Shown piece by piece: positions 1-64,000 of a DNA stretch of 64,000 bases. The notes under the pieces are model-generated. The model did no database searches. It was not told the origin of the DNA and saw only the letters and a program-made list of their open reading frames with translations. The stretch is taken from the NCBI GenBank assembly GCA_016125165.1, contig WGMH01000001.1, positions 248,001 to 312,000 of the forward strand. The letters are read 5' to 3'. The number at the start of each line of letters is the position of its first letter. The stretch's first letter is position 1. A program made the translations under genes and the position numbers. The DNA is from Alphaproteobacteria bacterium. GTDB lineage: Bacteria; Pseudomonadota; Alphaproteobacteria; Micropepsales; Micropepsaceae.

Positions 1-462
1 GGAGTAGAAGTTGAAATCGGTGGAGGTGTCGCCTGCCGCGCGCCACATGATGTCCACCGTGCGGTAGAGCAGCTTGGCGCCGAGCGCGGCGTGCGGCGGC
101 AAGGTGAGAAACGCGGCGGCGCGGCGCGCGGCTTCCTTCTGCGGGCGGAGGATTTCGAGCCGCGCCAGAACCGCCTCGCGAATGCGTTCGCGGATTTTCA
201 TGCCTCCGAGTTTCTTCTTCGCCAATACCGCTTCCAGTCTCGCATCGGCATCGGCCGAGAACGCTTCGACCAGACTAAGCGGGCCATCCGGGAAGAGCCG
301 CGCGATGTCGCCGGCATTGGCGCCGGCTTCCTTCGCGGCGTTCTTCAACACCGTGTCGGTGAAGCCGTCGAAGGCGACGTGCGCGAGCGCGGCTTCGAGT
401 ATGGCCGCCTTCAGCGCATCGTCGTTTTTCGGCTTGGCTTTCGCTTTGGCTTTTGCGGGCAT
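1..462 (-). CDS. COQ9 family protein (3' end beyond window)
   Basis: This is the N-terminal part of a COQ9-like protein, a lipid-binding accessory factor of ubiquinone biosynthesis. The visible 154 residues begin with an Ala/Lys-rich leader, followed by a helical TetR-like region (VAFDGFTDTVLKNAAKEAG, then LFPDGPLSLVEAF) and the family-typical stretch LLYRTVDIMWRAAGDTSTDF near residues 131-150. The reading frame is still open at the window edge, so the C-terminal helices are missing. The ATG shares one base with the stop codon of the upstream deformylase gene (TGATG), which suggests translational coupling. The family call rests on the LYRTVD and AGDTSTDFNFY motifs and is fairly secure. Its exact role in this organism is inferred from the family. 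Confidence 0.85.
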   Translation of the reverse strand, partial: MPAKAKAKAKPKNDDALKAAILEAALAHVAFDGFTDTVLKNAAKEAGANAGDIARLFPDGPLSLVEAFSADADARLEAVLAKKKLGGMKIRERIREAVLARLEILRPQKEAARRAAAFLTLPPHAALGAKLLYRTVDIMWRAAGDTSTDFNFYS

Positions 463-1013
463 CAGCCCCCTCCCTTCGCCCAGTGACGGACTTCAGATTC
501 GAAGATCAGCTTGCCCAGATCGCGCATGCGTGTGGGGTAAAGCACGCCGTCGAGATGATCGAGCTCGTGTTGTACGACGCGCGCATGAAACCCCTTGGCT
601 GTGCGTACGATGCGCTTTCCTTCGTGATCGGTGCCGGAATAGCGAATATGCGCGGGCCGCTCCACGAAGCCACGCAGGCCCGGCACGGACAGGCAACCTT
701 CCCAGCCGCCTTCCACATCCTTTGAAAGCACTTCGATCTTCGGGTTCATCAGCACCGTGAGCGGAGCGGTGTGATCGAAGCGTTCTTCTTCGGAAAGCCC
801 CTCCTCGCTGCGCTCTGCCGGCGCCTGAAACACCACAAGCCGCAAGGGCACATGCACCTGCGGCGCGGCGAGGCCGGCCCCGTTCGCATCGATCATGGTC
901 TCGACCATATCGGCGATCAGGCGGCGGATTTCCGGCGCGGTGGGATCGGGCACATCGCGCGCCTTCTCTGCAAGCACCGGATGGCCCATGCGGGCGATTT
1001 TCAGGATAGCCAT
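462..1013 (-). CDS. def: Peptide deformylase
   Basis: This enzyme removes the formyl group from the initiator methionine of new proteins in the cytoplasm. All three family motifs are present: GAGLAAPQ (residues 45-52), EGCLS (105-109) and HELDH (149-153). The Cys and the two His bind the catalytic metal, and the Glu of HELDH is the catalytic acid/base. The length of 183 residues is normal, with an acidic insertion between motifs 1 and 2. I chose the ATG giving MAILKIARMGHPVL because the family starts there; a longer frame opens only at a TTG at 1040. The stop overlaps the COQ9 start. No Met-tRNA formyltransferase (fmt), a frequent partner, is visible here. Confidence 0.95.
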   Translation of the reverse strand: MAILKIARMGHPVLAEKARDVPDPTAPEIRRLIADMVETMIDANGAGLAAPQVHVPLRLVVFQAPAERSEEGLSEEERFDHTAPLTVLMNPKIEVLSKDVEGGWEGCLSVPGLRGFVERPAHIRYSGTDHEGKRIVRTAKGFHARVVQHELDHLDGVLYPTRMRDLGKLIFESEVRHWAKGGG

Positions 1014-1070
1014 GGGCGGAATATGGGGAGACCGGCGCAAAACGTCAAAAGGACAATTCCACGCGGAAAC

Positions 1071-2345
1071 TTATCGCTTCCGCAGCCGCGGTTCGCGCAC
1101 GCGCAAGATCATGAGCGCCAGCGCCGCCACTTCGAACAGGATGGAAAGCCAGAACACCGTGGCGTAGCCGGAGGCTGCCGCGATGAGCCCACCCGCCAGC
1201 GGACCCAGCGCCGCCATCAGGCTTTCCGCCGTGTTGGAAATGGCGAGGCGCATGGCCATGTCGTCGCGGTGGCCGAACTCAAAAACGATATTTTGCGAAC
1301 TCATCATGTAGCCCGATTGCGCCGCGCCCAGCCCGAAGAACGACAGGAAGATCATCCAGATATCGCCGGAAGCCATGAGCAGCACGGTGGACCCAACCCA
1401 GACGATGAGCGCAATGACCATAGTAGATTTGAAACCGCTCTTATCGGACAGGTATCCCCACAACAGGTTCGTGACCGTATCGGCCATCAGATAGGCGAAC
1501 GACAGCAGCCCGATATTGTGCCCCGTCAATGGCATCGTGGTGCTGACATAGAGAATGTAGAAGGGCGCCGCCACGCGGCCCGCCATCGCGAAGGTGCGCG
1601 CCACCATGAACCACATGAAATCGGCATCGGCCATCAGCATGGCGGGAAATTCGCGCAAGCGTTCGCCGAGGCGCATGCGCGGGCGCAAGGTTGGCGGCAC
1701 CGGTTCGCGCATCAGAAGTGCGAAAATGGTGAGGCCCGCGCTGGTGAGAACGAAGGCGGTGAGAAACGTCACGCCATAGCCGTTGCCGAACAGGTTTGGC
1801 CCGACGAACCACACGCCCGCGAAATAGGAGAGCGTGGCGGCGATAAGCCCGCCCGTCATGTTGCGCCAGCCTTGCAAGCGCCCGCGCCGGGCGATCGGGA
1901 TCACCTTCGCGAGCAAATATTGAAACGCCACCCTCTGCGTGCCGGTGAACAGCCCCAGCATGAACAGGAAGAACATGATGGCGATGAGCAGCGGCGTACC
2001 CGAGAGCAGCCAGCCCGCCAGTGCCATGCCCAAAATCTGCACGCGCATCAGCGTGCCCATCCACATGGAAACCGAGAGCACGCGCGGACGGTGCTCAATG
2101 GACGATGCACCAACGATGGGTGAAACAATGCCGCCCAACTGCTGCAGCGCCAGCCCAAGTCCCACAATCGCATCGGAGCCCGAAAGCATGTGCAGATAGG
2201 CGGGCACGAAGGTGGGCGCGTTGACGAGGCGAAAGCCTGTCATGCCCAGCATGCCGTGAATGAAATGTCCCGCGTAGTTGCGTTTCAGATTGTCGAGAAC
2301 GAACTTTTCGTATTGGGCTTCGGCATCGTCTTCGGGCTTGTCCAT
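1071..2345 (-). CDS. MFS transporter
   Basis: A 424-residue integral inner-membrane protein with about 12 hydrophobic segments and the two-halves layout of the major facilitator superfamily. A soluble acidic N-terminus (MDKPEDDAEAQYEK) precedes the first membrane segment. The C-terminus is basic and the cytoplasmic central loop contains REPVPPTLRPRMRLGERL. The substrate cannot be read from the sequence. The ATG lies one base after the stop of the acyl-CoA dehydrogenase gene, so the two are almost certainly co-transcribed and coupled. That link hints at a role near fatty-acid or acyl-compound metabolism, but this is only context. Confidence 0.8.
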   Translation of the reverse strand: MDKPEDDAEAQYEKFVLDNLKRNYAGHFIHGMLGMTGFRLVNAPTFVPAYLHMLSGSDAIVGLGLALQQLGGIVSPIVGASSIEHRPRVLSVSMWMGTLMRVQILGMALAGWLLSGTPLLIAIMFFLFMLGLFTGTQRVAFQYLLAKVIPIARRGRLQGWRNMTGGLIAATLSYFAGVWFVGPNLFGNGYGVTFLTAFVLTSAGLTIFALLMREPVPPTLRPRMRLGERLREFPAMLMADADFMWFMVARTFAMAGRVAAPFYILYVSTTMPLTGHNIGLLSFAYLMADTVTNLLWGYLSDKSGFKSTMVIALIVWVGSTVLLMASGDIWMIFLSFFGLGAAQSGYMMSSQNIVFEFGHRDDMAMRLAISNTAESLMAALGPLAGGLIAAASGYATVFWLSILFEVAALALMILRVREPRLRKR

Positions 2346-2346
2346 C

Positions 2347-4086
2347 TTAGGGCGCGAGCGCCTCGGCGGTGATGTTGTAGAGGTCGCTCGAACCCTGCAT
2401 CACGCCGGCGGCAAGGCCGGGCGCGGTGGCGAGCACGGAATTGGCAAAGATGCGCGCAATGCCTGTGCGCATGCGGTCTTTCGAAGCAAGCGCCGCCTTC
2501 GCCAGCAGCCAGCCCGCGGTGACATCGCCGAGCAATTGCAAATAGGCGGTGGAGCCTGCCAGCGCATCGGGTGCGGCGTGACCTCTGCGCTCGATCAGCC
2601 AGGCGCTGGCTTCACGCGCGGCGGCAACCGCTTCGTTCAGGCGGATGCCGATGATGTGATGGAACTCGTTTGGCGATGCGGCGAGCGCTTCCACCGTTTT
2701 TGTGACGTCGTGCAGAAGCTCGTCCACTGCCTTGCCCTTGTTCATGGCGAGCTTGCGGCCCATCAAGTCAATCGCCTGAATGGCATTGGTGCCTTCATAG
2801 ATCGGGGCGATGCGCGCATCGCGGTAGTATTGCGCGGCGCCGGTTTCCTCCATGTAGCCCATGCCGCCATGGATCTGCACACCCATGGAGGCAACCTCCA
2901 CACCCACATCGGTGGACCATGCCTTCGCAATCGGTGTGAGCAGTTCTTCACGCAGCTTGTGATGCTCGCGCTGTTCGGCATCGCCCACGCGCGCCATGTC
3001 GGCGGCGACGGCGGTGGAGAGGCAGATGGCGCGCGCCGCTTCCACCTTCGCTTTCATCAGCATCAGAATGCGGCGGATATCCGGGTGATCGAACAGCGGT
3101 GCGGATTGATCGCCCGTCCAGGCGGAACGCCCTTGCCTGCGTTCCTGCGCATACGCCAGCGCCTGTTGATAGGCGCGATTGGCGATGCCCACACCCTGCA
3201 CGCCTACGTGCAGACGCGCGTTGTTCATCATCGTGAACATGCACGCGAGGCCCTGATTTGGGGCGCCGATCAGTTCGGCCTTCGCGCCTTCATAAAGCAT
3301 CACGCAGGTGGGCGAAGCATGGATGCCGAGCTTGTGTTCGATGCTGGCGGGCTTTAGCGCATTGGCCGCGCCGAGCGAACCATTCTCGTTCACGAGATAT
3401 TTGGGCGCGAGAAACAACGAGATACCGCGCGTGCCTTCCGGCGCATCAGGCAGGCGCGCCAGAACAAGATGCACGGTGTTGGGCGTCATGTCGTGATCGC
3501 CCCAGGTGATGAAAATCTTCTGACCAAAGATGCGATAGCCATCGCCATCCGGTTCGGCGCGCGTGCGAAGACCCGCAAGATCGGAACCGGCTTGCGGTTC
3601 GGTAAGATTCATTGTGCCGGTCCACTGACCGGAGACCAAGTTTGGCATGTAGAGTTGCTTCTGACGATCCGTGCCGTGCACCGAGAGTGCCTCGATCGCG
3701 CCCTGGGTCAGCATGGGACAAAGCGCGAAAGACATGTTCGCGCTCTGCACCATCTCATAGACGCAAACTTCCAGCGCCTTCGGCAACCCCTGCCCGCCGA
3801 ATTCCGGCGCAGCCGCAAGACTGTTCCAGCCACCTTCGGCAAAGGCCTTGTAGGCAGCGGCAAAGCCGGGCACCGGCACCACCTTGCCGTTCTCGAATTT
3901 CGCGCCGGTTTGATCGCCGATGCGGTTGAGCGGCGCGAGCACATCGCGCGCCAGCTCGCCCGATGCCTCCAAAATGGAAGCGGCGGTATCTTCGTCGAAT
4001 TGTTCGAAATGCGGCTGAAGCGCGCGGGCACCGGCCACCTCGAACAACGAGAAGGCCAGGTCGCGCAGCGGCGGGATGTAACTCAT
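2347..4086 (-). CDS. Acyl-CoA dehydrogenase, large type with C-terminal extension
   Basis: An FAD-dependent enzyme that oxidises an acyl-CoA to the 2-enoyl-CoA, passing electrons to electron-transfer flavoprotein. At 579 residues it belongs to the long family with an extra N-terminal helix region and an acetyl-CoA-dehydrogenase-like C-terminal domain (about residues 460-579). Visible motifs are NLTEPQAGSDL, IFITWGDHD and YEGTNAIQ near residue 425; the Glu of YEGT is the usual catalytic base. I chose the ATG at MSYIPPLRDL; the open frame extends 40 residues further but that part is not family-like. It is the first gene of a two-gene unit with the MFS transporter and is divergent from an enoyl-CoA hydratase across about 110 bp. 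Confidence 0.88.
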   Translation of the reverse strand: MSYIPPLRDLAFSLFEVAGARALQPHFEQFDEDTAASILEASGELARDVLAPLNRIGDQTGAKFENGKVVPVPGFAAAYKAFAEGGWNSLAAAPEFGGQGLPKALEVCVYEMVQSANMSFALCPMLTQGAIEALSVHGTDRQKQLYMPNLVSGQWTGTMNLTEPQAGSDLAGLRTRAEPDGDGYRIFGQKIFITWGDHDMTPNTVHLVLARLPDAPEGTRGISLFLAPKYLVNENGSLGAANALKPASIEHKLGIHASPTCVMLYEGAKAELIGAPNQGLACMFTMMNNARLHVGVQGVGIANRAYQQALAYAQERRQGRSAWTGDQSAPLFDHPDIRRILMLMKAKVEAARAICLSTAVAADMARVGDAEQREHHKLREELLTPIAKAWSTDVGVEVASMGVQIHGGMGYMEETGAAQYYRDARIAPIYEGTNAIQAIDLMGRKLAMNKGKAVDELLHDVTKTVEALAASPNEFHHIIGIRLNEAVAAAREASAWLIERRGHAAPDALAGSTAYLQLLGDVTAGWLLAKAALASKDRMRTGIARIFANSVLATAPGLAAGVMQGSSDLYNITAEALAP

Positions 4087-4196
4087 GCAGGGGTCTGTCC
4101 GTAGCGGAAAAGCGCCAACCATTGTGATACCGCGTGCCGGGAATGTGAACAACCACGCGCGTCGAAAGTCATGATAGGCTGCGGCGTTGCAACGAC

Positions 4197-5036
4197 ATGA
4201 GAACATTGATGCAGGATGACCCGATTCTGATCGTGGATGACCCGGCGCCGCATGTGCGCCGTCTGACCCTTAACCGGCCCACCAAACGCAATGCGCTATC
4301 CAATGCCCTGCGCGGTGCGGTGCTGGACGCTCTGGAATCCGCTGACCGGGATGACACAATACGCGTGACGATCCTGCGCGGCGCTGGCACGTGCTTTTCT
4401 GCGGGATATGATCTTGGTGGCGGAACGCAAACCGAATTTCCCTATCACACCGCCGGGGGAGCGGGACATTGGTCGCGGCATGTCGTGGAGGGCGCATTTC
4501 GCATCTGGGACATGGCAAAGCCGGTCATCGCGCAGGTGCATGGCTGGTGCCTTGCAGGTGGATCGGAGCTGGCCGCCTCTTGCGATCTCGTCTATGTCGC
4601 CAACGATGCGCAGTTCGGATACCCGCCCGTTCGCATGATGAGCCCACCGGACAATCAGTTTCACGCATTTCTCTGTGGTCTGCGTCCCGCGATGGAGATG
4701 ATGCTGACGGGTGACGCCATCGATGGCCAGGAAGCCGTGCGGGTCGGCTTCGCCAATCGTGCCTTTGCGGCCGACGAACTGGATGCCAAGGTGTTGGACA
4801 TCGCTCGGCGCGTGGCGAAAATTCCAACAGACGTTCAGCAGATGAACAAGCGCAGCGTACATCGCGCGATGGAGATCATGGGCCTCCGCGCCGCAATACG
4901 CGCCGGAACCGAGATTCAGGCGTTGGCGCTCACCACGCCAACTTCGCGCGAGACTTTTGCCAAATTTCGCGAAGGCGTGACAAAGGCGCTCAATGCGCGC
5001 GATAGCAATTTCGGCGACTACCGAACGAAGAAATAG
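4197..5036 (+). CDS. Enoyl-CoA hydratase/isomerase (crotonase) family protein
   Basis: A 279-residue crotonase-fold protein expected to act on a CoA thioester in the cytoplasm. The CoA-binding start (LNRPTKRNALS), the first oxyanion segment (FSAGYDLGG) and the second one (CLAGGSELAASCDL) are present. The Glu of GGSEL matches the first hydratase catalytic Glu. The second catalytic Glu position falls in FGYPPVRMM, where Pro replaces Glu, so a plain hydratase reaction is not assured. ATGs occur at 4197 and 4209 and either could be used. It is divergent from the acyl-CoA dehydrogenase at 4086 and convergent, four bases apart, with the monooxygenase gene. A CoA-ester pathway role is inferred. Confidence 0.85.
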   Translation: MRTLMQDDPILIVDDPAPHVRRLTLNRPTKRNALSNALRGAVLDALESADRDDTIRVTILRGAGTCFSAGYDLGGGTQTEFPYHTAGGAGHWSRHVVEGAFRIWDMAKPVIAQVHGWCLAGGSELAASCDLVYVANDAQFGYPPVRMMSPPDNQFHAFLCGLRPAMEMMLTGDAIDGQEAVRVGFANRAFAADELDAKVLDIARRVAKIPTDVQQMNKRSVHRAMEIMGLRAAIRAGTEIQALALTTPTSRETFAKFREGVTKALNARDSNFGDYRTKK

Positions 5037-5040
5037 CGCG

Positions 5041-6963
5041 TTACGAGACCACAAAATCCTTGGGATCGGGCTTCACCGTTGCGTTCCAGTAGTCGACGAG
5101 GCGGAAGGGCCAATTCTGACTTACACGTCCAAACTGGTTTTTGTACCAGCTCTTGGCATCGGGAAGCCCCCACGCGAAACCTTTGTTCGCTTCGTCCACC
5201 TTTGCGTTGAAAGCGTCGTGGACGTCCTTCTTCGGCTCCATCGTCTTTGCACCGGTTTCAGCCAGATATTTCAGGCAATTGACGATGTAGCGAACGCTCG
5301 CTTCGGAGAAGAAGATGATCGACCCGTTCACCACGATGTTGGTGTTGGGTCCATAGATCGTGAAGAAATTGGGAAAGCCCGGAATGGTCATGCCGAGATA
5401 GGCACGCGCATCGCCCTTCCACCGCTCGTGCAGCTCTTCGCCGCTCCGGCCCACGATCTTGAAGGTGCGAAGGAAGTCCGACGCATAAAAGCCCGTGCCA
5501 TAGATGATGACATCCGCTTCGTGCAGCTTGCCGTCCTTCGTCTTGATGCCTTCGGGCACGATTTCTTCGATGCCGTCCGTCACCAGATCGACATTCGGCC
5601 GCGCCAGCGCGGCAAGATAGACGCCATTGTCGCGCACACTGCGCTTGGTGCCGAACGGATAATCCGGCACCACCTTCGCGATCAAATCCGGGCGCTCCGG
5701 CACCTGCTCCTTCATCTTCATGACGAGCAGCTCGCGCAGCATCGCGTTCGCGGGGCTGACAGATTCCTTTGTCTGATTCCAGGTGGGATCGACGCGCACC
5801 GCTTCCAGAATGCCGTCCGTCATCGACCAGAACAGATAGAACCGATACCACTTGTCATAGAACGGCAGATGTTCAAGCAGCCACTTCTTTCCCGCTGGCA
5901 CATCGGCGTGATAGTCGGGCGTGGGACCGAGCCACGGCGCGGAGCGCTGAAACACGGTCAGGTGTTTCACCTTCGCCGCGATTTCCGGGATCACCTGAAA
6001 CGCGGTGGCGCCCGTGCCGATCACCGCGACGCGCTTGCCGGTGAGGTCCACATCCTTCCGCCAGCGTGCGGTGTGGAATGCGGGGCCCTTGAATGAATCG
6101 CGGCCCTTGATCTCCGGCAGCTTCGGCTGATTGAGTTGCCCCACCGCACTGATGACGGCATTCGCCGTGAGCGTTTCGGTTTTTCCGTCCTTGCCCGTCA
6201 CCTTCACGTTCCAGAGCGAGGTCTTCTCGTCGAACACCGCTTCTTCGACCTTGGTTTCGAAGCGGACATATTTGCGAAGGCCATATTTCTCCGCCGTGCG
6301 CTTGAAGTAACCGTGCAGCACGCCCTGAGTCGAGAAATGCTGCGGCCAGTCGTGGTTCGGTTCGAACGAATAGGAATAGAGATGGTTCGGATTATCGACG
6401 CGGCAGCCGGGATAGGCGTTCTCGAACCAGGTGCCGCCAAAATCGGGATTCTTCTCGATGATTTCGAACGGCACGCCCGCCTGCTGCAGGCGGATTCCTG
6501 TGAGGATGCCGCTCATACCCGCACCGATCACGAGCACTTTCATCTTCTGCGCGGCATCCTTCAGCTTCGGCGATTCCCATTTCACCTCTCGCGTATCATT
6601 CGCGCCGAGGCCGAGTTCTTCCTTCAGGAAAGTGATGTAGTTCTCGGGAATATCCACGCCTGCGATGAAGTCCATCATCTTGCGGATGGTCTCATCCGAT
6701 GGCTGCGGCGGCAGCGGCTTGCCAGCCTCCCAGGCGAGATACGCATCCTTTACCGCGGCGCGGATCGCAGCCTGCGTTTCCGGCGCGATGCCGCCATTGC
6801 CGTCGCCGAAGAAATCATAGACGGGGCGCGATCCTTCCAGATGACTGGTGTCGCCCGTCAGATGCACCAGCGCCATCATCAGGCTGGGCACATGTCCATC
6901 CTTCAGCGCGGTTTCGATATTCATGTCGTCGGAAAGTTTCGGCGCGGCGCTCATGCGTTCCAT
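5041..6963 (-). CDS. Baeyer-Villiger monooxygenase, HAPMO-like (type I flavoprotein)
   Basis: An FAD- and NADPH-dependent monooxygenase that probably inserts oxygen next to a ketone to form an ester or lactone. Two Rossmann motifs are visible: GAGMSG (147-152) and GTGATA (316-321). They flank the exact Baeyer-Villiger fingerprint F-x-G-x3-H-x3-W at 291-301 (FKGPAFHTARW). The FAD-side motif DFGGTWFENAYPGCR is also typical. A roughly 140-residue N-terminal extension and total length of 640 match 4-hydroxyacetophenone monooxygenase rather than the shorter cyclohexanone enzymes. ATGs at 6963 and 6954 are both possible; the second has GGAACG just upstream. It is divergent from an MDR dehydrogenase, a plausible partner supplying a ketone. 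The substrate is unknown. Confidence 0.85.
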   Translation of the reverse strand: MERMSAAPKLSDDMNIETALKDGHVPSLMMALVHLTGDTSHLEGSRPVYDFFGDGNGGIAPETQAAIRAAVKDAYLAWEAGKPLPPQPSDETIRKMMDFIAGVDIPENYITFLKEELGLGANDTREVKWESPKLKDAAQKMKVLVIGAGMSGILTGIRLQQAGVPFEIIEKNPDFGGTWFENAYPGCRVDNPNHLYSYSFEPNHDWPQHFSTQGVLHGYFKRTAEKYGLRKYVRFETKVEEAVFDEKTSLWNVKVTGKDGKTETLTANAVISAVGQLNQPKLPEIKGRDSFKGPAFHTARWRKDVDLTGKRVAVIGTGATAFQVIPEIAAKVKHLTVFQRSAPWLGPTPDYHADVPAGKKWLLEHLPFYDKWYRFYLFWSMTDGILEAVRVDPTWNQTKESVSPANAMLRELLVMKMKEQVPERPDLIAKVVPDYPFGTKRSVRDNGVYLAALARPNVDLVTDGIEEIVPEGIKTKDGKLHEADVIIYGTGFYASDFLRTFKIVGRSGEELHERWKGDARAYLGMTIPGFPNFFTIYGPNTNIVVNGSIIFFSEASVRYIVNCLKYLAETGAKTMEPKKDVHDAFNAKVDEANKGFAWGLPDAKSWYKNQFGRVSQNWPFRLVDYWNATVKPDPKDFVVS

Positions 6964-7071
6964 CCCGTTGTCTGGCTCTGACGCTGCGGAAAGCGAAAGG
7001 CCATCTCAATGTCTCGTTGAACGCAAGTGTAGCCCCTGCCTAGATTGCGGCAACAGAAATTGGAGGCGTCC

Positions 7072-8085
7072 ATGCGAGCATTTGAAGTGCGCGACCCCGG
7101 CGGGTTCGACAATATGGTGCTGACCGAGAAGCCCGATCCAAAGCCCGGCCACGGCGAGGTTCTGGTGCGCATCAAGGCCGTGTCGCTCAACTACCGCGAT
7201 TATCTGATGGTGATGGGTGCCTATGGCGGCGGGCTCGGCTGGCCGATCGTTCCGTTCTCGGATGGGGCGGGCGTCATCGAAGCCGTGGGACCGGGCGTGA
7301 CGCGCGTGCAGCCGGGGGACCGCGTTTCGACGCTATTCTTCGAGCACTGGAATGCCGGCAAGCCGACCATGCAATCGCTCATGTCTGCTCTTGGTGGACA
7401 CAGGGGCGCAGGCGCAGAGATGATCGTTCTCTCCGAGGAAGGCGTGTCGAAAGTTCCGGAGCATTTGAGCGATCATCAGGTGGCAACGCTTGCCTGCGCG
7501 GCGCTGACAGCGTGGCGCGGCCTCTTCGAAGATGCGCATCTCGAGCCAGGCGATACGGTGCTCCTGCAAGGTACTGGCGGAGTGTCCATTTTCGGGCTGC
7601 AATTCGCCAAGGCCGCGGGTTACGAGACCATCATTACGTCATCATCCGATGAGAAGCTCGCGCGCGCGAAGAAATTGGGCGCGAACCATACCGTAAACTA
7701 CAAGGACAATCCGGCATGGTCCGGCGCCGTGCGCGCGGCCACCGGCGGACGCGGCGTCGACTTCGTTATGGAAGTGGGCGGCGCGCAGACGCTCAAGGAA
7801 AGCCTGCAGTCCATCGTTATCGGCGGCCACATCGCCATCATCGGCGTGTTGTCGGGTGTGGCGGAGCCTTTGTTCATTCCCGCGCTGATCGGAACCAGCG
7901 CACGCATACAGGGCCTCTCCGTCGGTTCGCGCGCGATGTTCGAACGCATGTGCCGCGCCATCGAACTGCACAAGATTGAGCCGGTGGTGGACAAGGTATT
8001 CCCGATGAATGCCTGGCGCGAAGCCTTCGACACCATGCAGAAGGGCGGTCATTTCGGAAAGATCGTGATCGATTTTACGAAGTAA
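7072..8085 (+). CDS. Zinc-independent MDR dehydrogenase (quinone-oxidoreductase-like)
   Basis: A 337-residue medium-chain dehydrogenase/reductase with an N-terminal GroES-like domain (LVRIKAVSLNYRDYLMVMG) and an NAD(P)-binding Rossmann domain (GTGGVSIFGLQFAKAAG, near residues 164-180). The cysteine cluster of the structural-zinc lobe and the catalytic Cys are absent, so it is a zinc-free member. The start is set by a GGAGG Shine-Dalgarno sequence at 7062-7066, six bases before the ATG. It is divergent from the Baeyer-Villiger monooxygenase across 108 bp, so the two may share a pathway in which an alcohol or enone is converted before oxygenation. The substrate is not known. Confidence 0.85.
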   Translation: MRAFEVRDPGGFDNMVLTEKPDPKPGHGEVLVRIKAVSLNYRDYLMVMGAYGGGLGWPIVPFSDGAGVIEAVGPGVTRVQPGDRVSTLFFEHWNAGKPTMQSLMSALGGHRGAGAEMIVLSEEGVSKVPEHLSDHQVATLACAALTAWRGLFEDAHLEPGDTVLLQGTGGVSIFGLQFAKAAGYETIITSSSDEKLARAKKLGANHTVNYKDNPAWSGAVRAATGGRGVDFVMEVGGAQTLKESLQSIVIGGHIAIIGVLSGVAEPLFIPALIGTSARIQGLSVGSRAMFERMCRAIELHKIEPVVDKVFPMNAWREAFDTMQKGGHFGKIVIDFTK

Positions 8086-8138
8086 CCTCAATCACCATGG
8101 CAGGGCTTGAACCGGCCATGGTGAGGATTGTTGAGGTT
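8084..8138. terminator. Bidirectional hairpin between convergent genes
   Basis: An interrupted inverted repeat spans the end of the MDR dehydrogenase gene and the stop of the GST gene. The arm at 8084-8100 (AACCTCAATCACCATGG) pairs with 8116-8138, in which CCATGGTGA and TTGAGGTT are complementary to it around a short bulge. The position between two convergent stop codons fits a shared rho-independent-like terminator, although neither side has a strong T-run. Confidence 0.5.
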
Positions 8139-8796
8139 AGGTTGGCAACTTCAACAATGATTTCGACAGGTCGAGCGCAGCGCTCGGCCGCGCGTTCACG
8201 CGGTCATACCAAGCCAGGAAGTTCGTGCAGTTGTCGGGGATCGTAACCCCGATCACACGCGCAAAATCGAACGTCGATTGCGCCACGATGTCGGCCATGG
8301 TGTAGCGCGGCCCGGCGATGAATTCGCGGCCTTCAAGCTCGCGGTTCAGCCATTTGCAACCGCTCTCGAAGATGGGGCGGTTGCTTTCGCCGAATTCCAC
8401 ATGCTGCTTGCCGCCGCGCGCCGCCACAACAGCGGCGGTGAACGGATGCGTATTCACCCAGATCTGCCCGACGGGCTGCATCAGCCGGAATTCGATGCGC
8501 CTGATCCACATATCCACCTGCGCGCGCTCCAGTGCACTGCTGCCGAACAGTGGCGGCTCGGGATGCAGTTCCTCCAGATAGCGGCAGATGGCGACGCTTT
8601 CGCTGATGCAGGTACCGTCATCCAGTTCCAGCACCGGCAATTGGCCGAGCGAGTTCTTGACCAGGAACTCCGGCGCCTTGTGCTTGCCCTTGGAGAGTGG
8701 GGTGTGCACGAGCGGAATATCGATGTCCTTTTCCTTCAGGAAAATGCGCACGCGGCGCGGATTGGGCGCGGGATCAGATTCGTCATAGAGCTTCAC
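8137..8796 (-). CDS. Glutathione S-transferase family protein
   Basis: A 219-residue cytosolic GST-fold protein. The N-terminal thioredoxin-like domain carries NSLGQLPVLELDDGTCISES, containing the cis-Pro and the Glu-Ser pair that hold the glutathione gamma-glutamyl group. The C-terminal helical domain ends with AGPRYTMADIVAQSTFDFA, which includes the N-capping-box-like Asp. I chose the GTG at 8796 because its GTGA overlaps the stop of the upstream enoyl-CoA hydratase gene and the product begins VKLYDESD as family members do. The long frame upstream runs through the neighbour and is not real. It is probably translated with the hydratase. The substrate is unknown. Confidence 0.85.
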   Translation of the reverse strand: MKLYDESDPAPNPRRVRIFLKEKDIDIPLVHTPLSKGKHKAPEFLVKNSLGQLPVLELDDGTCISESVAICRYLEELHPEPPLFGSSALERAQVDMWIRRIEFRLMQPVGQIWVNTHPFTAAVVAARGGKQHVEFGESNRPIFESGCKWLNRELEGREFIAGPRYTMADIVAQSTFDFARVIGVTIPDNCTNFLAWYDRVNARPSAALDLSKSLLKLPT

Positions 8797-9644
8797 GAGT
8801 GCGTCTCCGGTTTCCAGGCTTCCGGCATGTCGGTCGAAACCTTGCCGGGAAAGTTCGGTTTGCGCTTTTCGAGGAACGCGGCAACGCCTTCGCGTACATC
8901 CGGCCCCCTGCCCAATTCCAATGACAGCGGACCGTCCACTTTCAGGAGTTCGAACGGGTCGGGATCGGCGGAGAATTCCCACAGCATGCGCCGTGTGAGC
9001 GCCACCGACACCGGCGCGGTGTTTTCGGCGATGCCGCGTGCGATCTCTTTCGCGCGCGCCACCACATCACCCTCTACCACCTCGCTCACTAGCCCGCCGC
9101 GCAGCGCCTCGGCCGCATCGAACACGCTGCCGTCGAGACACCAGCGCATCGCCTGCGAAAGCCCCACCAGCCTTGGCAGAAACCACGCGCTGCCCGCTTC
9201 GGGCACAAGCCCGCGCCGCGCGAACACAAAGCCGAAGCGCGCCACGTTCGATGCGATGCGGATGTCCATCGGCAAGGTCAGCGTGAGACCCACACCCACC
9301 GCCGCGCCATTGATGGCCGCGATGCTGGGCTTGCGGCAGCGATAGATCGCTTCCACGAAGCCCGCGCCACGGCGCGCCTTGCCGCCAGCGAACATGTCTG
9401 TCGATTTGCCGCCGCTGGAATCAAACGCGCCTGCGCCTGCCGAAATATCCGCGCCTGCGCAAAAGCCTTTCCCGGCGCCCGTCACCACGATGACGCGCAC
9501 CGCATCGTCGCCATCGGCCTCACGGAACGCCGCTTCCAGTTCCGCGCCCATCAGGCCTGAATAGGCATTAAGCTTGTCCGGCCGGTTGAGGGTGATTGTC
9601 GCAACCGGTCCCTCCCGTTCGTAGAGAATGTGGGAAAAAGCCAT
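8793..9644 (-). CDS. Enoyl-CoA hydratase/isomerase family protein (isomerase-like)
   Basis: A 283-residue crotonase-fold protein with LNRPDKLNAYSG at the CoA site and FCAGADISAG at the first oxyanion loop. In the second loop the hydratase Glu is replaced (AVGVGLTLTLPMDI). The later segment RGLVPEAGSAWFLPRLVG carries a Glu at the position used by delta3-delta2-enoyl-CoA isomerases and PaaG-like enzymes. This makes an isomerase more likely than a hydratase. An insertion of about 25 residues (AGAFDSSGGKSTDMFAGGKA) lies in the active-site loop. It is coupled through GTGA to the GST gene downstream and divergent from methylmalonyl-CoA epimerase. The substrate is unknown. Confidence 0.85.
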   Translation of the reverse strand: MAFSHILYEREGPVATITLNRPDKLNAYSGLMGAELEAAFREADGDDAVRVIVVTGAGKGFCAGADISAGAGAFDSSGGKSTDMFAGGKARRGAGFVEAIYRCRKPSIAAINGAAVGVGLTLTLPMDIRIASNVARFGFVFARRGLVPEAGSAWFLPRLVGLSQAMRWCLDGSVFDAAEALRGGLVSEVVEGDVVARAKEIARGIAENTAPVSVALTRRMLWEFSADPDPFELLKVDGPLSLELGRGPDVREGVAAFLEKRKPNFPGKVSTDMPEAWKPETHS

Positions 9645-9746
9645 GGCGTCTGCTCCCGGTATCTTTTGATCGATCTTGACCGCGCGCGGTCCCTTGCGCC
9701 ATGGAAAATTGCGCTATTCTCAAGTTTCAAACCGGAGTGTTTCCCC

Positions 9747-10166
9747 ATGATCGGCAAGCTCAACCATGTCGGCGTCGCCACCCCTTCCATCGACGAATCC
9801 GTCGCGATGTACCGCGACATGCTGGGCGCTACGTCAATCACCGAAAAATGGGCGATGCCGGAACAGGGTGTGTGGGTGTGCTTCGTGAACCTGCCAAATT
9901 CCCAGATCGAACTGATCGAGCCCTATGACGACAAGTCGCCGATCAAGAGCTTTCTCGAAAAGAACCCGAAGGGCGGCCAGCATCACGTCTGCTTCGAGGT
10001 GGAGAACATCTACACCGCGCGTGATGAGATGAAGAAAAAGGGCGCAACCGTCCTCGGCGAACCGCGCATCGGCGCACACGGCACCATGGTCATCTTCGTT
10101 CATCCGAAGAACATGGGCGGCGTGCTCGTCGAACTGATGGAAACGCCGAAGGTGGTGGCGCACTAG
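9747..10166 (+). CDS. mce: Methylmalonyl-CoA epimerase
   Basis: This enzyme interconverts the (R) and (S) forms of methylmalonyl-CoA in propionyl-CoA catabolism, just before the B12-dependent mutase. It is a single glyoxalase-fold (VOC) protein of 139 residues beginning MIGKLNHVGVATPSIDESV. The expected metal ligands are visible: His7, a His in GGQHHVCFEV (79-80) and Glu129 in VLVELME. The ATG is preceded by CCGGAG, and the frame opened upstream from 9630 is not coding. Neither the carboxylase nor the mutase is in this window, so it stands alone here, between two crotonase genes. Confidence 0.92.
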   Translation: MIGKLNHVGVATPSIDESVAMYRDMLGATSITEKWAMPEQGVWVCFVNLPNSQIELIEPYDDKSPIKSFLEKNPKGGQHHVCFEVENIYTARDEMKKKGATVLGEPRIGAHGTMVIFVHPKNMGGVLVELMETPKVVAH

Positions 10167-10181
10167 GCGCCACGTTCTACC

Positions 10182-10991
10182 CTACGTGTTCGTGTAGTTC
10201 GGCTTGCGCTTGCCGAGGAAGGCGCTGATGCCTTCGCGGAAATCGTTCGATTGCGCGGCAAGGATCTGGTTGCGGTCTTCCATTGCGATTGCCGCTTCCA
10301 GGCTTCCGGCGTCCACGCTCATGTTGAGGCATTCCTTGGTGAGGCGCAGGCCCAGAGGCGTTGTCGCCAGCATCTCCTCGATATAGGGCTGCGCTGCGTC
10401 GGCGAGCTTTTCATCCGGCACCACTTCGCTTACCAGCCCCACGCGTAGCGCACGCTCCGCGAGAATAAAGCGGCCCGTCATCATCAGTTCGGACGCGACG
10501 GATGTTCCCACCAGCCGCGGCAGGAAATAGGACACACCGATATCGCAGGCTGAAAGCCCGATGCGGATGAAGGCTGCGTTCATGCGCGCGCTTTCGCCCG
10601 CGATGCGGATGTCCGATGCCAGCGCGAATGCAAACCCGCCGCCGCAGGCCGGGCCATGCACCAGTGAGATGATCGCCTGCGGACATTTGCGCATGCGCAT
10701 AACGATCTCGCTGATGCGCCGCTGGGAAACGAGCCCCGCGCCCACACCGGCCGGAGCGGCATTGTTTTCGGCGCGGTGTTTCAGATCGAGGCCCGCGCAG
10801 AACGCCGTTCCTGCGCCGCGCAGAACCACAATGCGAACATCATGATTGAAATAAAGGCTGCCGAAATAATCGAGCAATTCGTCGATCAGCGTGGGGTTCA
10901 GCGCATTCAGCCGTTCGGGCCGGTTCATCGTCACCCAGTCCACCTGCCCCTTTTTCTCGATGATGAGCGTCTGATACTGGCGGTCTGCCAT
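10182..10991 (-). CDS. Crotonase-family protein lacking both hydratase glutamates
   Basis: A 269-residue enoyl-CoA hydratase/isomerase-fold protein with MNRPERLNALNPT and FCAGLDLKHRAE at the CoA and oxyanion sites. The segment PACGGGFAFALASDIRI has Ala where the first catalytic Glu of crotonase lies. IRIGLSACDIGVSYFLPRLVG has no Glu at the second position but carries an Asp (CDIG). The sequence belongs to a recognisable subgroup with the SACDIGVSYFLPRLVG signature, whose reaction may differ from simple hydration. It is convergent with mce, 15 bases apart. The function stays at family level. Confidence 0.83.
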   Translation of the reverse strand: MADRQYQTLIIEKKGQVDWVTMNRPERLNALNPTLIDELLDYFGSLYFNHDVRIVVLRGAGTAFCAGLDLKHRAENNAAPAGVGAGLVSQRRISEIVMRMRKCPQAIISLVHGPACGGGFAFALASDIRIAGESARMNAAFIRIGLSACDIGVSYFLPRLVGTSVASELMMTGRFILAERALRVGLVSEVVPDEKLADAAQPYIEEMLATTPLGLRLTKECLNMSVDAGSLEAAIAMEDRNQILAAQSNDFREGISAFLGKRKPNYTNT

Positions 10992-11158
10992 GGCCTTCTC
11001 CCGAAAATCGCTTCGTGAAGGCTAGCGGAATTCTCCGTGCGCGACACGTTTGCCGCGCGTCAGCTTTACGCAGCGGCGGCGCGGCGCAGCGCGGATTTTC
11101 CCTTGAGCTGCTTGTTAAATCGGGCGTAGCGTGACGGCGCTTGAATCAGGATCAAGCC

Positions 11159-11350
11159 ATGCGTTTTCCGGCACATATCGCTGGTCTTCTGCCACACGGC
11201 ACATTGCGGCGCGAGATCGCCGGCGTGCTTCTTCTCAAGCTCTGCCTTCTCTTTCTTCTCTATTGGGCATTCTTCGGCCCCTCCCACCGGCTGCATTTGA
11301 CCGCGCCCGATATAGCCAGCCGCGTGCTCGGCGATAGCGCGCACGACTAG
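11159..11350 (+). CDS. cydP: CydP-like small subunit of cytochrome bd oxidase
   Basis: A 63-residue protein with one membrane helix (about residues 21-38, GVLLLKLCLLFLLYWAFF) preceded by LRREIA. This is the pattern of the small CydP proteins encoded beside cydAB in many proteobacteria. The C-terminal half, with HRLHLTAPDIASRVLG, also fits that family. I chose the ATG at 11159, which has AGGA nine bases upstream; a TTG at 11141 is an alternative. It ends 11 bases before cydA and is the first gene of the cyd operon. Identification rests on the pattern LRREI-x-LLLKL and on context, so it is likely but not proven. Confidence 0.75.
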   Translation: MRFPAHIAGLLPHGTLRREIAGVLLLKLCLLFLLYWAFFGPSHRLHLTAPDIASRVLGDSAHD

Positions 11351-11361
11351 AGGAATCGACC

Positions 11362-12924
11362 ATGGATGTCGTCGAACTATCGCGCCTGCAATTCGCCGCC
11401 ACCGCGCTTTATCACTTCCTGTTCGTGCCACTGACGCTGGGGCTCTCGATCATCCTTGGCATCATGGAAACCGTCTATGTCATGACGGGCCGGGAGATCT
11501 GGCGCGACATCGTGAAGTTCTGGGGCGTGTTGTTCGGCATCAATTTCGCCATGGGCGTTGCCACCGGCATCACTATGGAATTCCAGTTCGGCACCAACTG
11601 GGCCTATTACTCGCAATATGTGGGCGACATATTCGGCGCACCGCTTGCCATCGAAGGGCTGATGGCCTTCTTCCTCGAAGCCACTTTGGTCGGCCTGTTC
11701 TTCTTTGGATGGAACAAGCTTTCCCGCGTTCAGCATCTGGGCGTGACGTGGGGCCTTGCCATGGGCACCAATTTGTCGGCGTTGTGGATTCTGATCGCAA
11801 ACGGCTGGATGCAGAACCCCACCGGCGCGGCCTTCAATGTCGATACGATGCGCATGGAAGTGACGGACTTCATGGCCGTGCTTTTCAATCCCGTGGCGCA
11901 GGACAAGTTCGTGCACACGGTGAGCGCGGGCTATGTGGTCGGCTCGGTTTTCGTGCTAGCGATCAGCGCGTGGTATCTGCTCAAAGGCCGCCATGTGGAA
12001 CTTGCACGCCGTTCCATGACGGTGGCGGCGAGCTTCGGCCTCGCCTCGGCGCTTTCGGTGGTCGTTCTGGGCGATGAATCCGGCTACACCGCCGGCGAAC
12101 ATCAGAAAATGAAGATCGCGGCCATCGAGGCGATGTGGGAAACCGAACCGGCACCCGCGTCCTTCACATTGTTCGGCCTGCCGAATCTGAAGGATCACAA
12201 GACCGAATACGAGATCAAAATCCCCTGGGCACTCGGCCTGATCGTCACGCGCAGCACCGATCAGGAAGTGTCTGGCATCCATCAACTGGTGGATCATGCG
12301 AAGCTGCGCATCGATGACGGCCTCATCGCCTATCGCGCGCTGCAGCAGATCAAGGCCGCTCCGAAAGATGAAGCCGCGCGCATCACCTTCGAGGAACATG
12401 CGGGCAATCTCGGCTATGCGCTGTTGCTCAAGCGCGTCCGCTCCGACATCGAAAACGCCACGCCAGACGACATCCAGATGGCGGCCGACAGTACGATCCC
12501 CGATGTGCCAGTGCTGTTCTGGTCGTTTCGCATCATGGTCGGGCTCGGCTTCTATTTCATCGCGCTCTTCGCCCTTGCCTTCTATTTCTCCGCGAAGAGC
12601 CGCCTCGACAAGTACCGTTCATTCCTTTGGGTGTGCTTCCTTACGCTGCCCTTGCCGTGGATCGCGGCGGAGCTTGGCTGGATCGTTGCGGAATATGGCC
12701 GCCAACCGTGGGTGATTGAAGGCGTGCTTCCCACGCATCTGGGCGTCTCATCCACCAGCGTGGGCAATGTGTGGTTCAGCCTGATGGGCTTCGTCGTGTT
12801 CTATTCGAGCCTGCTCATCGCCGATCTCTATCTCTTGCAGAAATACATACGGCTTGGACCGGACGCGACGCTTGGCCATGCGGTGGCAACACCATCTAAT
12901 GCCGCCTTGCAGGCAGGGGAGTAA
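11362..12924 (+). CDS. cydA: Cytochrome bd ubiquinol oxidase subunit I
   Basis: The catalytic subunit of the high-affinity terminal oxidase that reduces oxygen to water with electrons from ubiquinol in the inner membrane. At 520 residues it matches the long-Q-loop form. His18 in [12 protein letters not shown] is the family's heme b595 ligand region. GRQPW at 446-450 is the conserved segment that follows the Q-loop. The long periplasmic loop between WETEPAP and [10 protein letters not shown] is the quinol-binding Q-loop. About nine membrane segments are visible. The gene is preceded by AGAGGAATCGACC and followed after five bases by cydB. Confidence 0.97.
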
Positions 12925-12929
12925 CAACC

Positions 12930-14054
12930 ATGGATTATGAAATCCTTCGCCTGATCTGGTGGGCCCTCCTCGGCATCCTGCTCATCGGCTTCGCCATCAT
13001 GGACGGGTTCGATCTCGGCACCGCGATCCTCTCCCCACTGCTCGGCAAAACCGATCTCGAACGCCGCGTGATCCTCAACACCGTGGGGCCCGTGTGGGAA
13101 GGCAACCAGGTGTGGTTCATCCTTGGTGGTGGCGCGATCTTCGCGGCGTTCCCCGCGCTCTATGCCGCCAGCTTCTCCGGCTTCTACCTCGCCATGTTCT
13201 TGGTGCTGGTCACGCTCATATTGCGGCCCGGTGGCTTCAAATATCGCAGCAAGGTGGAAGCGTCCGCCTGGCGCACCTTCTGGGATTGGGCGCTGTTCGC
13301 GGGCGGGCTTGTGCCGTCGCTCGTATTCGGCGTCGCCTTCGGCAACCTCTTCCTCGGCGTGCCGTTCAGCTATGACAGCGATCTGCGTTTCCATTCTGAC
13401 ATCACGCTCTTCTCGCTGCTGAATCCGTTCGCGCTATTGGTGGGATTGGTGAGCCTCTCCATGCTGGTGCTGCATGGTGCAAGCTGGCTCAACCTCAAGA
13501 CCGAAGGCGTCATTCAGGCGCGTGCGCGCAGCGTAATGCCGATCGCGGCGGCAGCGTTCATCGCGCTGTTCGTGCTGGCGGGTGTGTGGCTGACGCAGAT
13601 CGGCGCCTATCACATCACCAGCGCCATCGCGGGCGATGGGCCTTCCAATCCGCTCCTTAAAACCGTCAGCGTGAGCGATGGCAACTGGTTCGCCAATTTC
13701 GGCGTGCAACCGCTTCTCTGGATTTCACCGCTGCTGGCGATAGCGGCGGCGGGGCTTGCGGTGCTTGCGCGGCGCACGCCGATGCTCGCGTTCCTCTGCA
13801 CCGCGCTGGTTCCGGCAGGCACCATCGCGACGGCGGGCTTTGCGCTTTTCCCGTTCCTGCTGCCCTCATCGAGCGATCCCAATGCCAGCCTCACGCTGTG
13901 GGATGCGTCGTCCAGCAAGCTCACGCTTGAAGTCATGCTGGGTGCGGTGGTGATCTTCCTGCCGATCGTGCTCGCCTATACCGCATGGGTTTATCGCGTG
14001 CTGCGCGGGCCCGTGCGCGGCGAAGACATCAGCAATTCCAAAACCGCTTACTGA
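12930..14054 (+). CDS. cydB: Cytochrome bd ubiquinol oxidase subunit II
   Basis: The structural partner of CydA, with 374 residues and about eight to nine membrane helices. The N-terminus [20 protein letters not shown] followed by [10 protein letters not shown] and the segment [19 protein letters not shown] are diagnostic of CydB. It follows cydA after five bases. Its TGA stop overlaps the AGGA Shine-Dalgarno sequence of cydX, so the three genes are translated from one message. Confidence 0.97.
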
Positions 14055-14066
14055 GGAAAACGAACG

Positions 14067-14168
14067 ATGTGGTATTTCTCGTGGGTACTGGGCCTCGGTT
14101 TCGCGGTTACCCTGGCGGTGCTCAACGCCATGTGGCTGGAAGTGCGTATGGATCGCGACGGCAAGTAA
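14067..14168 (+). CDS. cydX: Cytochrome bd accessory subunit CydX
   Basis: A tiny 33-residue membrane protein that stabilises the CydAB heme site. It reads MWYFSWVLGLGFAVTLAVLN and then AMWLEVRMDRDGK, matching the CydX/YbgT pattern MWYFxWxLGxxxA...NAMWxE. AGGA lies nine bases upstream, overlapping the cydB stop. It ends exactly one base before the stop codon of the convergent PLP-enzyme gene. It is short enough that automatic gene calling could miss it. Confidence 0.93.
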   Translation: MWYFSWVLGLGFAVTLAVLNAMWLEVRMDRDGK

Positions 14169-15311
14169 CTACGCCAGCGCGTGTTCGAGGTCGGCGATAA
14201 GATCGCCGATGTGTTCGATGCCACAGGAAAGGCGCAACAAATCATCGGGAACCGGCGAACCTTCGCCTTCCACCGACGCGCGGTGTTCTATCAGGCTTTC
14301 GGTGCCGCCGAGAGAGGTGGCGCGCTTCCAGATTTTCACCTTCGCGGCCGCCCGTATGGCCGCCGCTTCCCCACCCTTCACCCGCAACGAGAGCATGCCT
14401 CCGAAGCCGCCATGCATCTGCCTTGCCGCGATGGCGTGACCGGGAAAATCCTTCAGCCCCGGATAGAGCACATGCGATATGGCGGCGTGGCCATTGAAAT
14501 GTTCCGCCACTGCCATGGCATTCCGGCAGGCGATCTGCACGCGCGGGAACAGCGTGCGCATACCGCGCAATAACAGCCACGCTTCGAGCGATCCCAATAT
14601 CGCGCCCTGATGCGCGCGCAGGTCCACAATGCGCTGCCAGAAATCATCCGCCTCGCGCGTGACGAGCGCACCGGCAACGATGTCGGAATGCCCGTTCAGA
14701 TATTTCGTCGCTGAGTGCATCACGATATCCGCACCCAACGATAGCGGCTGCGAAAGCACGGGCGTCGCCACCGTGGAATCCACCGCCACTTTCGCGCCGG
14801 CCTTGTGCGCGATCTCCGTAACCGCCGCGATATCGGTGATGTTCCAGAGCGGATTGCCAGGCGTCTCGATCCACGCCAGCTTGGTCTGGCCGGGGCGCAT
14901 GGCGCGCGCCACCTGATCGGTGTCGCTCATATCCACAAAATTTACATCGAGCTTCCAGTGCGATGCGAATTCGGCGATCCACCGGCGCAGAGACCAGTAC
15001 ATCACCTTCGGCGCGACGATGTGGTCGCCCGGCGCCAGCACCTGAAATACGCTCGTTGCCGCCGCCACGCCGGATGAGAACAGCGCGGCCTCCGCCCCGC
15101 CCTCCAACGCCGCCAGCACGGCCTCCGGCTGATTGTAGGTGGGATTGTCTGCCCGCGCGTAGGCCCGCCCGGAGGCATAGCCGTTGTCCGGGTCGCGGAT
15201 GAAGGTCGAGGACAGATGCAACGGCGGGGATACGGCCTTCGTCACCGGGTCCGTCCAGCCGAGCCCCTGCGCGGCGATCGTGGCAGAATTCCGGGATTTT
15301 TCGCCGTCCAT
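14169..15311 (-). CDS. Trans-sulfuration PLP enzyme (cystathionine beta-lyase/gamma-synthase family)
   Basis: A 380-residue fold-type I PLP enzyme of methionine/cysteine metabolism. The Schiff-base lysine lies in [31 protein letters not shown] binds phosphate, and ETPGNPLWNITDI precedes the Asp that contacts the PLP ring (VDSTVATP). The C-terminal substrate loop (KRATSLGGTESLIEHRAS) is intact. It resembles cystathionine beta-lyase (MetC) slightly more than gamma-synthase, but the two are hard to separate by eye. The start at 15311 has GGAAGGAAAAG just upstream. It abuts cydX tail to tail with no gap and is divergent from the sulfatase across a palindromic site at 15363-15382. Confidence 0.85.
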   Translation of the reverse strand: MDGEKSRNSATIAAQGLGWTDPVTKAVSPPLHLSSTFIRDPDNGYASGRAYARADNPTYNQPEAVLAALEGGAEAALFSSGVAAATSVFQVLAPGDHIVAPKVMYWSLRRWIAEFASHWKLDVNFVDMSDTDQVARAMRPGQTKLAWIETPGNPLWNITDIAAVTEIAHKAGAKVAVDSTVATPVLSQPLSLGADIVMHSATKYLNGHSDIVAGALVTREADDFWQRIVDLRAHQGAILGSLEAWLLLRGMRTLFPRVQIACRNAMAVAEHFNGHAAISHVLYPGLKDFPGHAIAARQMHGGFGGMLSLRVKGGEAAAIRAAAKVKIWKRATSLGGTESLIEHRASVEGEGSPVPDDLLRLSCGIEHIGDLIADLEHALA

Positions 15312-15362
15312 GGGTCTTTTCCTTCCGCAAATCGGTACTGAGAAATGGTCTGGCAAATAATC

Positions 15363-15382
15363 TGAATCTGTGTTCAGATTCA
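15363..15382. promoter_or_regulatory. Perfect 8-bp inverted repeat, probable operator
   Basis: TGAATCTG-TGTT-CAGATTCA is a perfect palindrome with a 4-bp centre. It lies in the 131-bp divergent region, 52 bases from the PLP-enzyme start and 61 bases from the sulfatase start. Its size and symmetry are typical of a dimeric repressor such as TetR. No adjacent regulator gene is present, so the protein that binds it is unknown. Confidence 0.5.
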
Positions 15383-15442
15383 TGCCGGAATCCGGGCGCG
15401 ACTATGGGCCAAACGACGCGCGGACGCATCCAGGGGGAAAGC

Positions 15443-17110
15443 ATGCAAATCGGCGGATATCGCATCGGCAAATGGAGCATCGCGGGCATGGTGGCCGTGG
15501 TGCTGATCGGCGCGGGCGCATGGGGCTGGCACAATTACTGGTACTACCTGCCCGGCATCCTGCAGGAGCTGCGCGATCCGGTTCAGCCGAACATGCCCGT
15601 GGTCTGGAACGAGGGTCCGGCAACGCCCGCCCCCGGCAAGCGCCCGCCGAATGTGGTGTTCATTCTCGCCGACGATCTGGGCTTCAACGATCTTTCGTTT
15701 AATGGCGGCGGTGTCGCCAATGGCGTCGTGCCTACGCCCAACATCAACGCCATTGCCAAACAGGGCGTGACCTTCACCAACGGTTATGCGGGCAACGCCA
15801 CCTGTGCGCCGAGCCGCGCGGCGATCATGACCGGCCGCTACGCCACACGCTTCGGTTTCGAGTTCACACCCGCGCCGGTGCAGTTCCACAAGCTCATCAG
15901 CAAGATGACCAACGGACCCCACCCTTCGATCTACCATGATGAGTATGAAGCGACGATGCCGCCGGTGGCGGAGATGAAGGTGCCCGCCTCCGAAATCATG
16001 CTCGGTCAGTTGATGAAGCAGCATGGCTACCACACGGTCATGCTCGGCAAATGGCATCTCGGCGAAACGCCGGAAACGCGGCCCAATCATCGCGGCTTCG
16101 ATGAGGCGCTGGGCTTCATGGCGGGCGCTTCGCGCTATGCCAACAGCAGCGACCCGAATATCGTGGAAGCGCGGCAGAGCTTTGATCCCATCGACAAATT
16201 CCTCTGGGCCAACCTTCCGTTCGCCGTGACCTTTAACGATTCCCGGCGCTTCTATCCGAACGAATACATGACGGACTATCTCGCCGATCAGGCGGCAAGC
16301 GCCATCAAGGCGAACCGCAACCGGCCCTTCTTCATGTATCTGTCCTTCAATGCCGTGCACACGCCGCTGCAGGCGCTGAAAGCGGACTATGACTCCCTGC
16401 CCATGATCAAGGACCACGAGTTGCGCGTTTATGCGGCAATGGTGAAGGGCCTCGATCGCGCGGTCGGCAAGGTGATGGCCGCGCTGAAAGCGCAGGGTCT
16501 CGACGACAACACGCTCGTCATCTTCACCAGCGACAATGGCGGGGCGAATTACATCGGCCTGCCCGACATCAACAAACCCTATCGCGGCTTCAAGGCGACG
16601 TTCTTCGAAGGCGGCATCCATGTGCCGTTCTTCATGCGCTGGCCGGGCGTCATTCCGTCGGATACGAAATATGGCGCGCCGGTGGGACATGTGGACATCT
16701 ATGCCACTGCCGCGGCTGCCGCAGGCGCACCGCTGCCGAAGGATCGCGTGATCGATGGCGTGAACGTCATTCCCTATGTCATCAACGCCGCCGCCGGCAC
16801 GCCGCATAAAACGCTATTCTGGCGCGACGGCGATTACATGACCTTGCTTGACGGAACCTGGAAATTGCAGGTGGCGAAGCATCCGGACAAGAAATGGCTC
16901 TACGATCTCGCCAACGATCCGACCGAGAAACACAATCTCGCGGGCAGCCAGCCGCAGAAGCTGGCGGAGATGATGGCAGCGCTCGGCACCATCAACAAAC
17001 AGCAGCACAAGCCGCTATGGCCGGGCATCCTCGAAGGACCCATTGGCGTGGACAAGCCGCTCTCCTTCCCCGAAGAGCCAGGCGACGAATACATCTATTG
17101 GACGAACTAG
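15443..17110 (+). CDS. Membrane-anchored sulfatase (arylsulfatase family)
   Basis: A 555-residue alkaline-phosphatase-fold sulfatase that hydrolyses a sulfate ester, probably in the periplasm. A single N-terminal membrane segment (about residues 9-28, IAGMVAVVLIGAGAWGW) acts as an uncleaved anchor. The metal-binding start is VVFILADDLGFND. Cys121 in CAPSRAAIMTGRY is the residue converted to formylglycine. MLGKWHLGETP and the FTSDNGGANYIG metal site follow. I chose the start at 15443 because of the GGGGGA Shine-Dalgarno sequence; the frame extends 13 residues upstream. No formylglycine-generating enzyme is visible nearby. The stop overlaps the convergent antiporter gene by four bases. The natural substrate is unknown. 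Confidence 0.9.
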   Translation: MQIGGYRIGKWSIAGMVAVVLIGAGAWGWHNYWYYLPGILQELRDPVQPNMPVVWNEGPATPAPGKRPPNVVFILADDLGFNDLSFNGGGVANGVVPTPNINAIAKQGVTFTNGYAGNATCAPSRAAIMTGRYATRFGFEFTPAPVQFHKLISKMTNGPHPSIYHDEYEATMPPVAEMKVPASEIMLGQLMKQHGYHTVMLGKWHLGETPETRPNHRGFDEALGFMAGASRYANSSDPNIVEARQSFDPIDKFLWANLPFAVTFNDSRRFYPNEYMTDYLADQAASAIKANRNRPFFMYLSFNAVHTPLQALKADYDSLPMIKDHELRVYAAMVKGLDRAVGKVMAALKAQGLDDNTLVIFTSDNGGANYIGLPDINKPYRGFKATFFEGGIHVPFFMRWPGVIPSDTKYGAPVGHVDIYATAAAAAGAPLPKDRVIDGVNVIPYVINAAAGTPHKTLFWRDGDYMTLLDGTWKLQVAKHPDKKWLYDLANDPTEKHNLAGSQPQKLAEMMAALGTINKQQHKPLWPGILEGPIGVDKPLSFPEEPGDEYIYWTN

Positions 17111-19386
17111 CTCGCGAGAAAGAGGATCGCGCCAGGCCATTTCTTGAGTAGCGCCGTAGCGGTATTGCCGAGGAACAAACCCTCGCCGCTGCGGCGCGAA
17201 ACGCCCATCACAATCAGATCGCCGGCGCGCGATGCCTCCTTCAGGATCGGGGCCTCGGCGATGTCATTGCGCTCGATGGCGGTATCGACGCGCACGCCGT
17301 AGCGCTGACCGAGGCGCGCAATGTCCTTCAGCAGGCTTTCCTCGCGGCGGCGTGAGCGGCGGCGCGCCTTGTACCCGGCCTTGTCCGGCGCAGCGACGAA
17401 GAGCGCGCTGATTTCGCTATGTGTCGGTCGCGAGAGTATCGCCGCCACTTCCGCCGCACGGCGCGACGGTTCAGTGCCATTCACCGGCAGCACAATACGT
17501 GCGCCTTCTTCCAGATGCCCGCCCCGCACGTCTCTGGCAGGCACCAAAAGCGCAATCGCGCCCTCGAAACTGTCCGCAAGGCGGGTGACTTCGCGCGTGA
17601 ATGCCCCATCCTCGTCGCGTGCATGGGCGATGCCGATGAACAGCAGATCGAAACCCTTGCGTGCCGCTTCGATCACAATGTCCTTTGCCGAACCTTCCTG
17701 CGCTTGATGCGTGATCTCCACCTTGCGCGGCTTCACCGCGCCTTTCGCCTCGGGAATCGCTTCCACGCTCGCTTTCGCGCCCGATTTGATCGCGATCTCA
17801 TGGAGCTTGTGCGGCGAGAATGTCATGTCGTCCGACTTGGTTGGCGGTGGTACCACGCGCGCCTTTTCGATATGCGCGATCGTTACCGGCATGCCGTGCG
17901 CGCCCGCCAGGATTCCCGCCAGATGCGAGGCGTTGCGGCCATTGTCGCTATCGTCCACCGCAATGATCATTCGCTCGAGATTGGGAATGAACGCCTTCTC
18001 GTCCATTTCCTCGCGATTGAGCCGCGCCTTCTCCGCCGATGTCAGAGGCAGGCGCGACAGCGCCCAGCGCAACATCGGTGGCATCATCATGGTGGTTACG
18101 ATGGCCATGGTCACGATCATGGTGAAGACGCTTGGGGTCAGCGCACCCATGGAAAGGCCGATCGTCGCCACGATCACTTCGGTGGAGCCGCGCGCATTCA
18201 TGCCGCAGCCAAGCGCAATGGATTCGCGAACGGAAAGGCCGCCCAGTTCGCCACCCAGAAAGGCGCCGGAAAACTTCCCGACGCTGGCGATAGCGATGAA
18301 TCCTGCTGTGATTTCCAGAAGCTGCGGCGATCCCAGGATCGACAGGTCCGCCTTCAGGCCGGAAAGGCCGAAGAACACCGGCATGAACAGCGCTACCACA
18401 AGGCCACGCAGCTGTTCGTCGATATGGCGCGTGAGGATCGGAGACTCACCCACCAGAATGCCGGCGATGAAGGCACCCAGAATGGCGTGAACGCCCAGAT
18501 AGTCCGTCACCATCGCCATCAACCCCATGACGATGAGGATCGCGGTGATCACAGGCATTTCGCTTTTGAACGTATCATTCGTCCAGCGGATGAACTGGAA
18601 GACGAGCCGCTGGCCGATGGTGAAACTGAAACCGAGGAAGAGGCCGACACCAGCCAGCGTCTTCAGGAGACTCAACAGGTCAAGCGACCCGTGCTCGGCG
18701 ATGCCAAGTATCACCGCGAGGATCACCCATCCCACCGTATCCTCGATGATGGCAGAGGCCACGATCAGTTGGCCCAGATTGCGGCGCATGAAATTCATGT
18801 CGCGCACGACCATGGCCACAATTTTCACGGAGGAAATCGAAAGCGCCGTACCCAGAAACAGCGAACTGACAATGCGCATGTTGCCTTCTGGCAGGATGTT
18901 GCCGGGGAGCAGCTCGCCGAGCGCAAAGCCACAGGCGAAGGGCACCGCCACGCCGGTGGCCGATACCCAGAATGCCGCGCGCCGCGCATTTCGGATCAGA
19001 CGCAGATCCGTTTCCATGCCCGTGAGCAGCAGCAGAAGCAGGATGCCGAGCTGCGAAACGGCATCGAGCATGCCCCGCTGTGTGCTGTTCGACGGAAACA
19101 GCGTGGCCTCCGCCGAAGGGAACAGCGCGCCAAATACCGATGGCCCCAGAAGTATGCCCGCGAGCAGCTGGCCGACAACCGCTGGCTGCCCGACACGTTG
19201 CATCACCTCACCGAGCGAGCGGCCCACGAGCATCAGCACGACAAGTTGCGCAATGAAAACCGCCTGCGACGGCGCATGCAACGCTCTGCCTGCCTCGGCC
19301 GCCGCCAGCACGCCCGGCACCAGGCTCAGGCCTGCCGCGACCAGAAATGGGCGCAAAATCGCGCCGTTGCCTGCTGTCAGCCGCAT
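17107..19386 (-). CDS. CPA2-type cation/proton antiporter with C-terminal UspA domains
   Basis: A 759-residue membrane protein. After a signal-like hydrophobic segment (residues 9-30) come about 12 membrane helices of the Na+/H+ exchanger family (LVVLMLVGRSLGEVMQRVGQ, GILLGPSVFG, GAFIAGILVGES). From about residue 425 onward it is soluble and contains two universal-stress-protein-like units: RMIIAVDDSDNGRNASHLAG, and a second one ending GVSRRSGEGLFLGNTATALL, whose G-x-S-rich loop resembles the ATP-binding form. The usual KefB/C TrkA-N domain is absent, so nucleotide sensing may occur through the Usp domains. The ATG at 19386 follows GGAAGGGGCGG. It lies 59 bases downstream of the aromatic hydroxylase gene on the same strand and could be read with it. 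Confidence 0.85.
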   Translation of the reverse strand: MRLTAGNGAILRPFLVAAGLSLVPGVLAAAEAGRALHAPSQAVFIAQLVVLMLVGRSLGEVMQRVGQPAVVGQLLAGILLGPSVFGALFPSAEATLFPSNSTQRGMLDAVSQLGILLLLLLTGMETDLRLIRNARRAAFWVSATGVAVPFACGFALGELLPGNILPEGNMRIVSSLFLGTALSISSVKIVAMVVRDMNFMRRNLGQLIVASAIIEDTVGWVILAVILGIAEHGSLDLLSLLKTLAGVGLFLGFSFTIGQRLVFQFIRWTNDTFKSEMPVITAILIVMGLMAMVTDYLGVHAILGAFIAGILVGESPILTRHIDEQLRGLVVALFMPVFFGLSGLKADLSILGSPQLLEITAGFIAIASVGKFSGAFLGGELGGLSVRESIALGCGMNARGSTEVIVATIGLSMGALTPSVFTMIVTMAIVTTMMMPPMLRWALSRLPLTSAEKARLNREEMDEKAFIPNLERMIIAVDDSDNGRNASHLAGILAGAHGMPVTIAHIEKARVVPPPTKSDDMTFSPHKLHEIAIKSGAKASVEAIPEAKGAVKPRKVEITHQAQEGSAKDIVIEAARKGFDLLFIGIAHARDEDGAFTREVTRLADSFEGAIALLVPARDVRGGHLEEGARIVLPVNGTEPSRRAAEVAAILSRPTHSEISALFVAAPDKAGYKARRRSRRREESLLKDIARLGQRYGVRVDTAIERNDIAEAPILKEASRAGDLIVMGVSRRSGEGLFLGNTATALLKKWPGAILFLAS

Positions 19387-19445
19387 CCGCCCCTTCCGCG
19401 CCTTCGCATGATGACTCAAGAAGAACGCGCCGGAACCTGAAAGGT

Positions 19446-20909
19446 TCAGCCGTGCCGCAGCTGCGCCTTCAGCGCGGCGATCAGCGCCGCAGGGGTGCCG
19501 GTGCCGAACACGTAGCGATCCGGGCGCACCAGCACGGCTTCGGCATCGCCCAGCCAATCGCAGAGCGCCGGGACATCGCCGGTCAATGTGTGTCTGCGCA
19601 CGAAAGCGGGGGCATCGGCCGCGTGGGCGTCGTGTCCAATGAGCCAGAATCCTTCGCCGGCCAGATCGTCAAACTTGCGCGAGGAACCGGTGTCAGCCTG
19701 CGGAAAGATTTCACCCGCGCGCGGCGAGGCATGAAACATCCCTTCGCCCAGTGAAGGGAGGAACGGCGCGCCACCCGCGGCGCCAGCCTTGCGCGCGGCG
19801 ATCATGTCGCGATCCCGTGCGGCCGCAGCGGCCTCGTCCATGGTGCAGACGACGCGGCCCATGCCGATCGCCGTTTCGATGATGGCGCGGACATGCGGCT
19901 CCCGTTCAGTCTGGTAGGTATCGAGCAACGCGCCGGATGCGCCGTGATTGATGACAAGCCCCAGCCGCCAGGCAAGGCTGGCCGCATCACGAACGCCGGA
20001 GCACATGCCCTGTCCGAGAAAAGGCGGCATCTGGTGCGCCGCATCGCCTGCCAGCAGCACGGAGCAGGCGCGCCATTGCTTCGCGACAAGGCCATGAAAG
20101 CGATAGACGGCTTTGCGGATCACGTTTGCGGCGGAAGGATCAAGCCACGCTTTCAGCAGTTGGTCGATAAAGGCATCATCGGTGACCTGCTCCACGGTCT
20201 CGCCGGGCTTGAGCATGAATTCCCAGCGTCGCCGCCCCGGCGACATCGGCATGACGGTGGTCGGCCGTGCCGGATCGCAATGCTGCAGGCCGCATTGCGG
20301 CAGCATGGATTCATCTTCCACCAGCGTATCGATCACCAGCCAGGGCTCATCGAAGCCGTAGTCGAAGAGATCGATACCGGCCATGCGGCGCGTGGTACTC
20401 GATCCACCGTCGCAGCCCACCAGATAGCGGGCGGAAATCGTGTCTTCGCTGCCGTCATCATGAACCACGCGCGCCACAACGCCATTTTCCGTGTTGTGTT
20501 CGATCTCCGACAAGGTCGCGCCCAGCATGGTCTGGATCTGTCCGCATTCCTTCAGACGTTCGCGCAAAAGCCCTTCCATGGCGGGCTGATGAAACATGTA
20601 ACTTGGCCGCCACCCGGAAATGGCATTTCCATCGCGTTGTTCGATCAGCATCAGCGTATCGCCCGCCGCATTGCGGAATTCATATCGGGAAAGCGCGCGG
20701 GTGTGCGGTAGAAGGGCATCGGCGATGCCCACCTGCTGGAACACGCGCATGATCTCGTGGTCGAAATGCGCGGCACGCGGCAGCTTGTAGACCTCATGGT
20801 CACGCTCGATGGCGATACTCCTGACGCCCCACTGCGCCAGCAGAAGCGCCAGCACGGCCCCGACAGGACCAAGCCCAGCAATCAGAACATCGGTCTCGCG
20901 CGCAGCCAT
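19446..20909 (-). CDS. FAD-dependent aromatic hydroxylase, MhpA-like
   Basis: A 487-residue flavoprotein monooxygenase of the phenol-hydroxylase/MhpA group, which adds a hydroxyl to a phenolic ring using NAD(P)H and O2. The FAD motif is IAGLGPVGAVLA (12-17 core). The DG motif appears as LVGCDGGSSTTRR and the GD motif as LLAGDAAHQMPPFLGQGM. E. coli MhpA is longer (about 550), but the N-terminal two-thirds match well. The ATG directly follows the FAH-family gene stop (TAAATG). The gene is last in the tetR-dioxygenase-hydrolase-hydroxylase operon, so its job is most likely to make the dihydroxy ring that the dioxygenase cleaves. The substrate is not known. Confidence 0.85.
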   Translation of the reverse strand: MAARETDVLIAGLGPVGAVLALLLAQWGVRSIAIERDHEVYKLPRAAHFDHEIMRVFQQVGIADALLPHTRALSRYEFRNAAGDTLMLIEQRDGNAISGWRPSYMFHQPAMEGLLRERLKECGQIQTMLGATLSEIEHNTENGVVARVVHDDGSEDTISARYLVGCDGGSSTTRRMAGIDLFDYGFDEPWLVIDTLVEDESMLPQCGLQHCDPARPTTVMPMSPGRRRWEFMLKPGETVEQVTDDAFIDQLLKAWLDPSAANVIRKAVYRFHGLVAKQWRACSVLLAGDAAHQMPPFLGQGMCSGVRDAASLAWRLGLVINHGASGALLDTYQTEREPHVRAIIETAIGMGRVVCTMDEAAAAARDRDMIAARKAGAAGGAPFLPSLGEGMFHASPRAGEIFPQADTGSSRKFDDLAGEGFWLIGHDAHAADAPAFVRRHTLTGDVPALCDWLGDAEAVLVRPDRYVFGTGTPAALIAALKAQLRHG

Positions 20910-21764
20910 TTATTCCTCCGCCATCATCGTGCCTTCAATGGCGCCAATGCGATCGATCTCGACGCGCACGACATCGCCGGCCTTCAGGAACTGCGGCGGC
21001 TTCTTCGCGATGCCGACGCCGCCCGGCGTACCGGTGAAGATAAGATCGCCCGGTTCCAGCGTCATCGCCTGACTGAGCAGCGCAATCTGGTCATAAAGAT
21101 TGAAAACAAGATTTCCAGTATTGGAATCCTGCTCTTTCACCCCGTTCACAAAACAGCGAATGCCGAGCGTATGCGGATCACCGATTTCCTCACGCGTCAC
21201 GATCCACGGCCCAATGGGCGCATGCGTGTCGAAGGATTTTCCGAGTATCCATTGCGGCGTGTGAAACTGCCAGTCGCGCACGGTCACATCGTTTCCGCAC
21301 ATCAGACCAAGAACGACAGACGCCGCATCCTCCTTGGCTACATGTTTGCAACGCTTCCCGATCACGGCCACCAGCTCGGCTTCATAGTCTACGGCCGGAG
21401 ACACCTTCGGCATCAGAATGGGGTCGTATGGCGCGTTGATGGACGACGGCAGCTTGGAAAACCATACCTGCCGCTCGGGTGTCTTCTGACCGCTTTCGGC
21501 AATGTGGTCGGCATAGTTGAGACCGATGGCCAACACCTTTTGCGGTCGTGGAACCGGAGCGAGAAGTTTCACCTCCGACAGCTTGTGATGCGGCGCGCCG
21601 GTGGCGGCGTTCTTCACGTCGGCTTCGAGCAAGGGCCAGTTCGCAATCACCGCCATGATATCGGCAGGGATCACCGCATTGGCACGGTTCAGATCGACAA
21701 CCGCATCGTTTGCGACAACGCCCGCGCGCGACACGCCGCCGAATTCGAAATTCGCAAGTTTCAT
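20910..21764 (-). CDS. Fumarylacetoacetate hydrolase family protein
   Basis: A 284-residue FAH-fold enzyme that hydrolyses or decarboxylates a ring-cleavage product. Typical elements are the N-terminal domain, then AIGLNYADHIAESGQ, the metal-binding DYEAELVAVIGK (Glu/Glu/Asp site), GNDVTVRDWQ and the C-terminal FTGTPGGVG. It starts four bases after the dioxygenase stop, with GGTGAG overlapping that junction as Shine-Dalgarno sequence. Its stop is contiguous with the hydroxylase ATG. Context makes it the third enzyme of an aromatic meta-cleavage route. Whether it acts as hydrolase, decarboxylase or isomerase cannot be told. Confidence 0.9.
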   Translation of the reverse strand: MKLANFEFGGVSRAGVVANDAVVDLNRANAVIPADIMAVIANWPLLEADVKNAATGAPHHKLSEVKLLAPVPRPQKVLAIGLNYADHIAESGQKTPERQVWFSKLPSSINAPYDPILMPKVSPAVDYEAELVAVIGKRCKHVAKEDAASVVLGLMCGNDVTVRDWQFHTPQWILGKSFDTHAPIGPWIVTREEIGDPHTLGIRCFVNGVKEQDSNTGNLVFNLYDQIALLSQAMTLEPGDLIFTGTPGGVGIAKKPPQFLKAGDVVRVEIDRIGAIEGTMMAEE

Positions 21765-21768
21765 AGTC

Positions 21769-22695
21769 TCACCCCATTGTCGGTGGCATGGGCATGCCCC
21801 ATTGGACGCCCATCAGGTCTTGAATGGACGATACGCGCGAGCCCCACGAGGCGCGCATCAGATCGCCATCGGTCCAGTGCTCCACCGTGTACCCCCACGG
21901 ATCGCGCCAATAGTCAAAAATCTGGCTGCCCAGAAAATGGCGGCCTACACCCCACTCATGCGCACGTTCCCTGGACTTGAGATAGGCGTTGCCCGCCATC
22001 AGATCGTCCATGTCGGCAACCTCGAACGCGGCATGGTTGAACTTCGCCTGCCCCAGCCCGGCGAGGAACAGCGTGTGATGATCAGTGGGCGTCTCGCCAC
22101 GGTCACAGCGCATGAACGCTCCGATCGACGGCGCACCCTCGCCGAGCGAAATCTCATCGGAGGTGATGAAGCCGAAGCGCTCCTTGTACCAGGCTTCCGA
22201 ACGCCGGAAGTCCGACACGTTCAGAACACAATGCCCCAGCCGCACCACATGCGCGGCCCCCTGCGGGATGCGCTTGACCGCATCGGTGCGCGGATGGGCG
22301 CGGCTATCATTCACGGATTCGCGCGTTGGCAGCGCGATGGATGACACCGTCTGCTGACCGCTCACGGCTTCGACAGAGAAGCCATCCGGATCTGTTAGCC
22401 GCACAACGTGGCCGCCCCCTGGCGCATTCAGGCTTTCAACGGTGGTGCCCTGAGATGTTGCCAAAGCTTCAAGATCGCCGCGCGACGATGCGCGAAATGC
22501 GACACCCGCAAAGCCCGGATCGCCCAGTTCGGTGATGTGCACGTAAGGCGCCGTTCCCGTTCCGCGCATGTATAGCGTCTGGTTATCGCGTGCGGCGCGC
22601 ACCATGCCGAAATCGATCAGGAATGCCTCCATTGCATCCAGATCCGGCGCACGAAACCGCACATAAGCAACGTCCTCGACCTTGATGATGCTCAT
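21769..22695 (-). CDS. Extradiol ring-cleavage dioxygenase, type I (VOC fold)
   Basis: A 308-residue two-domain vicinal-oxygen-chelate protein. The C-terminal domain carries a full iron site: His in RLGHCVLNV (about residue 153), His in KFNHAAFEV (about 218) and Glu in GYTVEHWTDGD (about 269). The last lies in the extradiol signature region that starts GVGRHFLGSQIFDYWRDP. This predicts Fe(II)-dependent meta cleavage of a catechol-type ring. The N-terminal domain is the usual non-catalytic repeat. The ATG overlaps the TetR stop (ATGA), so the regulator and enzyme are coupled. Substrate size cannot be inferred, although the fold is like BphC. Confidence 0.88.
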   Translation of the reverse strand: MSIIKVEDVAYVRFRAPDLDAMEAFLIDFGMVRAARDNQTLYMRGTGTAPYVHITELGDPGFAGVAFRASSRGDLEALATSQGTTVESLNAPGGGHVVRLTDPDGFSVEAVSGQQTVSSIALPTRESVNDSRAHPRTDAVKRIPQGAAHVVRLGHCVLNVSDFRRSEAWYKERFGFITSDEISLGEGAPSIGAFMRCDRGETPTDHHTLFLAGLGQAKFNHAAFEVADMDDLMAGNAYLKSRERAHEWGVGRHFLGSQIFDYWRDPWGYTVEHWTDGDLMRASWGSRVSSIQDLMGVQWGMPMPPTMG

Positions 22696-23360
22696 GATCC
22701 GCTTCTTCCTTGTTCGAAAATTTCCGCCGTTGCCTGCCCGGCGATGGCTTGCGCTTCATCGTCCGGAAGGCCAAGCCCACGCAGCTTCAGAAAAATCAAT
22801 TCACGCCCAAGCTTGACGAGTACCTCGGGTGTGAGGCCGTTCAATGCGCGGTGCATGCCCGAAAGCGTCACGCCCAGAATGAACAGTATCGCGCTCTCCC
22901 GCGAAACGCCGCCGAAACGCCCCAACGCAAGCCCGCTTTTCACATCTTCGCTCAAGCCACGATTGAGCGTCGCGTTGGCGTCCGTGGATGCTGAAACCAG
23001 TTGCGCCAGAATGGTGGCGCGGGCGGGCTGCGTGTGCGCAAATTCGAGAAATATGCAAAGGGCGCGCGCGGAGCGCATCGCCGGATCGCCGATCCCTTCG
23101 TTGCGCGCGTCCACCTCGCGCTCAACCTCGGCGCGCACGCTGCGGGCTATTTCCCGCGCCAGCGCATCCTTGTCGGAAAAGTGGTTGTAGAACGAGCCCT
23201 TCGCCACGTCGGCGGCGGAGACGATCTCATCCACGCTCACGGCATCCGGTCCGCGCGCGGCGAACAGGGCTTCGGCAGCCGAAATCAGCGCATCGCGCGT
23301 GCGAGCGCGGCGGCGATCTTGTCGCGTTGCGACCAGGGCAGAAATGACGTTCCCGAGCAA
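22692..23360 (-). CDS. TetR family transcriptional regulator of the ring-cleavage operon
   Basis: A 222-residue TetR repressor. The N-terminal helix-turn-helix is clear: TRDALISAAEALFAARG, then VSVDEIVSAADVAKGSFYNHF, near residues 20-63. The C-terminal ligand domain is not specific. The first possible start is a TTG at 23360 with no clear Shine-Dalgarno sequence; no in-frame ATG precedes the HTH. An alternative is the ATT at 23348 behind GGGAA. The gene is first in the operon and lies directly behind a promoter whose start region carries an ATGAC-N6-GTCAT palindrome, so autorepression is likely. The inducer is presumably the aromatic substrate or a product. Confidence 0.9.
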   Translation of the reverse strand: MLGNVISALVATRQDRRRARTRDALISAAEALFAARGPDAVSVDEIVSAADVAKGSFYNHFSDKDALAREIARSVRAEVEREVDARNEGIGDPAMRSARALCIFLEFAHTQPARATILAQLVSASTDANATLNRGLSEDVKSGLALGRFGGVSRESAILFILGVTLSGMHRALNGLTPEVLVKLGRELIFLKLRGLGLPDDEAQAIAGQATAEIFEQGRSGS

Positions 23361-23364
23361 TAAT

Positions 23365-23408
23365 ATGACTGTTTGGTCATTTTTAGACGAAATAGTCAGT
23401 TATCGCAA
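23365..23408 (-). promoter_or_regulatory. Promoter and palindromic operator of the tetR-dioxygenase operon
   Basis: On the minus strand TTGCGA (23403-23408) and TAAAAA (23380-23385) are separated by exactly 17 bp, a good housekeeping promoter. The palindrome ATGAC-N6-GTCAT (23365-23380) begins at the edge of the -10 box and covers the expected transcription start. It ends four bases before the first possible TetR start codon. A repressor bound there would block transcription, so this is the probable TetR operator. Confidence 0.65.
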
Positions 23409-23414
23409 GCGGGA

Positions 23415-26225
23415 TTACGCGAGGGCTTCGTCCAACGCCCGCTGGAATGCGGCAAGCCCTTGATCAATATAGGTAAAGTGAAGGCGCAGCACGCGCCGCC
23501 CGCGTTCCTGCAGCACTCCGAAATCCCCCATCGCCTGCGCCAGTTCGATTTGTCCGAAGGACAGCTTGTTGCCGGGGATAGGCACATCCACCACCGGATC
23601 GCCGGTGAGCATAATGAAAAGACCCGTATCCGGTCCGCCCTTGAAGGCCTGTCCGGTCGAATGCTGGAAGCGCGGACCAAAACCCACAGAGGTTGCGAAG
23701 GCTGTCCTGTCGCGCACCAGCACGCGCAGGGAATCCAGGAGTGCCTCGTGTTCCGCCGAGCGCTGCAGAAATGCGAGCAGCGCCACATAGTCACCCGCCT
23801 TGCCGCGCGCCAGATGCACTTTCAGCGCTTCGGCGAGAGATGAGACCTTTGGCAATTTCGGATCGGCGTAGAGCGCGATGCCATTTTCTTCCAGCAGCGG
23901 CTTCTCGCTCTTTACCTTGCCGAGTTCAGCGGCCTGCTTGGCAAATTCGCGCGCCTTGATTTTCGCAGCTTCCACGTCCGGCTGATCAAACGGGTTGACG
24001 CCGAGTACAGCGCCCGCCACGGCAACAGCGAATTCCCACAGATAGAAAAGCTGGCCAAGCTGATAGGAATCTTCGATATCAATGCGGATCACCGAATGAC
24101 CCGCTTCGCGCAATTCGACAAGCTGCTCGCCGCCATCGGCGCTGCCCGCCAGATGCACATACACGAACACGCGATCCTTGCCGTAATTCTCCGGCGAGCC
24201 CAGTGCCTCATGGTCCACGGGGATCAACCCCTTGCCATGCTTTCCCGTGGATTCGGCGATCAATTGCTCAAGCCAGGACCCAACACTGTCCATTTCCGGT
24301 GAGCAATGAATGGTGATCTTGTCGCGGCCGCATTCTTTCGCAAGCACGCCGAGTGTCACGCCCAATTGCACACCGGGATTGACGGCGGGCGGCACCACAG
24401 CATCGCAAGCCTGCATCATCTGTATCGCTTCATCGAGAATGCGGCGTGCATCGAGGCCAGAAGCCGCCATCGGAACAAGGCCGAAGCGCGACAGCACAGA
24501 GTAGCGGCCGCCGATCTGCGGATCGCCAAGGAAGATGTGACCATACCCACGGTCACGTGCTTCCTTTTCCATTGCCGAAACCGGATCGGTAATGGCCACG
24601 AAGTGCCGCGCCGCATCGGGCGGGCTCATTTTCTGTGTCAGGCGGTTGAAGAAGTAATTCTTGAACAGATTGGGCTCAAGCGTGCTTCCGGATTTCGAAC
24701 TGACGATGAATAGCGTGCGCATCAGGTCGATATGCGATTCCATTGCGCGCAATTCAGCGGGATCGGTGGAATCGAGCGCGCAGAATTGCGGCCAGCCTTC
24801 GCGATGCCCAAGACATTTGGACAGCACTTCCGCGCCAAGGCTGGAGCCGCCCATGCCCATCAGCAACACGTGGGTGAAGCCCTTCTTGTGCACGTCCTCG
24901 GCAAAGGCTTCGAGATCGTCCAGATCGTCCAGCTCGCGCCGGGCAATATCGAGCCAGCCAAGCCAGCCTGCTTCCTTGCCGCCGGTCCACAACGTGGCAT
25001 CGCGCGCCCAGATACGGCGCACATGTCCTTGCGCGGTCCAAGTGGCCATGGCGCGCGCCACCTTTTCGCGTTCGGAAGTGGCCAGCTTGAAGGTGAGACC
25101 TATGGGATCTCCGGCGGCCTTGATGCGCTTCTGCGCCAGTGCGCCATATAGCGCGTCCGCGCTGGCGGCGAATTTGGCGACGCCATCTTCGACGAGAAAA
25201 TCGGTGATCGCGTCCAGGTCTATGCCTGCGTCTTTCAGGTCGGCGAGAGCCGTCATCGCTTCCTTCAGCCCGTGTTCCAGCCGCGCTTCCGGTTTGCCGT
25301 GGTCGCGGTATGCGGCCAGCGTTTCCATGGGCAGCGTGTTCACGGTGTCTGGACCAATGAGTTCTTCGACGTAGATCACATCGGAATAGGATTTGTTCTT
25401 GGTGCTGGTGGAAGCCCAGAGCAGCCGCTGCGGGCGGGCGCCGCGCCTGGCAAGCACCTCCCAGCGCGGGCCAGAGAACACCTTCTTGTAGTGCGCATAG
25501 GCCAGCTTCGCGTTGGCAATCGCAACCTTGCCTTTGAGCGCCTCCAGCGGCGGCGCGAGCCCGCCCGGTGGATCTTTCAGCAGTTCATCCAGCTTTGCAT
25601 CCACGGCGGAATCGATGCGGCTGATGAAGAAGCTGGCGACGCTGGAGATGCGGGACAGGTCGGCTGTCTTCGGTCGCGCCTCAAGACCCTGGATGTAAGC
25701 CTCTGCCACCGCCTCATAAGCAGATTGCGCGAACAGCAATGTGACGTTGATGTTGATGCCATCACCGATCAATGCTGCGATTGCAGGCACGCCTTCTGGC
25801 GTTGCAGGCACTTTCACCATCAGGTTGGGGCGCGCAATCTTGGTCCAAAGATCGCGCGCTTCGGCGATCGTGCCCTCGGTGTCGCGCGCCAGATAGGGCG
25901 ATACTTCGATGCTGACATACCCATCCGCGCTATCGGTTGCGACATAGACATCCTTCAGCGCGTCCGCCGCGCTCTGGATATCGGCAATGGAGAGCTTTTC
26001 GAAGATTTCGCCGGTGCCAAGACCTGCCTCGGCCATCGCCGCGATGTCTTCGTCATATTCCGCGCCGCCGAGGGCCTTCTCGAAGATCGATGGGTTGGAG
26101 GTCATCCCCTTCACCCCGTCCTGCGCGATCATCTGGGCCAGCTTGCCGCCGGAAATGAAATCCCGCTTGAGATAATCGATCCAGACGGACTGGCCGAATG
26201 CCTCAAGCTGTTTGAGCGGATTCAT
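23415..26225 (-). CDS. tal-pgi: Bifunctional transaldolase / glucose-6-phosphate isomerase
   Basis: A 936-residue fusion of two central carbon enzymes. The first about 370 residues are a transaldolase: WIDYLKRDFISGG, KGMTSNPSIFEKA, and the Schiff-base Lys138 in NLMVKVPATPEG. The remainder is a glucose-6-phosphate isomerase of the SIS type, with LLMGMGGSSLGAEVLSK, VSSKSGSTLEPN and the C-terminal NPFDQPDVEAAK. Transaldolase moves a dihydroxyacetone unit between sugar phosphates, and the isomerase links glucose-6-P and fructose-6-P, so the fusion joins the pentose phosphate route with upper sugar metabolism. This fusion is known from other bacteria. The ATG lies 12 bases after the nitronate-monooxygenase-like gene. 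Confidence 0.95.
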   Translation of the reverse strand: MNPLKQLEAFGQSVWIDYLKRDFISGGKLAQMIAQDGVKGMTSNPSIFEKALGGAEYDEDIAAMAEAGLGTGEIFEKLSIADIQSAADALKDVYVATDSADGYVSIEVSPYLARDTEGTIAEARDLWTKIARPNLMVKVPATPEGVPAIAALIGDGININVTLLFAQSAYEAVAEAYIQGLEARPKTADLSRISSVASFFISRIDSAVDAKLDELLKDPPGGLAPPLEALKGKVAIANAKLAYAHYKKVFSGPRWEVLARRGARPQRLLWASTSTKNKSYSDVIYVEELIGPDTVNTLPMETLAAYRDHGKPEARLEHGLKEAMTALADLKDAGIDLDAITDFLVEDGVAKFAASADALYGALAQKRIKAAGDPIGLTFKLATSEREKVARAMATWTAQGHVRRIWARDATLWTGGKEAGWLGWLDIARRELDDLDDLEAFAEDVHKKGFTHVLLMGMGGSSLGAEVLSKCLGHREGWPQFCALDSTDPAELRAMESHIDLMRTLFIVSSKSGSTLEPNLFKNYFFNRLTQKMSPPDAARHFVAITDPVSAMEKEARDRGYGHIFLGDPQIGGRYSVLSRFGLVPMAASGLDARRILDEAIQMMQACDAVVPPAVNPGVQLGVTLGVLAKECGRDKITIHCSPEMDSVGSWLEQLIAESTGKHGKGLIPVDHEALGSPENYGKDRVFVYVHLAGSADGGEQLVELREAGHSVIRIDIEDSYQLGQLFYLWEFAVAVAGAVLGVNPFDQPDVEAAKIKAREFAKQAAELGKVKSEKPLLEENGIALYADPKLPKVSSLAEALKVHLARGKAGDYVALLAFLQRSAEHEALLDSLRVLVRDRTAFATSVGFGPRFQHSTGQAFKGGPDTGLFIMLTGDPVVDVPIPGNKLSFGQIELAQAMGDFGVLQERGRRVLRLHFTYIDQGLAAFQRALDEALA

Positions 26226-26237
26226 GAATGCCTCTGG

Positions 26238-27176
26238 TTACGCGTATGTCTTGGCCAGCGCGGAAATGGTCTTGCCGAATTCCTCGACCGTTTCGGCGAT
26301 CACCTGGGCGACCGGCTTGATCGTGTCGATGCGCCCGGCAACCTGTCCCGATAGCGCAATTGATGCCTCCATGTCGCCACCGAAATACAGATCCATCGCA
26401 CGGCCAAATTCGGCCATCACGTTTTCGTGTGGTTCCTTCTCGAATTTCGTGGTTTTCTCGGTACGCAACGCGCGCAGCGCCGGTCCCGGTCCGAAACGGT
26501 TCAGAAAAACCGTGTCGGTTTCCTGCGCCTGGAGGATCGCATTCTTCCAATTCGCGTGAACCGGAGATTCGGCCGCGGAAACCATACGGGTTCCCATCTG
26601 GATGGCTTCGGCGCCCAGCGCGAAGGCCGCCGCCATCGTCCGGCCATCCACCATGCCACCCGCCGCGACCACCGGCAGGTTTATCCTTTCGCAGATCAGC
26701 GGCAACAGAACCATGGTGGCGACATCGCGCGGATTTTTGAACCCGCCGCCTTCGCCCCCTTCCACCACCAGCCCATCCACGCCCGCTTCCACCGCGCGCT
26801 GTGCCGCTTTCAGCGAGGGCACAACATGAAACACAGTGAGCCCCGCGTCCTTCAATGGACTCACGATTTTCATGGGATCGCCAGCCGATGTGGTCACAAA
26901 CTTGACGCCCTGATCGATGATGAACTGAACAATGGAAGGATCGCGCACGAAGGCCAGCGCCACGTTCACGCCGAACGGTTTATCGGTCAGCGTCCGCATC
27001 TTCTTGATTTCTTCGCGGATGGCGTCGAGCTGTCCTGAAGAGGTTTCAATGATGCCCATGCCGCCGGCATTGGAGACGGCGCTTGCCAGCTGCGAGCGTG
27101 CAATCCAGCCCATCGGCGCCTGCACGATGGGATATTGAACGCCCAGCATGCGGGTGATGCGATTGTCGAATTTCAT
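26238..27176 (-). CDS. Nitronate monooxygenase / FMN-dependent enoyl-reductase-like protein
   Basis: A 312-residue FMN TIM-barrel protein of the 2-nitropropane dioxygenase/FabK family. It shows the N-terminal PIVQAPMGWIARSQLASAVS and SNAGGMGII, the central GLVVEGGEGGGF phosphate site and PVVAAGGMVDGRTMAAAFALGA with MGTRMVSAAES. The segment GGEGGG differs from the AGGHxG of proven nitronate monooxygenases, where the His is the base. The oxidation of nitronates is therefore uncertain, and a different flavin-dependent reduction is possible. It lies upstream of and close to the tal-pgi gene, probably in one transcript. Confidence 0.85.
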   Translation of the reverse strand: MKFDNRITRMLGVQYPIVQAPMGWIARSQLASAVSNAGGMGIIETSSGQLDAIREEIKKMRTLTDKPFGVNVALAFVRDPSIVQFIIDQGVKFVTTSAGDPMKIVSPLKDAGLTVFHVVPSLKAAQRAVEAGVDGLVVEGGEGGGFKNPRDVATMVLLPLICERINLPVVAAGGMVDGRTMAAAFALGAEAIQMGTRMVSAAESPVHANWKNAILQAQETDTVFLNRFGPGPALRALRTEKTTKFEKEPHENVMAEFGRAMDLYFGGDMEASIALSGQVAGRIDTIKPVAQVIAETVEEFGKTISALAKTYA

Positions 27177-27232
27177 GGTGTTCCCGGATGCGGAATTTCA
27201 GCGGGGCGGAGACTACCTCCCCCGCCCGCCTG

Positions 27233-27871
27233 CTACCAGCGCAGAAACCGTGATCCGGCCAGCGCCCCCAGCAGCGCCATGACGCCAATTCCGATCGTGT
27301 ACCAGACAAGAACAAAGAGCGGTGAATCGTCGTTGCAATGCGCGGCATAGAACGCCGCCCCGATGCCGCCACCGACGAGCCCCGCCACGGCACCCGCCCG
27401 CCAGGGATTGGTGGGCGCGCCGCTGCGAAGCGCCCACAGCACCAGCGCCACCGGCACAACCGACAGCATTGGAATATAGCGCATGCAGATCATGGAATTG
27501 TTGCCTATGGCGCGCGGCATCCAGAGATCGGCAGGAACCGCGATCAGTTCCGCGATGACGGCCGCCATCAGAAGCCCCGGCGCAAGCCACAATAGCAGCG
27601 TTTCACCGGGCTTTAGCGGCTGCGGCTCGGCAAGGCGCACGGCTACCGCCAGCGCCGAGAAGGCGAGCGTGAGCGTATAAACGAATTTGAAATCGAAACG
27701 CACCGTCCGCATCGCTGTCATGATGTCGTCACGCGGGCCCACCATCGCGAAGAACAGCGCGGCGGCAGCCACAAGCGCACCGATGGCGGCAATCATCAGC
27801 ATCCGTCCCGGCGGCGGGCCGGGCGGGGTCTGATCTGCAGCCAGCGAATTGATGAGATCATTTGTGTTCAT
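27233..27871 (-). CDS. nrsF: NrsF-type (DUF1109) membrane anti-sigma factor
   Basis: A 212-residue inner-membrane protein with about six helices. This is the layout of the DUF1109/NrsF family, which in Caulobacter holds the ECF sigma factor SigF inactive until heavy-metal stress. Two cysteines fit the family: Cys129 in NNSMICMRYIPMLSVVP and Cys179 in YAAHCNDDSPLF, presumed to sense metal or oxidation at the periplasmic face. The N-terminus MNTNDLINSLAAD is the soluble part expected to bind the sigma factor. The ATG overlaps the sigma-factor stop (ATGA), so the pair is made together. The role here is inferred from the family and the adjacent bufferin operon. Confidence 0.88.
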   Translation of the reverse strand: MNTNDLINSLAADQTPPGPPPGRMLMIAAIGALVAAAALFFAMVGPRDDIMTAMRTVRFDFKFVYTLTLAFSALAVAVRLAEPQPLKPGETLLLWLAPGLLMAAVIAELIAVPADLWMPRAIGNNSMICMRYIPMLSVVPVALVLWALRSGAPTNPWRAGAVAGLVGGGIGAAFYAAHCNDDSPLFVLVWYTIGIGVMALLGALAGSRFLRW

Positions 27872-28464
27872 GGCGATTGCTCCGCCATATCGTCGTCGCG
27901 ATAGAGTTTTGCCAGGCGCTTGAGGCCGCGATGCAAGGCCACACGCACCGCGCCTTCGCTGATCATCAGCCTCGCGGCGGTGTCGCGGATGCTCTTTCCG
28001 TCGAGAGAAATGGACTGCACCACATCCTGTTCGCGCCCTTCCAGCCGCATGACGATACGTGAAAGTTCGGATGCGCTTTTTTCGGGCTGCGGTGTGGCGT
28101 CAGGCAGAATTTCAATAAGATCGTCGATGGGTGTCTCCGCGCGGCGGCCACGGCGGCGCATGGCGTCGATCAGCTTGTGGCGCGCGATGGCATTCGCCCA
28201 CGGTGCGAATGGCTGATCGCGCATCCATGTGCCCCGCTTCAGGTGAATGGCCAACAAGATCTCCTGCACCACATCCTCAACATCGGCATTGCCGAGCCCG
28301 GCCCGCGCCAATCCTCCGCGCGCCATGGTTCTCAGCATCGGCGTGAGGTCTTCCAGCAGCGTGCGGTAGGCAGCGGCATCGCCATCCAGTCCCGCGAGCA
28401 TCAGCCCGGTCCAGCGTGTCTCACGCGCCCGCGCATCTCCAATGCTCTGCTTCGGATGGGACAT
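27868..28464 (-). CDS. sigF: ECF RNA polymerase sigma factor (SigF-type)
   Basis: A 198-residue ECF sigma factor with region 2 (NADVEDVVQEILLAIHLKR and FAPWANAIARHKLIDAMRRR) and region 4 (EGREQDVVQSISLDGKSIRD then LMISEGAVRVALHRGLKRL). It should direct transcription of metal-stress genes once NrsF lets go. The first ATG is at 28464; ATG22 (28401) would cut the conserved RETRW start of region 2, so the longer form is preferred. A second sigma-F-like promoter match on the minus strand lies across the start codon, which leaves the exact start slightly uncertain. The gene is divergent from the DUF2282-DUF692-DUF2063-DoxX operon. Confidence 0.9.
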   Translation of the reverse strand: MSHPKQSIGDARARETRWTGLMLAGLDGDAAAYRTLLEDLTPMLRTMARGGLARAGLGNADVEDVVQEILLAIHLKRGTWMRDQPFAPWANAIARHKLIDAMRRRGRRAETPIDDLIEILPDATPQPEKSASELSRIVMRLEGREQDVVQSISLDGKSIRDTAARLMISEGAVRVALHRGLKRLAKLYRDDDMAEQSP

Positions 28465-28476
28465 GGAATTCGTTAC
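28451..28476 (-). promoter_or_regulatory. Second sigma-F-like promoter match, overlapping the sigF start
   Basis: On the minus strand GTAACG (28471-28476) and CGAA (28451-28454) are 16 bp apart, the same spacing as the match in front of the precursor gene. A transcript from here would start inside the annotated sigF gene, so either sigF begins later or this match is chance. It is reported because the two matches are back to back. Confidence 0.3.
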
Positions 28477-28523
28477 GTGACCAACGGGCCGGGTGGCCCC
28501 GGCAAAAAAATCTCACGCCATGC

Positions 28524-28549
28524 GTAACACGTCAGAGCCCGAAGGCGAA
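28524..28549 (+). promoter_or_regulatory. Probable sigma-F promoter of the bufferin operon
   Basis: GTAACA at 28524-28529 and CGAA at 28546-28549 are separated by 16 bp. As I recall it, the Caulobacter SigF consensus is GTAACC-N16-CGAA, so five of six bases match in the -35 and all four in the -10, with exact spacing. The start point would lie near 28556, leaving a leader of about 50 bases with AAGGAAA as Shine-Dalgarno sequence before the precursor ATG. Confidence 0.7.
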
Positions 28550-28604
28550 GGCATCCCTGAGCGAGCCCGGCTGGCGGGCCGCTGAACTTTAAGGAAATAT
28601 CATC

Positions 28605-28901
28605 ATGAACCGCACATCGTCTCTCGCGCTCGCCGGCTCCGTGGCCGCCGCCATTGCCCTTCTTTCCGGCGCCGCGAACGCAGCCGACATGAACTCCATG
28701 GGCGAAATGGAGAAGTGCTACGGCGTCTCCCTGAAGGGCCACAATGACTGCAAGGCTGCCTATCCCGGCGCGACCTGCGCGGGCAGCCAGAAGATCGATT
28801 ACGACGGCCAGTCCTTCAAGGAAGTTCCGAAGGGCACCTGCACCGCGATGAAGACACCGCATGGCATGGGTTCGCTGACGCCGTTCACCAACAAGATGTA
28901 A
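28605..28901 (+). CDS. bufA: Bufferin-type RiPP metallophore precursor (DUF2282, BufA1-like)
   Basis: A 98-residue secreted precursor. A Sec signal peptide (residues 1-26, ending SGAANA) is followed by the DUF2282 core with four cysteines: Cys38 (MEKCYGVS), Cys49 (GHNDCKA), Cys58 (ATCAGS) and Cys79 (PKGTCTA). In the described bufferins the two central cysteines are turned into thiooxazole rings and the outer two form a disulfide, giving a copper-binding periplasmic peptide. The spacing here fits that scheme. The tail has Met82, His86, Met88 and Met98, possible extra soft-metal ligands. AAGGAAA precedes the ATG, and a sigma-F-like promoter lies about 55-80 bases upstream. Modification is inferred from the family and the DUF692/DUF2063 genes downstream. 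Confidence 0.88.
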
Positions 28902-28910
28902 CGGCTGAAG

Positions 28911-28959
28911 GCCGGCTGGCATGCCCTTGCCCCCCAGCGGCATGCCAGCCGGCATTTTT
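28911..28959 (+). terminator. Perfect 15-bp hairpin with T-run between precursor and maturase genes
   Basis: GCCGGCTGGCATGCC (28911-28925) is exactly complementary to 28939-28953, with a 13-base loop, and is followed by ATTTTT. It begins nine bases after the precursor stop. It has every feature of an intrinsic terminator or a partial one. Its likely effect is that the precursor message is made in excess over the maturation genes, or that the short precursor transcript is stabilised. Confidence 0.75.
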
Positions 28960-28980
28960 CTTCACATGCAGGCCATCCCG

Positions 28981-29835
28981 ATGACCGCAACACACATGCT
29001 GCCACCCGGCGCGGGCGCTTCGTTCAAGCCCGCGCATTTTCGCACCATCGCGGAACAGGCGCAGCCTGTGGCATTCTTCGAAGTGCATGCGGAAAACTAC
29101 ATGGGCGCGGGCGGCCCGCCGCACGCGATGCTGTCCAAACTGCGCGCAGATTATGCGCTCTCGATTCACGGGGTCGGCCTTTCGCTTGGCGGCGAAGAGG
29201 CGCTGAACACCGGCCACCTGGAGAAGCTGCGCATTCTTTGCGAACGCTATGAGCCGCAGAGCTTTTCGGAGCATCTTGCCTGGTCAAGCCATGGCGGGGA
29301 ATTCCTGAACGATCTTCTGCCGCTGCCCTATACCGGCAAAACGCTCGCGCGCCTCTGCGATCATATCGACCAGACGCAGGCGCATTTGCAGCGGCGCATG
29401 CTGCTCGAAAATCCATCGACCTACGTGGTGTTCGAAGAAAGCACCTGGGATGAAGCCGAATTCCTCGCCGAGATTGCGCGACGCACAGGCTGTGGCCTCC
29501 TGCTCGACATCAACAACGTCTATGTCTCGGCGATCAATCACCGCTTCGATCCGCGCGCCTACCTGAACCGCTTTGCGCTCGCCGCCGTTGGTGAAATCCA
29601 TCTGGCCGGTCACACCGCACTCACGGATCAGAACGGCAACCCCTACCTCATCGATACGCATGGCGGTCCGGTGATCGAACAGGTCTGGGCGCTCTATGCC
29701 GAGACCATCGCCTGCGCAGGCGCCCTTCCCGCCCTGATCGAATGGGACAATGACCTTCCCGAATGGCCCGCACTTCTAAGCGAAGTGAGGAACGTGGACG
29801 CGATCCTGTCCGCGCACGCAATAAAGGCGGCCTGA
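28981..29835 (+). CDS. bufB: DUF692 iron-dependent RiPP maturation enzyme (BufB/MbnB-like)
   Basis: A 284-residue TIM-barrel DUF692 protein, the multinuclear iron enzyme family that converts precursor cysteines to oxazolone or thiooxazole groups. Conserved metal-site segments are all present: [65 protein letters not shown] and IEWDNDLP. Earlier ATGs at 28921 and 28942 lie inside the terminator-like hairpin. ATG 28981 has AGG eight bases upstream and gives the normal family length, so I prefer it (28966 is an alternative). One base separates its stop from the bufC ATG. The substrate is presumed to be the DUF2282 peptide just upstream. Confidence 0.9.
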
Positions 29836-29836
29836 G

Positions 29837-30541
29837 ATGCAGCATGCCTTCGCCGCGGCGCTCACCTTAAAGACGGATGCGCCGTGCGGCGTTTCGCCGG
29901 CGCGCTTCGGCATCTATCGCAACAACCGGCTTTCCGCGCTCATTGACGCGCTCTCTGCCGGATTTCCGGCCACCGAGCGTATCGTGGGCGAGGCGTTCTT
30001 CCGCGCGATGGCGCGCGAATTTGTCGCCGCCCATCCACCGTGCTCGCCGGTGCTGATGGAGTATGGCGCGGACCTTCCCGCTTTCATCGCGCGGTTCGCG
30101 CCGCTCGCGGAGCTTGCCTATCTCGCCGATGTGGCGCGGCTGGAGCTGGCGCATACGCGCGCCTATCACGCCGCCGATGCGCCAACGCTCGGCCCCGATG
30201 CGCTCATGCAGATTGCAGACACTTCACGCCTCGCAATCCATCCTTCGGTATCGCTTATCGCCTCTCCCTACCCCATCGCTACCATCTGGACGATGAATAC
30301 CAGCGGAGAGCCTGCGCCCATCGAAGATTGGCACGGCGAAAGCGTGCTCGTTCTGCGCACCAACATGGCCGTGCATATACACACCCTGGATACTGGCGCA
30401 GTCATATTCCTCGAGCAGCTTCAGCAGGGCGTAACATTGGCCGGTGCCGCAGCGAAAGCCTTGCACGACGCACAAGACTGCGCGCTCGGCCCCTTTCTGG
30501 CGTTTGCGTTTTCGAATGGCGTCTTCACGCAAATCCTTTGA
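29837..30541 (+). CDS. bufC: DUF2063 partner protein of the DUF692 enzyme (BufC-like)
   Basis: A 234-residue protein. Its N-terminal half (FGIYRNNRLSALIDALSAG, then FPATERIVGEAFFRAMAREF) is the DUF2063 putative DNA-binding-like fold that in RiPP systems recognises the precursor and delivers it to the DUF692 enzyme. The C-terminal half is a separate domain that probably binds peptide. It starts one base after the bufB stop (TGAGATG), a sign of coupled synthesis of two complex partners. The name putative DNA-binding domain used in older annotation should not be taken as evidence for gene regulation here. Confidence 0.87.
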   Translation: MQHAFAAALTLKTDAPCGVSPARFGIYRNNRLSALIDALSAGFPATERIVGEAFFRAMAREFVAAHPPCSPVLMEYGADLPAFIARFAPLAELAYLADVARLELAHTRAYHAADAPTLGPDALMQIADTSRLAIHPSVSLIASPYPIATIWTMNTSGEPAPIEDWHGESVLVLRTNMAVHIHTLDTGAVIFLEQLQQGVTLAGAAAKALHDAQDCALGPFLAFAFSNGVFTQIL

Positions 30542-30552
30542 GGGGACTTCCC

Positions 30553-31032
30553 ATGAACGCCGTCATCGCGCTTGCCACGCGCGCCATCGCCTTGCTCAAC
30601 CGCATTCCCGAAAGCGCGCTGTTGCTTGCCGCGCGAATCTTTCCCGCCGCCGTCTTCTGGCAATCGGGCGAAACCAAGCTCGATGAAGGCACCTGGCATG
30701 TCAGCGACAGCGCCATCTACCTCTTCCGCCATGAATACAATCTGCCGCTGATCGATCCGGCGATTGCGGCGCATGCGGCCGCCTTTGCCGAGCACTTCTT
30801 TCCAATTCTGCTGGTGCTGGGCCTCGCCAGCCGTTTCGCCGCATCAGCGCTTTTGACCATGACGCTGGTGATCGAGGTTTTCGTCTATCCCGATGCCTGG
30901 CCGACGCATGGCGTATGGGCCACTTGCTTTCTCTTCGTAATCGCGCGCGGTGCGGGCACCCTTTCAATGGATCACCTGTTCTCCCGGCGTTTCGGCTTCT
31001 TCAAGCTGGCACCCGCAGCGAAGGCGGATTAG
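30553..31032 (+). CDS. DoxX family membrane protein
   Basis: A 159-residue inner-membrane protein with about four helices and the DoxX pattern LLLAARIFPAAVFWQSGETKL, plus FAEHFFPILLVLGLASRFAA. DoxX proteins commonly close the DUF2282-DUF692-DUF2063 operons and may supply redox or quinone chemistry for maturation, but the role is not established. The Shine-Dalgarno sequence GAGGGG overlaps the bufC stop, so it is in the same operon. Only the part from 30553 is real; the frame is open for over 500 bases further upstream through bufC in another phase. Its 3' end overlaps the convergent glycosyltransferase gene by 32 bases. Confidence 0.87.
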   Translation: MNAVIALATRAIALLNRIPESALLLAARIFPAAVFWQSGETKLDEGTWHVSDSAIYLFRHEYNLPLIDPAIAAHAAAFAEHFFPILLVLGLASRFAASALLTMTLVIEVFVYPDAWPTHGVWATCFLFVIARGAGTLSMDHLFSRRFGFFKLAPAAKAD

Positions 31033-32059
31033 CGATTCCGTCCGCGATATCGGTGGGCCAGGCATAGGATTGCCTTGGCCCACCTTCAAACGTCGCATCC
31101 AGAATCCACTGGGCGACCTTTGCTTCGTTGAAATCGGCGTGAACGCGCGCCCAGCCCCGCCTTGCCACATCGCGGCGCGCGTGGTCATTCCCGCGATAAT
31201 AGTGCAGCTTGGCGATCAGCTCTTCCGGATCGGCATAGGAGACCAGCTCATCCTCCGCGAACAGATCGCCAAAGCCTGTGGCGCGATGAATAAAGGTCAG
31301 CAACCCGCATCCCATCAATTGCGCCATGCGGTCGGAGGAATAGAGATAGACATTGTCCCGCGCGCTGAGACTGAGGCCCATGCGGGCACTCCCCAGCGCA
31401 TCGAAGAATTCCGCGCCATAGGCACCGGGCCTTCCCCAGAAGCCGCGCGCGTCGAATTTCAATTCAGGTATGCCATCGCGGATGGCCTCACAAAGCGCCA
31501 ATCGCGGGCCGTTGTATTTCTTGTTCCCGCACAAAAAGACGAGATCATTTGGCACGTCATTGCGCTCGAAAACCTTGAGAGATTCGACCGCCTTGTCCAC
31601 CGGGTTCGGCATATAGGCGACACGGCCGCCGAACCCGGCGATCTGATGCAGATAGTTGCCCGCCGTGGTCATCAGTGTCATGTCCACAAGCGGCGCAAGG
31701 CGTGCCAGACGCATGAAATTTCTGGGCACAAACAACCCATCCACATTCCAGTGCGCGATGCGCACCGAAGGCACGGCCTCGCGCAATTGGGCAATCGTCT
31801 CCGGGGCAATCACACAGCAGTGACCGAGCAGAATGAGATCAGGCCGCAGTTCACGGCAGAAGCGGACAAGCTGCCGATTGGCCAGCGGGGCACCCAGTTT
31901 TCGCGCGCCGAGAAAATAGCCATCGGCAACATCGCGATCCGCGAAATTTGCACCGAAATGACCGAGACGTGTCAGTCCGGATGTAAGCTTGAACGGCACG
32001 CCGAACACGAACGCGCCGTTCTTCGATACCGGAAAATTGGAAACATGCACGATCTTCAT
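31001..32059 (-). CDS. Glycosyltransferase, CgeB-like (GT-B fold)
   Basis: A 352-residue protein with an N-terminal Rossmann-like start (MKIVHVSNFPVSKNGAFVFG) and a C-terminal nucleotide-sugar-binding half. The latter contains LSLSARDNVYLYSSDRMAQL, then MGCGLLTFIHRATGFGDLF, as in CgeB/Glyco_trans_1_2 proteins where a Glu/Asp-rich loop grips the sugar nucleotide. It probably transfers a sugar during surface-glycan synthesis, but the acceptor is unknown. Its ATG overlaps by ATGA the stop of a short frameshifted remnant upstream, which suggests it was once part of a longer operon. No other glycan genes are next to it. Confidence 0.65.
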   Translation of the reverse strand: MKIVHVSNFPVSKNGAFVFGVPFKLTSGLTRLGHFGANFADRDVADGYFLGARKLGAPLANRQLVRFCRELRPDLILLGHCCVIAPETIAQLREAVPSVRIAHWNVDGLFVPRNFMRLARLAPLVDMTLMTTAGNYLHQIAGFGGRVAYMPNPVDKAVESLKVFERNDVPNDLVFLCGNKKYNGPRLALCEAIRDGIPELKFDARGFWGRPGAYGAEFFDALGSARMGLSLSARDNVYLYSSDRMAQLMGCGLLTFIHRATGFGDLFAEDELVSYADPEELIAKLHYYRGNDHARRDVARRGWARVHADFNEAKVAQWILDATFEGGPRQSYAWPTDIADGIANPPSLRVPA

Positions 32060-32215
32060 CGCGCAACAACCGTCAGCAATCCGTCGCCGTCATAGGACGG
32101 TTCGCGGAACTTCGGCAGTGAAATCGCCGATATCTATGAACGTTCCGACAGACTGATGCGATCTCACGGCATTGTTGCGAACAATACATGCCGCAAACAG
32201 GCCCACGTCATACAT
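32056..32215 (-). pseudogene. Possible frameshifted gene remnant upstream of the glycosyltransferase
   Basis: The 166-bp gap holds a coding-like stretch split over two frames. From ATG 32215 the frame reads MYDVGLFAACIVRNN and continues to SVGTFIDIGDF before stopping at 32090. Shifting by one base after that Phe gives LPKFREPSYDGDGLLTVVAR, with a stop whose TGA overlaps the glycosyltransferase ATG. The exact ATGA junction and the protein-like composition argue for a real gene broken by one indel, or for a sequencing error. I do not recognise the family. A 6-bp inverted repeat (ATTGTT-GCG-AACAAT, 32171-32185) lies inside it. Confidence 0.35.
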
Positions 32216-32225
32216 TGCGGCGGCG

Positions 32226-32900
32226 TTATCTGTTTCGGCGGTGGCGGCGTGACTGTTCAGGTGGTGCATCCGCGATCCGGGCATCCAGCGCCGGAACGGT
32301 GGCAAGCGTCCAGCTTACGGCTTCGTTCGCGGCATCGCCTGCGGCCTGCGAAAAGGCATCTGTCACCGCGACCAGCGTATTTGCTTTTGCCTGTACGGTC
32401 TTGGTGATGGTACGCGTGCCAAGCACGGTGCGCTCAGGCACCACGACAAGGCGCATGGACAGCTTCACCACAACGCGCGGAGGCGTATCGCGCACGTCAT
32501 ATTGCGCTTCAAAGTCGCGCATTTCGCTTTGCAGGATGTAGTTGGCCTTGATCCCGGAATCTTCGCGCCCGACGGCCTTCACCGTGCCATCCGTTTCGAA
32601 GGCCTCCACCAGAAGCGATTGCACCATGGCGGGCGCGCGGTCGGTCCATTGCGCGTTGGCGTAATAGTCCTGCACGGATGGGCCCTGCAGCAGCGCAATG
32701 CGGTCGGTATCGAGGCTCTGTGGCGCCAGTGGCGAGGCCACGATCAACTGCCATGACACAGGCGCCGTGTGCTCAGCTGCTGCGACGAGGCCTGGGTTGA
32801 GCCGGTAGATGGTCCCGGCAGGCGGCGGCCCCACCACACCGGCGCAGGCGGTGAGCGAAAGCGCGAGGCCTAGGGCGAGTGCGGTTTTTTTGGGGGTCAT
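32226..32900 (-). CDS. ABC-type transport auxiliary lipoprotein (PqiC/DUF330-like)
   Basis: A 224-residue outer-membrane lipoprotein candidate. The signal peptide ends in the lipobox LSLTAC with the acylated Cys at residue 19. The rest matches the auxiliary component of MCE transporters, with YRLNPG near the start, then PLAPQSLDTDRIALLQGP and TRTITKTVQAKANTLVAVTDAF. It would receive or hand over phospholipid at the outer membrane. Its start overlaps the MlaD stop by four bases (ATGA), so it is the last gene of the four-gene transporter operon. The C-terminus is unusually basic (SRRHRRNR). Confidence 0.85.
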   Translation of the reverse strand: MTPKKTALALGLALSLTACAGVVGPPPAGTIYRLNPGLVAAAEHTAPVSWQLIVASPLAPQSLDTDRIALLQGPSVQDYYANAQWTDRAPAMVQSLLVEAFETDGTVKAVGREDSGIKANYILQSEMRDFEAQYDVRDTPPRVVVKLSMRLVVVPERTVLGTRTITKTVQAKANTLVAVTDAFSQAAGDAANEAVSWTLATVPALDARIADAPPEQSRRHRRNR

Positions 32901-33745
32901 TGCGGTGTGTATCCCTGGCGGCGGTCGCCGAAGAGGAGCTTGGTGGGCTGGCGGTCGAGTTCGTTGGATAGCCGTTTGAGGCTGGTCACCAGTGTGCGGG
33001 TTTCGGTCACGAGCTGGTCGATCTGCACCACCGTATCGCCACTCAACACCTCGTCTGCATGTCTTGCCACCTGATCGGTGTGGCGCAAGACGGTGTCGAG
33101 CGTGGAAAGGTTCCGGTTGAGCGCTTCGGAGGCAAGACCGAGATTGGTGATGGTCACATCGATCTCGTTGGAACGCTTGGCCAGCACATTGGTGGTGGTT
33201 TCCAGATTCGCCAGAATGGCGGAGAACGCCGCGCGATTTGCAGGCTTCAGGAGGTCGTTCATCTGATCGCCCACCTTGTTGAACTTGGCGATGAGCACCG
33301 GCGCGGATTCGGCCAATTGCTGCAGCGTGGAAGGCCGCGACTTGATGACGGGATAGTCATGCCCCTTGGGAACCGTAAGCAGCGGCTTCTTCTTGGAACC
33401 GCCTTCGATCTCCACATAGGAGCCGCCGGTGATGCCTTCACTCGCAATGGAGGCAATGGAATCCTCGTGCAGCGGCAGTGCCGGATCGATCTGCACGGTT
33501 ACGATCACGCGTTTGGGATCCTCGGGATCAAAGCGCAGCTTGTCGACGCGGCCGACTTCGATACCGTTGTATCGCACCTTCGTGCCTTTCGAGAGACCGC
33601 TCACAGAACCGGAGAAGTAGGTCTCGTAATATTTGTATTCCTCGCTGTACTGCGTGCCGGCCAGCCACAGAAGCGCGATCACCGTGGCCAGCATCAGCGA
33701 GAACACGAAGATGCCGACGGCTGCATAATTGGCTTTGGTTTCCAT
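32897..33745 (-). CDS. mlaD: MlaD/MCE-domain substrate-binding protein of lipid ABC transporter
   Basis: A 282-residue periplasmic protein with a single N-terminal membrane anchor (residues 9-30, GIFVFSLMLATVIALLWLAG) and one MCE domain (about 40-115: YFSGSVSGLSKGTKVRYNG, VGRVDKLRFDPEDP). A long helical tail (140-265) probably forms the central channel of a hexamer. It carries phospholipid between inner-membrane MlaEF and the outer membrane. It follows mlaF after 11 bases and overlaps the lipoprotein gene. The anchor and MCE motif make the call secure. Confidence 0.92.
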   Translation of the reverse strand: METKANYAAVGIFVFSLMLATVIALLWLAGTQYSEEYKYYETYFSGSVSGLSKGTKVRYNGIEVGRVDKLRFDPEDPKRVIVTVQIDPALPLHEDSIASIASEGITGGSYVEIEGGSKKKPLLTVPKGHDYPVIKSRPSTLQQLAESAPVLIAKFNKVGDQMNDLLKPANRAAFSAILANLETTTNVLAKRSNEIDVTITNLGLASEALNRNLSTLDTVLRHTDQVARHADEVLSGDTVVQIDQLVTETRTLVTSLKRLSNELDRQPTKLLFGDRRQGYTPQ

Positions 33746-33756
33746 CGCCTGTCTCC

Positions 33757-34533
33757 TCAGGTGTCGAGCGCGGCCCGGCCGCGAACGCCCGCGAAATATT
33801 CCTGTATCCAGGGATCTGGATCATGCCGCAGGGCATGGATCGTTCCCACCTTGATCTTCTTGTTCACCAGCACCGCGATGCGGTCTGTGGTGGCGCGAAG
33901 CGTATCGATATCGTGCGTGACCATGAACACGGTCAGGTTCAGGCTCTTTTGCAGATCGCGCACAAGCTCGTCGAAATGCGTGGCGGAAATGGGATCGAGG
34001 CCCGCCGTCGGTTCATCGAGGAACAGCAATTCCGGATCCATCGCCAGGGCGCGGGCAAGACCCGCACGTTTCTTCATGCCGCCCGAAAGTTCCGCCGGAT
34101 ATTTGGTGGCGGTGTCATCGGGCAGACCCACAAGCGCGATCTTCATTGCGGCGATTTCGTCCATCAGCGATTCCGACATAGCGGTATAGCGTCGTAAGGG
34201 CACCTGGATGTTCTGCGCCACGGTCATGGAGCTGAACAGGGCGCCTTCCTGAAACAGAACGCCCCAGCGCAATTGCAGCGATCGCATCGCGCGGGCGTCC
34301 ATGTCGCGTGTATTTTCGCCAAACACCCAGATGTCGCCTTCGCGCGGACGACTGAGACCAACGATGGAGCGCATCAGCACCGATTTGCCCGTACCCGATC
34401 CGCCGACGACGCCAAGCACTTCGCCGCGCTTCACGTCGAGGTCGAGATGATCGTGAATGACCTTGGTCCCGAATGCGTTCACCAGCCCGCGAATGCGGAT
34501 GGCCACGTCATCGGGCGGTGCCGCATCTGCCAT
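33757..34533 (-). CDS. mlaF: MlaF-type ABC transporter ATP-binding protein
   Basis: A 258-residue ATPase that powers the lipid transporter at the cytoplasmic face. Walker A is GGSGTGKS, the signature is LSGGMKKRAGLARAL, Walker B is LLFLDEPTAGLDP and the switch His is in MVTHDID. The ATG shares its first base with the mlaE stop (TGATG), which fixes the start at 34533; the 15 extra residues of the open frame lie inside mlaE. It matches MlaF in length and in the C-terminal extension typical of this subgroup. Confidence 0.93.
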   Translation of the reverse strand: MADAAPPDDVAIRIRGLVNAFGTKVIHDHLDLDVKRGEVLGVVGGSGTGKSVLMRSIVGLSRPREGDIWVFGENTRDMDARAMRSLQLRWGVLFQEGALFSSMTVAQNIQVPLRRYTAMSESLMDEIAAMKIALVGLPDDTATKYPAELSGGMKKRAGLARALAMDPELLFLDEPTAGLDPISATHFDELVRDLQKSLNLTVFMVTHDIDTLRATTDRIAVLVNKKIKVGTIHALRHDPDPWIQEYFAGVRGRAALDT

Positions 34534-35693
34534 CACACTTCCAGCACCGAAAAAAGTATGGAGAAGGCTGCATCGCAAACGATGACGAGGAAGATGGATT
34601 CCACCACCGAACGGGTCGTCAGCTTGCCCACGCTTTCGGCGTTGCGTTCCACACGCAGGCCTTCAAAGCAGCCCACCAGCCCGATCATGAAGGCGAACAC
34701 CGGCGCCTTCACAAGTCCCACCCACAGGGTCGAAAGCGATATTGCCCCTTCCAATTGGCGCATGAACACCGGGAAGGTGATGTTGAGATCGGCATAGCAC
34801 ATCAGCGCGCCGCCCAGCATCGCCATGACGTCGGCATAGAAGGTGAGCAATGGCAGCGCGATCATCAACCCCAGAACGCGCGGCACGACGAGCACTTCGG
34901 CCACGTTGAGGCCGATGGTCTGCATCGCGTCGATCTCCTCGTTCACCCGCATGGAGCCGATGGAGGCGGTGAAGGCGCTGCCGGAGCGGCCCGCCACGAT
35001 GATCGCGGTAATCAGCACGCCGATCTCGCGCAGAATGGAAACGCCCAGAAGATTGATGGTGAATATCTCGGCGCCGAAGCGGCGAAGCTGGTCCGCGCCC
35101 TGATAGGCGATCACCACGCCCAGCAGAAAGGACAGCAACCCCAGAATGGGAAGCGCGGTCAGACCCGTTGCCTCGATCTGAGTCACCAAAGCCGGAAACG
35201 GCAATTCACGGCGCGGCGCAAAAACCGCTTCGAACGTTTCCACCGTTATCTGGCCAAGAAAACTCAAGAGCGCATAGCCCTGCTTGAGCACATCGACGGT
35301 GCCTTTGCCGATGCGCACGAAGAAATCGGTGAAGCCGCCCGATCTTGGATGCGGATGGGGTTGGCACACATCCGCATTGTTGATGGTTTCAATCAGCGGC
35401 TTGTAAACCGTGGGCACGCTCAGATGGCGCACATGACGGCCCGCTGCTTCCAGATCGCGATGCGTGCGCAAAAGAAGCCATGCACCCGCGCTGTCCAGAA
35501 GCCCGATTTTCGAGCCATCGATTTCCGCTTCGCCGTCACCGCGAAGATCCAGCCGGCGCAATTCGGCGTCGAGGCGCGGCGCTTCGCCGATCACCCAATC
35601 GCCTGCCGCCACGATGCGCAAAAGCGCACCGTAGCGCTCGGTTGTGAGCGTCGCGGCGTCTTCCACCCGAAGATTGGGCGCAACATTTCTCAT
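34533..35693 (-). CDS. mlaE: MlaE-type permease with N-terminal STAS-like domain
   Basis: A 386-residue inner-membrane permease. The first about 110 residues are soluble and STAS-like (AEIDGSKIGLLDSAGAWLLL), a fused version of the separate MlaB protein of enterobacteria. The C-terminal 250 residues contain five to six helices with the MlaE core (VIAYQGADQLRRFGAEIF, LREIGVLITAIIVAGRSGSA, MRVNEEIDAMQTIG). It heads the transporter operon and starts 15 bases after the hutF stop on the same strand. No mlaC homologue is visible, so transfer across the periplasm presumably relies on MlaD and the lipoprotein. Confidence 0.93.
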   Translation of the reverse strand: MRNVAPNLRVEDAATLTTERYGALLRIVAAGDWVIGEAPRLDAELRRLDLRGDGEAEIDGSKIGLLDSAGAWLLLRTHRDLEAAGRHVRHLSVPTVYKPLIETINNADVCQPHPHPRSGGFTDFFVRIGKGTVDVLKQGYALLSFLGQITVETFEAVFAPRRELPFPALVTQIEATGLTALPILGLLSFLLGVVIAYQGADQLRRFGAEIFTINLLGVSILREIGVLITAIIVAGRSGSAFTASIGSMRVNEEIDAMQTIGLNVAEVLVVPRVLGLMIALPLLTFYADVMAMLGGALMCYADLNITFPVFMRQLEGAISLSTLWVGLVKAPVFAFMIGLVGCFEGLRVERNAESVGKLTTRSVVESIFLVIVCDAAFSILFSVLEV

Positions 35694-35708
35694 GCCGCGC
35701 GGCCCCGT

Positions 35709-37067
35709 TCAGGCAAGCAGGCGCTCCAGCGAGCGCAGATAGCGCGCGGTGATGGCGGCACGGTGTCGATGTTCTCCCCCTGCAACAGTTTTGCGGCCCC
35801 CTCGCCAGACACAATCCACAACGGGGCGCGCGGTTGCGAACACCCAGCTATCGAGGATCGTATCATTCCGCCGCCCGGCCATCAGCGAATCCTGGCTGTC
35901 CAGCGTAAAGAAATCGGCTGCAGCACCTTCGGCAATGCCCGAAAGGCGCTGTCCCAGCGCCCTGGCGCCGCCCTTGCGCGCGCGGTCAACAAGTTCCCGG
36001 CCGGTGGAAACCCCTTCCCTGCTCGCCAGCACGTTGCGGGAGCGCCCGGAAAGGCGCTGCGCATATTCCAGCATGCGCAGTTCCTGCGCCGGATCGATGG
36101 CGATGTTGGAATCGGTTCCAAGCCCGAAGGCCCCCTCTGCCGCCAGATAGCGCTCCGTCGGGAAGATGCCGTCGCCCAGATTGGCTTCCGTCACCGGACA
36201 GAGTCCCGCCACCGCACCGCTTGCTGCAAGGCGCGCGGTTTCGTCCCCGGTCATATGCGTGGCATGCACAAGGCACCAACGACGATCCACGCTGGCGTTA
36301 TCAAGCAGCCATGCCACCGGCGTGGTTCCAGACCACGCCATGCAGTCTTCCACTTCCTTCGTCTGCTCGGCGGCGTGAATGTGGACGGGACCATCGGGCG
36401 AAAGCGCAATCGCGGCGCGCAATTCGTCCGGCGTCACTGCGCGCAGGGAATGCGGCGCAACACCGATATCCGCGTCGTCGAGTGCCGCAATCGCCTTGCG
36501 GCTTGCATCGAACAACCGAGCGAACGCATCCGGGCTGTTGAGAAATCGCCGTTGTCCGGGCGAAGGTGCGGCGCCGCCAAAATTGCCATGCGCATAGAAG
36601 ACCGGCAGCAACGTGAGGCCGATACCCGTTTCATCCGCCGCCGCCGCGACACGTTCCGCCAGTTCGCCGATGTTTGCGTAAGGCGTGCCGCCGGGATCGT
36701 GATGGAGGTAATGAAATTCACCGACGCGGGTGAAGCCGCGTTCCAGCATTTCCATGAAGGCAAGCGCGGTAATGGCTTCAACATCTTCCGGCGTCAGGCG
36801 GTCCAGGAAGCGGTACATCACCTCGCGCCATGTCCAGAAATTGTCGCCTTCCGGTCCGCGCCGCTCGGCCAACCCGGCCATGCCGCGCTGAAAGCCGTGG
36901 CTGTGGACATTGCAGAGCCCCGGCAGCACCACCTGGTGGCACTCATCATCGGGTCCCGGCGTCGCGCCGGTTTCCACACGAACGATCCTTCCGCCATCCA
37001 GGGTGAGACGGACATTTTCCGCCCAGCCGGTGGAAAGCAATGCGGAGCAGAAATGCAAAGCGGTCAT
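35709..37067 (-). CDS. hutF: Formimidoylglutamate deiminase
   Basis: A 452-residue amidohydrolase that converts N-formimino-L-glutamate to N-formyl-L-glutamate and ammonia in the five-step histidine pathway. The metal site starts with [53 protein letters not shown] and the late Asp in [12 protein letters not shown] complete it. The start at MTALHF fits the family; the extra 56 codons lie in the divergent hutI region. It is head to head with hutI over only 52 bp, so both are likely controlled from one site. Confidence 0.92.
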
Positions 37068-37099
37068 GAATCGCAGAATATCCGCAAAAGCTGCGCTGA

Positions 37100-37124
37100 A
37101 ACATGGCAAGAAACATGGCATGTT
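37100..37124. promoter_or_regulatory. Repeated AACATG site between hutF and hutI, candidate operator
   Basis: AACATG occurs at 37100-37105 and again at 37112-37117, a 12-bp period. The second copy forms a perfect palindrome AACATG-G-CATGTT (37112-37124) that includes one possible hutI start (ATG 37120). In a 52-bp divergent region this is a good candidate for a shared hut operator. The binding protein is unknown, since no hutC is in the window. Confidence 0.4.
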
Positions 37125-38325
37125 CCGGCCCATGCTTTGCGACCGGCTTTGGCACAATGCGCGGCTTGCCACCATGACGGGCCCCGGACTTGGCGTGGTG
37201 GAAGATGGGATCGTGGCCACATTGGATGGCCGCATCGTCTATGCCGGGCCCGCCGGGGCCGCGCCCGCGTTCGAAGGCGCGCGGATCGATTGCGAAGGCC
37301 GCTGGATTACGCCGGGCTTGATCGACTGCCATACGCATCTTGTCTTTGGCGGCAACCGCGCCAACGAATTTGAGATGCGGCTGAAAGGCGCCACCTATGA
37401 AGAGATTGCGCGGGCGGGCGGCGGCATTGTCTCCACGGTGAAAGCCACACGCGCCGCCAGCGAAGACGAGCTTATCGCCCAAGCCCTGCCGCGCCTCGAA
37501 GCGTTGATGGCCGAAGGCGCGACGACGGTGGAGATCAAATCCGGCTATGGCCTCTCACTTGCCGATGAAATGAAGCAGTTGCGCACGGCGCGCGCGCTCG
37601 CCAAGCGATGCAACGTGAACATTGCCACCACCTTCCTTGGCGCGCATGCGCTTCCACCGGAGATGAACGGCGACAAGGACCGGTATATCGATCTGGTGTG
37701 CAGCGAAATGGTCCCCGCCATCGCGCAGGAAGGTCTCGCCGATGCTGTTGACGGCTTCTGCGAAAGCATTGCCTTCTCGCCGGAGCAGATCGCGCGCGTG
37801 TTCGAAGCCGCTACCAAACAGGGCCTGCGCGTAAAGCTCCATGCCGACCAGCTTAGCGACGGGGGCGGCGCTGTGCTCGCCGCGCGGTTCCATGCCATCA
37901 GCGCCGATCACCTGGAGCATACGGGCGAAGATGGCATAGCAGCGATGGCCAGAGCGGGAACCGTGGCTGTGCTGCTGCCCGGTGCCTATTACTTCCTGCG
38001 CGAAACCAAGCTGCCACCCGTAAATCTGTTGCGCGAATACACCGTGCCTGTGGCTCTGGCCACCGACTGCAACCCCGGCACGTCGCCCCTTACCTCCCTG
38101 CTTCTCGTGCTGAACATGGGAGCCACCCTGTTTCGCCTTACGGTGGAGGAGTGCCTGCTTGCCGTTACGCGCAACGCCGCAAAGGCGCTGGGGCGCAATG
38201 ACATCGGAATGCTCAAATCCGGCAAGCGCTGTGATCTGGCGATCTGGAATATCGAAAGTCTGGCGGAACTTGTTTACCGCATCGGGTTCAATCCGCTCCA
38301 TCAGCGCGTATGGAACGGCGCATGA
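37120..38325 (+). CDS. hutI: Imidazolonepropionase
   Basis: A 401-residue amidohydrolase that opens the imidazolone ring to formiminoglutamate. Motifs are [54 protein letters not shown] and the metal Asp in [13 protein letters not shown]. The start is at ATG 37120 or ATG 37132; the frame is open a further 210 bases upstream but that part is antisense to hutF and not family-like. Its stop overlaps the hutG ATG (ATGA). It is the first gene of the hutI-hutG-hutU unit. Confidence 0.95.
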
Positions 38326-39149
38326 ACGATTTCCTCGAAATCGCGCGCGGCACCACGCCGCTCATCGTCTCCATGCCGCATACCGGCACGGATATCCCGG
38401 CCGATATCGAAGCGCGCCTGGTCTCGCCATGGCTAGGCCGCCGCGATGCCGACTGGTGGATCGAGAAGCTTTATGATTTCGCGCCGCATCTGGGCGCAAG
38501 CGTCATCCGCACGCGCATATCGCGCACCGTGATCGACGCCAATCGCGATCCCTCCGGCGCATCGCTCTATCCCGGTCAGGCGACCACCGAGCTGTGCCCC
38601 ACCACCAACTTCGACGGCGAGCCGCTCTACCGTGACGGCCATGAGCCGAACGCCGACGAAATCGCCGAACGCCGCAAGCGCTGGTTCGATCCCTATCACG
38701 CCGCCATTGCTGACGAGATCGCGCGCGTGAAGGCGCAGCATGGCGTGGCAATTCTTTGGGATGCACATTCCATCCGCTCGGTGATTCCGCGCCTGTTTGA
38801 AGGCGAACTGCCCAATCTCAATTTCGGCACCAACGGCGGAACAACCTGCGCACCAGCACTCGCAGACACCATCACAGATGCAGCATCACGTGCACCCTTC
38901 TCGATGGTGGTGAACGGGCGCTTCAAGGGTGGCTGGACCACGCGTTATTATGGAAGGCCGCGCGAAAACGTGCATGCCATCCAGCTTGAACTGGCCTGCC
39001 GTACCTATCTTCGCGAACACGTGGGCCATGTGGATGAAACGAACTGGCCAGTGGACTACGATCCCGGATTCGCCGCACCCTTGCGCGCCCTGCTCACCGA
39101 AATGCTCACGTCCTGCATCGCAACCGGAAGCCGTCATGAACCGCATTGA
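38322..39149 (+). CDS. hutG: N-formylglutamate deformylase
   Basis: A 275-residue enzyme that releases formate and glutamate, the last step of the hutF-type histidine route. Family features are [12 protein letters not shown] near the N-terminus, [47 protein letters not shown] and [14 protein letters not shown]. The ATG at 38322 overlaps the hutI stop. The gene ends 14 bases inside hutU, so the three genes are tightly coupled. It matches HutF in defining the deiminase/deformylase pathway instead of the direct HutG formiminoglutamase. Confidence 0.93.
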
Positions 39150-40797
39150 TAATTCCCGCAAGATAAAAGCCGCGCGCGGAACCGAGCTTTCGGCCAAAAG
39201 CTGGCTCACCGAAGCGCCCTTGCGCATGCTGATGAACAATCTCGATGCCGAAGTCGCGGAGCGGCCGGAAGAACTCGTTGTCTATGGCGGCATCGGCCGC
39301 GCCGCGCGCGATTGGGATTCCTTCGACCGCATCGTTGCGGCACTGAAGCGGCTCGAAGCCGATCAGACCCTGCTCGTGCAATCCGGAAAGCCCGTGGGCG
39401 TGTTCCGCACGCATGAGGATGCGCCGCGCGTGCTCATCGCCAATTCCAACATCGTTCCGCATTGGGCGACGTGGGACAAATTCCACGAACTCGATCGCGC
39501 GGGCCTGATGATGTACGGCCAGATGACGGCGGGCTCGTGGATCTATATCGGCAGCCAGGGCATCGTTCAGGGCACTTACGAGACCTTCGCCGAGCTGGGG
39601 CGGCGACATTATGGCGGCGATCTTTCGGGCCGCTGGATTTTGACGGCAGGCCTTGGCGGCATGGGCGGCGCGCAACCACTCGCTGCGGTGATGGCGGGCG
39701 CCAGCATGCTGGCGGTGGAATGTCAGCCTTCGCGGATCGAGATGCGATTGAAGACGCGCTATCTCGACCGGCGGGCATCCACGCTCGACGAAGCGCTCGC
39801 CATCATTGAAGAGGCGAAGAAGACGAAGAAGCCTGTTTCCGTGGGCCTGCTCGGCAATGCGGCGGATGTGTTTCCCGAACTGGTGCGCCGCGGTATCCGC
39901 CCCGATGCGGTGACCGATCAAACGAGCGCGCACGACCCGGTGAACGGCTATCTGCCCAAGGGCTGGTCGCTCGATGAGTGGATGAAGAAGCGCGAAACCG
40001 ATCCCAAGGCGGTGGAGCATGCCGCCAAGCATTCGATGGCCGAGCATGTCCGCGCGATGCTCGATTTCCACAAGATGGGCATTCCCACCGTCGATTACGG
40101 CAACAACATCCGCCAGATGGCGCTGGAAGAAGGCGTTGCCGATGCCTTCGATTTTCCAGGCTTCGTGCCAGCCTATATCCGCCCGCTGTTCTGCCGCGGC
40201 ATCGGCCCGTTCCGCTGGTGTGCGCTTTCCGGCGATCCGGAAGACATCTATCGCACCGATGAGAAGGTGAAGGAGCTGCTGCCCGACAACAAGCACCTGC
40301 ACAACTGGCTCGACATGGCGAGGGAACGTATCGCGTTTCAGGGCCTGCCCGCACGCATCTGCTGGATCGGGCTCGGCGACCGCGACCGCGTCGGCCTTGC
40401 TTTCAACGAAATGGTGGCGAAGGGCGAAGTGAAAGCGCCCATCGTGATCGGGCGCGATCATCTGGATTCCGGCTCCGTCGCCTCACCCAACCGCGAAACC
40501 GAAGCGATGAAGGATGGATCCGATGCGGTATCGGACTGGCCGCTGCTGAACGCGCTGCTCAACACCGCCTCCGGCGCGACATGGGTGTCACTGCATCATG
40601 GCGGTGGCGTCGGCATCGGCTTTTCACAGCATGCAGGGATGGTGATCGTGTGCGACGGCACCGAAGCCGCGAGCAAGCGCATCGCCCGCGTGCTGTGGAA
40701 CGATCCCGCCACCGGCGTCATGCGCCACGCGGATGCGGGTTACGACATCGCTGTGGAATGCGCGAAGGAGAACGGTCTGGATTTGCCGTCGCTCTAA
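39136..40797 (+). CDS. hutU: Urocanate hydratase
   Basis: A 553-residue NAD+-dependent enzyme that hydrates urocanate to imidazolonepropionate. Highly conserved segments include [53 protein letters not shown], and [18 protein letters not shown]. The catalytic region [16 protein letters not shown] carries the conserved Cys. The ATG at 39136 gives the normal start; the longer frame is inside hutG. It is the last hut gene here. Histidase (hutH), which supplies its substrate, is not in the window. The stop overlaps the convergent cystathionine lyase gene by four bases. Confidence 0.97.
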
Positions 40798-41972
40798 CCC
40801 AGCGCCTGCTGCAAATCCGCGATCAGATCGTCGGCGTCTTCCACGCCACAGGAAAGGCGCACCAGCGAATCCGAAATGCCGATGGCGGTGCGCTGTTCGG
40901 GCGGGATGGAAGCGTGGGTCATGATCGCGGGATGCTCGATCAGGCTTTCGACGCCACCCAGCGATTCCGCGAGCGTGAAGAGGCGGCAGCGTTCCAGAAA
41001 GCGTTTGGTGCCGGAAAGATCGCGCTTCAGCACAGCCGTGACGATGCCGCCGAAGCCGCCCGCCATTTGCCGCCTCGCTAGCGCGTGTTGCGGATGGCTC
41101 TCAAGGCCGGGATAGAATACGCGGCTCACATCGCTCTGCGCTTCGAGCCAGCGCGCAATCTTCAGCGCATTGGCGCAATGCCGTTCCATGCGCAGCGCCA
41201 GCGTCTTGATTCCGCGCAAGGTGAGGAAGGAATCAAATGGGCCGGAGATCGCGCCCACCGCGTTCTGCAAAAAGCGCAGGCGCGCGGCCAGATCCGCATT
41301 CTCGCCCACCACCGCGCAGCCGTTTACCACATCGGAATGACCATTCAGATATTTTGTCGTGGAGTGCACCACAATATCGATGCCGTGCTCCAACGGCCGC
41401 TGCACATAAGGCGACGCGAAGGTGTTGTCCGCCACTGTGAGGATGCTGCGCTGCTTCGCCAGCGCTGCGATTGCAGCCAAATCCGCCAGCTTCAGAAGCG
41501 GGTTGGTCGGCGTTTCCACCCAGATCAGCTTGGTCTTCGGCGTGATCGCCTTTTCGACATTCGCCACATTACTCATATCCACGAAGGAGAAGGAAAGCCC
41601 GGCGCTGCGCTTCTTCACCCGCTCGAAGAGGCGATAGGTGCCACCATAAAGATCATCGCTGGCAATCGCATGATCGCCGCTGTCCAGCAATTCCAGCACT
41701 GTGGATTCTGCCGCGAGGCCACTCGCAAATCCGAAGCCTTCGGCGCCGCTTTCAAGGTCCGCAATACAGCGTTCGAACGCCTGCCGTGTGGGGTTCTGGC
41801 TGCGCGAATATTCATAACCCTTGTGCACGCCGGGGCTCGCTTGCGCATAGGTGCTGGTGGCGTAGATCGGCACCATCACCGCGCCCGTGGTCGGATCGTG
41901 GCTTTGCCCGCCATGGATGGTGCGCGTGGCGAAGGCGAAGCGGTTGCGTTTGCTGGAGTCCGTCACTGGCAA
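40794..41972 (-). CDS. Cystathionine gamma-lyase/gamma-synthase family PLP enzyme
   Basis: A 392-residue PLP enzyme of the trans-sulfuration family. The Schiff-base lysine is in [20 protein letters not shown]-like phosphate binding is [13 protein letters not shown], and [15 protein letters not shown] precedes the PLP-ring Asp in VADNTFASP. The N-terminal [15 protein letters not shown] and C-terminal [19 protein letters not shown] are as in gamma-lyases and synthases. The overlap by ten bases with the cystathionine beta-synthase gene upstream makes gamma-lyase the likelier role, giving cysteine, 2-oxobutyrate and ammonia. It differs clearly from the other family member at 14169-15311. Confidence 0.88.
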
Positions 41973-43339
41973 AGCCTCAGATGGTTGATCAGGTCCACAC
42001 GCGTGATGAAGCCCACGAATTTGTCGCCGTCGAGAACGATGGCCACCTCGTTGCGCGCGAAAATGGGATGCAGCACATCCATGGGGTCGGTCACCTGCAC
42101 CGTATGCAGCCGCGCCGTCATGGCCGTGCGCACGGGGTCCTTGAATTGCTGCGCGCGGAATTCGTCGTGGCCTTCCACATGCGAAAGGATGTCGCTTTCG
42201 TCGAGAATGCCGACGATGCGCCCATCCTTTACCACGGGAAGCTGCGAGATGTCGGAACTGCGCATCCGGCCATAAGCGACGAGCAGCGTATCGTCCGGCC
42301 CCACCGTTACCATGCCGCCGGAGTCGAAGCGGCGCGTGATGATGTCGGAAAGATCGCCGTGCAGATTGCGGTCGGCGAGCCCCTGCTCGATCACCCAGTA
42401 ATCATTATAGACTTTGGAGAGATATTTGTTGCCGCTGTCGGGCACGAGTGTCACCACGTGCTTATCCGCAGTCTGTTCGCGGCAATACCGCAGCGCCGCG
42501 GCCAGCAGGGTGCCGGAGGACGATCCGCCCAGAATGCCCTCGTGCGAAAGCAGCATCCGCGCAGCTTCCACGCTTTCCTTGTCGGAAATCGCATAGGCCG
42601 TTGTCACCAGCGACAGATCGCAATTGGGCGGAATGAAGTCTTCGCCGATCCCTTCCACCGTCCAGGAACCCGGCTCGATCTTCTTTCCCTCGCGCACCAG
42701 CGGTGCCAGGATAGACCCCACGGGATCGGCCAGAACAATCTCGGTGTTAGGTGAAACGCGCTTGAAGAAACGCGCGATACCCGTAAGCGTACCGCCGGAA
42801 CCGACGCCCATCACCATCGCATCCACGCGATGCTCCATCTGCTCCCAGATTTCCGGGCCGGTGGTTTTCTCGTGCGCGTCGGGGTTTGCCGGGTTCGCAA
42901 ACTGGTTCACATAGAACGCGTTGTTCTCTCTGGCGAAGCGTTCCGCCTTGTCCTGATAATATTCGGGATCGCCTTTGCCCACATCCGAGCGTGTGATGCG
43001 CACATCTGCGCCGAGCGCGCGCAGATGCAAAACCTTCTCGCGTGCCATCTTGTCGGGCACGAACAGAACGATCTTGTACCCTTTCAGCGCGGCGACCTGC
43101 GCAAGACCAAGGCCGGTGTTTCCCGCGGTGGCTTCCACCAGCGTACCGCCGGGCTTGATCTTGCCCTCGCGTTCGGCGGCTTCGATCATCGAAAGGCCGA
43201 TGCGGTCCTTGATGGAACCGCCGGGATTTTGACTTTCCAGTTTCACGAACAACCGGCAGGGGCCGGTATCAATATGCGTCAGCTCGACCATAGGCGTGTT
43301 GCCGATCAGATCGAGCGCAGAACGAACACGCGCGGGCAT
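41963..43339 (-). CDS. Cystathionine beta-synthase with CBS domain pair
   Basis: A 458-residue PLP enzyme joining homocysteine and serine to cystathionine. The PLP lysine is in NPGGSIKDRIG, the Asn/Thr contact in VEATAGNTGLGLAQV and the phosphate loop in GVGSGGTLTG. The C-terminal 120 residues form two CBS motifs (ITRRFDSGGMVTVGPDDTL, then VTDPMDVLHPIFARNEVAIV), which usually sense adenosyl ligands. No N-terminal heme-binding extension is present, as is normal for bacteria. With the gamma-lyase gene downstream it makes a complete reverse trans-sulfuration pair. Confidence 0.92.
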   Translation of the reverse strand: MPARVRSALDLIGNTPMVELTHIDTGPCRLFVKLESQNPGGSIKDRIGLSMIEAAEREGKIKPGGTLVEATAGNTGLGLAQVAALKGYKIVLFVPDKMAREKVLHLRALGADVRITRSDVGKGDPEYYQDKAERFARENNAFYVNQFANPANPDAHEKTTGPEIWEQMEHRVDAMVMGVGSGGTLTGIARFFKRVSPNTEIVLADPVGSILAPLVREGKKIEPGSWTVEGIGEDFIPPNCDLSLVTTAYAISDKESVEAARMLLSHEGILGGSSSGTLLAAALRYCREQTADKHVVTLVPDSGNKYLSKVYNDYWVIEQGLADRNLHGDLSDIITRRFDSGGMVTVGPDDTLLVAYGRMRSSDISQLPVVKDGRIVGILDESDILSHVEGHDEFRAQQFKDPVRTAMTARLHTVQVTDPMDVLHPIFARNEVAIVLDGDKFVGFITRVDLINHLRLCQ

Positions 43340-43491
43340 GAATGCCTCTTGTTTGAATCGCGGGACGGATCATAGCCGGGCCCGATAAGGCTAAGGGAGG
43401 GGGCGCGCCACAATCGCAACAATCTGATGTGACCACCCCCTTCATTGTTCTTGAATTTCACCGCGGACAGGGCTTTCTATCGCACCGCACC

Positions 43492-45876
43492 ATGGCGCAT
43501 GAGCGAACCCGCGTGACCGCGATACTCCGTGATCTTGAAAAAAAGGTTCTGTGGCTTTCGGCCTGGACCATTCACAACGCCAACCATCTGCGTGGTGAAG
43601 AAGATTCTATCAAGGTCGGCGGACACCAGGCCTCATGCGCATCCATGACATCGATTATGACGGCACTTTATTTCGCCGTATTGAAGCCCGAAGACCGCGT
43701 GGCGGTGAAACCGCATGCCAGCCCCGTGTTCCACGCCATTCAATACCTGCTCGGCAATCAGACCCGCGAGAAACTGGAGCACTTCCGCGCTTTCGGCGGC
43801 GCGCAATCCTACCCCTCGCGCACAAAGGACAAGGACGATGTGGATATCTCCACCGGCTCCGTCGGCCTTGGGGTGGCGATGACGGCGTTTGCGTCACTGA
43901 CGCAGGATTATCTGCTCGCGAAGGCCTTGCGGCGCGCCGAAGACACCGGCCGCATGATCGCGCTCGTGGGCGATGCCGAACTCGATGAAGGCAACATCTA
44001 CGAGTGCCTGATCGAAGGGGCGAAACACGGCCTTCGCAACACATGGTGGATCATCGACTACAACCGCCAGAGCCTCGATGGCGTGATCCGCGAAGGGCTG
44101 GAGCCGAAATTTGAAGCCACCTTCCGCGCCATGGGCTGGGATGTGATAACGCTAAAATACGGCCACAAGATGCAGGCCGCCTTCGCCAAGCCCGGCGGCG
44201 ATGCGCTGAAAAACTGGATCGACGGCGCGCCAAACGATCTTTACTCGGCGCTCACCTTTCAGGGCGGCGCGGCGTGGCGCATGCGCCTTCATGCCGATCT
44301 TGGGCACAATTCGCCGGCAGGACGGCTGATCGACGATCTGTCCGACGACGAACTCTCTTCCTTGATGTGCAATCTCGGTGGACACGATCTCGATCTTCTG
44401 GCCGATACGTTCAACGCCATCGATCACGACCGCCCCGTGTGCTTCATCGCCTACACCATCAAGGGCATGGGCCTGCCGCTCGCCGGCCACAAAGACAATC
44501 ACTCCGGCCTGATGACGCCCACGCAGATGGACGGTTTCGCCAAGGCGATGAACATCCGCGAAGGCCATGAATGGGAAAAATTCGAAGGCCTTTCATCGGA
44601 TCCGCGCGAACTTGATACGTTCCTGAAAGCGGTGCCGTTCAACACCAAGGGCACGCGACGCTTCTCGGCGCCGCGCATCGCCGTTCCCGAGTCCCTGCCC
44701 CTGCCGAAAGCCGAGGAGATTTCCACGCAGGAAGGCTTCGGCCGCATCCTGTTCGATCTGGCACGCGACGACAGCGGTTTCGCCGATCGCATCGTCACCA
44801 CCTCGCCGGATGTGACGGTGTCCACCAATCTCGGGGGCTGGGTGAACCGGCGCGGCGTGTTCGATCTTGTCGCGGGCGAAGACCGCTTCAAGGAAGAGAA
44901 GATCGCCTCCACCTATCGCTGGCAGATGGGCCCCAAGGGTCAGCACATCGAGCTTGGCATCGCCGAGAACAATCTTTTCATCGTGCTGGCGGCACTTGGC
45001 TTGTCGCACTCGCTGTTCGGCGAACGGCTGTTGCCCATCGGCACGCTTTACGATCCCTTCATCGCGCGCGGCCTCGATGCGCTGAACTATGCTTGTTATC
45101 AGGATGCGCGGTTCATTCTGGTCGCGACGCCATCCGGCGTCACGCTCGCGCCCGAAGGCGGCGCGCATCAATCCATCGGTACGCCGCTCATCGGCATGGC
45201 GCAGGATGGGCTCGCCTCCTTCGAACCGGCCTTCGTGGATGAACTTGCCGCGATCCTGCACTGGTCGTTCGATTACATTCAAAGAGACGGAAAAGACGAA
45301 AGCACAGGCTGGCTGCGCGATGGCACCGGCGGCTCGGTCTATCTGCGTCTCACAACCCGCCCGCTGGAACAGCCGCACCGCACGCTCGATGACGCAAACA
45401 GGCAATCCATCATAGATGGCGCCTATTGGCTGCGCCCGCCCGGCCCCAACTGCGAAATCTGCATTGCCTATCAGGGCACGGTGGCACCCGAAGCCATCGC
45501 AGCGGCTGGCTATCTTGCCGAAGACCGGCGCGATGTCGCCGTGCTCGCCGTCACCTCCGCAGACCGGCTGAACGCGGGCTGGCAGGCGGCCTCCCGTGCG
45601 CGCATGGCGGGCGACGCCTCCGCGCAATCGCACATCGACAGGCTGCTCGGCGAACTTCCCGCCTTCAGCGGGCTTGTGACGGTGATCGACGGCCACCCCG
45701 CCACGCTCTCCTGGCTCGGCAGTGTCTGTGGTCACCGCGCGCTATCGCTCGGCGTGGAGCATTTCGGCCAATCCGGCCGCATCGCTGATCTCTATGCCCA
45801 TCACGGAATCGACACCGGCGCGATCCTGAAAGCGGCACAGGCCTTGGTGCAGGGACGGCCGGTTCGGTATCTGTAA
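43492..45876 (+). CDS. TPP-dependent 2-oxoacid dehydrogenase E1, homodimeric (AceE/MdeB-like)
   Basis: A 794-residue transketolase-superfamily enzyme. The TPP and Mg site reads [12 protein letters not shown] and then [11 protein letters not shown], matching the AceE-type E1 (GDGEMDEPE, then NLQRLDG). [31 protein letters not shown] and [10 protein letters not shown] are also characteristic. AceE of E. coli is about 890 residues; this shorter form resembles MdeB-like 2-oxobutyrate dehydrogenases. It starts at ATG 43492, with a GTG at 43429 possible. Its neighbour, the CBS/gamma-lyase pair, produces 2-oxobutyrate, so that is an attractive substrate. No E2 or E3 gene is nearby, so the reaction partner is unknown. 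Confidence 0.75.
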
Positions 45877-45884
45877 ACTCCAAC

Positions 45885-45984
45885 TGTCATCACCCGCGAA
45901 TGCGGGTGACCCAGTTTGTAACGTCCGCATCTTTCCGCATCCGCAATGCGTCTCCCGGGTGGCCCGCATTCGCGGGCCATGACA
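45885..45984. repeat. REP/BIME-like palindromic element (two hairpins)
   Basis: A 100-bp inverted unit. Each end is a small hairpin: CACCCGC-GAAT-GCGGGTG at 45891-45908 and GGCCCGC-ATTC-GCGGGCC at 45961-45978. The ends also mirror each other, TGTCAT at 45885 against ATGACA at 45984. Such paired GC-rich tetraloop units are typical of repetitive extragenic palindromes. It lies just behind the E1 gene and upstream of the SDR gene. Copy number in the genome cannot be seen here. Confidence 0.7.
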
Positions 45985-46016
45985 AGATGGGCTTAGCGAT
46001 AACAGGGAGGACATCC

Positions 46017-46802
46017 ATGAAACGTCTTGAAGGGCGCGGCACCATCGTCACGGGCGCTGCGAGCGGCATCGGCCGTGCATCGGCAAAACTGTTCGCCAGC
46101 GAAGGCGCAAGCGTGATCTGCTTCGACCGCGCCGATGCGGTGGAAGAAACCGCCGCGATGATCAAAGCTGCAGGTGGCAAGGCGATTGCGATGAACGCCG
46201 ATGCCTCATCGGAAGCCGATGTGGCGCGCGCCGTCGATATGGCAGTGAAGGAGTTCGGCAGCCTCGATGCGATCTATGCAAATGCCGGCATCTCCGGCGG
46301 TCTCGGGCCGAGCTTCTTCGAGGCCACCGCCGAAGACTGGATGAAGATCCTCTCCGTCAATCTCATCGGCGTGTTCCTCGCCATCAAGCATGCGAGCCGC
46401 GTGATGGTGCCCGCGAAGAAGGGCTCTATCGTCTGCACCGCCTCCGTCGCAGGCCTTCGTTCCGGCGCAGGCCCCGGCCCCTACAGCGCCAGCAAGGCCG
46501 GCGTGATCAATCTCGTCTCGACGGCAGCGAATTTTCTCTATGGCACAGGCGTCCGCGTGAATGCGATCTGCCCCGGCCTGATCGAGACAGGCATGACGAA
46601 GCCGATCTTCGACCGCGCGCGAGAGAAGGGCACCGACGCCAAGATCGGCCAGCTCAATCCCCTGCGCCGCTATGGCAATCCCGAAGAAATCGCGGCGGCT
46701 GCGCTGTTTCTTGCAAGCGATGAAAGCTCGTATGTTAACGGCCACGCGATGCCCGTGGATGGCGGGCTTTCCAGCTCGCTGCCCGTCACCGGCCGCGGAT
46801 AG
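46017..46802 (+). CDS. Short-chain dehydrogenase/reductase
   Basis: A 261-residue classical SDR that oxidises or reduces an alcohol/ketone with NAD(P). The cofactor motif is [11 protein letters not shown] (TGxxxGxG), the structural NAG is in YANAGISGG, and the catalytic Ser and Tyr-x3-Lys are in CTASVAG and [17 protein letters not shown] and VDGGLSSS complete the fold. The ATG is preceded by CAGGGAGGACAT; the upstream open frame runs through the palindromic repeat and is not coding. It shares a probable transcript with the cupin gene. The substrate is unknown. Confidence 0.9.
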
Positions 46803-46812
46803 GAGTGCCAAA

Positions 46813-47244
46813 ATGAAACGCTACGTTGCCCTTGGCGCAGGCGCGCTGCTCATTCTGGGTTACGCCACAGCCGTGATCGCCGATACGCCATCGGTGGATG
46901 TGAAGCCGATCTTCAAGAGCGTCACAACCGTCACCGGGCAGGATCTGAACATGCCGGCGAAGCCGGAAGTGACGGCCATCGTCGCCACCTTCCCGCCCGG
47001 CTCGCGCCTTCCGGTGCACAAGCATCCCTATCCGCACTATGCCTATGTGCTTCAGGGCGTGCTCACCGTGCACAACGAGGAAACCGGCAAAACCTTCGAT
47101 GTGAAGCAGGGCGAATTCCTGATCGAAATGGAAAACACCTGGCACTACGGCATCAACAACGGCACCGTTCCGGTGAAGCTGCTCGTGATCGACCAGGTTC
47201 CGCCGGGGACGAAGACGAATACGATTCCGAAGGAAAGCGAATAG
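46813..47244 (+). CDS. Secreted cupin-domain protein
   Basis: A 143-residue small protein with an N-terminal signal segment (residues 5-23, VALGAGALLILGYATAVIA) and a single cupin barrel. The metal-binding motif reads RLPVHKHPYPHYAYVLQG, with three His as candidate ligands, followed by FDVKQGEFLIEMENTWHYG, which carries the second motif. AGGAG lies in the junction with the SDR stop. Cupins of this size can be isomerases, dioxygenases or binding proteins. A periplasmic location is likely and the function is unknown. Confidence 0.8.
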   Translation: MKRYVALGAGALLILGYATAVIADTPSVDVKPIFKSVTTVTGQDLNMPAKPEVTAIVATFPPGSRLPVHKHPYPHYAYVLQGVLTVHNEETGKTFDVKQGEFLIEMENTWHYGINNGTVPVKLLVIDQVPPGTKTNTIPKESE

Positions 47245-47252
47245 CGCCCATC

Positions 47253-47387
47253 ACCTCCCCCTTGTGGGGAGGTCGGAAAATCGCCGAGCGCAGCGAAGAG
47301 ATTTTTCGGGTGGGGGGCGGTGCCCGCCATTGGCCCCCCTCCCGAAATTTGCCGAAGCAAATTTCGACCTCCCCACAAGGGGGAGGT
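47253..47387. repeat. 135-bp palindromic intergenic element with perfect 23-bp ends
   Basis: The ends at 47253-47275 and 47365-47387 are exact reverse complements, and each end is itself a small stem (CCTCCCC-CTTGT-GGGGAGG). The inner part is also partly self-complementary (TTTTTCGGGTGGGGGG against CCCCCCTCCCGAAATTT). Similar elements are scattered in alphaproteobacterial genomes and are often mistaken for coding sequence. It lies between two convergent genes, so it may also end their transcripts. There is no transposase. Confidence 0.7.
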
Positions 47388-47397
47388 CATTCGTAAC

Positions 47398-48510
47398 TCA
47401 ATACCCCATCAGCGTCGCATAGCGGTCGCGATGGAAAGCGGCGCCGCCAAAGGCCGCTTCGGCCACGCGGGCGCGCTTCAGGTACAGACCCGCATCATGC
47501 GCATCGGTCATGCCGATGCCACCATGCATCTGCACCATCTCGTTCGACACCAGATGCCACAGCTCGCTCGCGCGCGCCTTGGCGAGCGACACAAGCGCGG
47601 GAACGTCATTCGCGTTCTTGTCGATAGCGGTCAACGCCGCTTCCACGCAGGAGCGTGTCAGTTCCAGGTCTGTAAACATCTTGGCCGCGCGGTGCTGTAG
47701 CGCCTGGAACGTGCCGATCACCTGACCGAACTGCACGCGCGTTTTCAGATATTCGAGCGTCACATCGAAGCTCTGTGCGCATGCGCCCAGCATCTCCGCC
47801 GCCAGCCCTGCGCGCGCGCGATCAAGCAGCGCTTCCAGCGTAGCCGCGCCGCCATCCACCGCGCCCAGCGCAGCATCGGCGCCGAGCTCCACATTGTCGA
47901 AGGAAAGATTGGCGACACCGCGGCTGTCCACCGCCTTCAACGCCTGCCGCGAAAGGCCCTTGGCATTGCCGGGCACGAGGAACAGCGTGATGCCGCCCGC
48001 GGTTTTCGCGGCGACGACGATCACATCCGCCGTCGCGCCATCGGCCACGAACGCCTTCTTGCCGTTCAGCACGAAGCCGCTACCGGCCTTCTTCGCTTCG
48101 AGTGTGATCTTTGAAGGCGCATGGTGCGGACCTTCATCGACTGCAAGCGTGCCGGTGGCCTCGCCGCTGGCGAATTTCGGCAGCCACGCCTGCTTCTGCG
48201 CTTCGCTCCCCGCCAGGAGCAGCGCGCTCGTGGCGACAAGCGCGGTGTTGAACAGCGGCGAGGCAGTCAGTGTGCGGCCGGTCTCTTCCAGCACAAGGCC
48301 GAGCGTCATCAGGTCGAGACCCGATCCGCCATACTCTTCCGGAACGATGATGCCGGCCCAGCCCATTTCGCACATCTCCTTCCAGACGGCGGGGTCGTAA
48401 GCGGCGCCGCTGTCGCGCACCTTTCGGAAGGCTGTCACGGGCGACTTCTCTGCCACCCACGCCTTTGCCGCGTCGCGCAGCATGGTTTGTTCTTCGGTCA
48501 AAACTGCCAT
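47398..48510 (-). CDS. Acyl-CoA dehydrogenase, short FadE-like subunit
   Basis: A 370-residue acyl-CoA dehydrogenase-fold protein beginning MAVLTEEQTMLRDAAKAWV. IVPEEYGGSGLDLMTLGLVLEE and VQMHGGIGMTDAHDAGLYLKRA identify the family. The usual TExxAGSD flavin segment is weak (LAVDEGPHHAPSKI) and no YEG motif is present, as in the non-canonical subunits that pair with a longer partner. I chose ATG 48510. It is 20 bases downstream of a 398-residue acyl-CoA dehydrogenase gene on the same strand, so a heteromeric enzyme is plausible. The substrate is unknown. Confidence 0.85.
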   Translation of the reverse strand: MAVLTEEQTMLRDAAKAWVAEKSPVTAFRKVRDSGAAYDPAVWKEMCEMGWAGIIVPEEYGGSGLDLMTLGLVLEETGRTLTASPLFNTALVATSALLLAGSEAQKQAWLPKFASGEATGTLAVDEGPHHAPSKITLEAKKAGSGFVLNGKKAFVADGATADVIVVAAKTAGGITLFLVPGNAKGLSRQALKAVDSRGVANLSFDNVELGADAALGAVDGGAATLEALLDRARAGLAAEMLGACAQSFDVTLEYLKTRVQFGQVIGTFQALQHRAAKMFTDLELTRSCVEAALTAIDKNANDVPALVSLAKARASELWHLVSNEMVQMHGGIGMTDAHDAGLYLKRARVAEAAFGGAAFHRDRYATLMGY

Positions 48511-48530
48511 GGTCGTTTTCCCAACAGATC

Positions 48531-49727
48531 TTATTGATGATCGAGAAGGCCAAGCATGCGCTTGGCGATAACGTTGTTCTGGATTTCGGTGGAGCCGCCA
48601 TAGATGGTCACGGCTTTGCCGCCGAGCCATGCACGCGCGCTCGCAAGTTCGCTGCCGGAATAGCCGTCGCCTTCCCAGCCCAAGCCCTGTTGCCCCATGA
48701 TTTCGATGAGCAGTTCGGCGCGGTCCTGAATCACCTTCGAGCCGACATTCTTCATGATCGATGTCGCCGTGCTCGGACCTTGATTGGATTTGGATTCCTG
48801 CTGCGAACGCTGCAAGGTCAGCATGAAGGCGCGCTGATGCATCAGGTGTTCGGTGAGCCGCGCCCGCAGATCGGGATCGGCGAGGCGGCCCTTTTCATCG
48901 GTGCCGATATAGCTCTTCGCCACATCTTCGAGCGGCCGCATCTCGCCGCCGCGGCCCGCGCCGCCGCCACCGCCGCCGAGGCCCTGACGCTCGAACTGCA
49001 GCAGCCGCTTGCCGATGGTCCAGCCGCCGTTCAGCGGCCCCACCAGATTCTCCTTCGGCACTTTCACGTCGGTGAAAAACGTTTCGCAGAAGGGCGAGTG
49101 GCCCGAGATCATCATGATCGGCCGCACTTCCACGCCCGGCGACTTCATATCGATCAGCAGAAACGAGATGCCTTCGTGCTTGCGCGTCTTGTCGGTGCGC
49201 ACGAGGCAGAAGCACCAATGCGCCCATTGCGCGCCGGAGGTCCATATCTTCTGACCGTTGACGAGGAAATGATCGCCTTTGTCTTCGGCGCGCGTTTGCA
49301 GGCTTGCCAGGTCCGATCCGGCATTCGGCTCGGAATAGCCCTGACACCAGCGGATTTCGCCGCGCACGATGGGCGGAATATGCCGCTGCTTCTGCTCTTC
49401 GTTGCCATATTCCAGCAAGGTCGGCCCAAACATCATCACGCCCATGCCGCCGATGGGATTGCGCGCGCCGGCACGGTTCATTTCCTGCTGAAGAACCTTC
49501 GCCTCTTCCTTGGAAAGCCCGCCGCCGCCATAGGCCTTGGGCCATGTGGGTGTGCCCCAGCCCTTCTCGCCCATGCGCTTCTTCCACAGCGCGCCTTCGC
49601 CTTCCGGTTCGATGCCGGCCTGCTGCGCCATCGCAAGGTCCACACCCTTGATCGATGGGGGCAGGTTCTCTTCGAGCCATGCGCGCGCTTCGGCGCGGAA
49701 GGACTCCAGTTCGGCGGTGTCAGCCAT
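48531..49727 (-). CDS. Acyl-CoA dehydrogenase (paralogue of the next gene)
   Basis: A 398-residue acyl-CoA dehydrogenase. WCQGYSEPNAGSDLASLQTRA and ILVNGQ-like FLVNGQKIWTSGAQWAHW form the flavin and substrate region. The C-terminal GGSTEIQNNVIAKRMLGL matches the family, but the catalytic YEGT position reads IYGGS, with Gly in place of Glu. A glycine-rich loop (about residues 243-256) is unusual. It lies 50 bases downstream of a closely related gene and 20 bases upstream of the short partner, all on the minus strand. Together they look like the FadE-type subunits used for side-chain or steroid-like CoA esters, though this is only suggestive. Confidence 0.88.
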   Translation of the reverse strand: MADTAELESFRAEARAWLEENLPPSIKGVDLAMAQQAGIEPEGEGALWKKRMGEKGWGTPTWPKAYGGGGLSKEEAKVLQQEMNRAGARNPIGGMGVMMFGPTLLEYGNEEQKQRHIPPIVRGEIRWCQGYSEPNAGSDLASLQTRAEDKGDHFLVNGQKIWTSGAQWAHWCFCLVRTDKTRKHEGISFLLIDMKSPGVEVRPIMMISGHSPFCETFFTDVKVPKENLVGPLNGGWTIGKRLLQFERQGLGGGGGGAGRGGEMRPLEDVAKSYIGTDEKGRLADPDLRARLTEHLMHQRAFMLTLQRSQQESKSNQGPSTATSIMKNVGSKVIQDRAELLIEIMGQQGLGWEGDGYSGSELASARAWLGGKAVTIYGGSTEIQNNVIAKRMLGLLDHQ

Positions 49728-49777
49728 GTTTCCTCCACTCTGCTGCCGCGTCCCTCTAACGGGGAGCTGGCACCAGA

Positions 49778-50977
49778 CTATTGATGATCCATCAATCCCA
49801 GCACGCGTTTGGCGACGACATTGAGGTTTACCTCACTCGTGCCGCCTTCGATCGAATTGCCCTTGGCGCGCAGCATCGCGCGCATCGCGGCGATACCGGC
49901 GGTATCGAAGCCCTCGCCTTCCCAGCCCAATCCCTGCGTGCCCAACGCTTCCACCAGAAGTTCCGTGCGATCCTGATTGAGCTTGGCCGCCATATATTTG
50001 ATGACCGACACAGCGGGGCTCGGCCCCTTCATCGCTTTCGATTCCTCTTCCACGCGGCGCACGGTCAGCGCGAAGGCGCGCGCGTCCATGCGGTGCGCGG
50101 CAATGCGGGCGCGCAAATCTGCGTCTGCCAGCTTGCCGTCGTCCTCGCCGACATATTCCTTCGCGACATCTTCCAGTTCCACGCCCGAACCGCCGCCGAA
50201 ACCGCCCGAGGAAATGTTCTGACGTTCATATTGCAGAAGGCGCTTGGCGATTTCCCAGCCGCCATTGAGTTTGCCGACCAGATTCTTCTTCGGCACTTTC
50301 ACATCCGTGAAGAACGTCTCGCAGAACGGCGACGAACCGGAGATCAGTTTGATCGGGCGCGGCTCGACACCCGGCGAGGTCATGTCGAACAGAATGAACG
50401 AAATGCCCTCGTGCTTCTTGGTTGTGTCGGTGCGCACGAGGCAGAAAATCCAGTCAGCCTGATCGGCGTAAGATGTCCATATCTTCTGGCCATTGATCAG
50501 ATAGTGATCGCCCTTGTCCTCGCATTTGGTTTTGAGCCCCGCGAGGTCCGACCCCGCGCCCGGTTCGGAATAACCCTGACACCAGCGGATTTCGCCGCGC
50601 ACGATCTTGGGCAGATGTTCTTTCTTCTGTTCTTCGTTGGCGTATTCGAGCAGTACCGGCCCCAGCATCCACAGCCCGAACGAGAACAGCGGAGGGCGAC
50701 AGCGCAGCTTGGCCATCTCCTGTTGCAGCACCTTGGCTTCGTCACGAGAAAGCCCGCCGCCGCCATATTCCTTCGGCCATGTTGGCGCGGTCCAGCCGCG
50801 TTCGGCCATGCGGTCGAGCCACAGCTTCGCGTCCGGATTCTTGAAGACCTGCTTTCTGCCGCCCCACACCATGCCGTCGTCATCCGTGATGCCGGGTGCG
50901 TCACCACGCATCGAGGCCGGACAATTGGCTTGCAGCCAGGCGCGCGTTTCAGAGCGGAATTTTTCCAGATCAGCCAT
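49778..50977 (-). CDS. Acyl-CoA dehydrogenase (first of the tandem set)
   Basis: A 399-residue acyl-CoA dehydrogenase very similar in layout to the preceding one (GYSEPGAGSDLAGLKTK, LINGQKIWTSYADQADW, GGTSEVNLNVVAKRVLGL). The segment at the usual catalytic Glu reads SIEGGTSEV; aligning it with YEGT again places Gly at that position, although a Glu lies one place before. It heads the run of three genes and starts about 80 bases from the preceding convergent acyltransferase end. The two 398/399-residue proteins are probably an old duplication. Confidence 0.88.
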   Translation of the reverse strand: MADLEKFRSETRAWLQANCPASMRGDAPGITDDDGMVWGGRKQVFKNPDAKLWLDRMAERGWTAPTWPKEYGGGGLSRDEAKVLQQEMAKLRCRPPLFSFGLWMLGPVLLEYANEEQKKEHLPKIVRGEIRWCQGYSEPGAGSDLAGLKTKCEDKGDHYLINGQKIWTSYADQADWIFCLVRTDTTKKHEGISFILFDMTSPGVEPRPIKLISGSSPFCETFFTDVKVPKKNLVGKLNGGWEIAKRLLQYERQNISSGGFGGGSGVELEDVAKEYVGEDDGKLADADLRARIAAHRMDARAFALTVRRVEEESKAMKGPSPAVSVIKYMAAKLNQDRTELLVEALGTQGLGWEGEGFDTAGIAAMRAMLRAKGNSIEGGTSEVNLNVVAKRVLGLMDHQ

Positions 50978-51061
50978 TTGAACCCCACATACCGTCCGTT
51001 CGATTTTGCATCAAAAGCGTGGGCTGGCTAGGGGTCAATCACTTCCGCTGCGGAAGGCCCA

Positions 51062-52150
51062 TTACACCGCAGAAACCGGCGCCATCTCGCGCAAATGCTT
51101 GCGCCGGGCGCGCAGGCTCTGGAGCAGAGGCCGTTCCACGCAGAGATAGACGAGCACGCCAGCGCCAAGGCTGATCGGTACCGAAAGAATCACGATCAGG
51201 TCACCCGCGACCGGCCACGGACTGGGAAGCGGTAACTGCCCCAGAAAACGGAATACCAGCGGATGGGTGAGATAGATCGAATAGGAGGCGTCCCCCAGAA
51301 AGGCGAGCGCGGCCACCACATGGCCTCGTGCACGGTGTTCGAAGCACAATGCCCCCAGCACAAGAAGGAGCGACGGGATGCCAAACAGCACCGCCCGCGC
51401 CGCCGCCACGGACCCATCAAGCGTGCGATGCGCATTGAACGCGCCATCAAACCCGAAGCTGAGAAGCATAAGCGCAGAGACAGCGAACATGCCAAGCGCG
51501 CCGATCCCAGTGTTACGCCGCATGCGTCCTGTCAGCTTGGGCAGCACCTGTGCCAGCAGACAGCCCGCCAGAAACTCCACAATGATGGGATTGCCGAGGA
51601 AGCGAAACATCGGCCAGCCAGTGAGATCGCGCAGGATGCAGCCTGCCAGGTATGCGCCCAGCAGCAGGCCCAGTTGCAACCTGCCGGGCCTTGCCAGCCA
51701 GAACGACATCGCAACGTAAAACAGCATCTCGAAGCAAAGCGTCCAGCCCACACCCAGAAACGGCATCGTCATGCCACCCGCCGTTGCGGGCCAGAACAGA
51801 TAGGTGGCGAACAGCTGTTGCGCTGCTCTGCCCTGCCACAATGAGGACCAGTCAACGAAGGGCAGCGACATCAGGAAATAGATGGGCACAACGCGCAGTA
51901 TCCGCTGCTCCAGAAACGCGCACGGCTCCGGCACCCGGGCACCGGAAGCCGCGCGCGTGATGATGAATCCGCTGATGACAAAGAAGAGATCGACACCCAT
52001 CGCGCCGATATGGTCCAGGTGGAACATCGCGAACCAACCGACCGGCGTACTCTGGCTGCGCGCGAAGGCAATGGCATGCGTCGTCACCACCATTGCGGCG
52101 GCGGCAAAACGCAACAGCTGAAGACTTTGCACTTTGCGGGAGGCATGCAT
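51062..52150 (-). CDS. Acyltransferase 3 family membrane protein (OafA/ExoZ-like)
   Basis: A 362-residue inner-membrane protein with about ten helices. The N-terminal motif LQLLRFAAAAMVVTTHAIAF carries the catalytic His of the acyltransferase-3 family, and GVDLFFVISGFIIT and ASYSIYLTHPLVFRF are typical later segments. Such enzymes O-acylate surface sugars or other exported molecules. The start is ATG 52150 with AGG seven bases upstream; a TTG at 52168 would add six residues. It has no glycan genes beside it, so the acceptor is unknown. Confidence 0.88.
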   Translation of the reverse strand: MHASRKVQSLQLLRFAAAAMVVTTHAIAFARSQSTPVGWFAMFHLDHIGAMGVDLFFVISGFIITRAASGARVPEPCAFLEQRILRVVPIYFLMSLPFVDWSSLWQGRAAQQLFATYLFWPATAGGMTMPFLGVGWTLCFEMLFYVAMSFWLARPGRLQLGLLLGAYLAGCILRDLTGWPMFRFLGNPIIVEFLAGCLLAQVLPKLTGRMRRNTGIGALGMFAVSALMLLSFGFDGAFNAHRTLDGSVAAARAVLFGIPSLLLVLGALCFEHRARGHVVAALAFLGDASYSIYLTHPLVFRFLGQLPLPSPWPVAGDLIVILSVPISLGAGVLVYLCVERPLLQSLRARRKHLREMAPVSAV

Positions 52151-52246
52151 GGCGGACCTGTCATGCAAACCCGCCCGGCGGCGGATGGTTGCATGGAGGC
52201 GCCGCCAAACGCGTGCTAGCGTCGCGCGGATTCAGGGAACCATTCG

Positions 52247-53275
52247 ATGAATTTCTCCAGCGACAATGCCTTTGGCGGCAGCCCCGAAATCCTCGCCGCG
52301 CTCACCAGGGCCAATGCCGGTTCCGCGGCTTCTTACGGCGCAGATGCCATCACCGCGCGGCTTGCCGGGAAGCTGTCCGATATCTTCGAGCGCGAGGTGG
52401 CGATTTTTCCGGTTGCCACCGGCACCGCCGCCAATTCGCTGGCGCTGGCCACGCTCTGCCCGCCCCATGGCGGCGTTGTCTGCCACGCCGAAAGTCACAT
52501 CGTCACCGATGAATGCGGCGCGCCGGAATTTTTCTCGGGCGGGGCAAGACTGATCGCGCTGGAAACGCCCGATGCGAAACTCACCGCCGACGCGGTGCGC
52601 GCCAAACTGGCGAAATTCCGCGGCGATGTGCACCAGAACCTGCCTACGGCCCTCAGCCTCACCCAGTCAACCGAACTCGGCACCGTCTATTCATGCGCGC
52701 AGATCGCGGCGCTGTCCGAAATCGCGCGGGGCCGCAACATGCGCGTACACATGGATGGCGCGCGCTTCGCCAATGCGCTCGTGCATCTGGGCTGTTCGCC
52801 TGCCGAGATGACATGGAAGGCCGGTATCGACGTGCTTTCGTTCGGGGCAACCAAGAACGGCGCACTTGGCGCGGAATGCGTGATCTTTTTCGATCCTGCG
52901 TTGGCTGGCGACTTCGCCTATCGGCGCAAGCGCGCAGGCCACCTGTTCTCGAAGATGCGTTTCTTGTCAGCGCAGCTTGAAGCCTATCTCGCAAATGACC
53001 TCTGGCTTTCAAACGCGCGCAAGGCGAACGAACTGGCGCGAATGCTGGCCGATGGTCTTGCGGCGCTGCCAGGCGTCACGCTTGGACATCCGGCGGAAGC
53101 CAATGCCGTGTTTGCCTGGTTGCCCAGGGACATGTGCGCGCACCTGCGCAAGGCTGGCGCAACGTTTTACGATTGGGAACAAGGCAGCGATGGGCGCGTT
53201 CTGGTGCGTCTTGTATGCGCCTTCGCCACGCCCGAAGAGGACGTGGCGAAGTTCATCGCATCTGCTGCGGCTTAG
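52247..53275 (+). CDS. Low-specificity L-threonine aldolase (beta-eliminating lyase family)
   Basis: A 342-residue PLP enzyme that splits threonine or allo-threonine to glycine and acetaldehyde, or acts on a similar beta-hydroxy amino acid. The PLP lysine is in VLSFGATKNGALGAE, PVATGTAANSLAL and CHAESHIVTDECGAPEFF form the cofactor region, and VHMDGARFANAL supplies the ring Asp. The length is normal. It is divergent from the acyltransferase by 96 bp and overlaps the autotransporter stop by four bases at its 3' end. Confidence 0.9.
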   Translation: MNFSSDNAFGGSPEILAALTRANAGSAASYGADAITARLAGKLSDIFEREVAIFPVATGTAANSLALATLCPPHGGVVCHAESHIVTDECGAPEFFSGGARLIALETPDAKLTADAVRAKLAKFRGDVHQNLPTALSLTQSTELGTVYSCAQIAALSEIARGRNMRVHMDGARFANALVHLGCSPAEMTWKAGIDVLSFGATKNGALGAECVIFFDPALAGDFAYRRKRAGHLFSKMRFLSAQLEAYLANDLWLSNARKANELARMLADGLAALPGVTLGHPAEANAVFAWLPRDMCAHLRKAGATFYDWEQGSDGRVLVRLVCAFATPEEDVAKFIASAAA

Positions 53276-56200
53276 ATACGGCCAACGAGCGTGATCGTAC
53301 CGGACTGACTGACAGAGCCGGCGGACGAACGGATGTAATCGTAGTTCAGGCCGATCGACCAGGCATCGGTGGTGACAGCGAGGCTGCCACCGGCAACCAC
53401 ATTGCCCTTGCCCGGATCCGGACCGGTGAGCGTGAACTGCGAAACCGGCGTGACGCTGGCGAACGACGCCTTGATGTCCACGGGATCGGCGAGGAAGTCG
53501 TAGCGGTAGCCGATGCGCGCTTCCGGCTGCAGGAAGAAGTCGCCGAAGTTCAGATCCTGACGCACGCTGGTGCCGACGTAGGCGCGCGCCGAATTGGCAT
53601 AAACGGGATTCACGCGAAGATCGACGCCGGTGCCGCCATTGGTTTCGGTATATCCGTCTTCGCGCATTGTCATGCCGTCGATGCTGAGGAGCGGGATTAT
53701 CGACGTGCCGCCGCTGGCCAGAACCGCGCCGGTCGTGAAGCCGCCCGTAATGAATAGTGAGTTGCGCGTGCTGTCGGCCGTGCGCACCACGGTACCCGCA
53801 TCGATCTTGCGCGTGCCCGTGAGTGTTCCATAGCCGAGATTGGCCTGTGTATCGAAAAACAGCCCCTTGCCGCGCCAGTTCGAGTAAAGCGAGAGCATAT
53901 AGTACTCGCTGTTTGTTTTGGATTGGCGCGGTGCCTTCTCCGTGCTGTCGCCCGAATAGAAGGTTAGCGCGCCACCATACCGGCCATTGCGCGGGTCGCC
54001 GCTATCCAGACCCAGCGCGAAGCCAAAGCCGGTGTTGTGATACATGCCGCCAGGCGAATCCGAACCGTTCAGGCGCTGGGCGAATTCCTGACCCCACAGC
54101 GTCGCGGATCCCGCCTGGTTCGCATACATGCGCAGCGCGCGCTGACGCGCGCCGACGGGACCGCTCGCCTGATCGGTCAACGAAACCACGATCGCGCGGC
54201 TCGCGCCCGTCACATCCGGGGCGAACGCGCCATAGATATTCTTGTAAAGATCGAAACCCTGCGCCTGCGTCAGCGAAACACCGCTAACTGGCAGGCCCGC
54301 TGAGATCACCGCGGCGCCAAGCTCGTCATCCGTGGCCAGCGCATTGTTCACGAAATCGTACAGCTTGTACCCGAACAGATCGGTTTTCACCGTACCGCCA
54401 ACCGTCTGAACGAAGACCTCGTCCTTGCTCTTCGGGGTGAGGTCCAGCACGAGTTGCGAGCGCGTGGTAACCGATCCACAGGATGCGAAGAATGCGATAT
54501 TGTTGCCGCAAATCTGGCCATCAAAGAGAAATGGTACTGCGGATTCAATCGCCGTCTGAACGTTTGCCGGATTCGTTATGGTCAGGTTGCCCATAACGGT
54601 ATCGAACAGAATGAAGCTTGAATCCGAAGCCCCGGCGCCAATGAAACCGCCAAACCCGATGTTGAGAAAATCGGCGGAGGCAAGCTCCATATTGATGCTA
54701 TTCGCCTGTATGAGCGGTTTGCTGGTTCCATTGAATGCTTGCGCAAGCGTAAGTCCGAGCGACGCGCCATTGGCGATGACCATGTCATGGGCAAACAGCG
54801 TGTCTGTCGTATTCAGAATGGCGAGGGTTCCACCCTGATTGACATTGATGTCGAGATTGGTCCCCGCTGTCTCCAGAATCGTGCCCCGAACCGTGCCAAA
54901 ATTGCCGATGGTCAGCGAATCGGTGCCGCCACCGGTAGTGCCGCCGAAGGTAATATTCCCGACAACCGATGCGCGGCTGGATGACGAGGATCCGGACACC
55001 GTGAACGTGTCGTTGCCGATACCGAAAATCACATCGCCAAGCACGATACCGGTGTTCTGAAACGTAACGTCAGAAGTGGTGTTCGACAGATCGACTGCGC
55101 GCGCAAAGATCGCCGATGACGTATCTTCATTGCCCGAAATAATTGCCGAAATCACACCGGTATTGTTGATGTAGTTCAATGTGCCGGACTGATCTCGGAT
55201 GGCCCATGCCTGCAATGTTGCGGCCGTCGAATCCGTTGTCGTGGCGACTGCTGAAATCGTTCCTTGGTTGGTGATGGAGGGCAAGTTCGAGGACTGATCG
55301 ATGCGAATTGCCGTAGCCGTTCCACCCACAGAATTGGTGCCGGCGAATGATGCCGTGATCGTACCGGCGCCAGTTTGTGTGCTGTTCACAATCTCCGGCA
55401 GATCCACAAAGCCCTGCAGCCAGAGCGCCGTTGCATTGTATGCCAGTGGACCGTGTGGATCGCTTGACACCGCCGCGGCGATGCCGCCGGAGTTGAAGAA
55501 GCCATCGGTGAATACGATATTTGCCGAACTCGTGGCGCCCGCGAACACGATGGTGCTGACATTGTAATTCGGGTCGATGGGCGTTGCCGTGATCGTTCCG
55601 CGATTTAGGAAGCTGTACCCCGTCGCACCATATTGGCCGATCGTGATCGACGCAGATGAACTCAGGCCGCCCGCGGCCTGGGAAATCAGCACAGCCTGGC
55701 CAGCACCGGCAACGCGGATGGTGCCACGCGCCGTCGCATCGACAGTACTTGTCGGTCCGTCGTTCAGAATGCCGCCCGTCACATTTGCGCCAAAGGCCAG
55801 GGCCGTTCCAGCTTCAGGGTTGTTGCTGCTGGCGATGCTTGTTGTTCCGAGAGTTTGCAACGTCCCGCTATTGGTGAAGCTGCCAGTCAGCAGGCCGGTC
55901 ATAATGAAGCCTTGGGCGTTCGTGCCCGTGGCGCTGATGGTGCCACTGTTCAGGATATCGCCTGTAACATTGCCAAGCAGGCGAACTGCGGTTGGAGACG
56001 TGATGGCCGTCGTGGTCGTAGTCGAACCCAGCGAAATTGTGCCGGCCAAGGTCAGGTCGCCAACAAGATTGGCGGTTTGCACAGAATAGATACCGTAGCC
56101 ATTGTCGCCGGTGACGCGCAAAACGGACCCGGACTGCAGATTGATGTCACCAGTGAAATCGCCGGTGCCCAACAGCGTGATGCCTGTTTTGAGTGAACCG

Positions 56201-56538
56201 GTTCCGCTCAGATCGATGGTGCCGCTGCTTGTCAGCCCGCCGGTGAAACCAGCATCGAGCTCAATGCCCACGGCACTGGCTTTGTCCTTGTTGGATACAA
56301 GGCCGCTGGAATTGATGGTCACGAAATTGTTCGAGTCCACCGTGATCGCAGGTGTGGTTGAGCTCACCACCACCGAACCTGTCGTATCGATCGTCAGATC
56401 GCCCGTGGTTGAGGTCTTCTGGTTTGTGGTCTGTTTGTCGGTGATGGTTGTGGGTCCGGCGGCATAGGCGGGCCCCGCGAGCAACGCAACGGTGGCGGCT
56501 GTCAGCATTAATGCGCGCTTGTACAAGGCGAACCTCAC
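53272..56538 (-). CDS. Autotransporter (type Va) with beta-helix passenger
   Basis: A protein of 1088 residues. A signal peptide (FALYKRALMLTAATVALLAGPAYA) leads to a Ser/Thr/Asn-rich passenger with many repeats of the type NSGTI or NQGTI, a beta-helix pattern. From about residue 830 (LWGQEFAQRLNGSDSPGG) a beta-barrel translocator follows, with alternating strands such as FGFALGLDSGDPRNGRYGG. The last residues GTITLVGRI lack the C-terminal Phe/Trp usual in outer-membrane barrels. I prefer the GTG at 56538; the ATG at 56601 adds 21 residues that do not fit a signal peptide. Its function (adhesin or other surface protein) is not known. Confidence 0.8.
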   Translation of the reverse strand: MRFALYKRALMLTAATVALLAGPAYAAGPTTITDKQTTNQKTSTTGDLTIDTTGSVVVSSTTPAITVDSNNFVTINSSGLVSNKDKASAVGIELDAGFTGGLTSSGTIDLSGTGSLKTGITLLGTGDFTGDINLQSGSVLRVTGDNGYGIYSVQTANLVGDLTLAGTISLGSTTTTTAITSPTAVRLLGNVTGDILNSGTISATGTNAQGFIMTGLLTGSFTNSGTLQTLGTTSIASSNNPEAGTALAFGANVTGGILNDGPTSTVDATARGTIRVAGAGQAVLISQAAGGLSSSASITIGQYGATGYSFLNRGTITATPIDPNYNVSTIVFAGATSSANIVFTDGFFNSGGIAAAVSSDPHGPLAYNATALWLQGFVDLPEIVNSTQTGAGTITASFAGTNSVGGTATAIRIDQSSNLPSITNQGTISAVATTTDSTAATLQAWAIRDQSGTLNYINNTGVISAIISGNEDTSSAIFARAVDLSNTTSDVTFQNTGIVLGDVIFGIGNDTFTVSGSSSSSRASVVGNITFGGTTGGGTDSLTIGNFGTVRGTILETAGTNLDINVNQGGTLAILNTTDTLFAHDMVIANGASLGLTLAQAFNGTSKPLIQANSINMELASADFLNIGFGGFIGAGASDSSFILFDTVMGNLTITNPANVQTAIESAVPFLFDGQICGNNIAFFASCGSVTTRSQLVLDLTPKSKDEVFVQTVGGTVKTDLFGYKLYDFVNNALATDDELGAAVISAGLPVSGVSLTQAQGFDLYKNIYGAFAPDVTGASRAIVVSLTDQASGPVGARQRALRMYANQAGSATLWGQEFAQRLNGSDSPGGMYHNTGFGFALGLDSGDPRNGRYGGALTFYSGDSTEKAPRQSKTNSEYYMLSLYSNWRGKGLFFDTQANLGYGTLTGTRKIDAGTVVRTADSTRNSLFITGGFTTGAVLASGGTSIIPLLSIDGMTMREDGYTETNGGTGVDLRVNPVYANSARAYVGTSVRQDLNFGDFFLQPEARIGYRYDFLADPVDIKASFASVTPVSQFTLTGPDPGKGNVVAGGSLAVTTDAWSIGLNYDYIRSSAGSVSQSGTITLVGRI

Positions 56539-56740
56539 TGTTTTGGACCGGGAAAACGGGGCAGCGCCAAGCCATGGGCCCTGCCAGCATGCCCTACCCA
56601 TTGGATATCAACGCTTCGGGTGCGCGGCAGCCAGACCCCAGACCAACCCCGGAAAAGGGCGCCACGCGGGGCGCAACATACCCAATTCCCAAGCGAAAAG
56701 GCTAGCCGGAACAATGGCACCAACCGCAAATTTCCGTTCT

Positions 56741-56755
56741 TTAATCGACTGTTAG
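56741..56755 (+). promoter_or_regulatory. CtrA-like half-matched site TTAA-N7-TTAG
   Basis: The sequence TTAA (56741-56744), seven bases, TTAG (56752-56755) is one base from the CtrA consensus TTAA-N7-TTAA. It lies 62 bases upstream of the pentapeptide-repeat gene start, a usual distance for an activator. A single mismatched hit in a short intergenic region may be chance. Confidence 0.25.
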
Positions 56756-56816
56756 CGGGTTCCCCCAACAATACCCACTCTGCGGGAACGTCCACCACTT
56801 TCTGCCGGATACCTTA

Positions 56817-58109
56817 ATGTCGCCGAACCCACGTTTGAGCTTTTCCAAGCTGACGCAAAAACAGGCCTCCGCTGCGGCGGCCCGTCACGAAATGCTCTAT
56901 GCCGGGCGCATGGGCGGGGCGCGGGCGGTTTTCGCCTTTTGCGACCTCTCGGGGCTGGATCTGTCCGGCCGCAATCTGGCCGATGCCGATTTCACGGGCG
57001 CCATTCTGGAAGAAACCAATCTGGCCGGGGCCCGCCTCGAATCAGCCAGCTTCTTCGGCGCCGATCTTCGGCGGGCCAATCTGGCCAGCGCCAGCCTGCG
57101 CCGTTCGGACATGCGCGGGGTCTGCCTGCGCGGCGCCAATCTCATTGGTGCGGACCTGTATGAAGCCGATCTGCGCGAGGGCACCATCGCCGAGAAAGAC
57201 CGCTTCGGAAATCTGCGTGTGCTGCAGCATGATGTCGGCCCTTCGGAGATGCCAGCGGCGCTGCTCAATTCCGCGAATCTCGAACGGGCCAAGCTCACGG
57301 GCGCCATGGCAATCCAGGCCGATTTCACCGACGCCATCATGAAGGATTGCAAGCTCACGCGCGCCAATCTGCGCCAGGCCAAGATGCAGGGGGCCAATCT
57401 GGAACGTGCCGATCTCACCGGCTGCAACATGTCGGGCGCCGATCTGTCTGGGGCGATCCTCGTGGGCGCGCGCATGTCGCGCACCGTGCTGGATGGCGCC
57501 AATCTCGCCAACGCTCTGACCGATGCCCCCATCGCCAACGACGCGACGAAATCGGCCTCGCAGGAAGCGCTCCTAGAAGCCCATTCGCTGTGGGCAGAAA
57601 CCGATGGCCGCGAAGGCAAGCCCGCCGATTTCACCGGCGCGGATCTGCGTGGCATCCCCTCGCTTGCACATCGCGCGCTCACCGCGCTCATTGCGCCCGG
57701 CGCGGTTCTCTACGGCCTCAATCTGGAAGGGGCATCGCTTCAGGGCAGCAATCTGGCGGGCGCGGATTTGCGGTCGGCGCGGCTTGCGGGCGCGGATTTG
57801 CGTGGTGTCAATCTGAGTGGCGCCAAGCTCAACAATGCCGACTTGCGCGATGTGAAACTGGGTCCATTGCTGATCTCCGATGCCCGTCTGCTGCCCGCGC
57901 GGCTCGATGGCGCGCAGGCCCGCTATGCCGATTTCCGTGGTGCGGATCTGCGCCGCGCGCGATTGAACGAAGCCGATCTGGCATATGCCAATCTGTCGGA
58001 TACCGATTTGCGCGATGCCGATGTTGCGAGCGCGATATTTGTCGGCGCGAAATTGCCGCCGATGCTCGCAGAGCATTACGCAAACCTGCCGATGGCCGCC
58101 ACCGCCTGA
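56817..58109 (+). CDS. Pentapeptide-repeat protein
   Basis: A 430-residue protein composed mostly of A(D/N)LxX pentapeptide repeats (GADLRRANLASASL, GADLSGAILVGA, GADLRGVNLSGAKL), which fold into a right-handed quadrilateral beta-helix. The first about 45 residues and a central stretch of about 50 (250-300, DATKSASQEALLEAHSLW then GREGKPADF) are not repeats and split the helix into two blocks. There is no signal peptide, so it is cytoplasmic or membrane-associated. Some relatives mimic DNA and protect gyrase, but most have unknown roles. The ATG follows TACCTTA without a strong Shine-Dalgarno sequence. Confidence 0.88.
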   Translation: MSPNPRLSFSKLTQKQASAAAARHEMLYAGRMGGARAVFAFCDLSGLDLSGRNLADADFTGAILEETNLAGARLESASFFGADLRRANLASASLRRSDMRGVCLRGANLIGADLYEADLREGTIAEKDRFGNLRVLQHDVGPSEMPAALLNSANLERAKLTGAMAIQADFTDAIMKDCKLTRANLRQAKMQGANLERADLTGCNMSGADLSGAILVGARMSRTVLDGANLANALTDAPIANDATKSASQEALLEAHSLWAETDGREGKPADFTGADLRGIPSLAHRALTALIAPGAVLYGLNLEGASLQGSNLAGADLRSARLAGADLRGVNLSGAKLNNADLRDVKLGPLLISDARLLPARLDGAQARYADFRGADLRRARLNEADLAYANLSDTDLRDADVASAIFVGAKLPPMLAEHYANLPMAATA

Positions 58110-58122
58110 TCCAGGGCCGCTG

Positions 58123-59058
58123 TCAGGCTTCTTCGGGTGCAGCCGCTGCGGCGGCGATCTCCGGTGTTTTCGAACGGATGAATTGCCCCAGCCGCGAAAG
58201 CGAAATGCGCGCTTCGGGCACATAACTGCTTGCCTGAAAGACGTGCTGCATCCCGTCATAGATTTCCACGCTCACCGGCACACCGGCTTCCGCCGCACGG
58301 TCGCCAAGGCGGCTGGCATCGTCGCGCAGAAGCTCAAGGCTTCCCGCATGCACCATGATGGGGGGAAAGTCGTGAAAATTGGCGAACACCGGCGATGCGT
58401 AAGGATCGGCCGGGCTCGTCTTTTTCAGATAACTCCGTGCACTGACGAACAGCAACTCCCAGTTCAGCGCCGCGTCGTTACGCGCGTTCTGCAGCATCGA
58501 CCATCCCGAGAGCGAAAGATCGGCCCAGGGGCTCATCGCCACGCCGGCCGCGGGCATGGGAAGTCCGGCATTGCGGATGGCCAGCAGGCACGAGAACACC
58601 AGCCCGCCCCCGGCGCCGTCGCCCGCCAGAACGATGCTCTTGGGTGCAACCTTGCGGTTCAGAAGATGGCGATAGGCATCGATGCCGTCGCGCAGCGCTG
58701 CCGGAAATGCAAATTCCGGTGCGAGCCGGTAGCTCGGCACAAAAGCCACCGCCTGTGAGGCCTGGCACAATCGCGCCACCAGCGGGCGATGGGTTTCCGG
58801 CGAACCGGAGACATAGCCGCCGCCATGAAAATAGAGGATGAGCCGGTGCGAACTGGAAGCATCGGCACGTACCCATTCGCCCTTGATGGGGCCCACCTGT
58901 GCCGGTTCAAACGTGGCATCGGGCAGGATCTGGCCGAAGCGGCCGGTGAGATAATTGTACTGCCGCCGAAGCTCGCCCGTGTCGGTGTCCAGACCGGCTG
59001 TCTTGGGCCGGGCAATACGCTGCAGGCGGGAAAGCAGGGCGCTCTGCCAGGAAGGCAT
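58123..59058 (-). CDS. HSL-family alpha/beta hydrolase with Ser-to-Gly nucleophile
   Basis: A 311-residue alpha/beta-hydrolase of the hormone-sensitive-lipase group. The oxyanion HGGG is in LYFHGGGYVSGSPE. The nucleophile elbow that should read GDSAGG instead reads GDGAGG: residue 148 is Gly, encoded GGC at 58615-58617, one base from the Ser codon AGC. Asp (SPADPYASP) and His (GMQHVF) of the triad remain. If correct, it has no ordinary esterase activity and may have become a binding or regulatory protein. The ATG at 59058 is preferred because the upstream frame runs through a terminator hairpin. Confidence 0.85.
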   Translation of the reverse strand: MPSWQSALLSRLQRIARPKTAGLDTDTGELRRQYNYLTGRFGQILPDATFEPAQVGPIKGEWVRADASSSHRLILYFHGGGYVSGSPETHRPLVARLCQASQAVAFVPSYRLAPEFAFPAALRDGIDAYRHLLNRKVAPKSIVLAGDGAGGGLVFSCLLAIRNAGLPMPAAGVAMSPWADLSLSGWSMLQNARNDAALNWELLFVSARSYLKKTSPADPYASPVFANFHDFPPIMVHAGSLELLRDDASRLGDRAAEAGVPVSVEIYDGMQHVFQASSYVPEARISLSRLGQFIRSKTPEIAAAAAAPEEA

Positions 59059-59123
59059 TGGCGGGTACCACGGCAAATTGGATGACGGTGCAATCAGTAT
59101 ACGCCCCAATCGCCGGTACCTAG

Positions 59124-59159
59124 CAAAAACGAAAAGGCCGGGCATTTCTGCCCGGCCTT
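59124..59159 (-). terminator. Rho-independent terminator of the hsp20 gene
   Basis: The stem AAGGCCGGGCA (59134-59144) pairs perfectly with TGCCCGGCCTT (59149-59159) around a four-base loop. On the minus strand it is followed by the T-rich tract TTTTCGTTTTT. It lies 26 bases downstream of the hsp20 stop. Confidence 0.88.
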
Positions 59160-59184
59160 CCCGCGAATGCTGCCTATGGGGGGC

Positions 59185-59649
59185 TTAGGCCGCTTTCGCT
59201 TCTGCTTCGATCGTTTTCAGATCGGGCGCGCTGCCATTGATGGCGATACGGCGCGGCTTTTTCTCTTCGGGAACAACGCGCTCCAGATCGATGTGGAGCA
59301 GGCCATTCTCAAGCCTGGCGCCACGCACTTCCACGTTCTCTGCAAGCTGGAAGCGGCGGTCGAACGCGCGGCCCGCGATGCCCTGATAGAGATAGCCGGC
59401 CTTTTCGTTGCGCTGTGTTTCGTCCTGCTTGCCCAGAACGGAAAGCACGCCATCGCGCACTTCAACGCTCAAATCCTTTTCGGCGAAGCCGGCGACCGCA
59501 ATGGTGATGCGGTACTTGTTCTCGTCGGTACGCTCGATGTTGTAGGGCGGATAGGCCGGAACGCTGTCGGTCACCTGATCCAGCATATTGGCCAGACGGT
59601 CAAAGCCGACGGTCGAACGGAAGAGGGGAGAAAAATCGAATCCACGCAT
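59185..59649 (-). CDS. Small heat shock protein, Hsp20/IbpA family
   Basis: A 154-residue alpha-crystallin-domain chaperone that holds unfolding proteins. The sequence [22 protein letters not shown] and [18 protein letters not shown] lead into the alpha-crystallin domain; [17 protein letters not shown] and [18 protein letters not shown] are typical of IbpA. The ATG at 59649 follows AAGGAGG eight bases upstream. The 5' leader and upstream DNA carry heat-shock-type signals (see the promoter entry). A strong terminator follows. It stands alone as a single-gene unit. Confidence 0.95.
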
Positions 59650-59748
59650 GGTCACAACCTCCTTGAAGCGATGTGTCTTGGACCCGCCTCATCGGAGGCC
59701 GGGCCACGGTTTCCGCGGCAGCCCAACTGGCCCTGCCGCTCAATTGAG

Positions 59749-59789
59749 ATGGGAAAGGCATCTGGCAGCTTCAAGGGGTGAGTGCCAGA
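59749..59789 (-). promoter_or_regulatory. Candidate sigma-32 promoter with CIRCE-like inverted repeat
   Basis: On the minus strand CTTGAA (59770-59775) and TCCCAT (59749-59754) are 15 bp apart, close to the RpoH consensus. The inverted repeat TCTGGCA-N15-TGCCAGA (59761-59789) surrounds the -35; with CACTC next to the left arm it resembles a degenerate HrcA/CIRCE site. The leader of about 90 bases ends TCGCT-TCA-AGGA before the ATG, reminiscent of a ROSE RNA thermometer. All three assignments are tentative. Confidence 0.5.
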
Positions 59790-59828
59790 TTTTTTGATAT
59801 CCCGTAACCTATTGAAATTAATAGATAA

Positions 59829-60878
59829 CTACAGGGAGAAGCTGGACAAATTCTCGGTCGAATGGGCGCTCACATTCGCAAGCACCTGCCGCGCCTTGGG
59901 GTCCGTGGTGTCCTTCAACGTCCGCTCCAGGGCCAGTCGGTGGCACATCCGGACGGCAAAGCCGGGCTCGCAAGGAACGTCAGGCGGCACCCCGACGCCC
60001 TCCCAGTCCCGTCCATCCGTCTTTCCCTTCACCACGAAAATCTGGAATTCGAAAGGCAACTTGAACGTCTCCCCAATATGGGCGCCACCCTTGGTGCGCT
60101 GGCCCACCAGTGTCGCGCCGCGCAATTGCTGCAGCTTGATGCTGAGCGCTTCGCCTGCCGAAAATGTCGTTCCCGAGATGGCAACGTAGATGGGCCGCTG
60201 TTCGCCGTAGCGTGGTCCTTCCACTATTGAAAGCGTGCGGGTGACTTCCGGCGGCTCCCGCCGGAAGGTGGCACGGCCCAATTCAATGTCCCCCTTCACG
60301 AAATAACTGATGAAGTAAGCGAGCGTATCGCTGCCGCCGCCATGATTGATGGTGAGATCTAGCACCAGTGCGGAGGTATCGCGGATCATTTCCATCGCGG
60401 CGGCATAGCGCGCGATGAACGACGTTGGCGGGCTGGGGAAATGCGTCACCTTCAGAAGCCCGATATTGCCTGGAAGCCTCGCGGCGGTCTGCACGCCAAA
60501 GCCGGTGAAACGCGGATGAAGATCGTCTTCCGCAATCACCTCCGGTGCATCGGCGGTCGGAAGCTTGGGATCGTAGAAAACATCCATGTGCAGATCGTTG
60601 GTCTGCGCGCGCAGTTCGTCAGTGAGTGCCGCTGCGAAGCCACGCGGTGATGTCTGGTTTGCATATTTGCCCGCCGCCAGGTTGGCGAGCAGCGTGTCGG
60701 CCAGCCGGTTGGCCTCCGCCTCATCGATATATTCGCGGCGAATGATGTCCGCCGCTGCCTTCACAATGGCGGCCGCATCGAAAGGCGCCGCCAAGCCTGC
60801 TGCGCCTTGCACCGGCATGATCCCGGCGATGGCCGCCGCGCCCGTCAGTGACAATGCTGTTCTGCGATCGATCTGCAT
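59829..60878 (-). CDS. S41 family peptidase, exported
   Basis: A 349-residue serine protease of the C-terminal-processing/IRBP-like S41 family. The N-terminus MQIDRRTALSLTGAAAIAG is a Tat-type signal (RRTAL). The catalytic Ser is in AISGTTFSAGEALS, and LVLDLTINHGGGSDTL is the conserved core. No PDZ domain is obvious. I chose ATG 60878; the open frame extends 33 codons further but into the operator region. It is divergent from blaI with a perfect operator 24 bases upstream, so BlaI probably represses it. The substrate is unknown. Confidence 0.85.
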   Translation of the reverse strand: MQIDRRTALSLTGAAAIAGIMPVQGAAGLAAPFDAAAIVKAAADIIRREYIDEAEANRLADTLLANLAAGKYANQTSPRGFAAALTDELRAQTNDLHMDVFYDPKLPTADAPEVIAEDDLHPRFTGFGVQTAARLPGNIGLLKVTHFPSPPTSFIARYAAAMEMIRDTSALVLDLTINHGGGSDTLAYFISYFVKGDIELGRATFRREPPEVTRTLSIVEGPRYGEQRPIYVAISGTTFSAGEALSIKLQQLRGATLVGQRTKGGAHIGETFKLPFEFQIFVVKGKTDGRDWEGVGVPPDVPCEPGFAVRMCHRLALERTLKDTTDPKARQVLANVSAHSTENLSSFSL

Positions 60879-60901
60879 GGTTCCACTCCCTTGTTTCCGG
60901 A

Positions 60902-60921
60902 AGTGGTAAAATATTACCACT
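60902..60921. promoter_or_regulatory. BlaI-type operator O1 (perfect palindrome)
   Basis: AGTGGTAA-AATA-TTACCACT is a perfect 8-bp inverted repeat, 24 bases upstream of the S41 peptidase start. It sits where a repressor would cover the promoter of that gene. Confidence 0.7.
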
Positions 60922-60987
60922 CTTACACTCCAGTGCGGCATGCGCATGGGCTTCATGCGGTTTGCGCATTTGCACACTCCGCTCGAT

Positions 60988-61007
60988 AGTGGTAAAAATT
61001 TCCCAGA
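60988..61007. promoter_or_regulatory. BlaI-type operator O2 (degenerate)
   Basis: AGTGGTAA is repeated exactly, followed by AAAT and TTCCCAGA, which matches the second arm at five of eight positions. It lies 19 bases upstream of the blaI ATG. Together with O1 it fits two-sided control of the divergent pair, with blaI repressing itself more weakly. Confidence 0.55.
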
Positions 61008-61025
61008 TAACCGGATGGCGCATCA

Positions 61026-61403
61026 ATGGCGGACTTTTCCAGGCGCGAACGCGAAATCATGGATGCGCTCTTCGCCGCCGGCGAGGCGGATGCGGAGCAG
61101 ATCCGCGCCAGCCTGAAAAATCCGCCCGGCTATGATTCCGTGCGCACAACGCTTCGCATACTGGAATCCAAGGGCCATGTGCGCCACCGGGTCGATGGCC
61201 GCCGCCATGTCTACAAGCCCGCCCAGAACCGCGCCGCGGCTCTTAAGGGCGCGTGGCGCAATCTGGTGAACACCTATTTTGCCGGTTCGCAGGAAGCCGC
61301 GGCGGCCGCGCTGTTCGATCCCGCTGATCTTGATGAGAAAAAGCTCGACCTGCTGCTGACCGAGATCGAATCCGCGCCGGTAAGGCGGAAGTCCCGCAAA
61401 TGA
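61026..61403 (+). CDS. BlaI/MecI/CopY family repressor
   Basis: A 125-residue winged-helix repressor. The DNA-binding domain occupies residues 1-75 (FSRREREIMDALFAAGEADA, VRTTLRILESKGHVRHRVDG). The C-terminal dimer helices include NLVNTYFAGS, near the site where BlaR1-activated cleavage occurs in BlaI. The ATG at 61026 is preceded by the operator region. The gene overlaps the M56 metallopeptidase by four bases (ATGA). Its targets are predicted to be this operon and the divergent S41 peptidase. Confidence 0.92.
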   Translation: MADFSRREREIMDALFAAGEADAEQIRASLKNPPGYDSVRTTLRILESKGHVRHRVDGRRHVYKPAQNRAAALKGAWRNLVNTYFAGSQEAAAAALFDPADLDEKKLDLLLTEIESAPVRRKSRK

Positions 61404-62665
61404 GCGACGCGCTTCCCTTCATCAATCTTGCGGCGGAAACAGCGCTGCTGTTTGGCGTTGCGCTTGTGGCGGCGCGCTTTGTGTCGCCGCGCGTGGCGGC
61501 CTTTCTCTATCGCTGTCTTTTTGTCATCGCTCTGCTCGCGCCCGTCGCGGTGCTCGCAATGGCCAAGCAGGCAAGCCTGCTCGAAGTGACGGCGGACGTG
61601 CCGGAACCATCGCCCGTCATTACTCATGCGAACGACCCGGCGATGGCTCCTGTGCTTCCGGCCGCTGACACCAGCATTTCGCCTGCTCACACAGAGCCCG
61701 GCTATGCGATGTTCGTCGCGGCGCTGTGGCTGGCGGGCGCCCTCTTCGTGCTCGCGCGTTATCTGCTCTCACTTGCCTATCTGGTGCGCGCCTTCGGCAA
61801 TGGATGCGCAGCCCGCGACGACATTGCCGCCACCGCCGGCACGCTCACCAGACGCCTCGGCATCACACCTCCCATTGGCATGCTGATGTCGACTGAAGTG
61901 GCCGCTCCCTGCACGTTCGGCTGGATGCATCCCAAGATTCTGTTGCCCGCCCGCCTTGCCGAATCGGGCGATGCGCTCGAAGCCGTACTGGCGCACGAGC
62001 TGTGCCATGTACGAAACCGCGATGCCTTCTGGCTGATGCTCGGGCATCTGGCCACGGCACTATACTGGTTCAATCCGCTGATCTGGATTGTCGCGCGCAA
62101 TCACCGCTTTGCCTTCGAGCTCGTCTGCGATGCGGATGCGACCGAAAACCTGGTCGCCACGCAGGATTATCTCACCGCGCTTTTGCGCACCGCGCAGAGT
62201 CTGTTGCGGCCTTCGGCGCCCGCAGGCGTTGGCATGAGCGCGCAGGGGCTCAGCCGGCGCGTTCACGCCTTGCTGGAAAGGGAAACACCCATGAAGTCGC
62301 TGCCCTCCTTTGCCAAACTCGCCGCCGCCGCCGCCAGCGCGCTTGTTCTCGGCGCATTCGCGACGGTGGATGTGGTATCGGCGCGCGAGCGTATCGATAC
62401 CAGCCTGGAATCGCTGCTGAAGCCGGACGAAGCAATGCTCTATCTCGATGTCGCCAGCGGCATCACCGTTTGGGGCCATGATGCCGGGTTCATGTGCGGC
62501 GACGATTCCCATTGCCAGTTCACGGTTCGCAGGGGGCGCGATTTGCGCCTGACAGTCGCCGCGGAGCGCCGCGTGACATGGACCGGCTGCAAAGCAGAAG
62601 ACGATGGCCGCGCCTGCGTCATCCGCATTGATGGAACGCGCGCCCATGTGGTGGCCGCGCGCTGA
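61400..62665 (+). CDS. M56 family metallopeptidase (BlaR1-like sensor without penicillin-binding domain)
   Basis: A 421-residue membrane zinc protease. Several helices (about 7-27, 37-57, 103-125, 213-233) surround the catalytic HELCH in AVLAHELCHVRNRDAF and the third ligand Glu in FAFELVCDADA. After a further membrane segment near residues 305-325, BlaR1 would have a beta-lactam-binding domain. Here there is only a domain of about 95 residues with four cysteines (FMCGDDSHCQF, WTGCKAEDDGRACVI), resembling an InlB-like beta repeat. The ligand is therefore not a beta-lactam. It should inactivate BlaI upon sensing. It abuts the convergent TraB/GumN gene with no gap. Confidence 0.88.
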   Translation: MSDALPFINLAAETALLFGVALVAARFVSPRVAAFLYRCLFVIALLAPVAVLAMAKQASLLEVTADVPEPSPVITHANDPAMAPVLPAADTSISPAHTEPGYAMFVAALWLAGALFVLARYLLSLAYLVRAFGNGCAARDDIAATAGTLTRRLGITPPIGMLMSTEVAAPCTFGWMHPKILLPARLAESGDALEAVLAHELCHVRNRDAFWLMLGHLATALYWFNPLIWIVARNHRFAFELVCDADATENLVATQDYLTALLRTAQSLLRPSAPAGVGMSAQGLSRRVHALLERETPMKSLPSFAKLAAAAASALVLGAFATVDVVSARERIDTSLESLLKPDEAMLYLDVASGITVWGHDAGFMCGDDSHCQFTVRRGRDLRLTVAAERRVTWTGCKAEDDGRACVIRIDGTRAHVVAAR

Positions 62666-63613
62666 TCAGTTCACCGGGTCGTCCACCGTGAAACCCTTGG
62701 CGCGCAGCCGTTCCAGCACGCCGTTCTTGCGCAGAAGCGCGTCGATCCCGACCACGATCAGAACCTTGCCGGGCTTCGAAAGCGCGTCGTCCACCTTTGC
62801 CAGCGTGTCGCGCACCGAGCGTTCCCACAGTGCGCGCGCGGTCGAGACGGCAGCAAGGCATCGCTCGAAACGGCTCTGCCGGTAGGCAGCCATCAGCGCG
62901 GCGAGATCGCCATCGGCCCAGGCTTCGGCGGAAGGCCGCGCGCTCGCCCGCAACTGGTCGATATCGTCGAGGGCATCGTTGACGCAGGCAAGATTCTGCT
63001 CCGCCGAGAGCTTGGGCAGTTCCTTCAGCATCTTCAGCGCGTCGTAATCGGCAATCGGCCGCATGGCCACGCCCGCATTGCGCGCGATCTTGCGCAGACG
63101 ATCCTCGAACACATCGCCGGCAAAGCCGCGCTTTTTCAGAACATCGCTTTCGAGCATCAGAGCCGCGATGGGCAGGCGATAATCCTCATAGCGGTCTGCG
63201 TCCCTGCCGGCTTCCTTGCGCGCGGCCATGAAACGGCCAAGCAGCGGCTCGGGCAGAACGCCTTCCACCTTGTCGTCGCCCGGCAGGTAGATTGCGTCGC
63301 GATTGGTGAGAAAGAACCAGATGCCGCCCAATATGCCCGCCGACGCGCGCGGCTGCGTGTAGATTGCCCGCGCGCCCGTCACCACCTTCTCAAGGCGCGC
63401 GCTGTTCCATTGCAATCCTTCCGGCAGCGGCTGCACCGCGCCCAGAATCCACACATGCGAATCCCCGCGCGAGACCTGCCACATTGCGGGCCCGCCTTCG
63501 TCGGCATTCACGACAACGGTTTCGACTTGGCTCCATTCCGGCAATGCATCGGTCTGCGCAGCGGCGGGCGCGGCGGCCAGAGCCGCGCAGATGCAGAAGG
63601 CGGCAATCCTCAA
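62666..63613 (-). CDS. TraB/GumN family protein, exported
   Basis: A 315-residue protein with a signal peptide (residues 1-21, MRIAAFCICAALAAAPAAAQ when the TTG is read as Met). The TraB/GumN fold is recognised by MWQVSRGDSHVWILGAVQPLP near residue 48 and by the closing KVLIVVGIDALLRKNGVLERL. The family is related to haem-binding and gelatinase-like Tiki proteases, but here the catalytic GTxH motif is GAVQ, so protease activity is doubtful. The TTG start overlaps the upstream stop (TTGA), and the longer frame is not used. It is co-translated with a membrane protein gene. Confidence 0.8.
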   Translation of the reverse strand: MRIAAFCICAALAAAPAAAQTDALPEWSQVETVVVNADEGGPAMWQVSRGDSHVWILGAVQPLPEGLQWNSARLEKVVTGARAIYTQPRASAGILGGIWFFLTNRDAIYLPGDDKVEGVLPEPLLGRFMAARKEAGRDADRYEDYRLPIAALMLESDVLKKRGFAGDVFEDRLRKIARNAGVAMRPIADYDALKMLKELPKLSAEQNLACVNDALDDIDQLRASARPSAEAWADGDLAALMAAYRQSRFERCLAAVSTARALWERSVRDTLAKVDDALSKPGKVLIVVGIDALLRKNGVLERLRAKGFTVDDPVN

Positions 63614-64000
63614 AGCGCTTGATAGTGCCGCAGTCCCAGAAACCAAAGCACCGCCAGCACCGCATAGGTGATGTAGTTCATCTGCTTCGGCGTGATGCCC
63701 AGATGCGTGACGTCGTTGATAAGCGTAACGAGCCATGCGCCCTCTTCGCGATTTTTCGGGTTGCGCCATTTGCCGTCGCGCAGCCAGTTCTCGATGTTGT
63801 TGAGCATGCAGGCATCTTTGTTCAGCTTCCAGTGCAGGAAGACGAGCGGCAGAAAGCCGAGATAGAACAGAAGCACACCCACGCTGGGGATCAACCAGCC
63901 ACTGATGATGAACAGCATCACCGCGAAATGCAGATAGAAACAGAAATTGCCGAGCAGGTCGCGCTTTTGCGGGTGCTCGGGAATGGCGCTGGACAGATCG
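63610..64000 (-). CDS. Small integral membrane protein (5' end beyond window)
   Basis: The frame is open from 64000 to a TGA at 63610, giving 129 visible residues; the N-terminus lies outside the window. Hydrophobic segments occur around FCFYLHFAVMLFIISGWLIP, LLFYLGFLPLVFLHW and YAVLAVLWFLGLRHY, with a hydrophilic middle (LNNIENWLRDGKWRNPKN). A Cys-Met-Leu-Asn-Asn segment after HWKLNKDA resembles small DUF2784-like membrane proteins, but I am not sure. It overlaps the TraB/GumN gene by four bases. The function is unknown. Confidence 0.6.
   Translation of the reverse strand, partial: DLSSAIPEHPQKRDLLGNFCFYLHFAVMLFIISGWLIPSVGVLLFYLGFLPLVFLHWKLNKDACMLNNIENWLRDGKWRNPKNREEGAWLVTLINDVTHLGITPKQMNYITYAVLAVLWFLGLRHYQAL

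Follow-up and report, generated by a model that had tools for sequence, protein, structure and literature searches.

A Buf1-type bufferin operon beside a SigF/NrsF pair, and a predicted methionine-sulfoxide reductase regulon, in a Micropepsaceae genome

Bufferins might respond to metal, to oxidant, or to harm done by either. The excerpts of the reports on which we draw for known systems give Cu, Cr and Cd as inducers in Caulobacter, HOCl for the Brucella ECF16 system, and none of those tested in S. meliloti. The question bears on a locus in a Micropepsaceae bacterium, which we analyzed within a stretch of 64,000 nucleotides (the window).

The locus is a Buf1-type bufferin operon, probably controlled by SigF/NrsF, and this organization has already been published for both Caulobacter and S. 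meliloti. All six genes proposed by an earlier, sequence-only reading lie where it had placed them, and their families are confirmed by Pfam and NCBIfam matches. The plus-strand operon begins with bufA (28605 to 28901), encoding a Buf1/DUF2282 precursor (PF10048, E 5.4e-21) with a Sec-type signal peptide that was assigned by eye (..ANA|AD) and four conserved cysteines (Cys38, Cys49, Cys58 and Cys79). Directly 3′ of the precursor gene lies bufB for the MNIO (DUF692) maturase (28921 to 29835 with its mechanical start; PF05114, E 7.4e-103; NF050167 MNIO_BufB, 378.1 bits, cut-off 310), which has PDB relatives 3bww, 8hci and 7dz9. The genes for the DUF2063 partner protein BufC (29837 to 30541; PF09836, E 1.6e-25) and, in fourth place, a DoxX-family protein (30553 to 31032; PF07681, E 6.5e-17) complete the set by which a Buf1 cluster is recognized, both with Pfam scores above cut-off. 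Matches to the NCBIfam models for NrsF, the precursor (BufA2), HvfC and HvfX all fall below cut-off, and these names therefore rest on Pfam and context.

Four cysteines are present in all 56 aligned precursors, with invariant C1–C2 and C3–C4 spacing. This set draws on 52 loci besides the window; locus L025 yielded no precursor, and just the last core of the merged frame at the tandem locus L065 was entered. In the Buf1 family, the central two of four conserved cysteines are described as modified and the outer two as disulfide-linked (PMC12452194), a pattern that Cys49/Cys58 and Cys38/Cys79, respectively, fit here. The previously proposed assignment to this operon type, with its SigF/NrsF pair, is borne out by this match and by Cys129 and Cys179 of NrsF.

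On the opposite strand, sigF (annotated 27868 to 28464) encodes an ECF16-type sigma factor, whose sigma regions 2 and 4 both clear their cut-offs and which matches NF009165 with 240.9 bits (cut-off 198). The sigF gene overlaps by four bases that for a membrane anti-sigma factor of the NrsF family (DUF1109), nrsF (27233 to 27871, minus strand; PF06532, E 3.8e-57). An adjoining anti-sigma gene of this family, the two sensor cysteines and target promoters of the form GTAACN-N16-CGAA mark the pair as an ECF16 SigF/NrsF system. Both cysteines occur in seven of ten aligned NrsF proteins, the second being missing in the other three.

SigF-type promoters point both ways from the sigF/bufA intergenic region. 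The site for the operon (GTAACA-N16-CGAA; 28524 to 28549, plus strand) lies 55 nt before bufA, and any site at all arose in only 6 of 20,000 shuffles of positions 28401 to 28604. The site for sigF-nrsF (GTAACG-N16-CGAA; 28451 to 28476, minus strand) lies at the same place with respect to the start of sigF in five of five clade members, which are the window and four sister loci. A scan restricted to 28465–28604 had yielded no sigF site because the second half of the motif lies inside the annotated gene, and a wider scan found it. As the motif overlaps the annotated start, the sequence suggests that translation probably begins at Met22 (28401; 177 amino acids) and that the mechanical start at 28464 is too far upstream. 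Between 26900 and 31300, no Sigma-70-type promoter was found, where 1.1 were expected. Among the homologous loci, GTAACN-N16-CGAA precedes 18 of 56 precursors, with no occurrence at spacing 16 in the reversed sequence and at most three for each of the other spacings in the range 10–23; the remaining 38 precursors have no site at spacing 16, and no site was found before sigF at 49 of 76 NrsF loci.

The strict operon spacing claimed by the sequence-only reading applies to bufB-bufC (1 nt) and to bufC-doxX (11 nt). It does not apply to bufA-bufB, where a hairpin and T-run intervene. This terminator-like or stabilizing element (28911 to 28962, plus strand), identified by RNA folding and as an inverted repeat, has a perfect 15-bp stem (28911–28925 with 28939–28953) followed by a T-run (ATTTTTCTT). 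Folding of 28899–28972 gives a minimum free energy of −39.4 (z −4.41), and none of 200 shuffles is as stable. The claim relies on this fold and stem, because a generic terminator scan of 26900–31300 gave 5 candidates against 3.4 expected. The mechanical bufB ATG falls inside the hairpin, and the real start is therefore probably at or after 28966 rather than at 28921. A repeat of the required length lies 3′ of 34 of the 56 precursors and not of the other 22, a raw count made without a shuffle control; several of the 34 are inside the next gene and most of the remainder have no T-run.

Does the switch control more than this operon? A search of the organism's own genome for GTAACN-N16-CGAA returned 20 sites against 30 in a backward-read control (14 against 12 for a tighter form of the motif). 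With a total below the control, single sites prove nothing, and the case depends on where the sites are located. Genes downstream of them include sigF, bufA, a second bufA, and those for the methionine-sulfoxide reductases MsrP, MsrB and MsrA. We took as meaningful the sites before sigF, bufA, MsrP, MsrB and MsrA, and gave less weight to four on contig C3. That contig bears mercury and arsenic genes together with a second buf operon, ending in DoxX, that has its own SigF/NrsF. This second SigF could own some of the sites. One further site lies inside bufC (30431–30456), another is 80 nt before the ergothioneine gene egtB (EgtB TIGR03440, 584 bits, cut-off 360) and is shared by none of 16 congener orthologs, and nine more are in or before reading frames in which we saw by eye no evident link. 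About half of the 20 sites fall within or ahead of genes that show no evident link.

Two of these sites, those for MsrB and MsrA, are found again in sister genomes. In the best 30 MsrB loci of 122 genomes with a match, the site occurs at spacing 16 before 14, and never at spacings 12–15 or 17–20, in reversed sequence or in the reverse complement. For MsrA, MsrP and EgtB, 21 chosen genomes were used. The MsrA site is present in all three SigF-clade genomes with a close ortholog (at spacing 15 in G052), and in none of 14 other close orthologs or 13 distant copies. MsrP is identified by an NF003767 match above cut-off; no MsrP was detected at E ≤ 1e-40 in 20 congeners searched, and its site is thus without sister-genome confirmation. 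Judged from the DNA, the same switch probably controls Msr enzymes, and the predicted regulon combines the bufferin with methionine-sulfoxide repair.

We are therefore largely confident in a reading in which this Buf1-type operon, with its own SigF/NrsF switch, couples copper chelation to the repair of oxidized methionine. It builds on the genes, the promoter motifs and their conservation, the hairpin, the regulon sites and the synteny that are observed here, and borrows its thiooxazole chemistry, copper binding and NrsF sensing from relatives. NrsF would keep SigF inactive at the inner membrane until thiol-reactive envelope stress, whether from an oxidant or from a metal that is soft or redox-active, for instance copper, hits Cys129/Cys179 and frees the sigma factor. 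SigF would then drive its own gene and, from the promoter before bufA, the divergent buf operon, and would also raise MsrP, MsrB and MsrA. The hairpin may leave the precursor in excess of its enzymes, a role that we infer. By analogy, BufC would present the precursor and BufB would turn Cys49 and Cys58 into thiooxazoles; the peptide would leave by Sec, the Cys38–Cys79 disulfide would close, and periplasmic copper would be buffered.

Predicted SigF control of Msr genes makes an oxidant or a combined trigger as plausible as metal alone. A possible though less probable reading takes this further: NrsF thiols would sense reactive chlorine or other oxidants, and the bufferin would be one effector of methionine protection, either limiting copper-driven oxidation or serving as a redox-cycled Msr target. 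It is favored by the three Msr genes, whose families are unrelated, that the predicted regulon contains, and by the 76 NrsF loci compared, where a divergent secreted Met-rich peptide lies beside 18 and MsrA is nearby in 7. At these loci bufA lies beside 21, and the finding that bufA and a Met-rich peptide lie together beside none is descriptive only: twenty of the loci were chosen mainly because their NrsF scored low or a precursor lay nearby, and the Met-rich calls come from a composition filter of our own, another run of which marked other loci. In congeners other than the sister genomes, SigF/NrsF faces such secreted Met-rich peptides, but none of the 18 belongs to the window's own SigF clade, and mature BufA here is less Met-rich than the congeners' peptides.

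Published systems also bear on this oxidant reading from both sides. As described in PMC8315932, Brucella bcrS-abcS/bcrXQP, and the Azospira system cited alongside it, share with our locus an ECF16 sigma factor, an NrsF-family anti-sigma factor with Cys129/Cys179, GTAACC..CGAA promoters and an Msr output; unlike here, the output is a Met-rich peptide with MsrQP, driven by BcrS/AbcS in answer to HOCl, and the words bufferin, DUF692 and DUF2282 occur nowhere in the main text of that paper. In HOCl-exposed H. influenzae, the oxidant-linked ECF sigma factor RpoE2 is reported to control msrAB and a DoxX/COG3220/DUF2063 cluster, although its anti-sigma factor is a small protein of 67 amino acids rather than NrsF and COG3767 is the cluster's periplasmic member (PMC7907618). 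On the other side, Caulobacter SigF targets are induced by Cr and Cd and rise at most twofold with H2O2, tBOOH, paraquat or diamide, HOCl being outside the agents used (PMC3511200).

Less probable still is what the sequence-only reading had proposed, namely a simple metal-specific operon exactly as in Caulobacter, in which a C-terminal Met/His tail adds soft-metal ligands. Gene content and order are consistent with it, as is the Cu induction in Caulobacter, where a sigF mutant is Cu-sensitive and MsrPQ belongs to the regulon (PMC8224329). The residues named (Met82, His86, Met88 and Met98) are numbered correctly, as are the cysteines, and the tail's four Met and His residues are exceeded in one of 56 precursors and equaled in three, which favors the proposal. 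Against it stand the regulon sites at three Msr genes and the variation of all four tail positions among homologs, and we rejected the tail as a conserved ligand set on comparing the 56 precursors. Position 82 is exchangeable and mostly hydrophobic (Ile 18, Met 16, Leu 11, Thr 8, Val 2, Tyr 1); among the 15 precursors whose tail reads TPxGxGSL, four have His at position 86, while position 88 is Met only here and His in six; three of the 56 precursors end in Met.

At the four nearest sister loci, sigF-nrsF stands in equivalent context with no bufferin beside sigF: a nitronate monooxygenase gene (26238 to 27176, minus strand) is near nrsF there too, and the genes for an ABC auxiliary lipoprotein, an MlaD protein and an ABC ATPase (32226 to 34578, minus strand) adjoin sigF. 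A glycosyltransferase-like gene convergent with doxX (31001 to 32059, minus strand; PF13524) is likewise absent from them. The next relatives in the tree (L152 and L153) carry bufferin, and the cassette may have been either gained here or lost in the sisters. That this is a silent acquired cassette is highly improbable given that its frames, its Cys motif, the conserved segments of its enzymes, the two promoter motifs and the hairpin are all intact, even though the sister loci lack it and BufB is closer to that of congener G025 (66%) and Rhodobacteraceae records (60–67%) than to the next congeners (56%).

The operon itself was to be expected from published work. Caulobacter sigF-nrsF/CC3254-CC3257, the bufferin-1 operon, is reported with the same genes, order and two NrsF cysteines (PMC3511200, PMC8224329, PMC12452194), a GTAACC-N16-CGAA promoter, a second buf operon and an MsrP-type reductase in the regulon; the SigF motif, regulon and NrsF cysteines are described in PMC3511200. 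Unlike in Caulobacter, MsrB and MsrA have sites here as well, the second operon, which has its own SigF/NrsF and ends in DoxX, is on a contig of mercury and arsenic genes, and the sigF promoter overlaps the annotated start. S. meliloti rpoE7-ecfR7/SMb20530-SMb20527 likewise pairs an ECF16 sigma factor with a divergent four-gene DUF692/DUF2063 operon and has GTAACA..CGAA promoters on both sides; the excerpts of PMC6180224 give no Msr link, unlike here, and report no induction of the operon by H2O2, Cd or chromate.

To this our analysis adds DNA evidence for probable Msr control and the absence of the operon at the sister locus. The result is a testable regulon, in which one promoter sequence stands ahead of the operon for a copper-chelating peptide and ahead of three methionine-sulfoxide reductases that are unrelated to each other. 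In two of these three cases the site is retained by sister species in which no such peptide adjoins sigF. The regulon can thus be used to ask what bufferins answer. We tentatively suggest that in this lineage a single ECF16 switch has exchangeable outputs, a sacrificial Met-rich periplasmic peptide in certain species and a copper-buffering bufferin in the rest, with Msr as the common partner. If true, bufferins would be as much a part of envelope methionine and thiol protection as of metal resistance, and NrsF would read thiol oxidation rather than a particular metal.

The window carries a divergent gene cluster in which nrsF (27233-27871) and sigF (27868-28464) overlap by 4 bases on the minus strand, while a DUF2282 precursor gene (bufA, 28605-28901), an MNIO/DUF692 enzyme gene (bufB, ending at 29835), a DUF2063 gene (29837-30541) and a DoxX gene (30553-31032) lie on the plus strand. 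All six products match Pfam models above cut-off. The gene set proposed by the sequence-only reading is real and intact. The enzyme also exceeds the NCBIfam MNIO_BufB cut-off and aligns with PDB chains 3bww, 8hci and 7dz9; matches to the NCBIfam models BufA2 (precursor), NrsF, HvfC and HvfX fall below their cut-offs. Ordinary in kind, this is the Buf1 bufferin cluster already in print, accompanied by genes for a sigma and an anti-sigma factor. Buf1 clusters are described as including sigma and NrsF genes, with the central Cys residues of the precursor modified and the outer ones forming a disulphide (PMC12452194), and the divergent arrangement is the same as that reported for S. meliloti (PMC6180224).

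Four Cys residues are present in all 56 precursors compared (the window plus 52 further loci), at positions 38, 49, 58 and 79 in the window protein. The C1-C2 and C3-C4 spacings are constant, and the C2-C3 gap is 6, 7 or 8 residues in 5, 38 and 13 precursors, respectively, the window having 8. The proposal that Met82, His86, Met88 and Met98 of the C-terminal tail serve as added metal ligands failed a conservation test across these 56 sequences. Among variant loci, L065 (G025:C244:37386-38224) has three tandem DUF2282 precursor matches beside one maturase gene, and a second precursor in L001 (1022-1366) carries a Met/Lys/Gln-rich insert between its signal peptide and Cys core, as does, similarly, L055.

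The Caulobacter SigF regulon has been described with the promoter GTAACC-N16-CGAA and the NrsF residues Cys131/Cys181 (PMC3511200). Sites of this type face both ways in the window: GTAACA-N16-CGAA at 28524-28549 (plus strand), 55 nt upstream of bufA, and GTAACG-N16-CGAA at 28476-28451 (minus strand), spanning the annotated sigF start. Among 20000 shuffles of 28401-28604, any site arose in 6 and a site on each strand in none. The sigF site is identically positioned in the four nearest sister loci despite differing encoded N-terminal residues. Because a SigF-made transcript would begin within the annotated gene, sigF likely starts at Met22 (28401). Upstream of the 56 precursors, a site occurs at spacing 16 in 18, at 15 in three, and at 14 and 10 in one each, with none at the remaining spacings from 11 to 23. 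In reversed sequences, spacing 16 yielded no site and spacings 18 and 23 a single one apiece; on the opposite strand, three precursors have a spacing-16 site. Upstream of sigF itself, 27 of 76 loci have such a site. A terminator-like stem with a seven-T run lies between the bufA promoter and sigF (28513-28527, minus strand), in a scan that was overall near chance.

The earlier account of the operon, sound in its genes, overlooked a 15-bp perfect inverted repeat between bufA and bufB (28911-28925/28939-28953), followed by ATTTTTCTT. The predicted RNA fold of 28899-28972 has a free energy of -39.4 kcal/mol (z -4.41), and none of 200 shuffles was equally stable. The natural reading is that this hairpin would act as a partial terminator or stabiliser, with the precursor made in excess over the enzyme. 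The mechanical bufB start (28921) falls within the repeat, and the next plausible ATG is at 28966. Repeats of other sequence, mostly lacking a T-run, occur just 3′ of the bufA stop elsewhere (e.g., L003-L010, L015, L058 and L059); by that scan, run without a shuffle control, 22 of 56 precursor loci have no repeat.

In the tree of joined SigF and NrsF sequences (73 loci), the window groups with L155, L161, L162 and L166, none of which has a bufferin within the fetched stretch; all five together have a support of 0.999, and with L155 the value is 0.846. L161 and L162 share the order ABC ATPase, MlaD protein, lipoprotein, sigF, nrsF, PAS-like protein and nitronate monooxygenase, which matches the window flanks once the glycosyltransferase and buf genes are taken out (Pfam checks were limited to the window and L162). 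L166 agrees, but its PAS-like gene was not picked and its nitronate monooxygenase only partly; L155 has the lipoprotein side in common. Because the next loci in the tree, L152 and L153, both bear bufferins, gain in the window and loss in the sisters are both possible. For BufB, the nearest relatives come from congener G025 (66%) and from Rhodobacteraceae records (60-67%); the congeners that follow reach 56%. Across the genus, NrsF occurs in 47 of 69 genomes and DUF2282 precursors in 13. Also in the window, 23415-26225 (minus strand) is a single 936-residue frame that by eye resembles a transaldolase linked to a glucose-6-phosphate isomerase.

The whole genome (3,038,209 bases, 14 contigs) holds 20 exact GTAACN-N16-CGAA sites versus 30 in a backward-read control; thus, their number is uninformative and the argument rests on positions. 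Apart from those at sigF and bufA, sites lie 34 nt upstream of MsrP (contig C5; NF003767, 418.5 bits, cut-off 207), 53 nt upstream of MsrB (C7; TIGR00357; Tat-like signal by eye) and 101 nt upstream of MsrA (C8; TIGR00401). With about 10 sites per strand, we calculate that a given gene has a chance of about 5 in 10000 of a same-strand site within 150 nt upstream. The MsrB site recurs, at spacing 16 only, in 14 of the 30 best congener loci, including G033, G037 and G064, which belong to the same SigF clade as the window; in G052 there is only a near match. For MsrA, close orthologues with the site are those of this genome, G033 and G052 (spacing 15 in the last), and none of 14 other close orthologues or 13 more distant copies has it. 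MsrP was found in none of 20 congeners searched. A site also lies 80 nt upstream of the ergothioneine gene egtB (G000:C2:366966; TIGR03440), which may be chance because none of 16 congener orthologues shares it, although EgtB adjoins sigF-nrsF-msrA in L105 (TIGR03440 checked). In L106, L108 and L110, egtB likewise follows these genes.

A second system resides on contig C3 (30,475 bases; L042 and L043), with a bufABC-DoxX operon at 22089-24676 and sigF-nrsF at 26473-27772. This contig, 1% of the genome, has 4 of the 20 sites, located 59 nt upstream of the second bufA, 38 nt upstream of a TIGR04283 glycosyltransferase, 215 nt upstream of a DUF6789 protein and 235 nt upstream of a MerA-like flavoprotein. 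Genes on the contig include MerA and two arsenosugar-type glycosyltransferases, all scoring above cut-off, MerT-like genes, a phage-type integrase and an ArsM-like methyltransferase that falls below its cut-off. Elsewhere, precursor, NrsF and TIGR04283 genes lie within 15 kb of one another on G052:C60 and G020:C2. In the C3 NrsF, His replaces the second sensor Cys. Three of 10 aligned NrsF proteins (L043:7107-7772, L055 and L070) keep the first Cys and have His or Asp at the second, departing from the published two-Cys rule, and may possibly use a different sensing chemistry. A small Met-rich membrane protein is repeatedly found near variant NrsF (L134, L135, L136, L148 and L043:9375-9809); Pfam assigns the C3 copy to DUF6789, the others being assigned by likeness only.

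The 76 NrsF loci are a sample partly picked for precursors, so that counts are descriptive: a nearby precursor occurs in 21, a divergent, secreted-looking, Met-rich Cys-free peptide in 18 and MsrA in seven; precursor and Met-rich peptide never occur together. These peptides (80-137 residues; e.g., L104, L108, L109, L112, L115, L122-L125, L127, L129 and L131) end in His in 14 of 18 cases, and seven have their own GTAACN-N16-CGAA site. The Caulobacter SigF regulon is reported to be Cu-induced, its sigF mutant being Cu-sensitive (PMC8224329), with its targets induced at most twofold by peroxides, paraquat and diamide in the experiments described (PMC3511200). The S. meliloti operon was not induced by H2O2, Cd or chromate in the account given (PMC6180224). 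An ECF16 pair of Brucella responds to HOCl by turning on MsrQP together with a Met-rich peptide (PMC8315932), and in HOCl-exposed H. influenzae both msrAB and a DoxX/COG3220/DUF2063 cluster are under RpoE2 control (PMC7907618). Given these differing results, metal and oxidant are both possible inducers here. A pairing of SigF with Msr is already known, since MsrPQ belongs to the Caulobacter SigF regulon (PMC8224329); the MsrB and MsrA sites extend it. The better-supported picture, as predicted from sequence, is that this organism would place a bufferin together with a methionine-repair regulon under an ECF16 switch.
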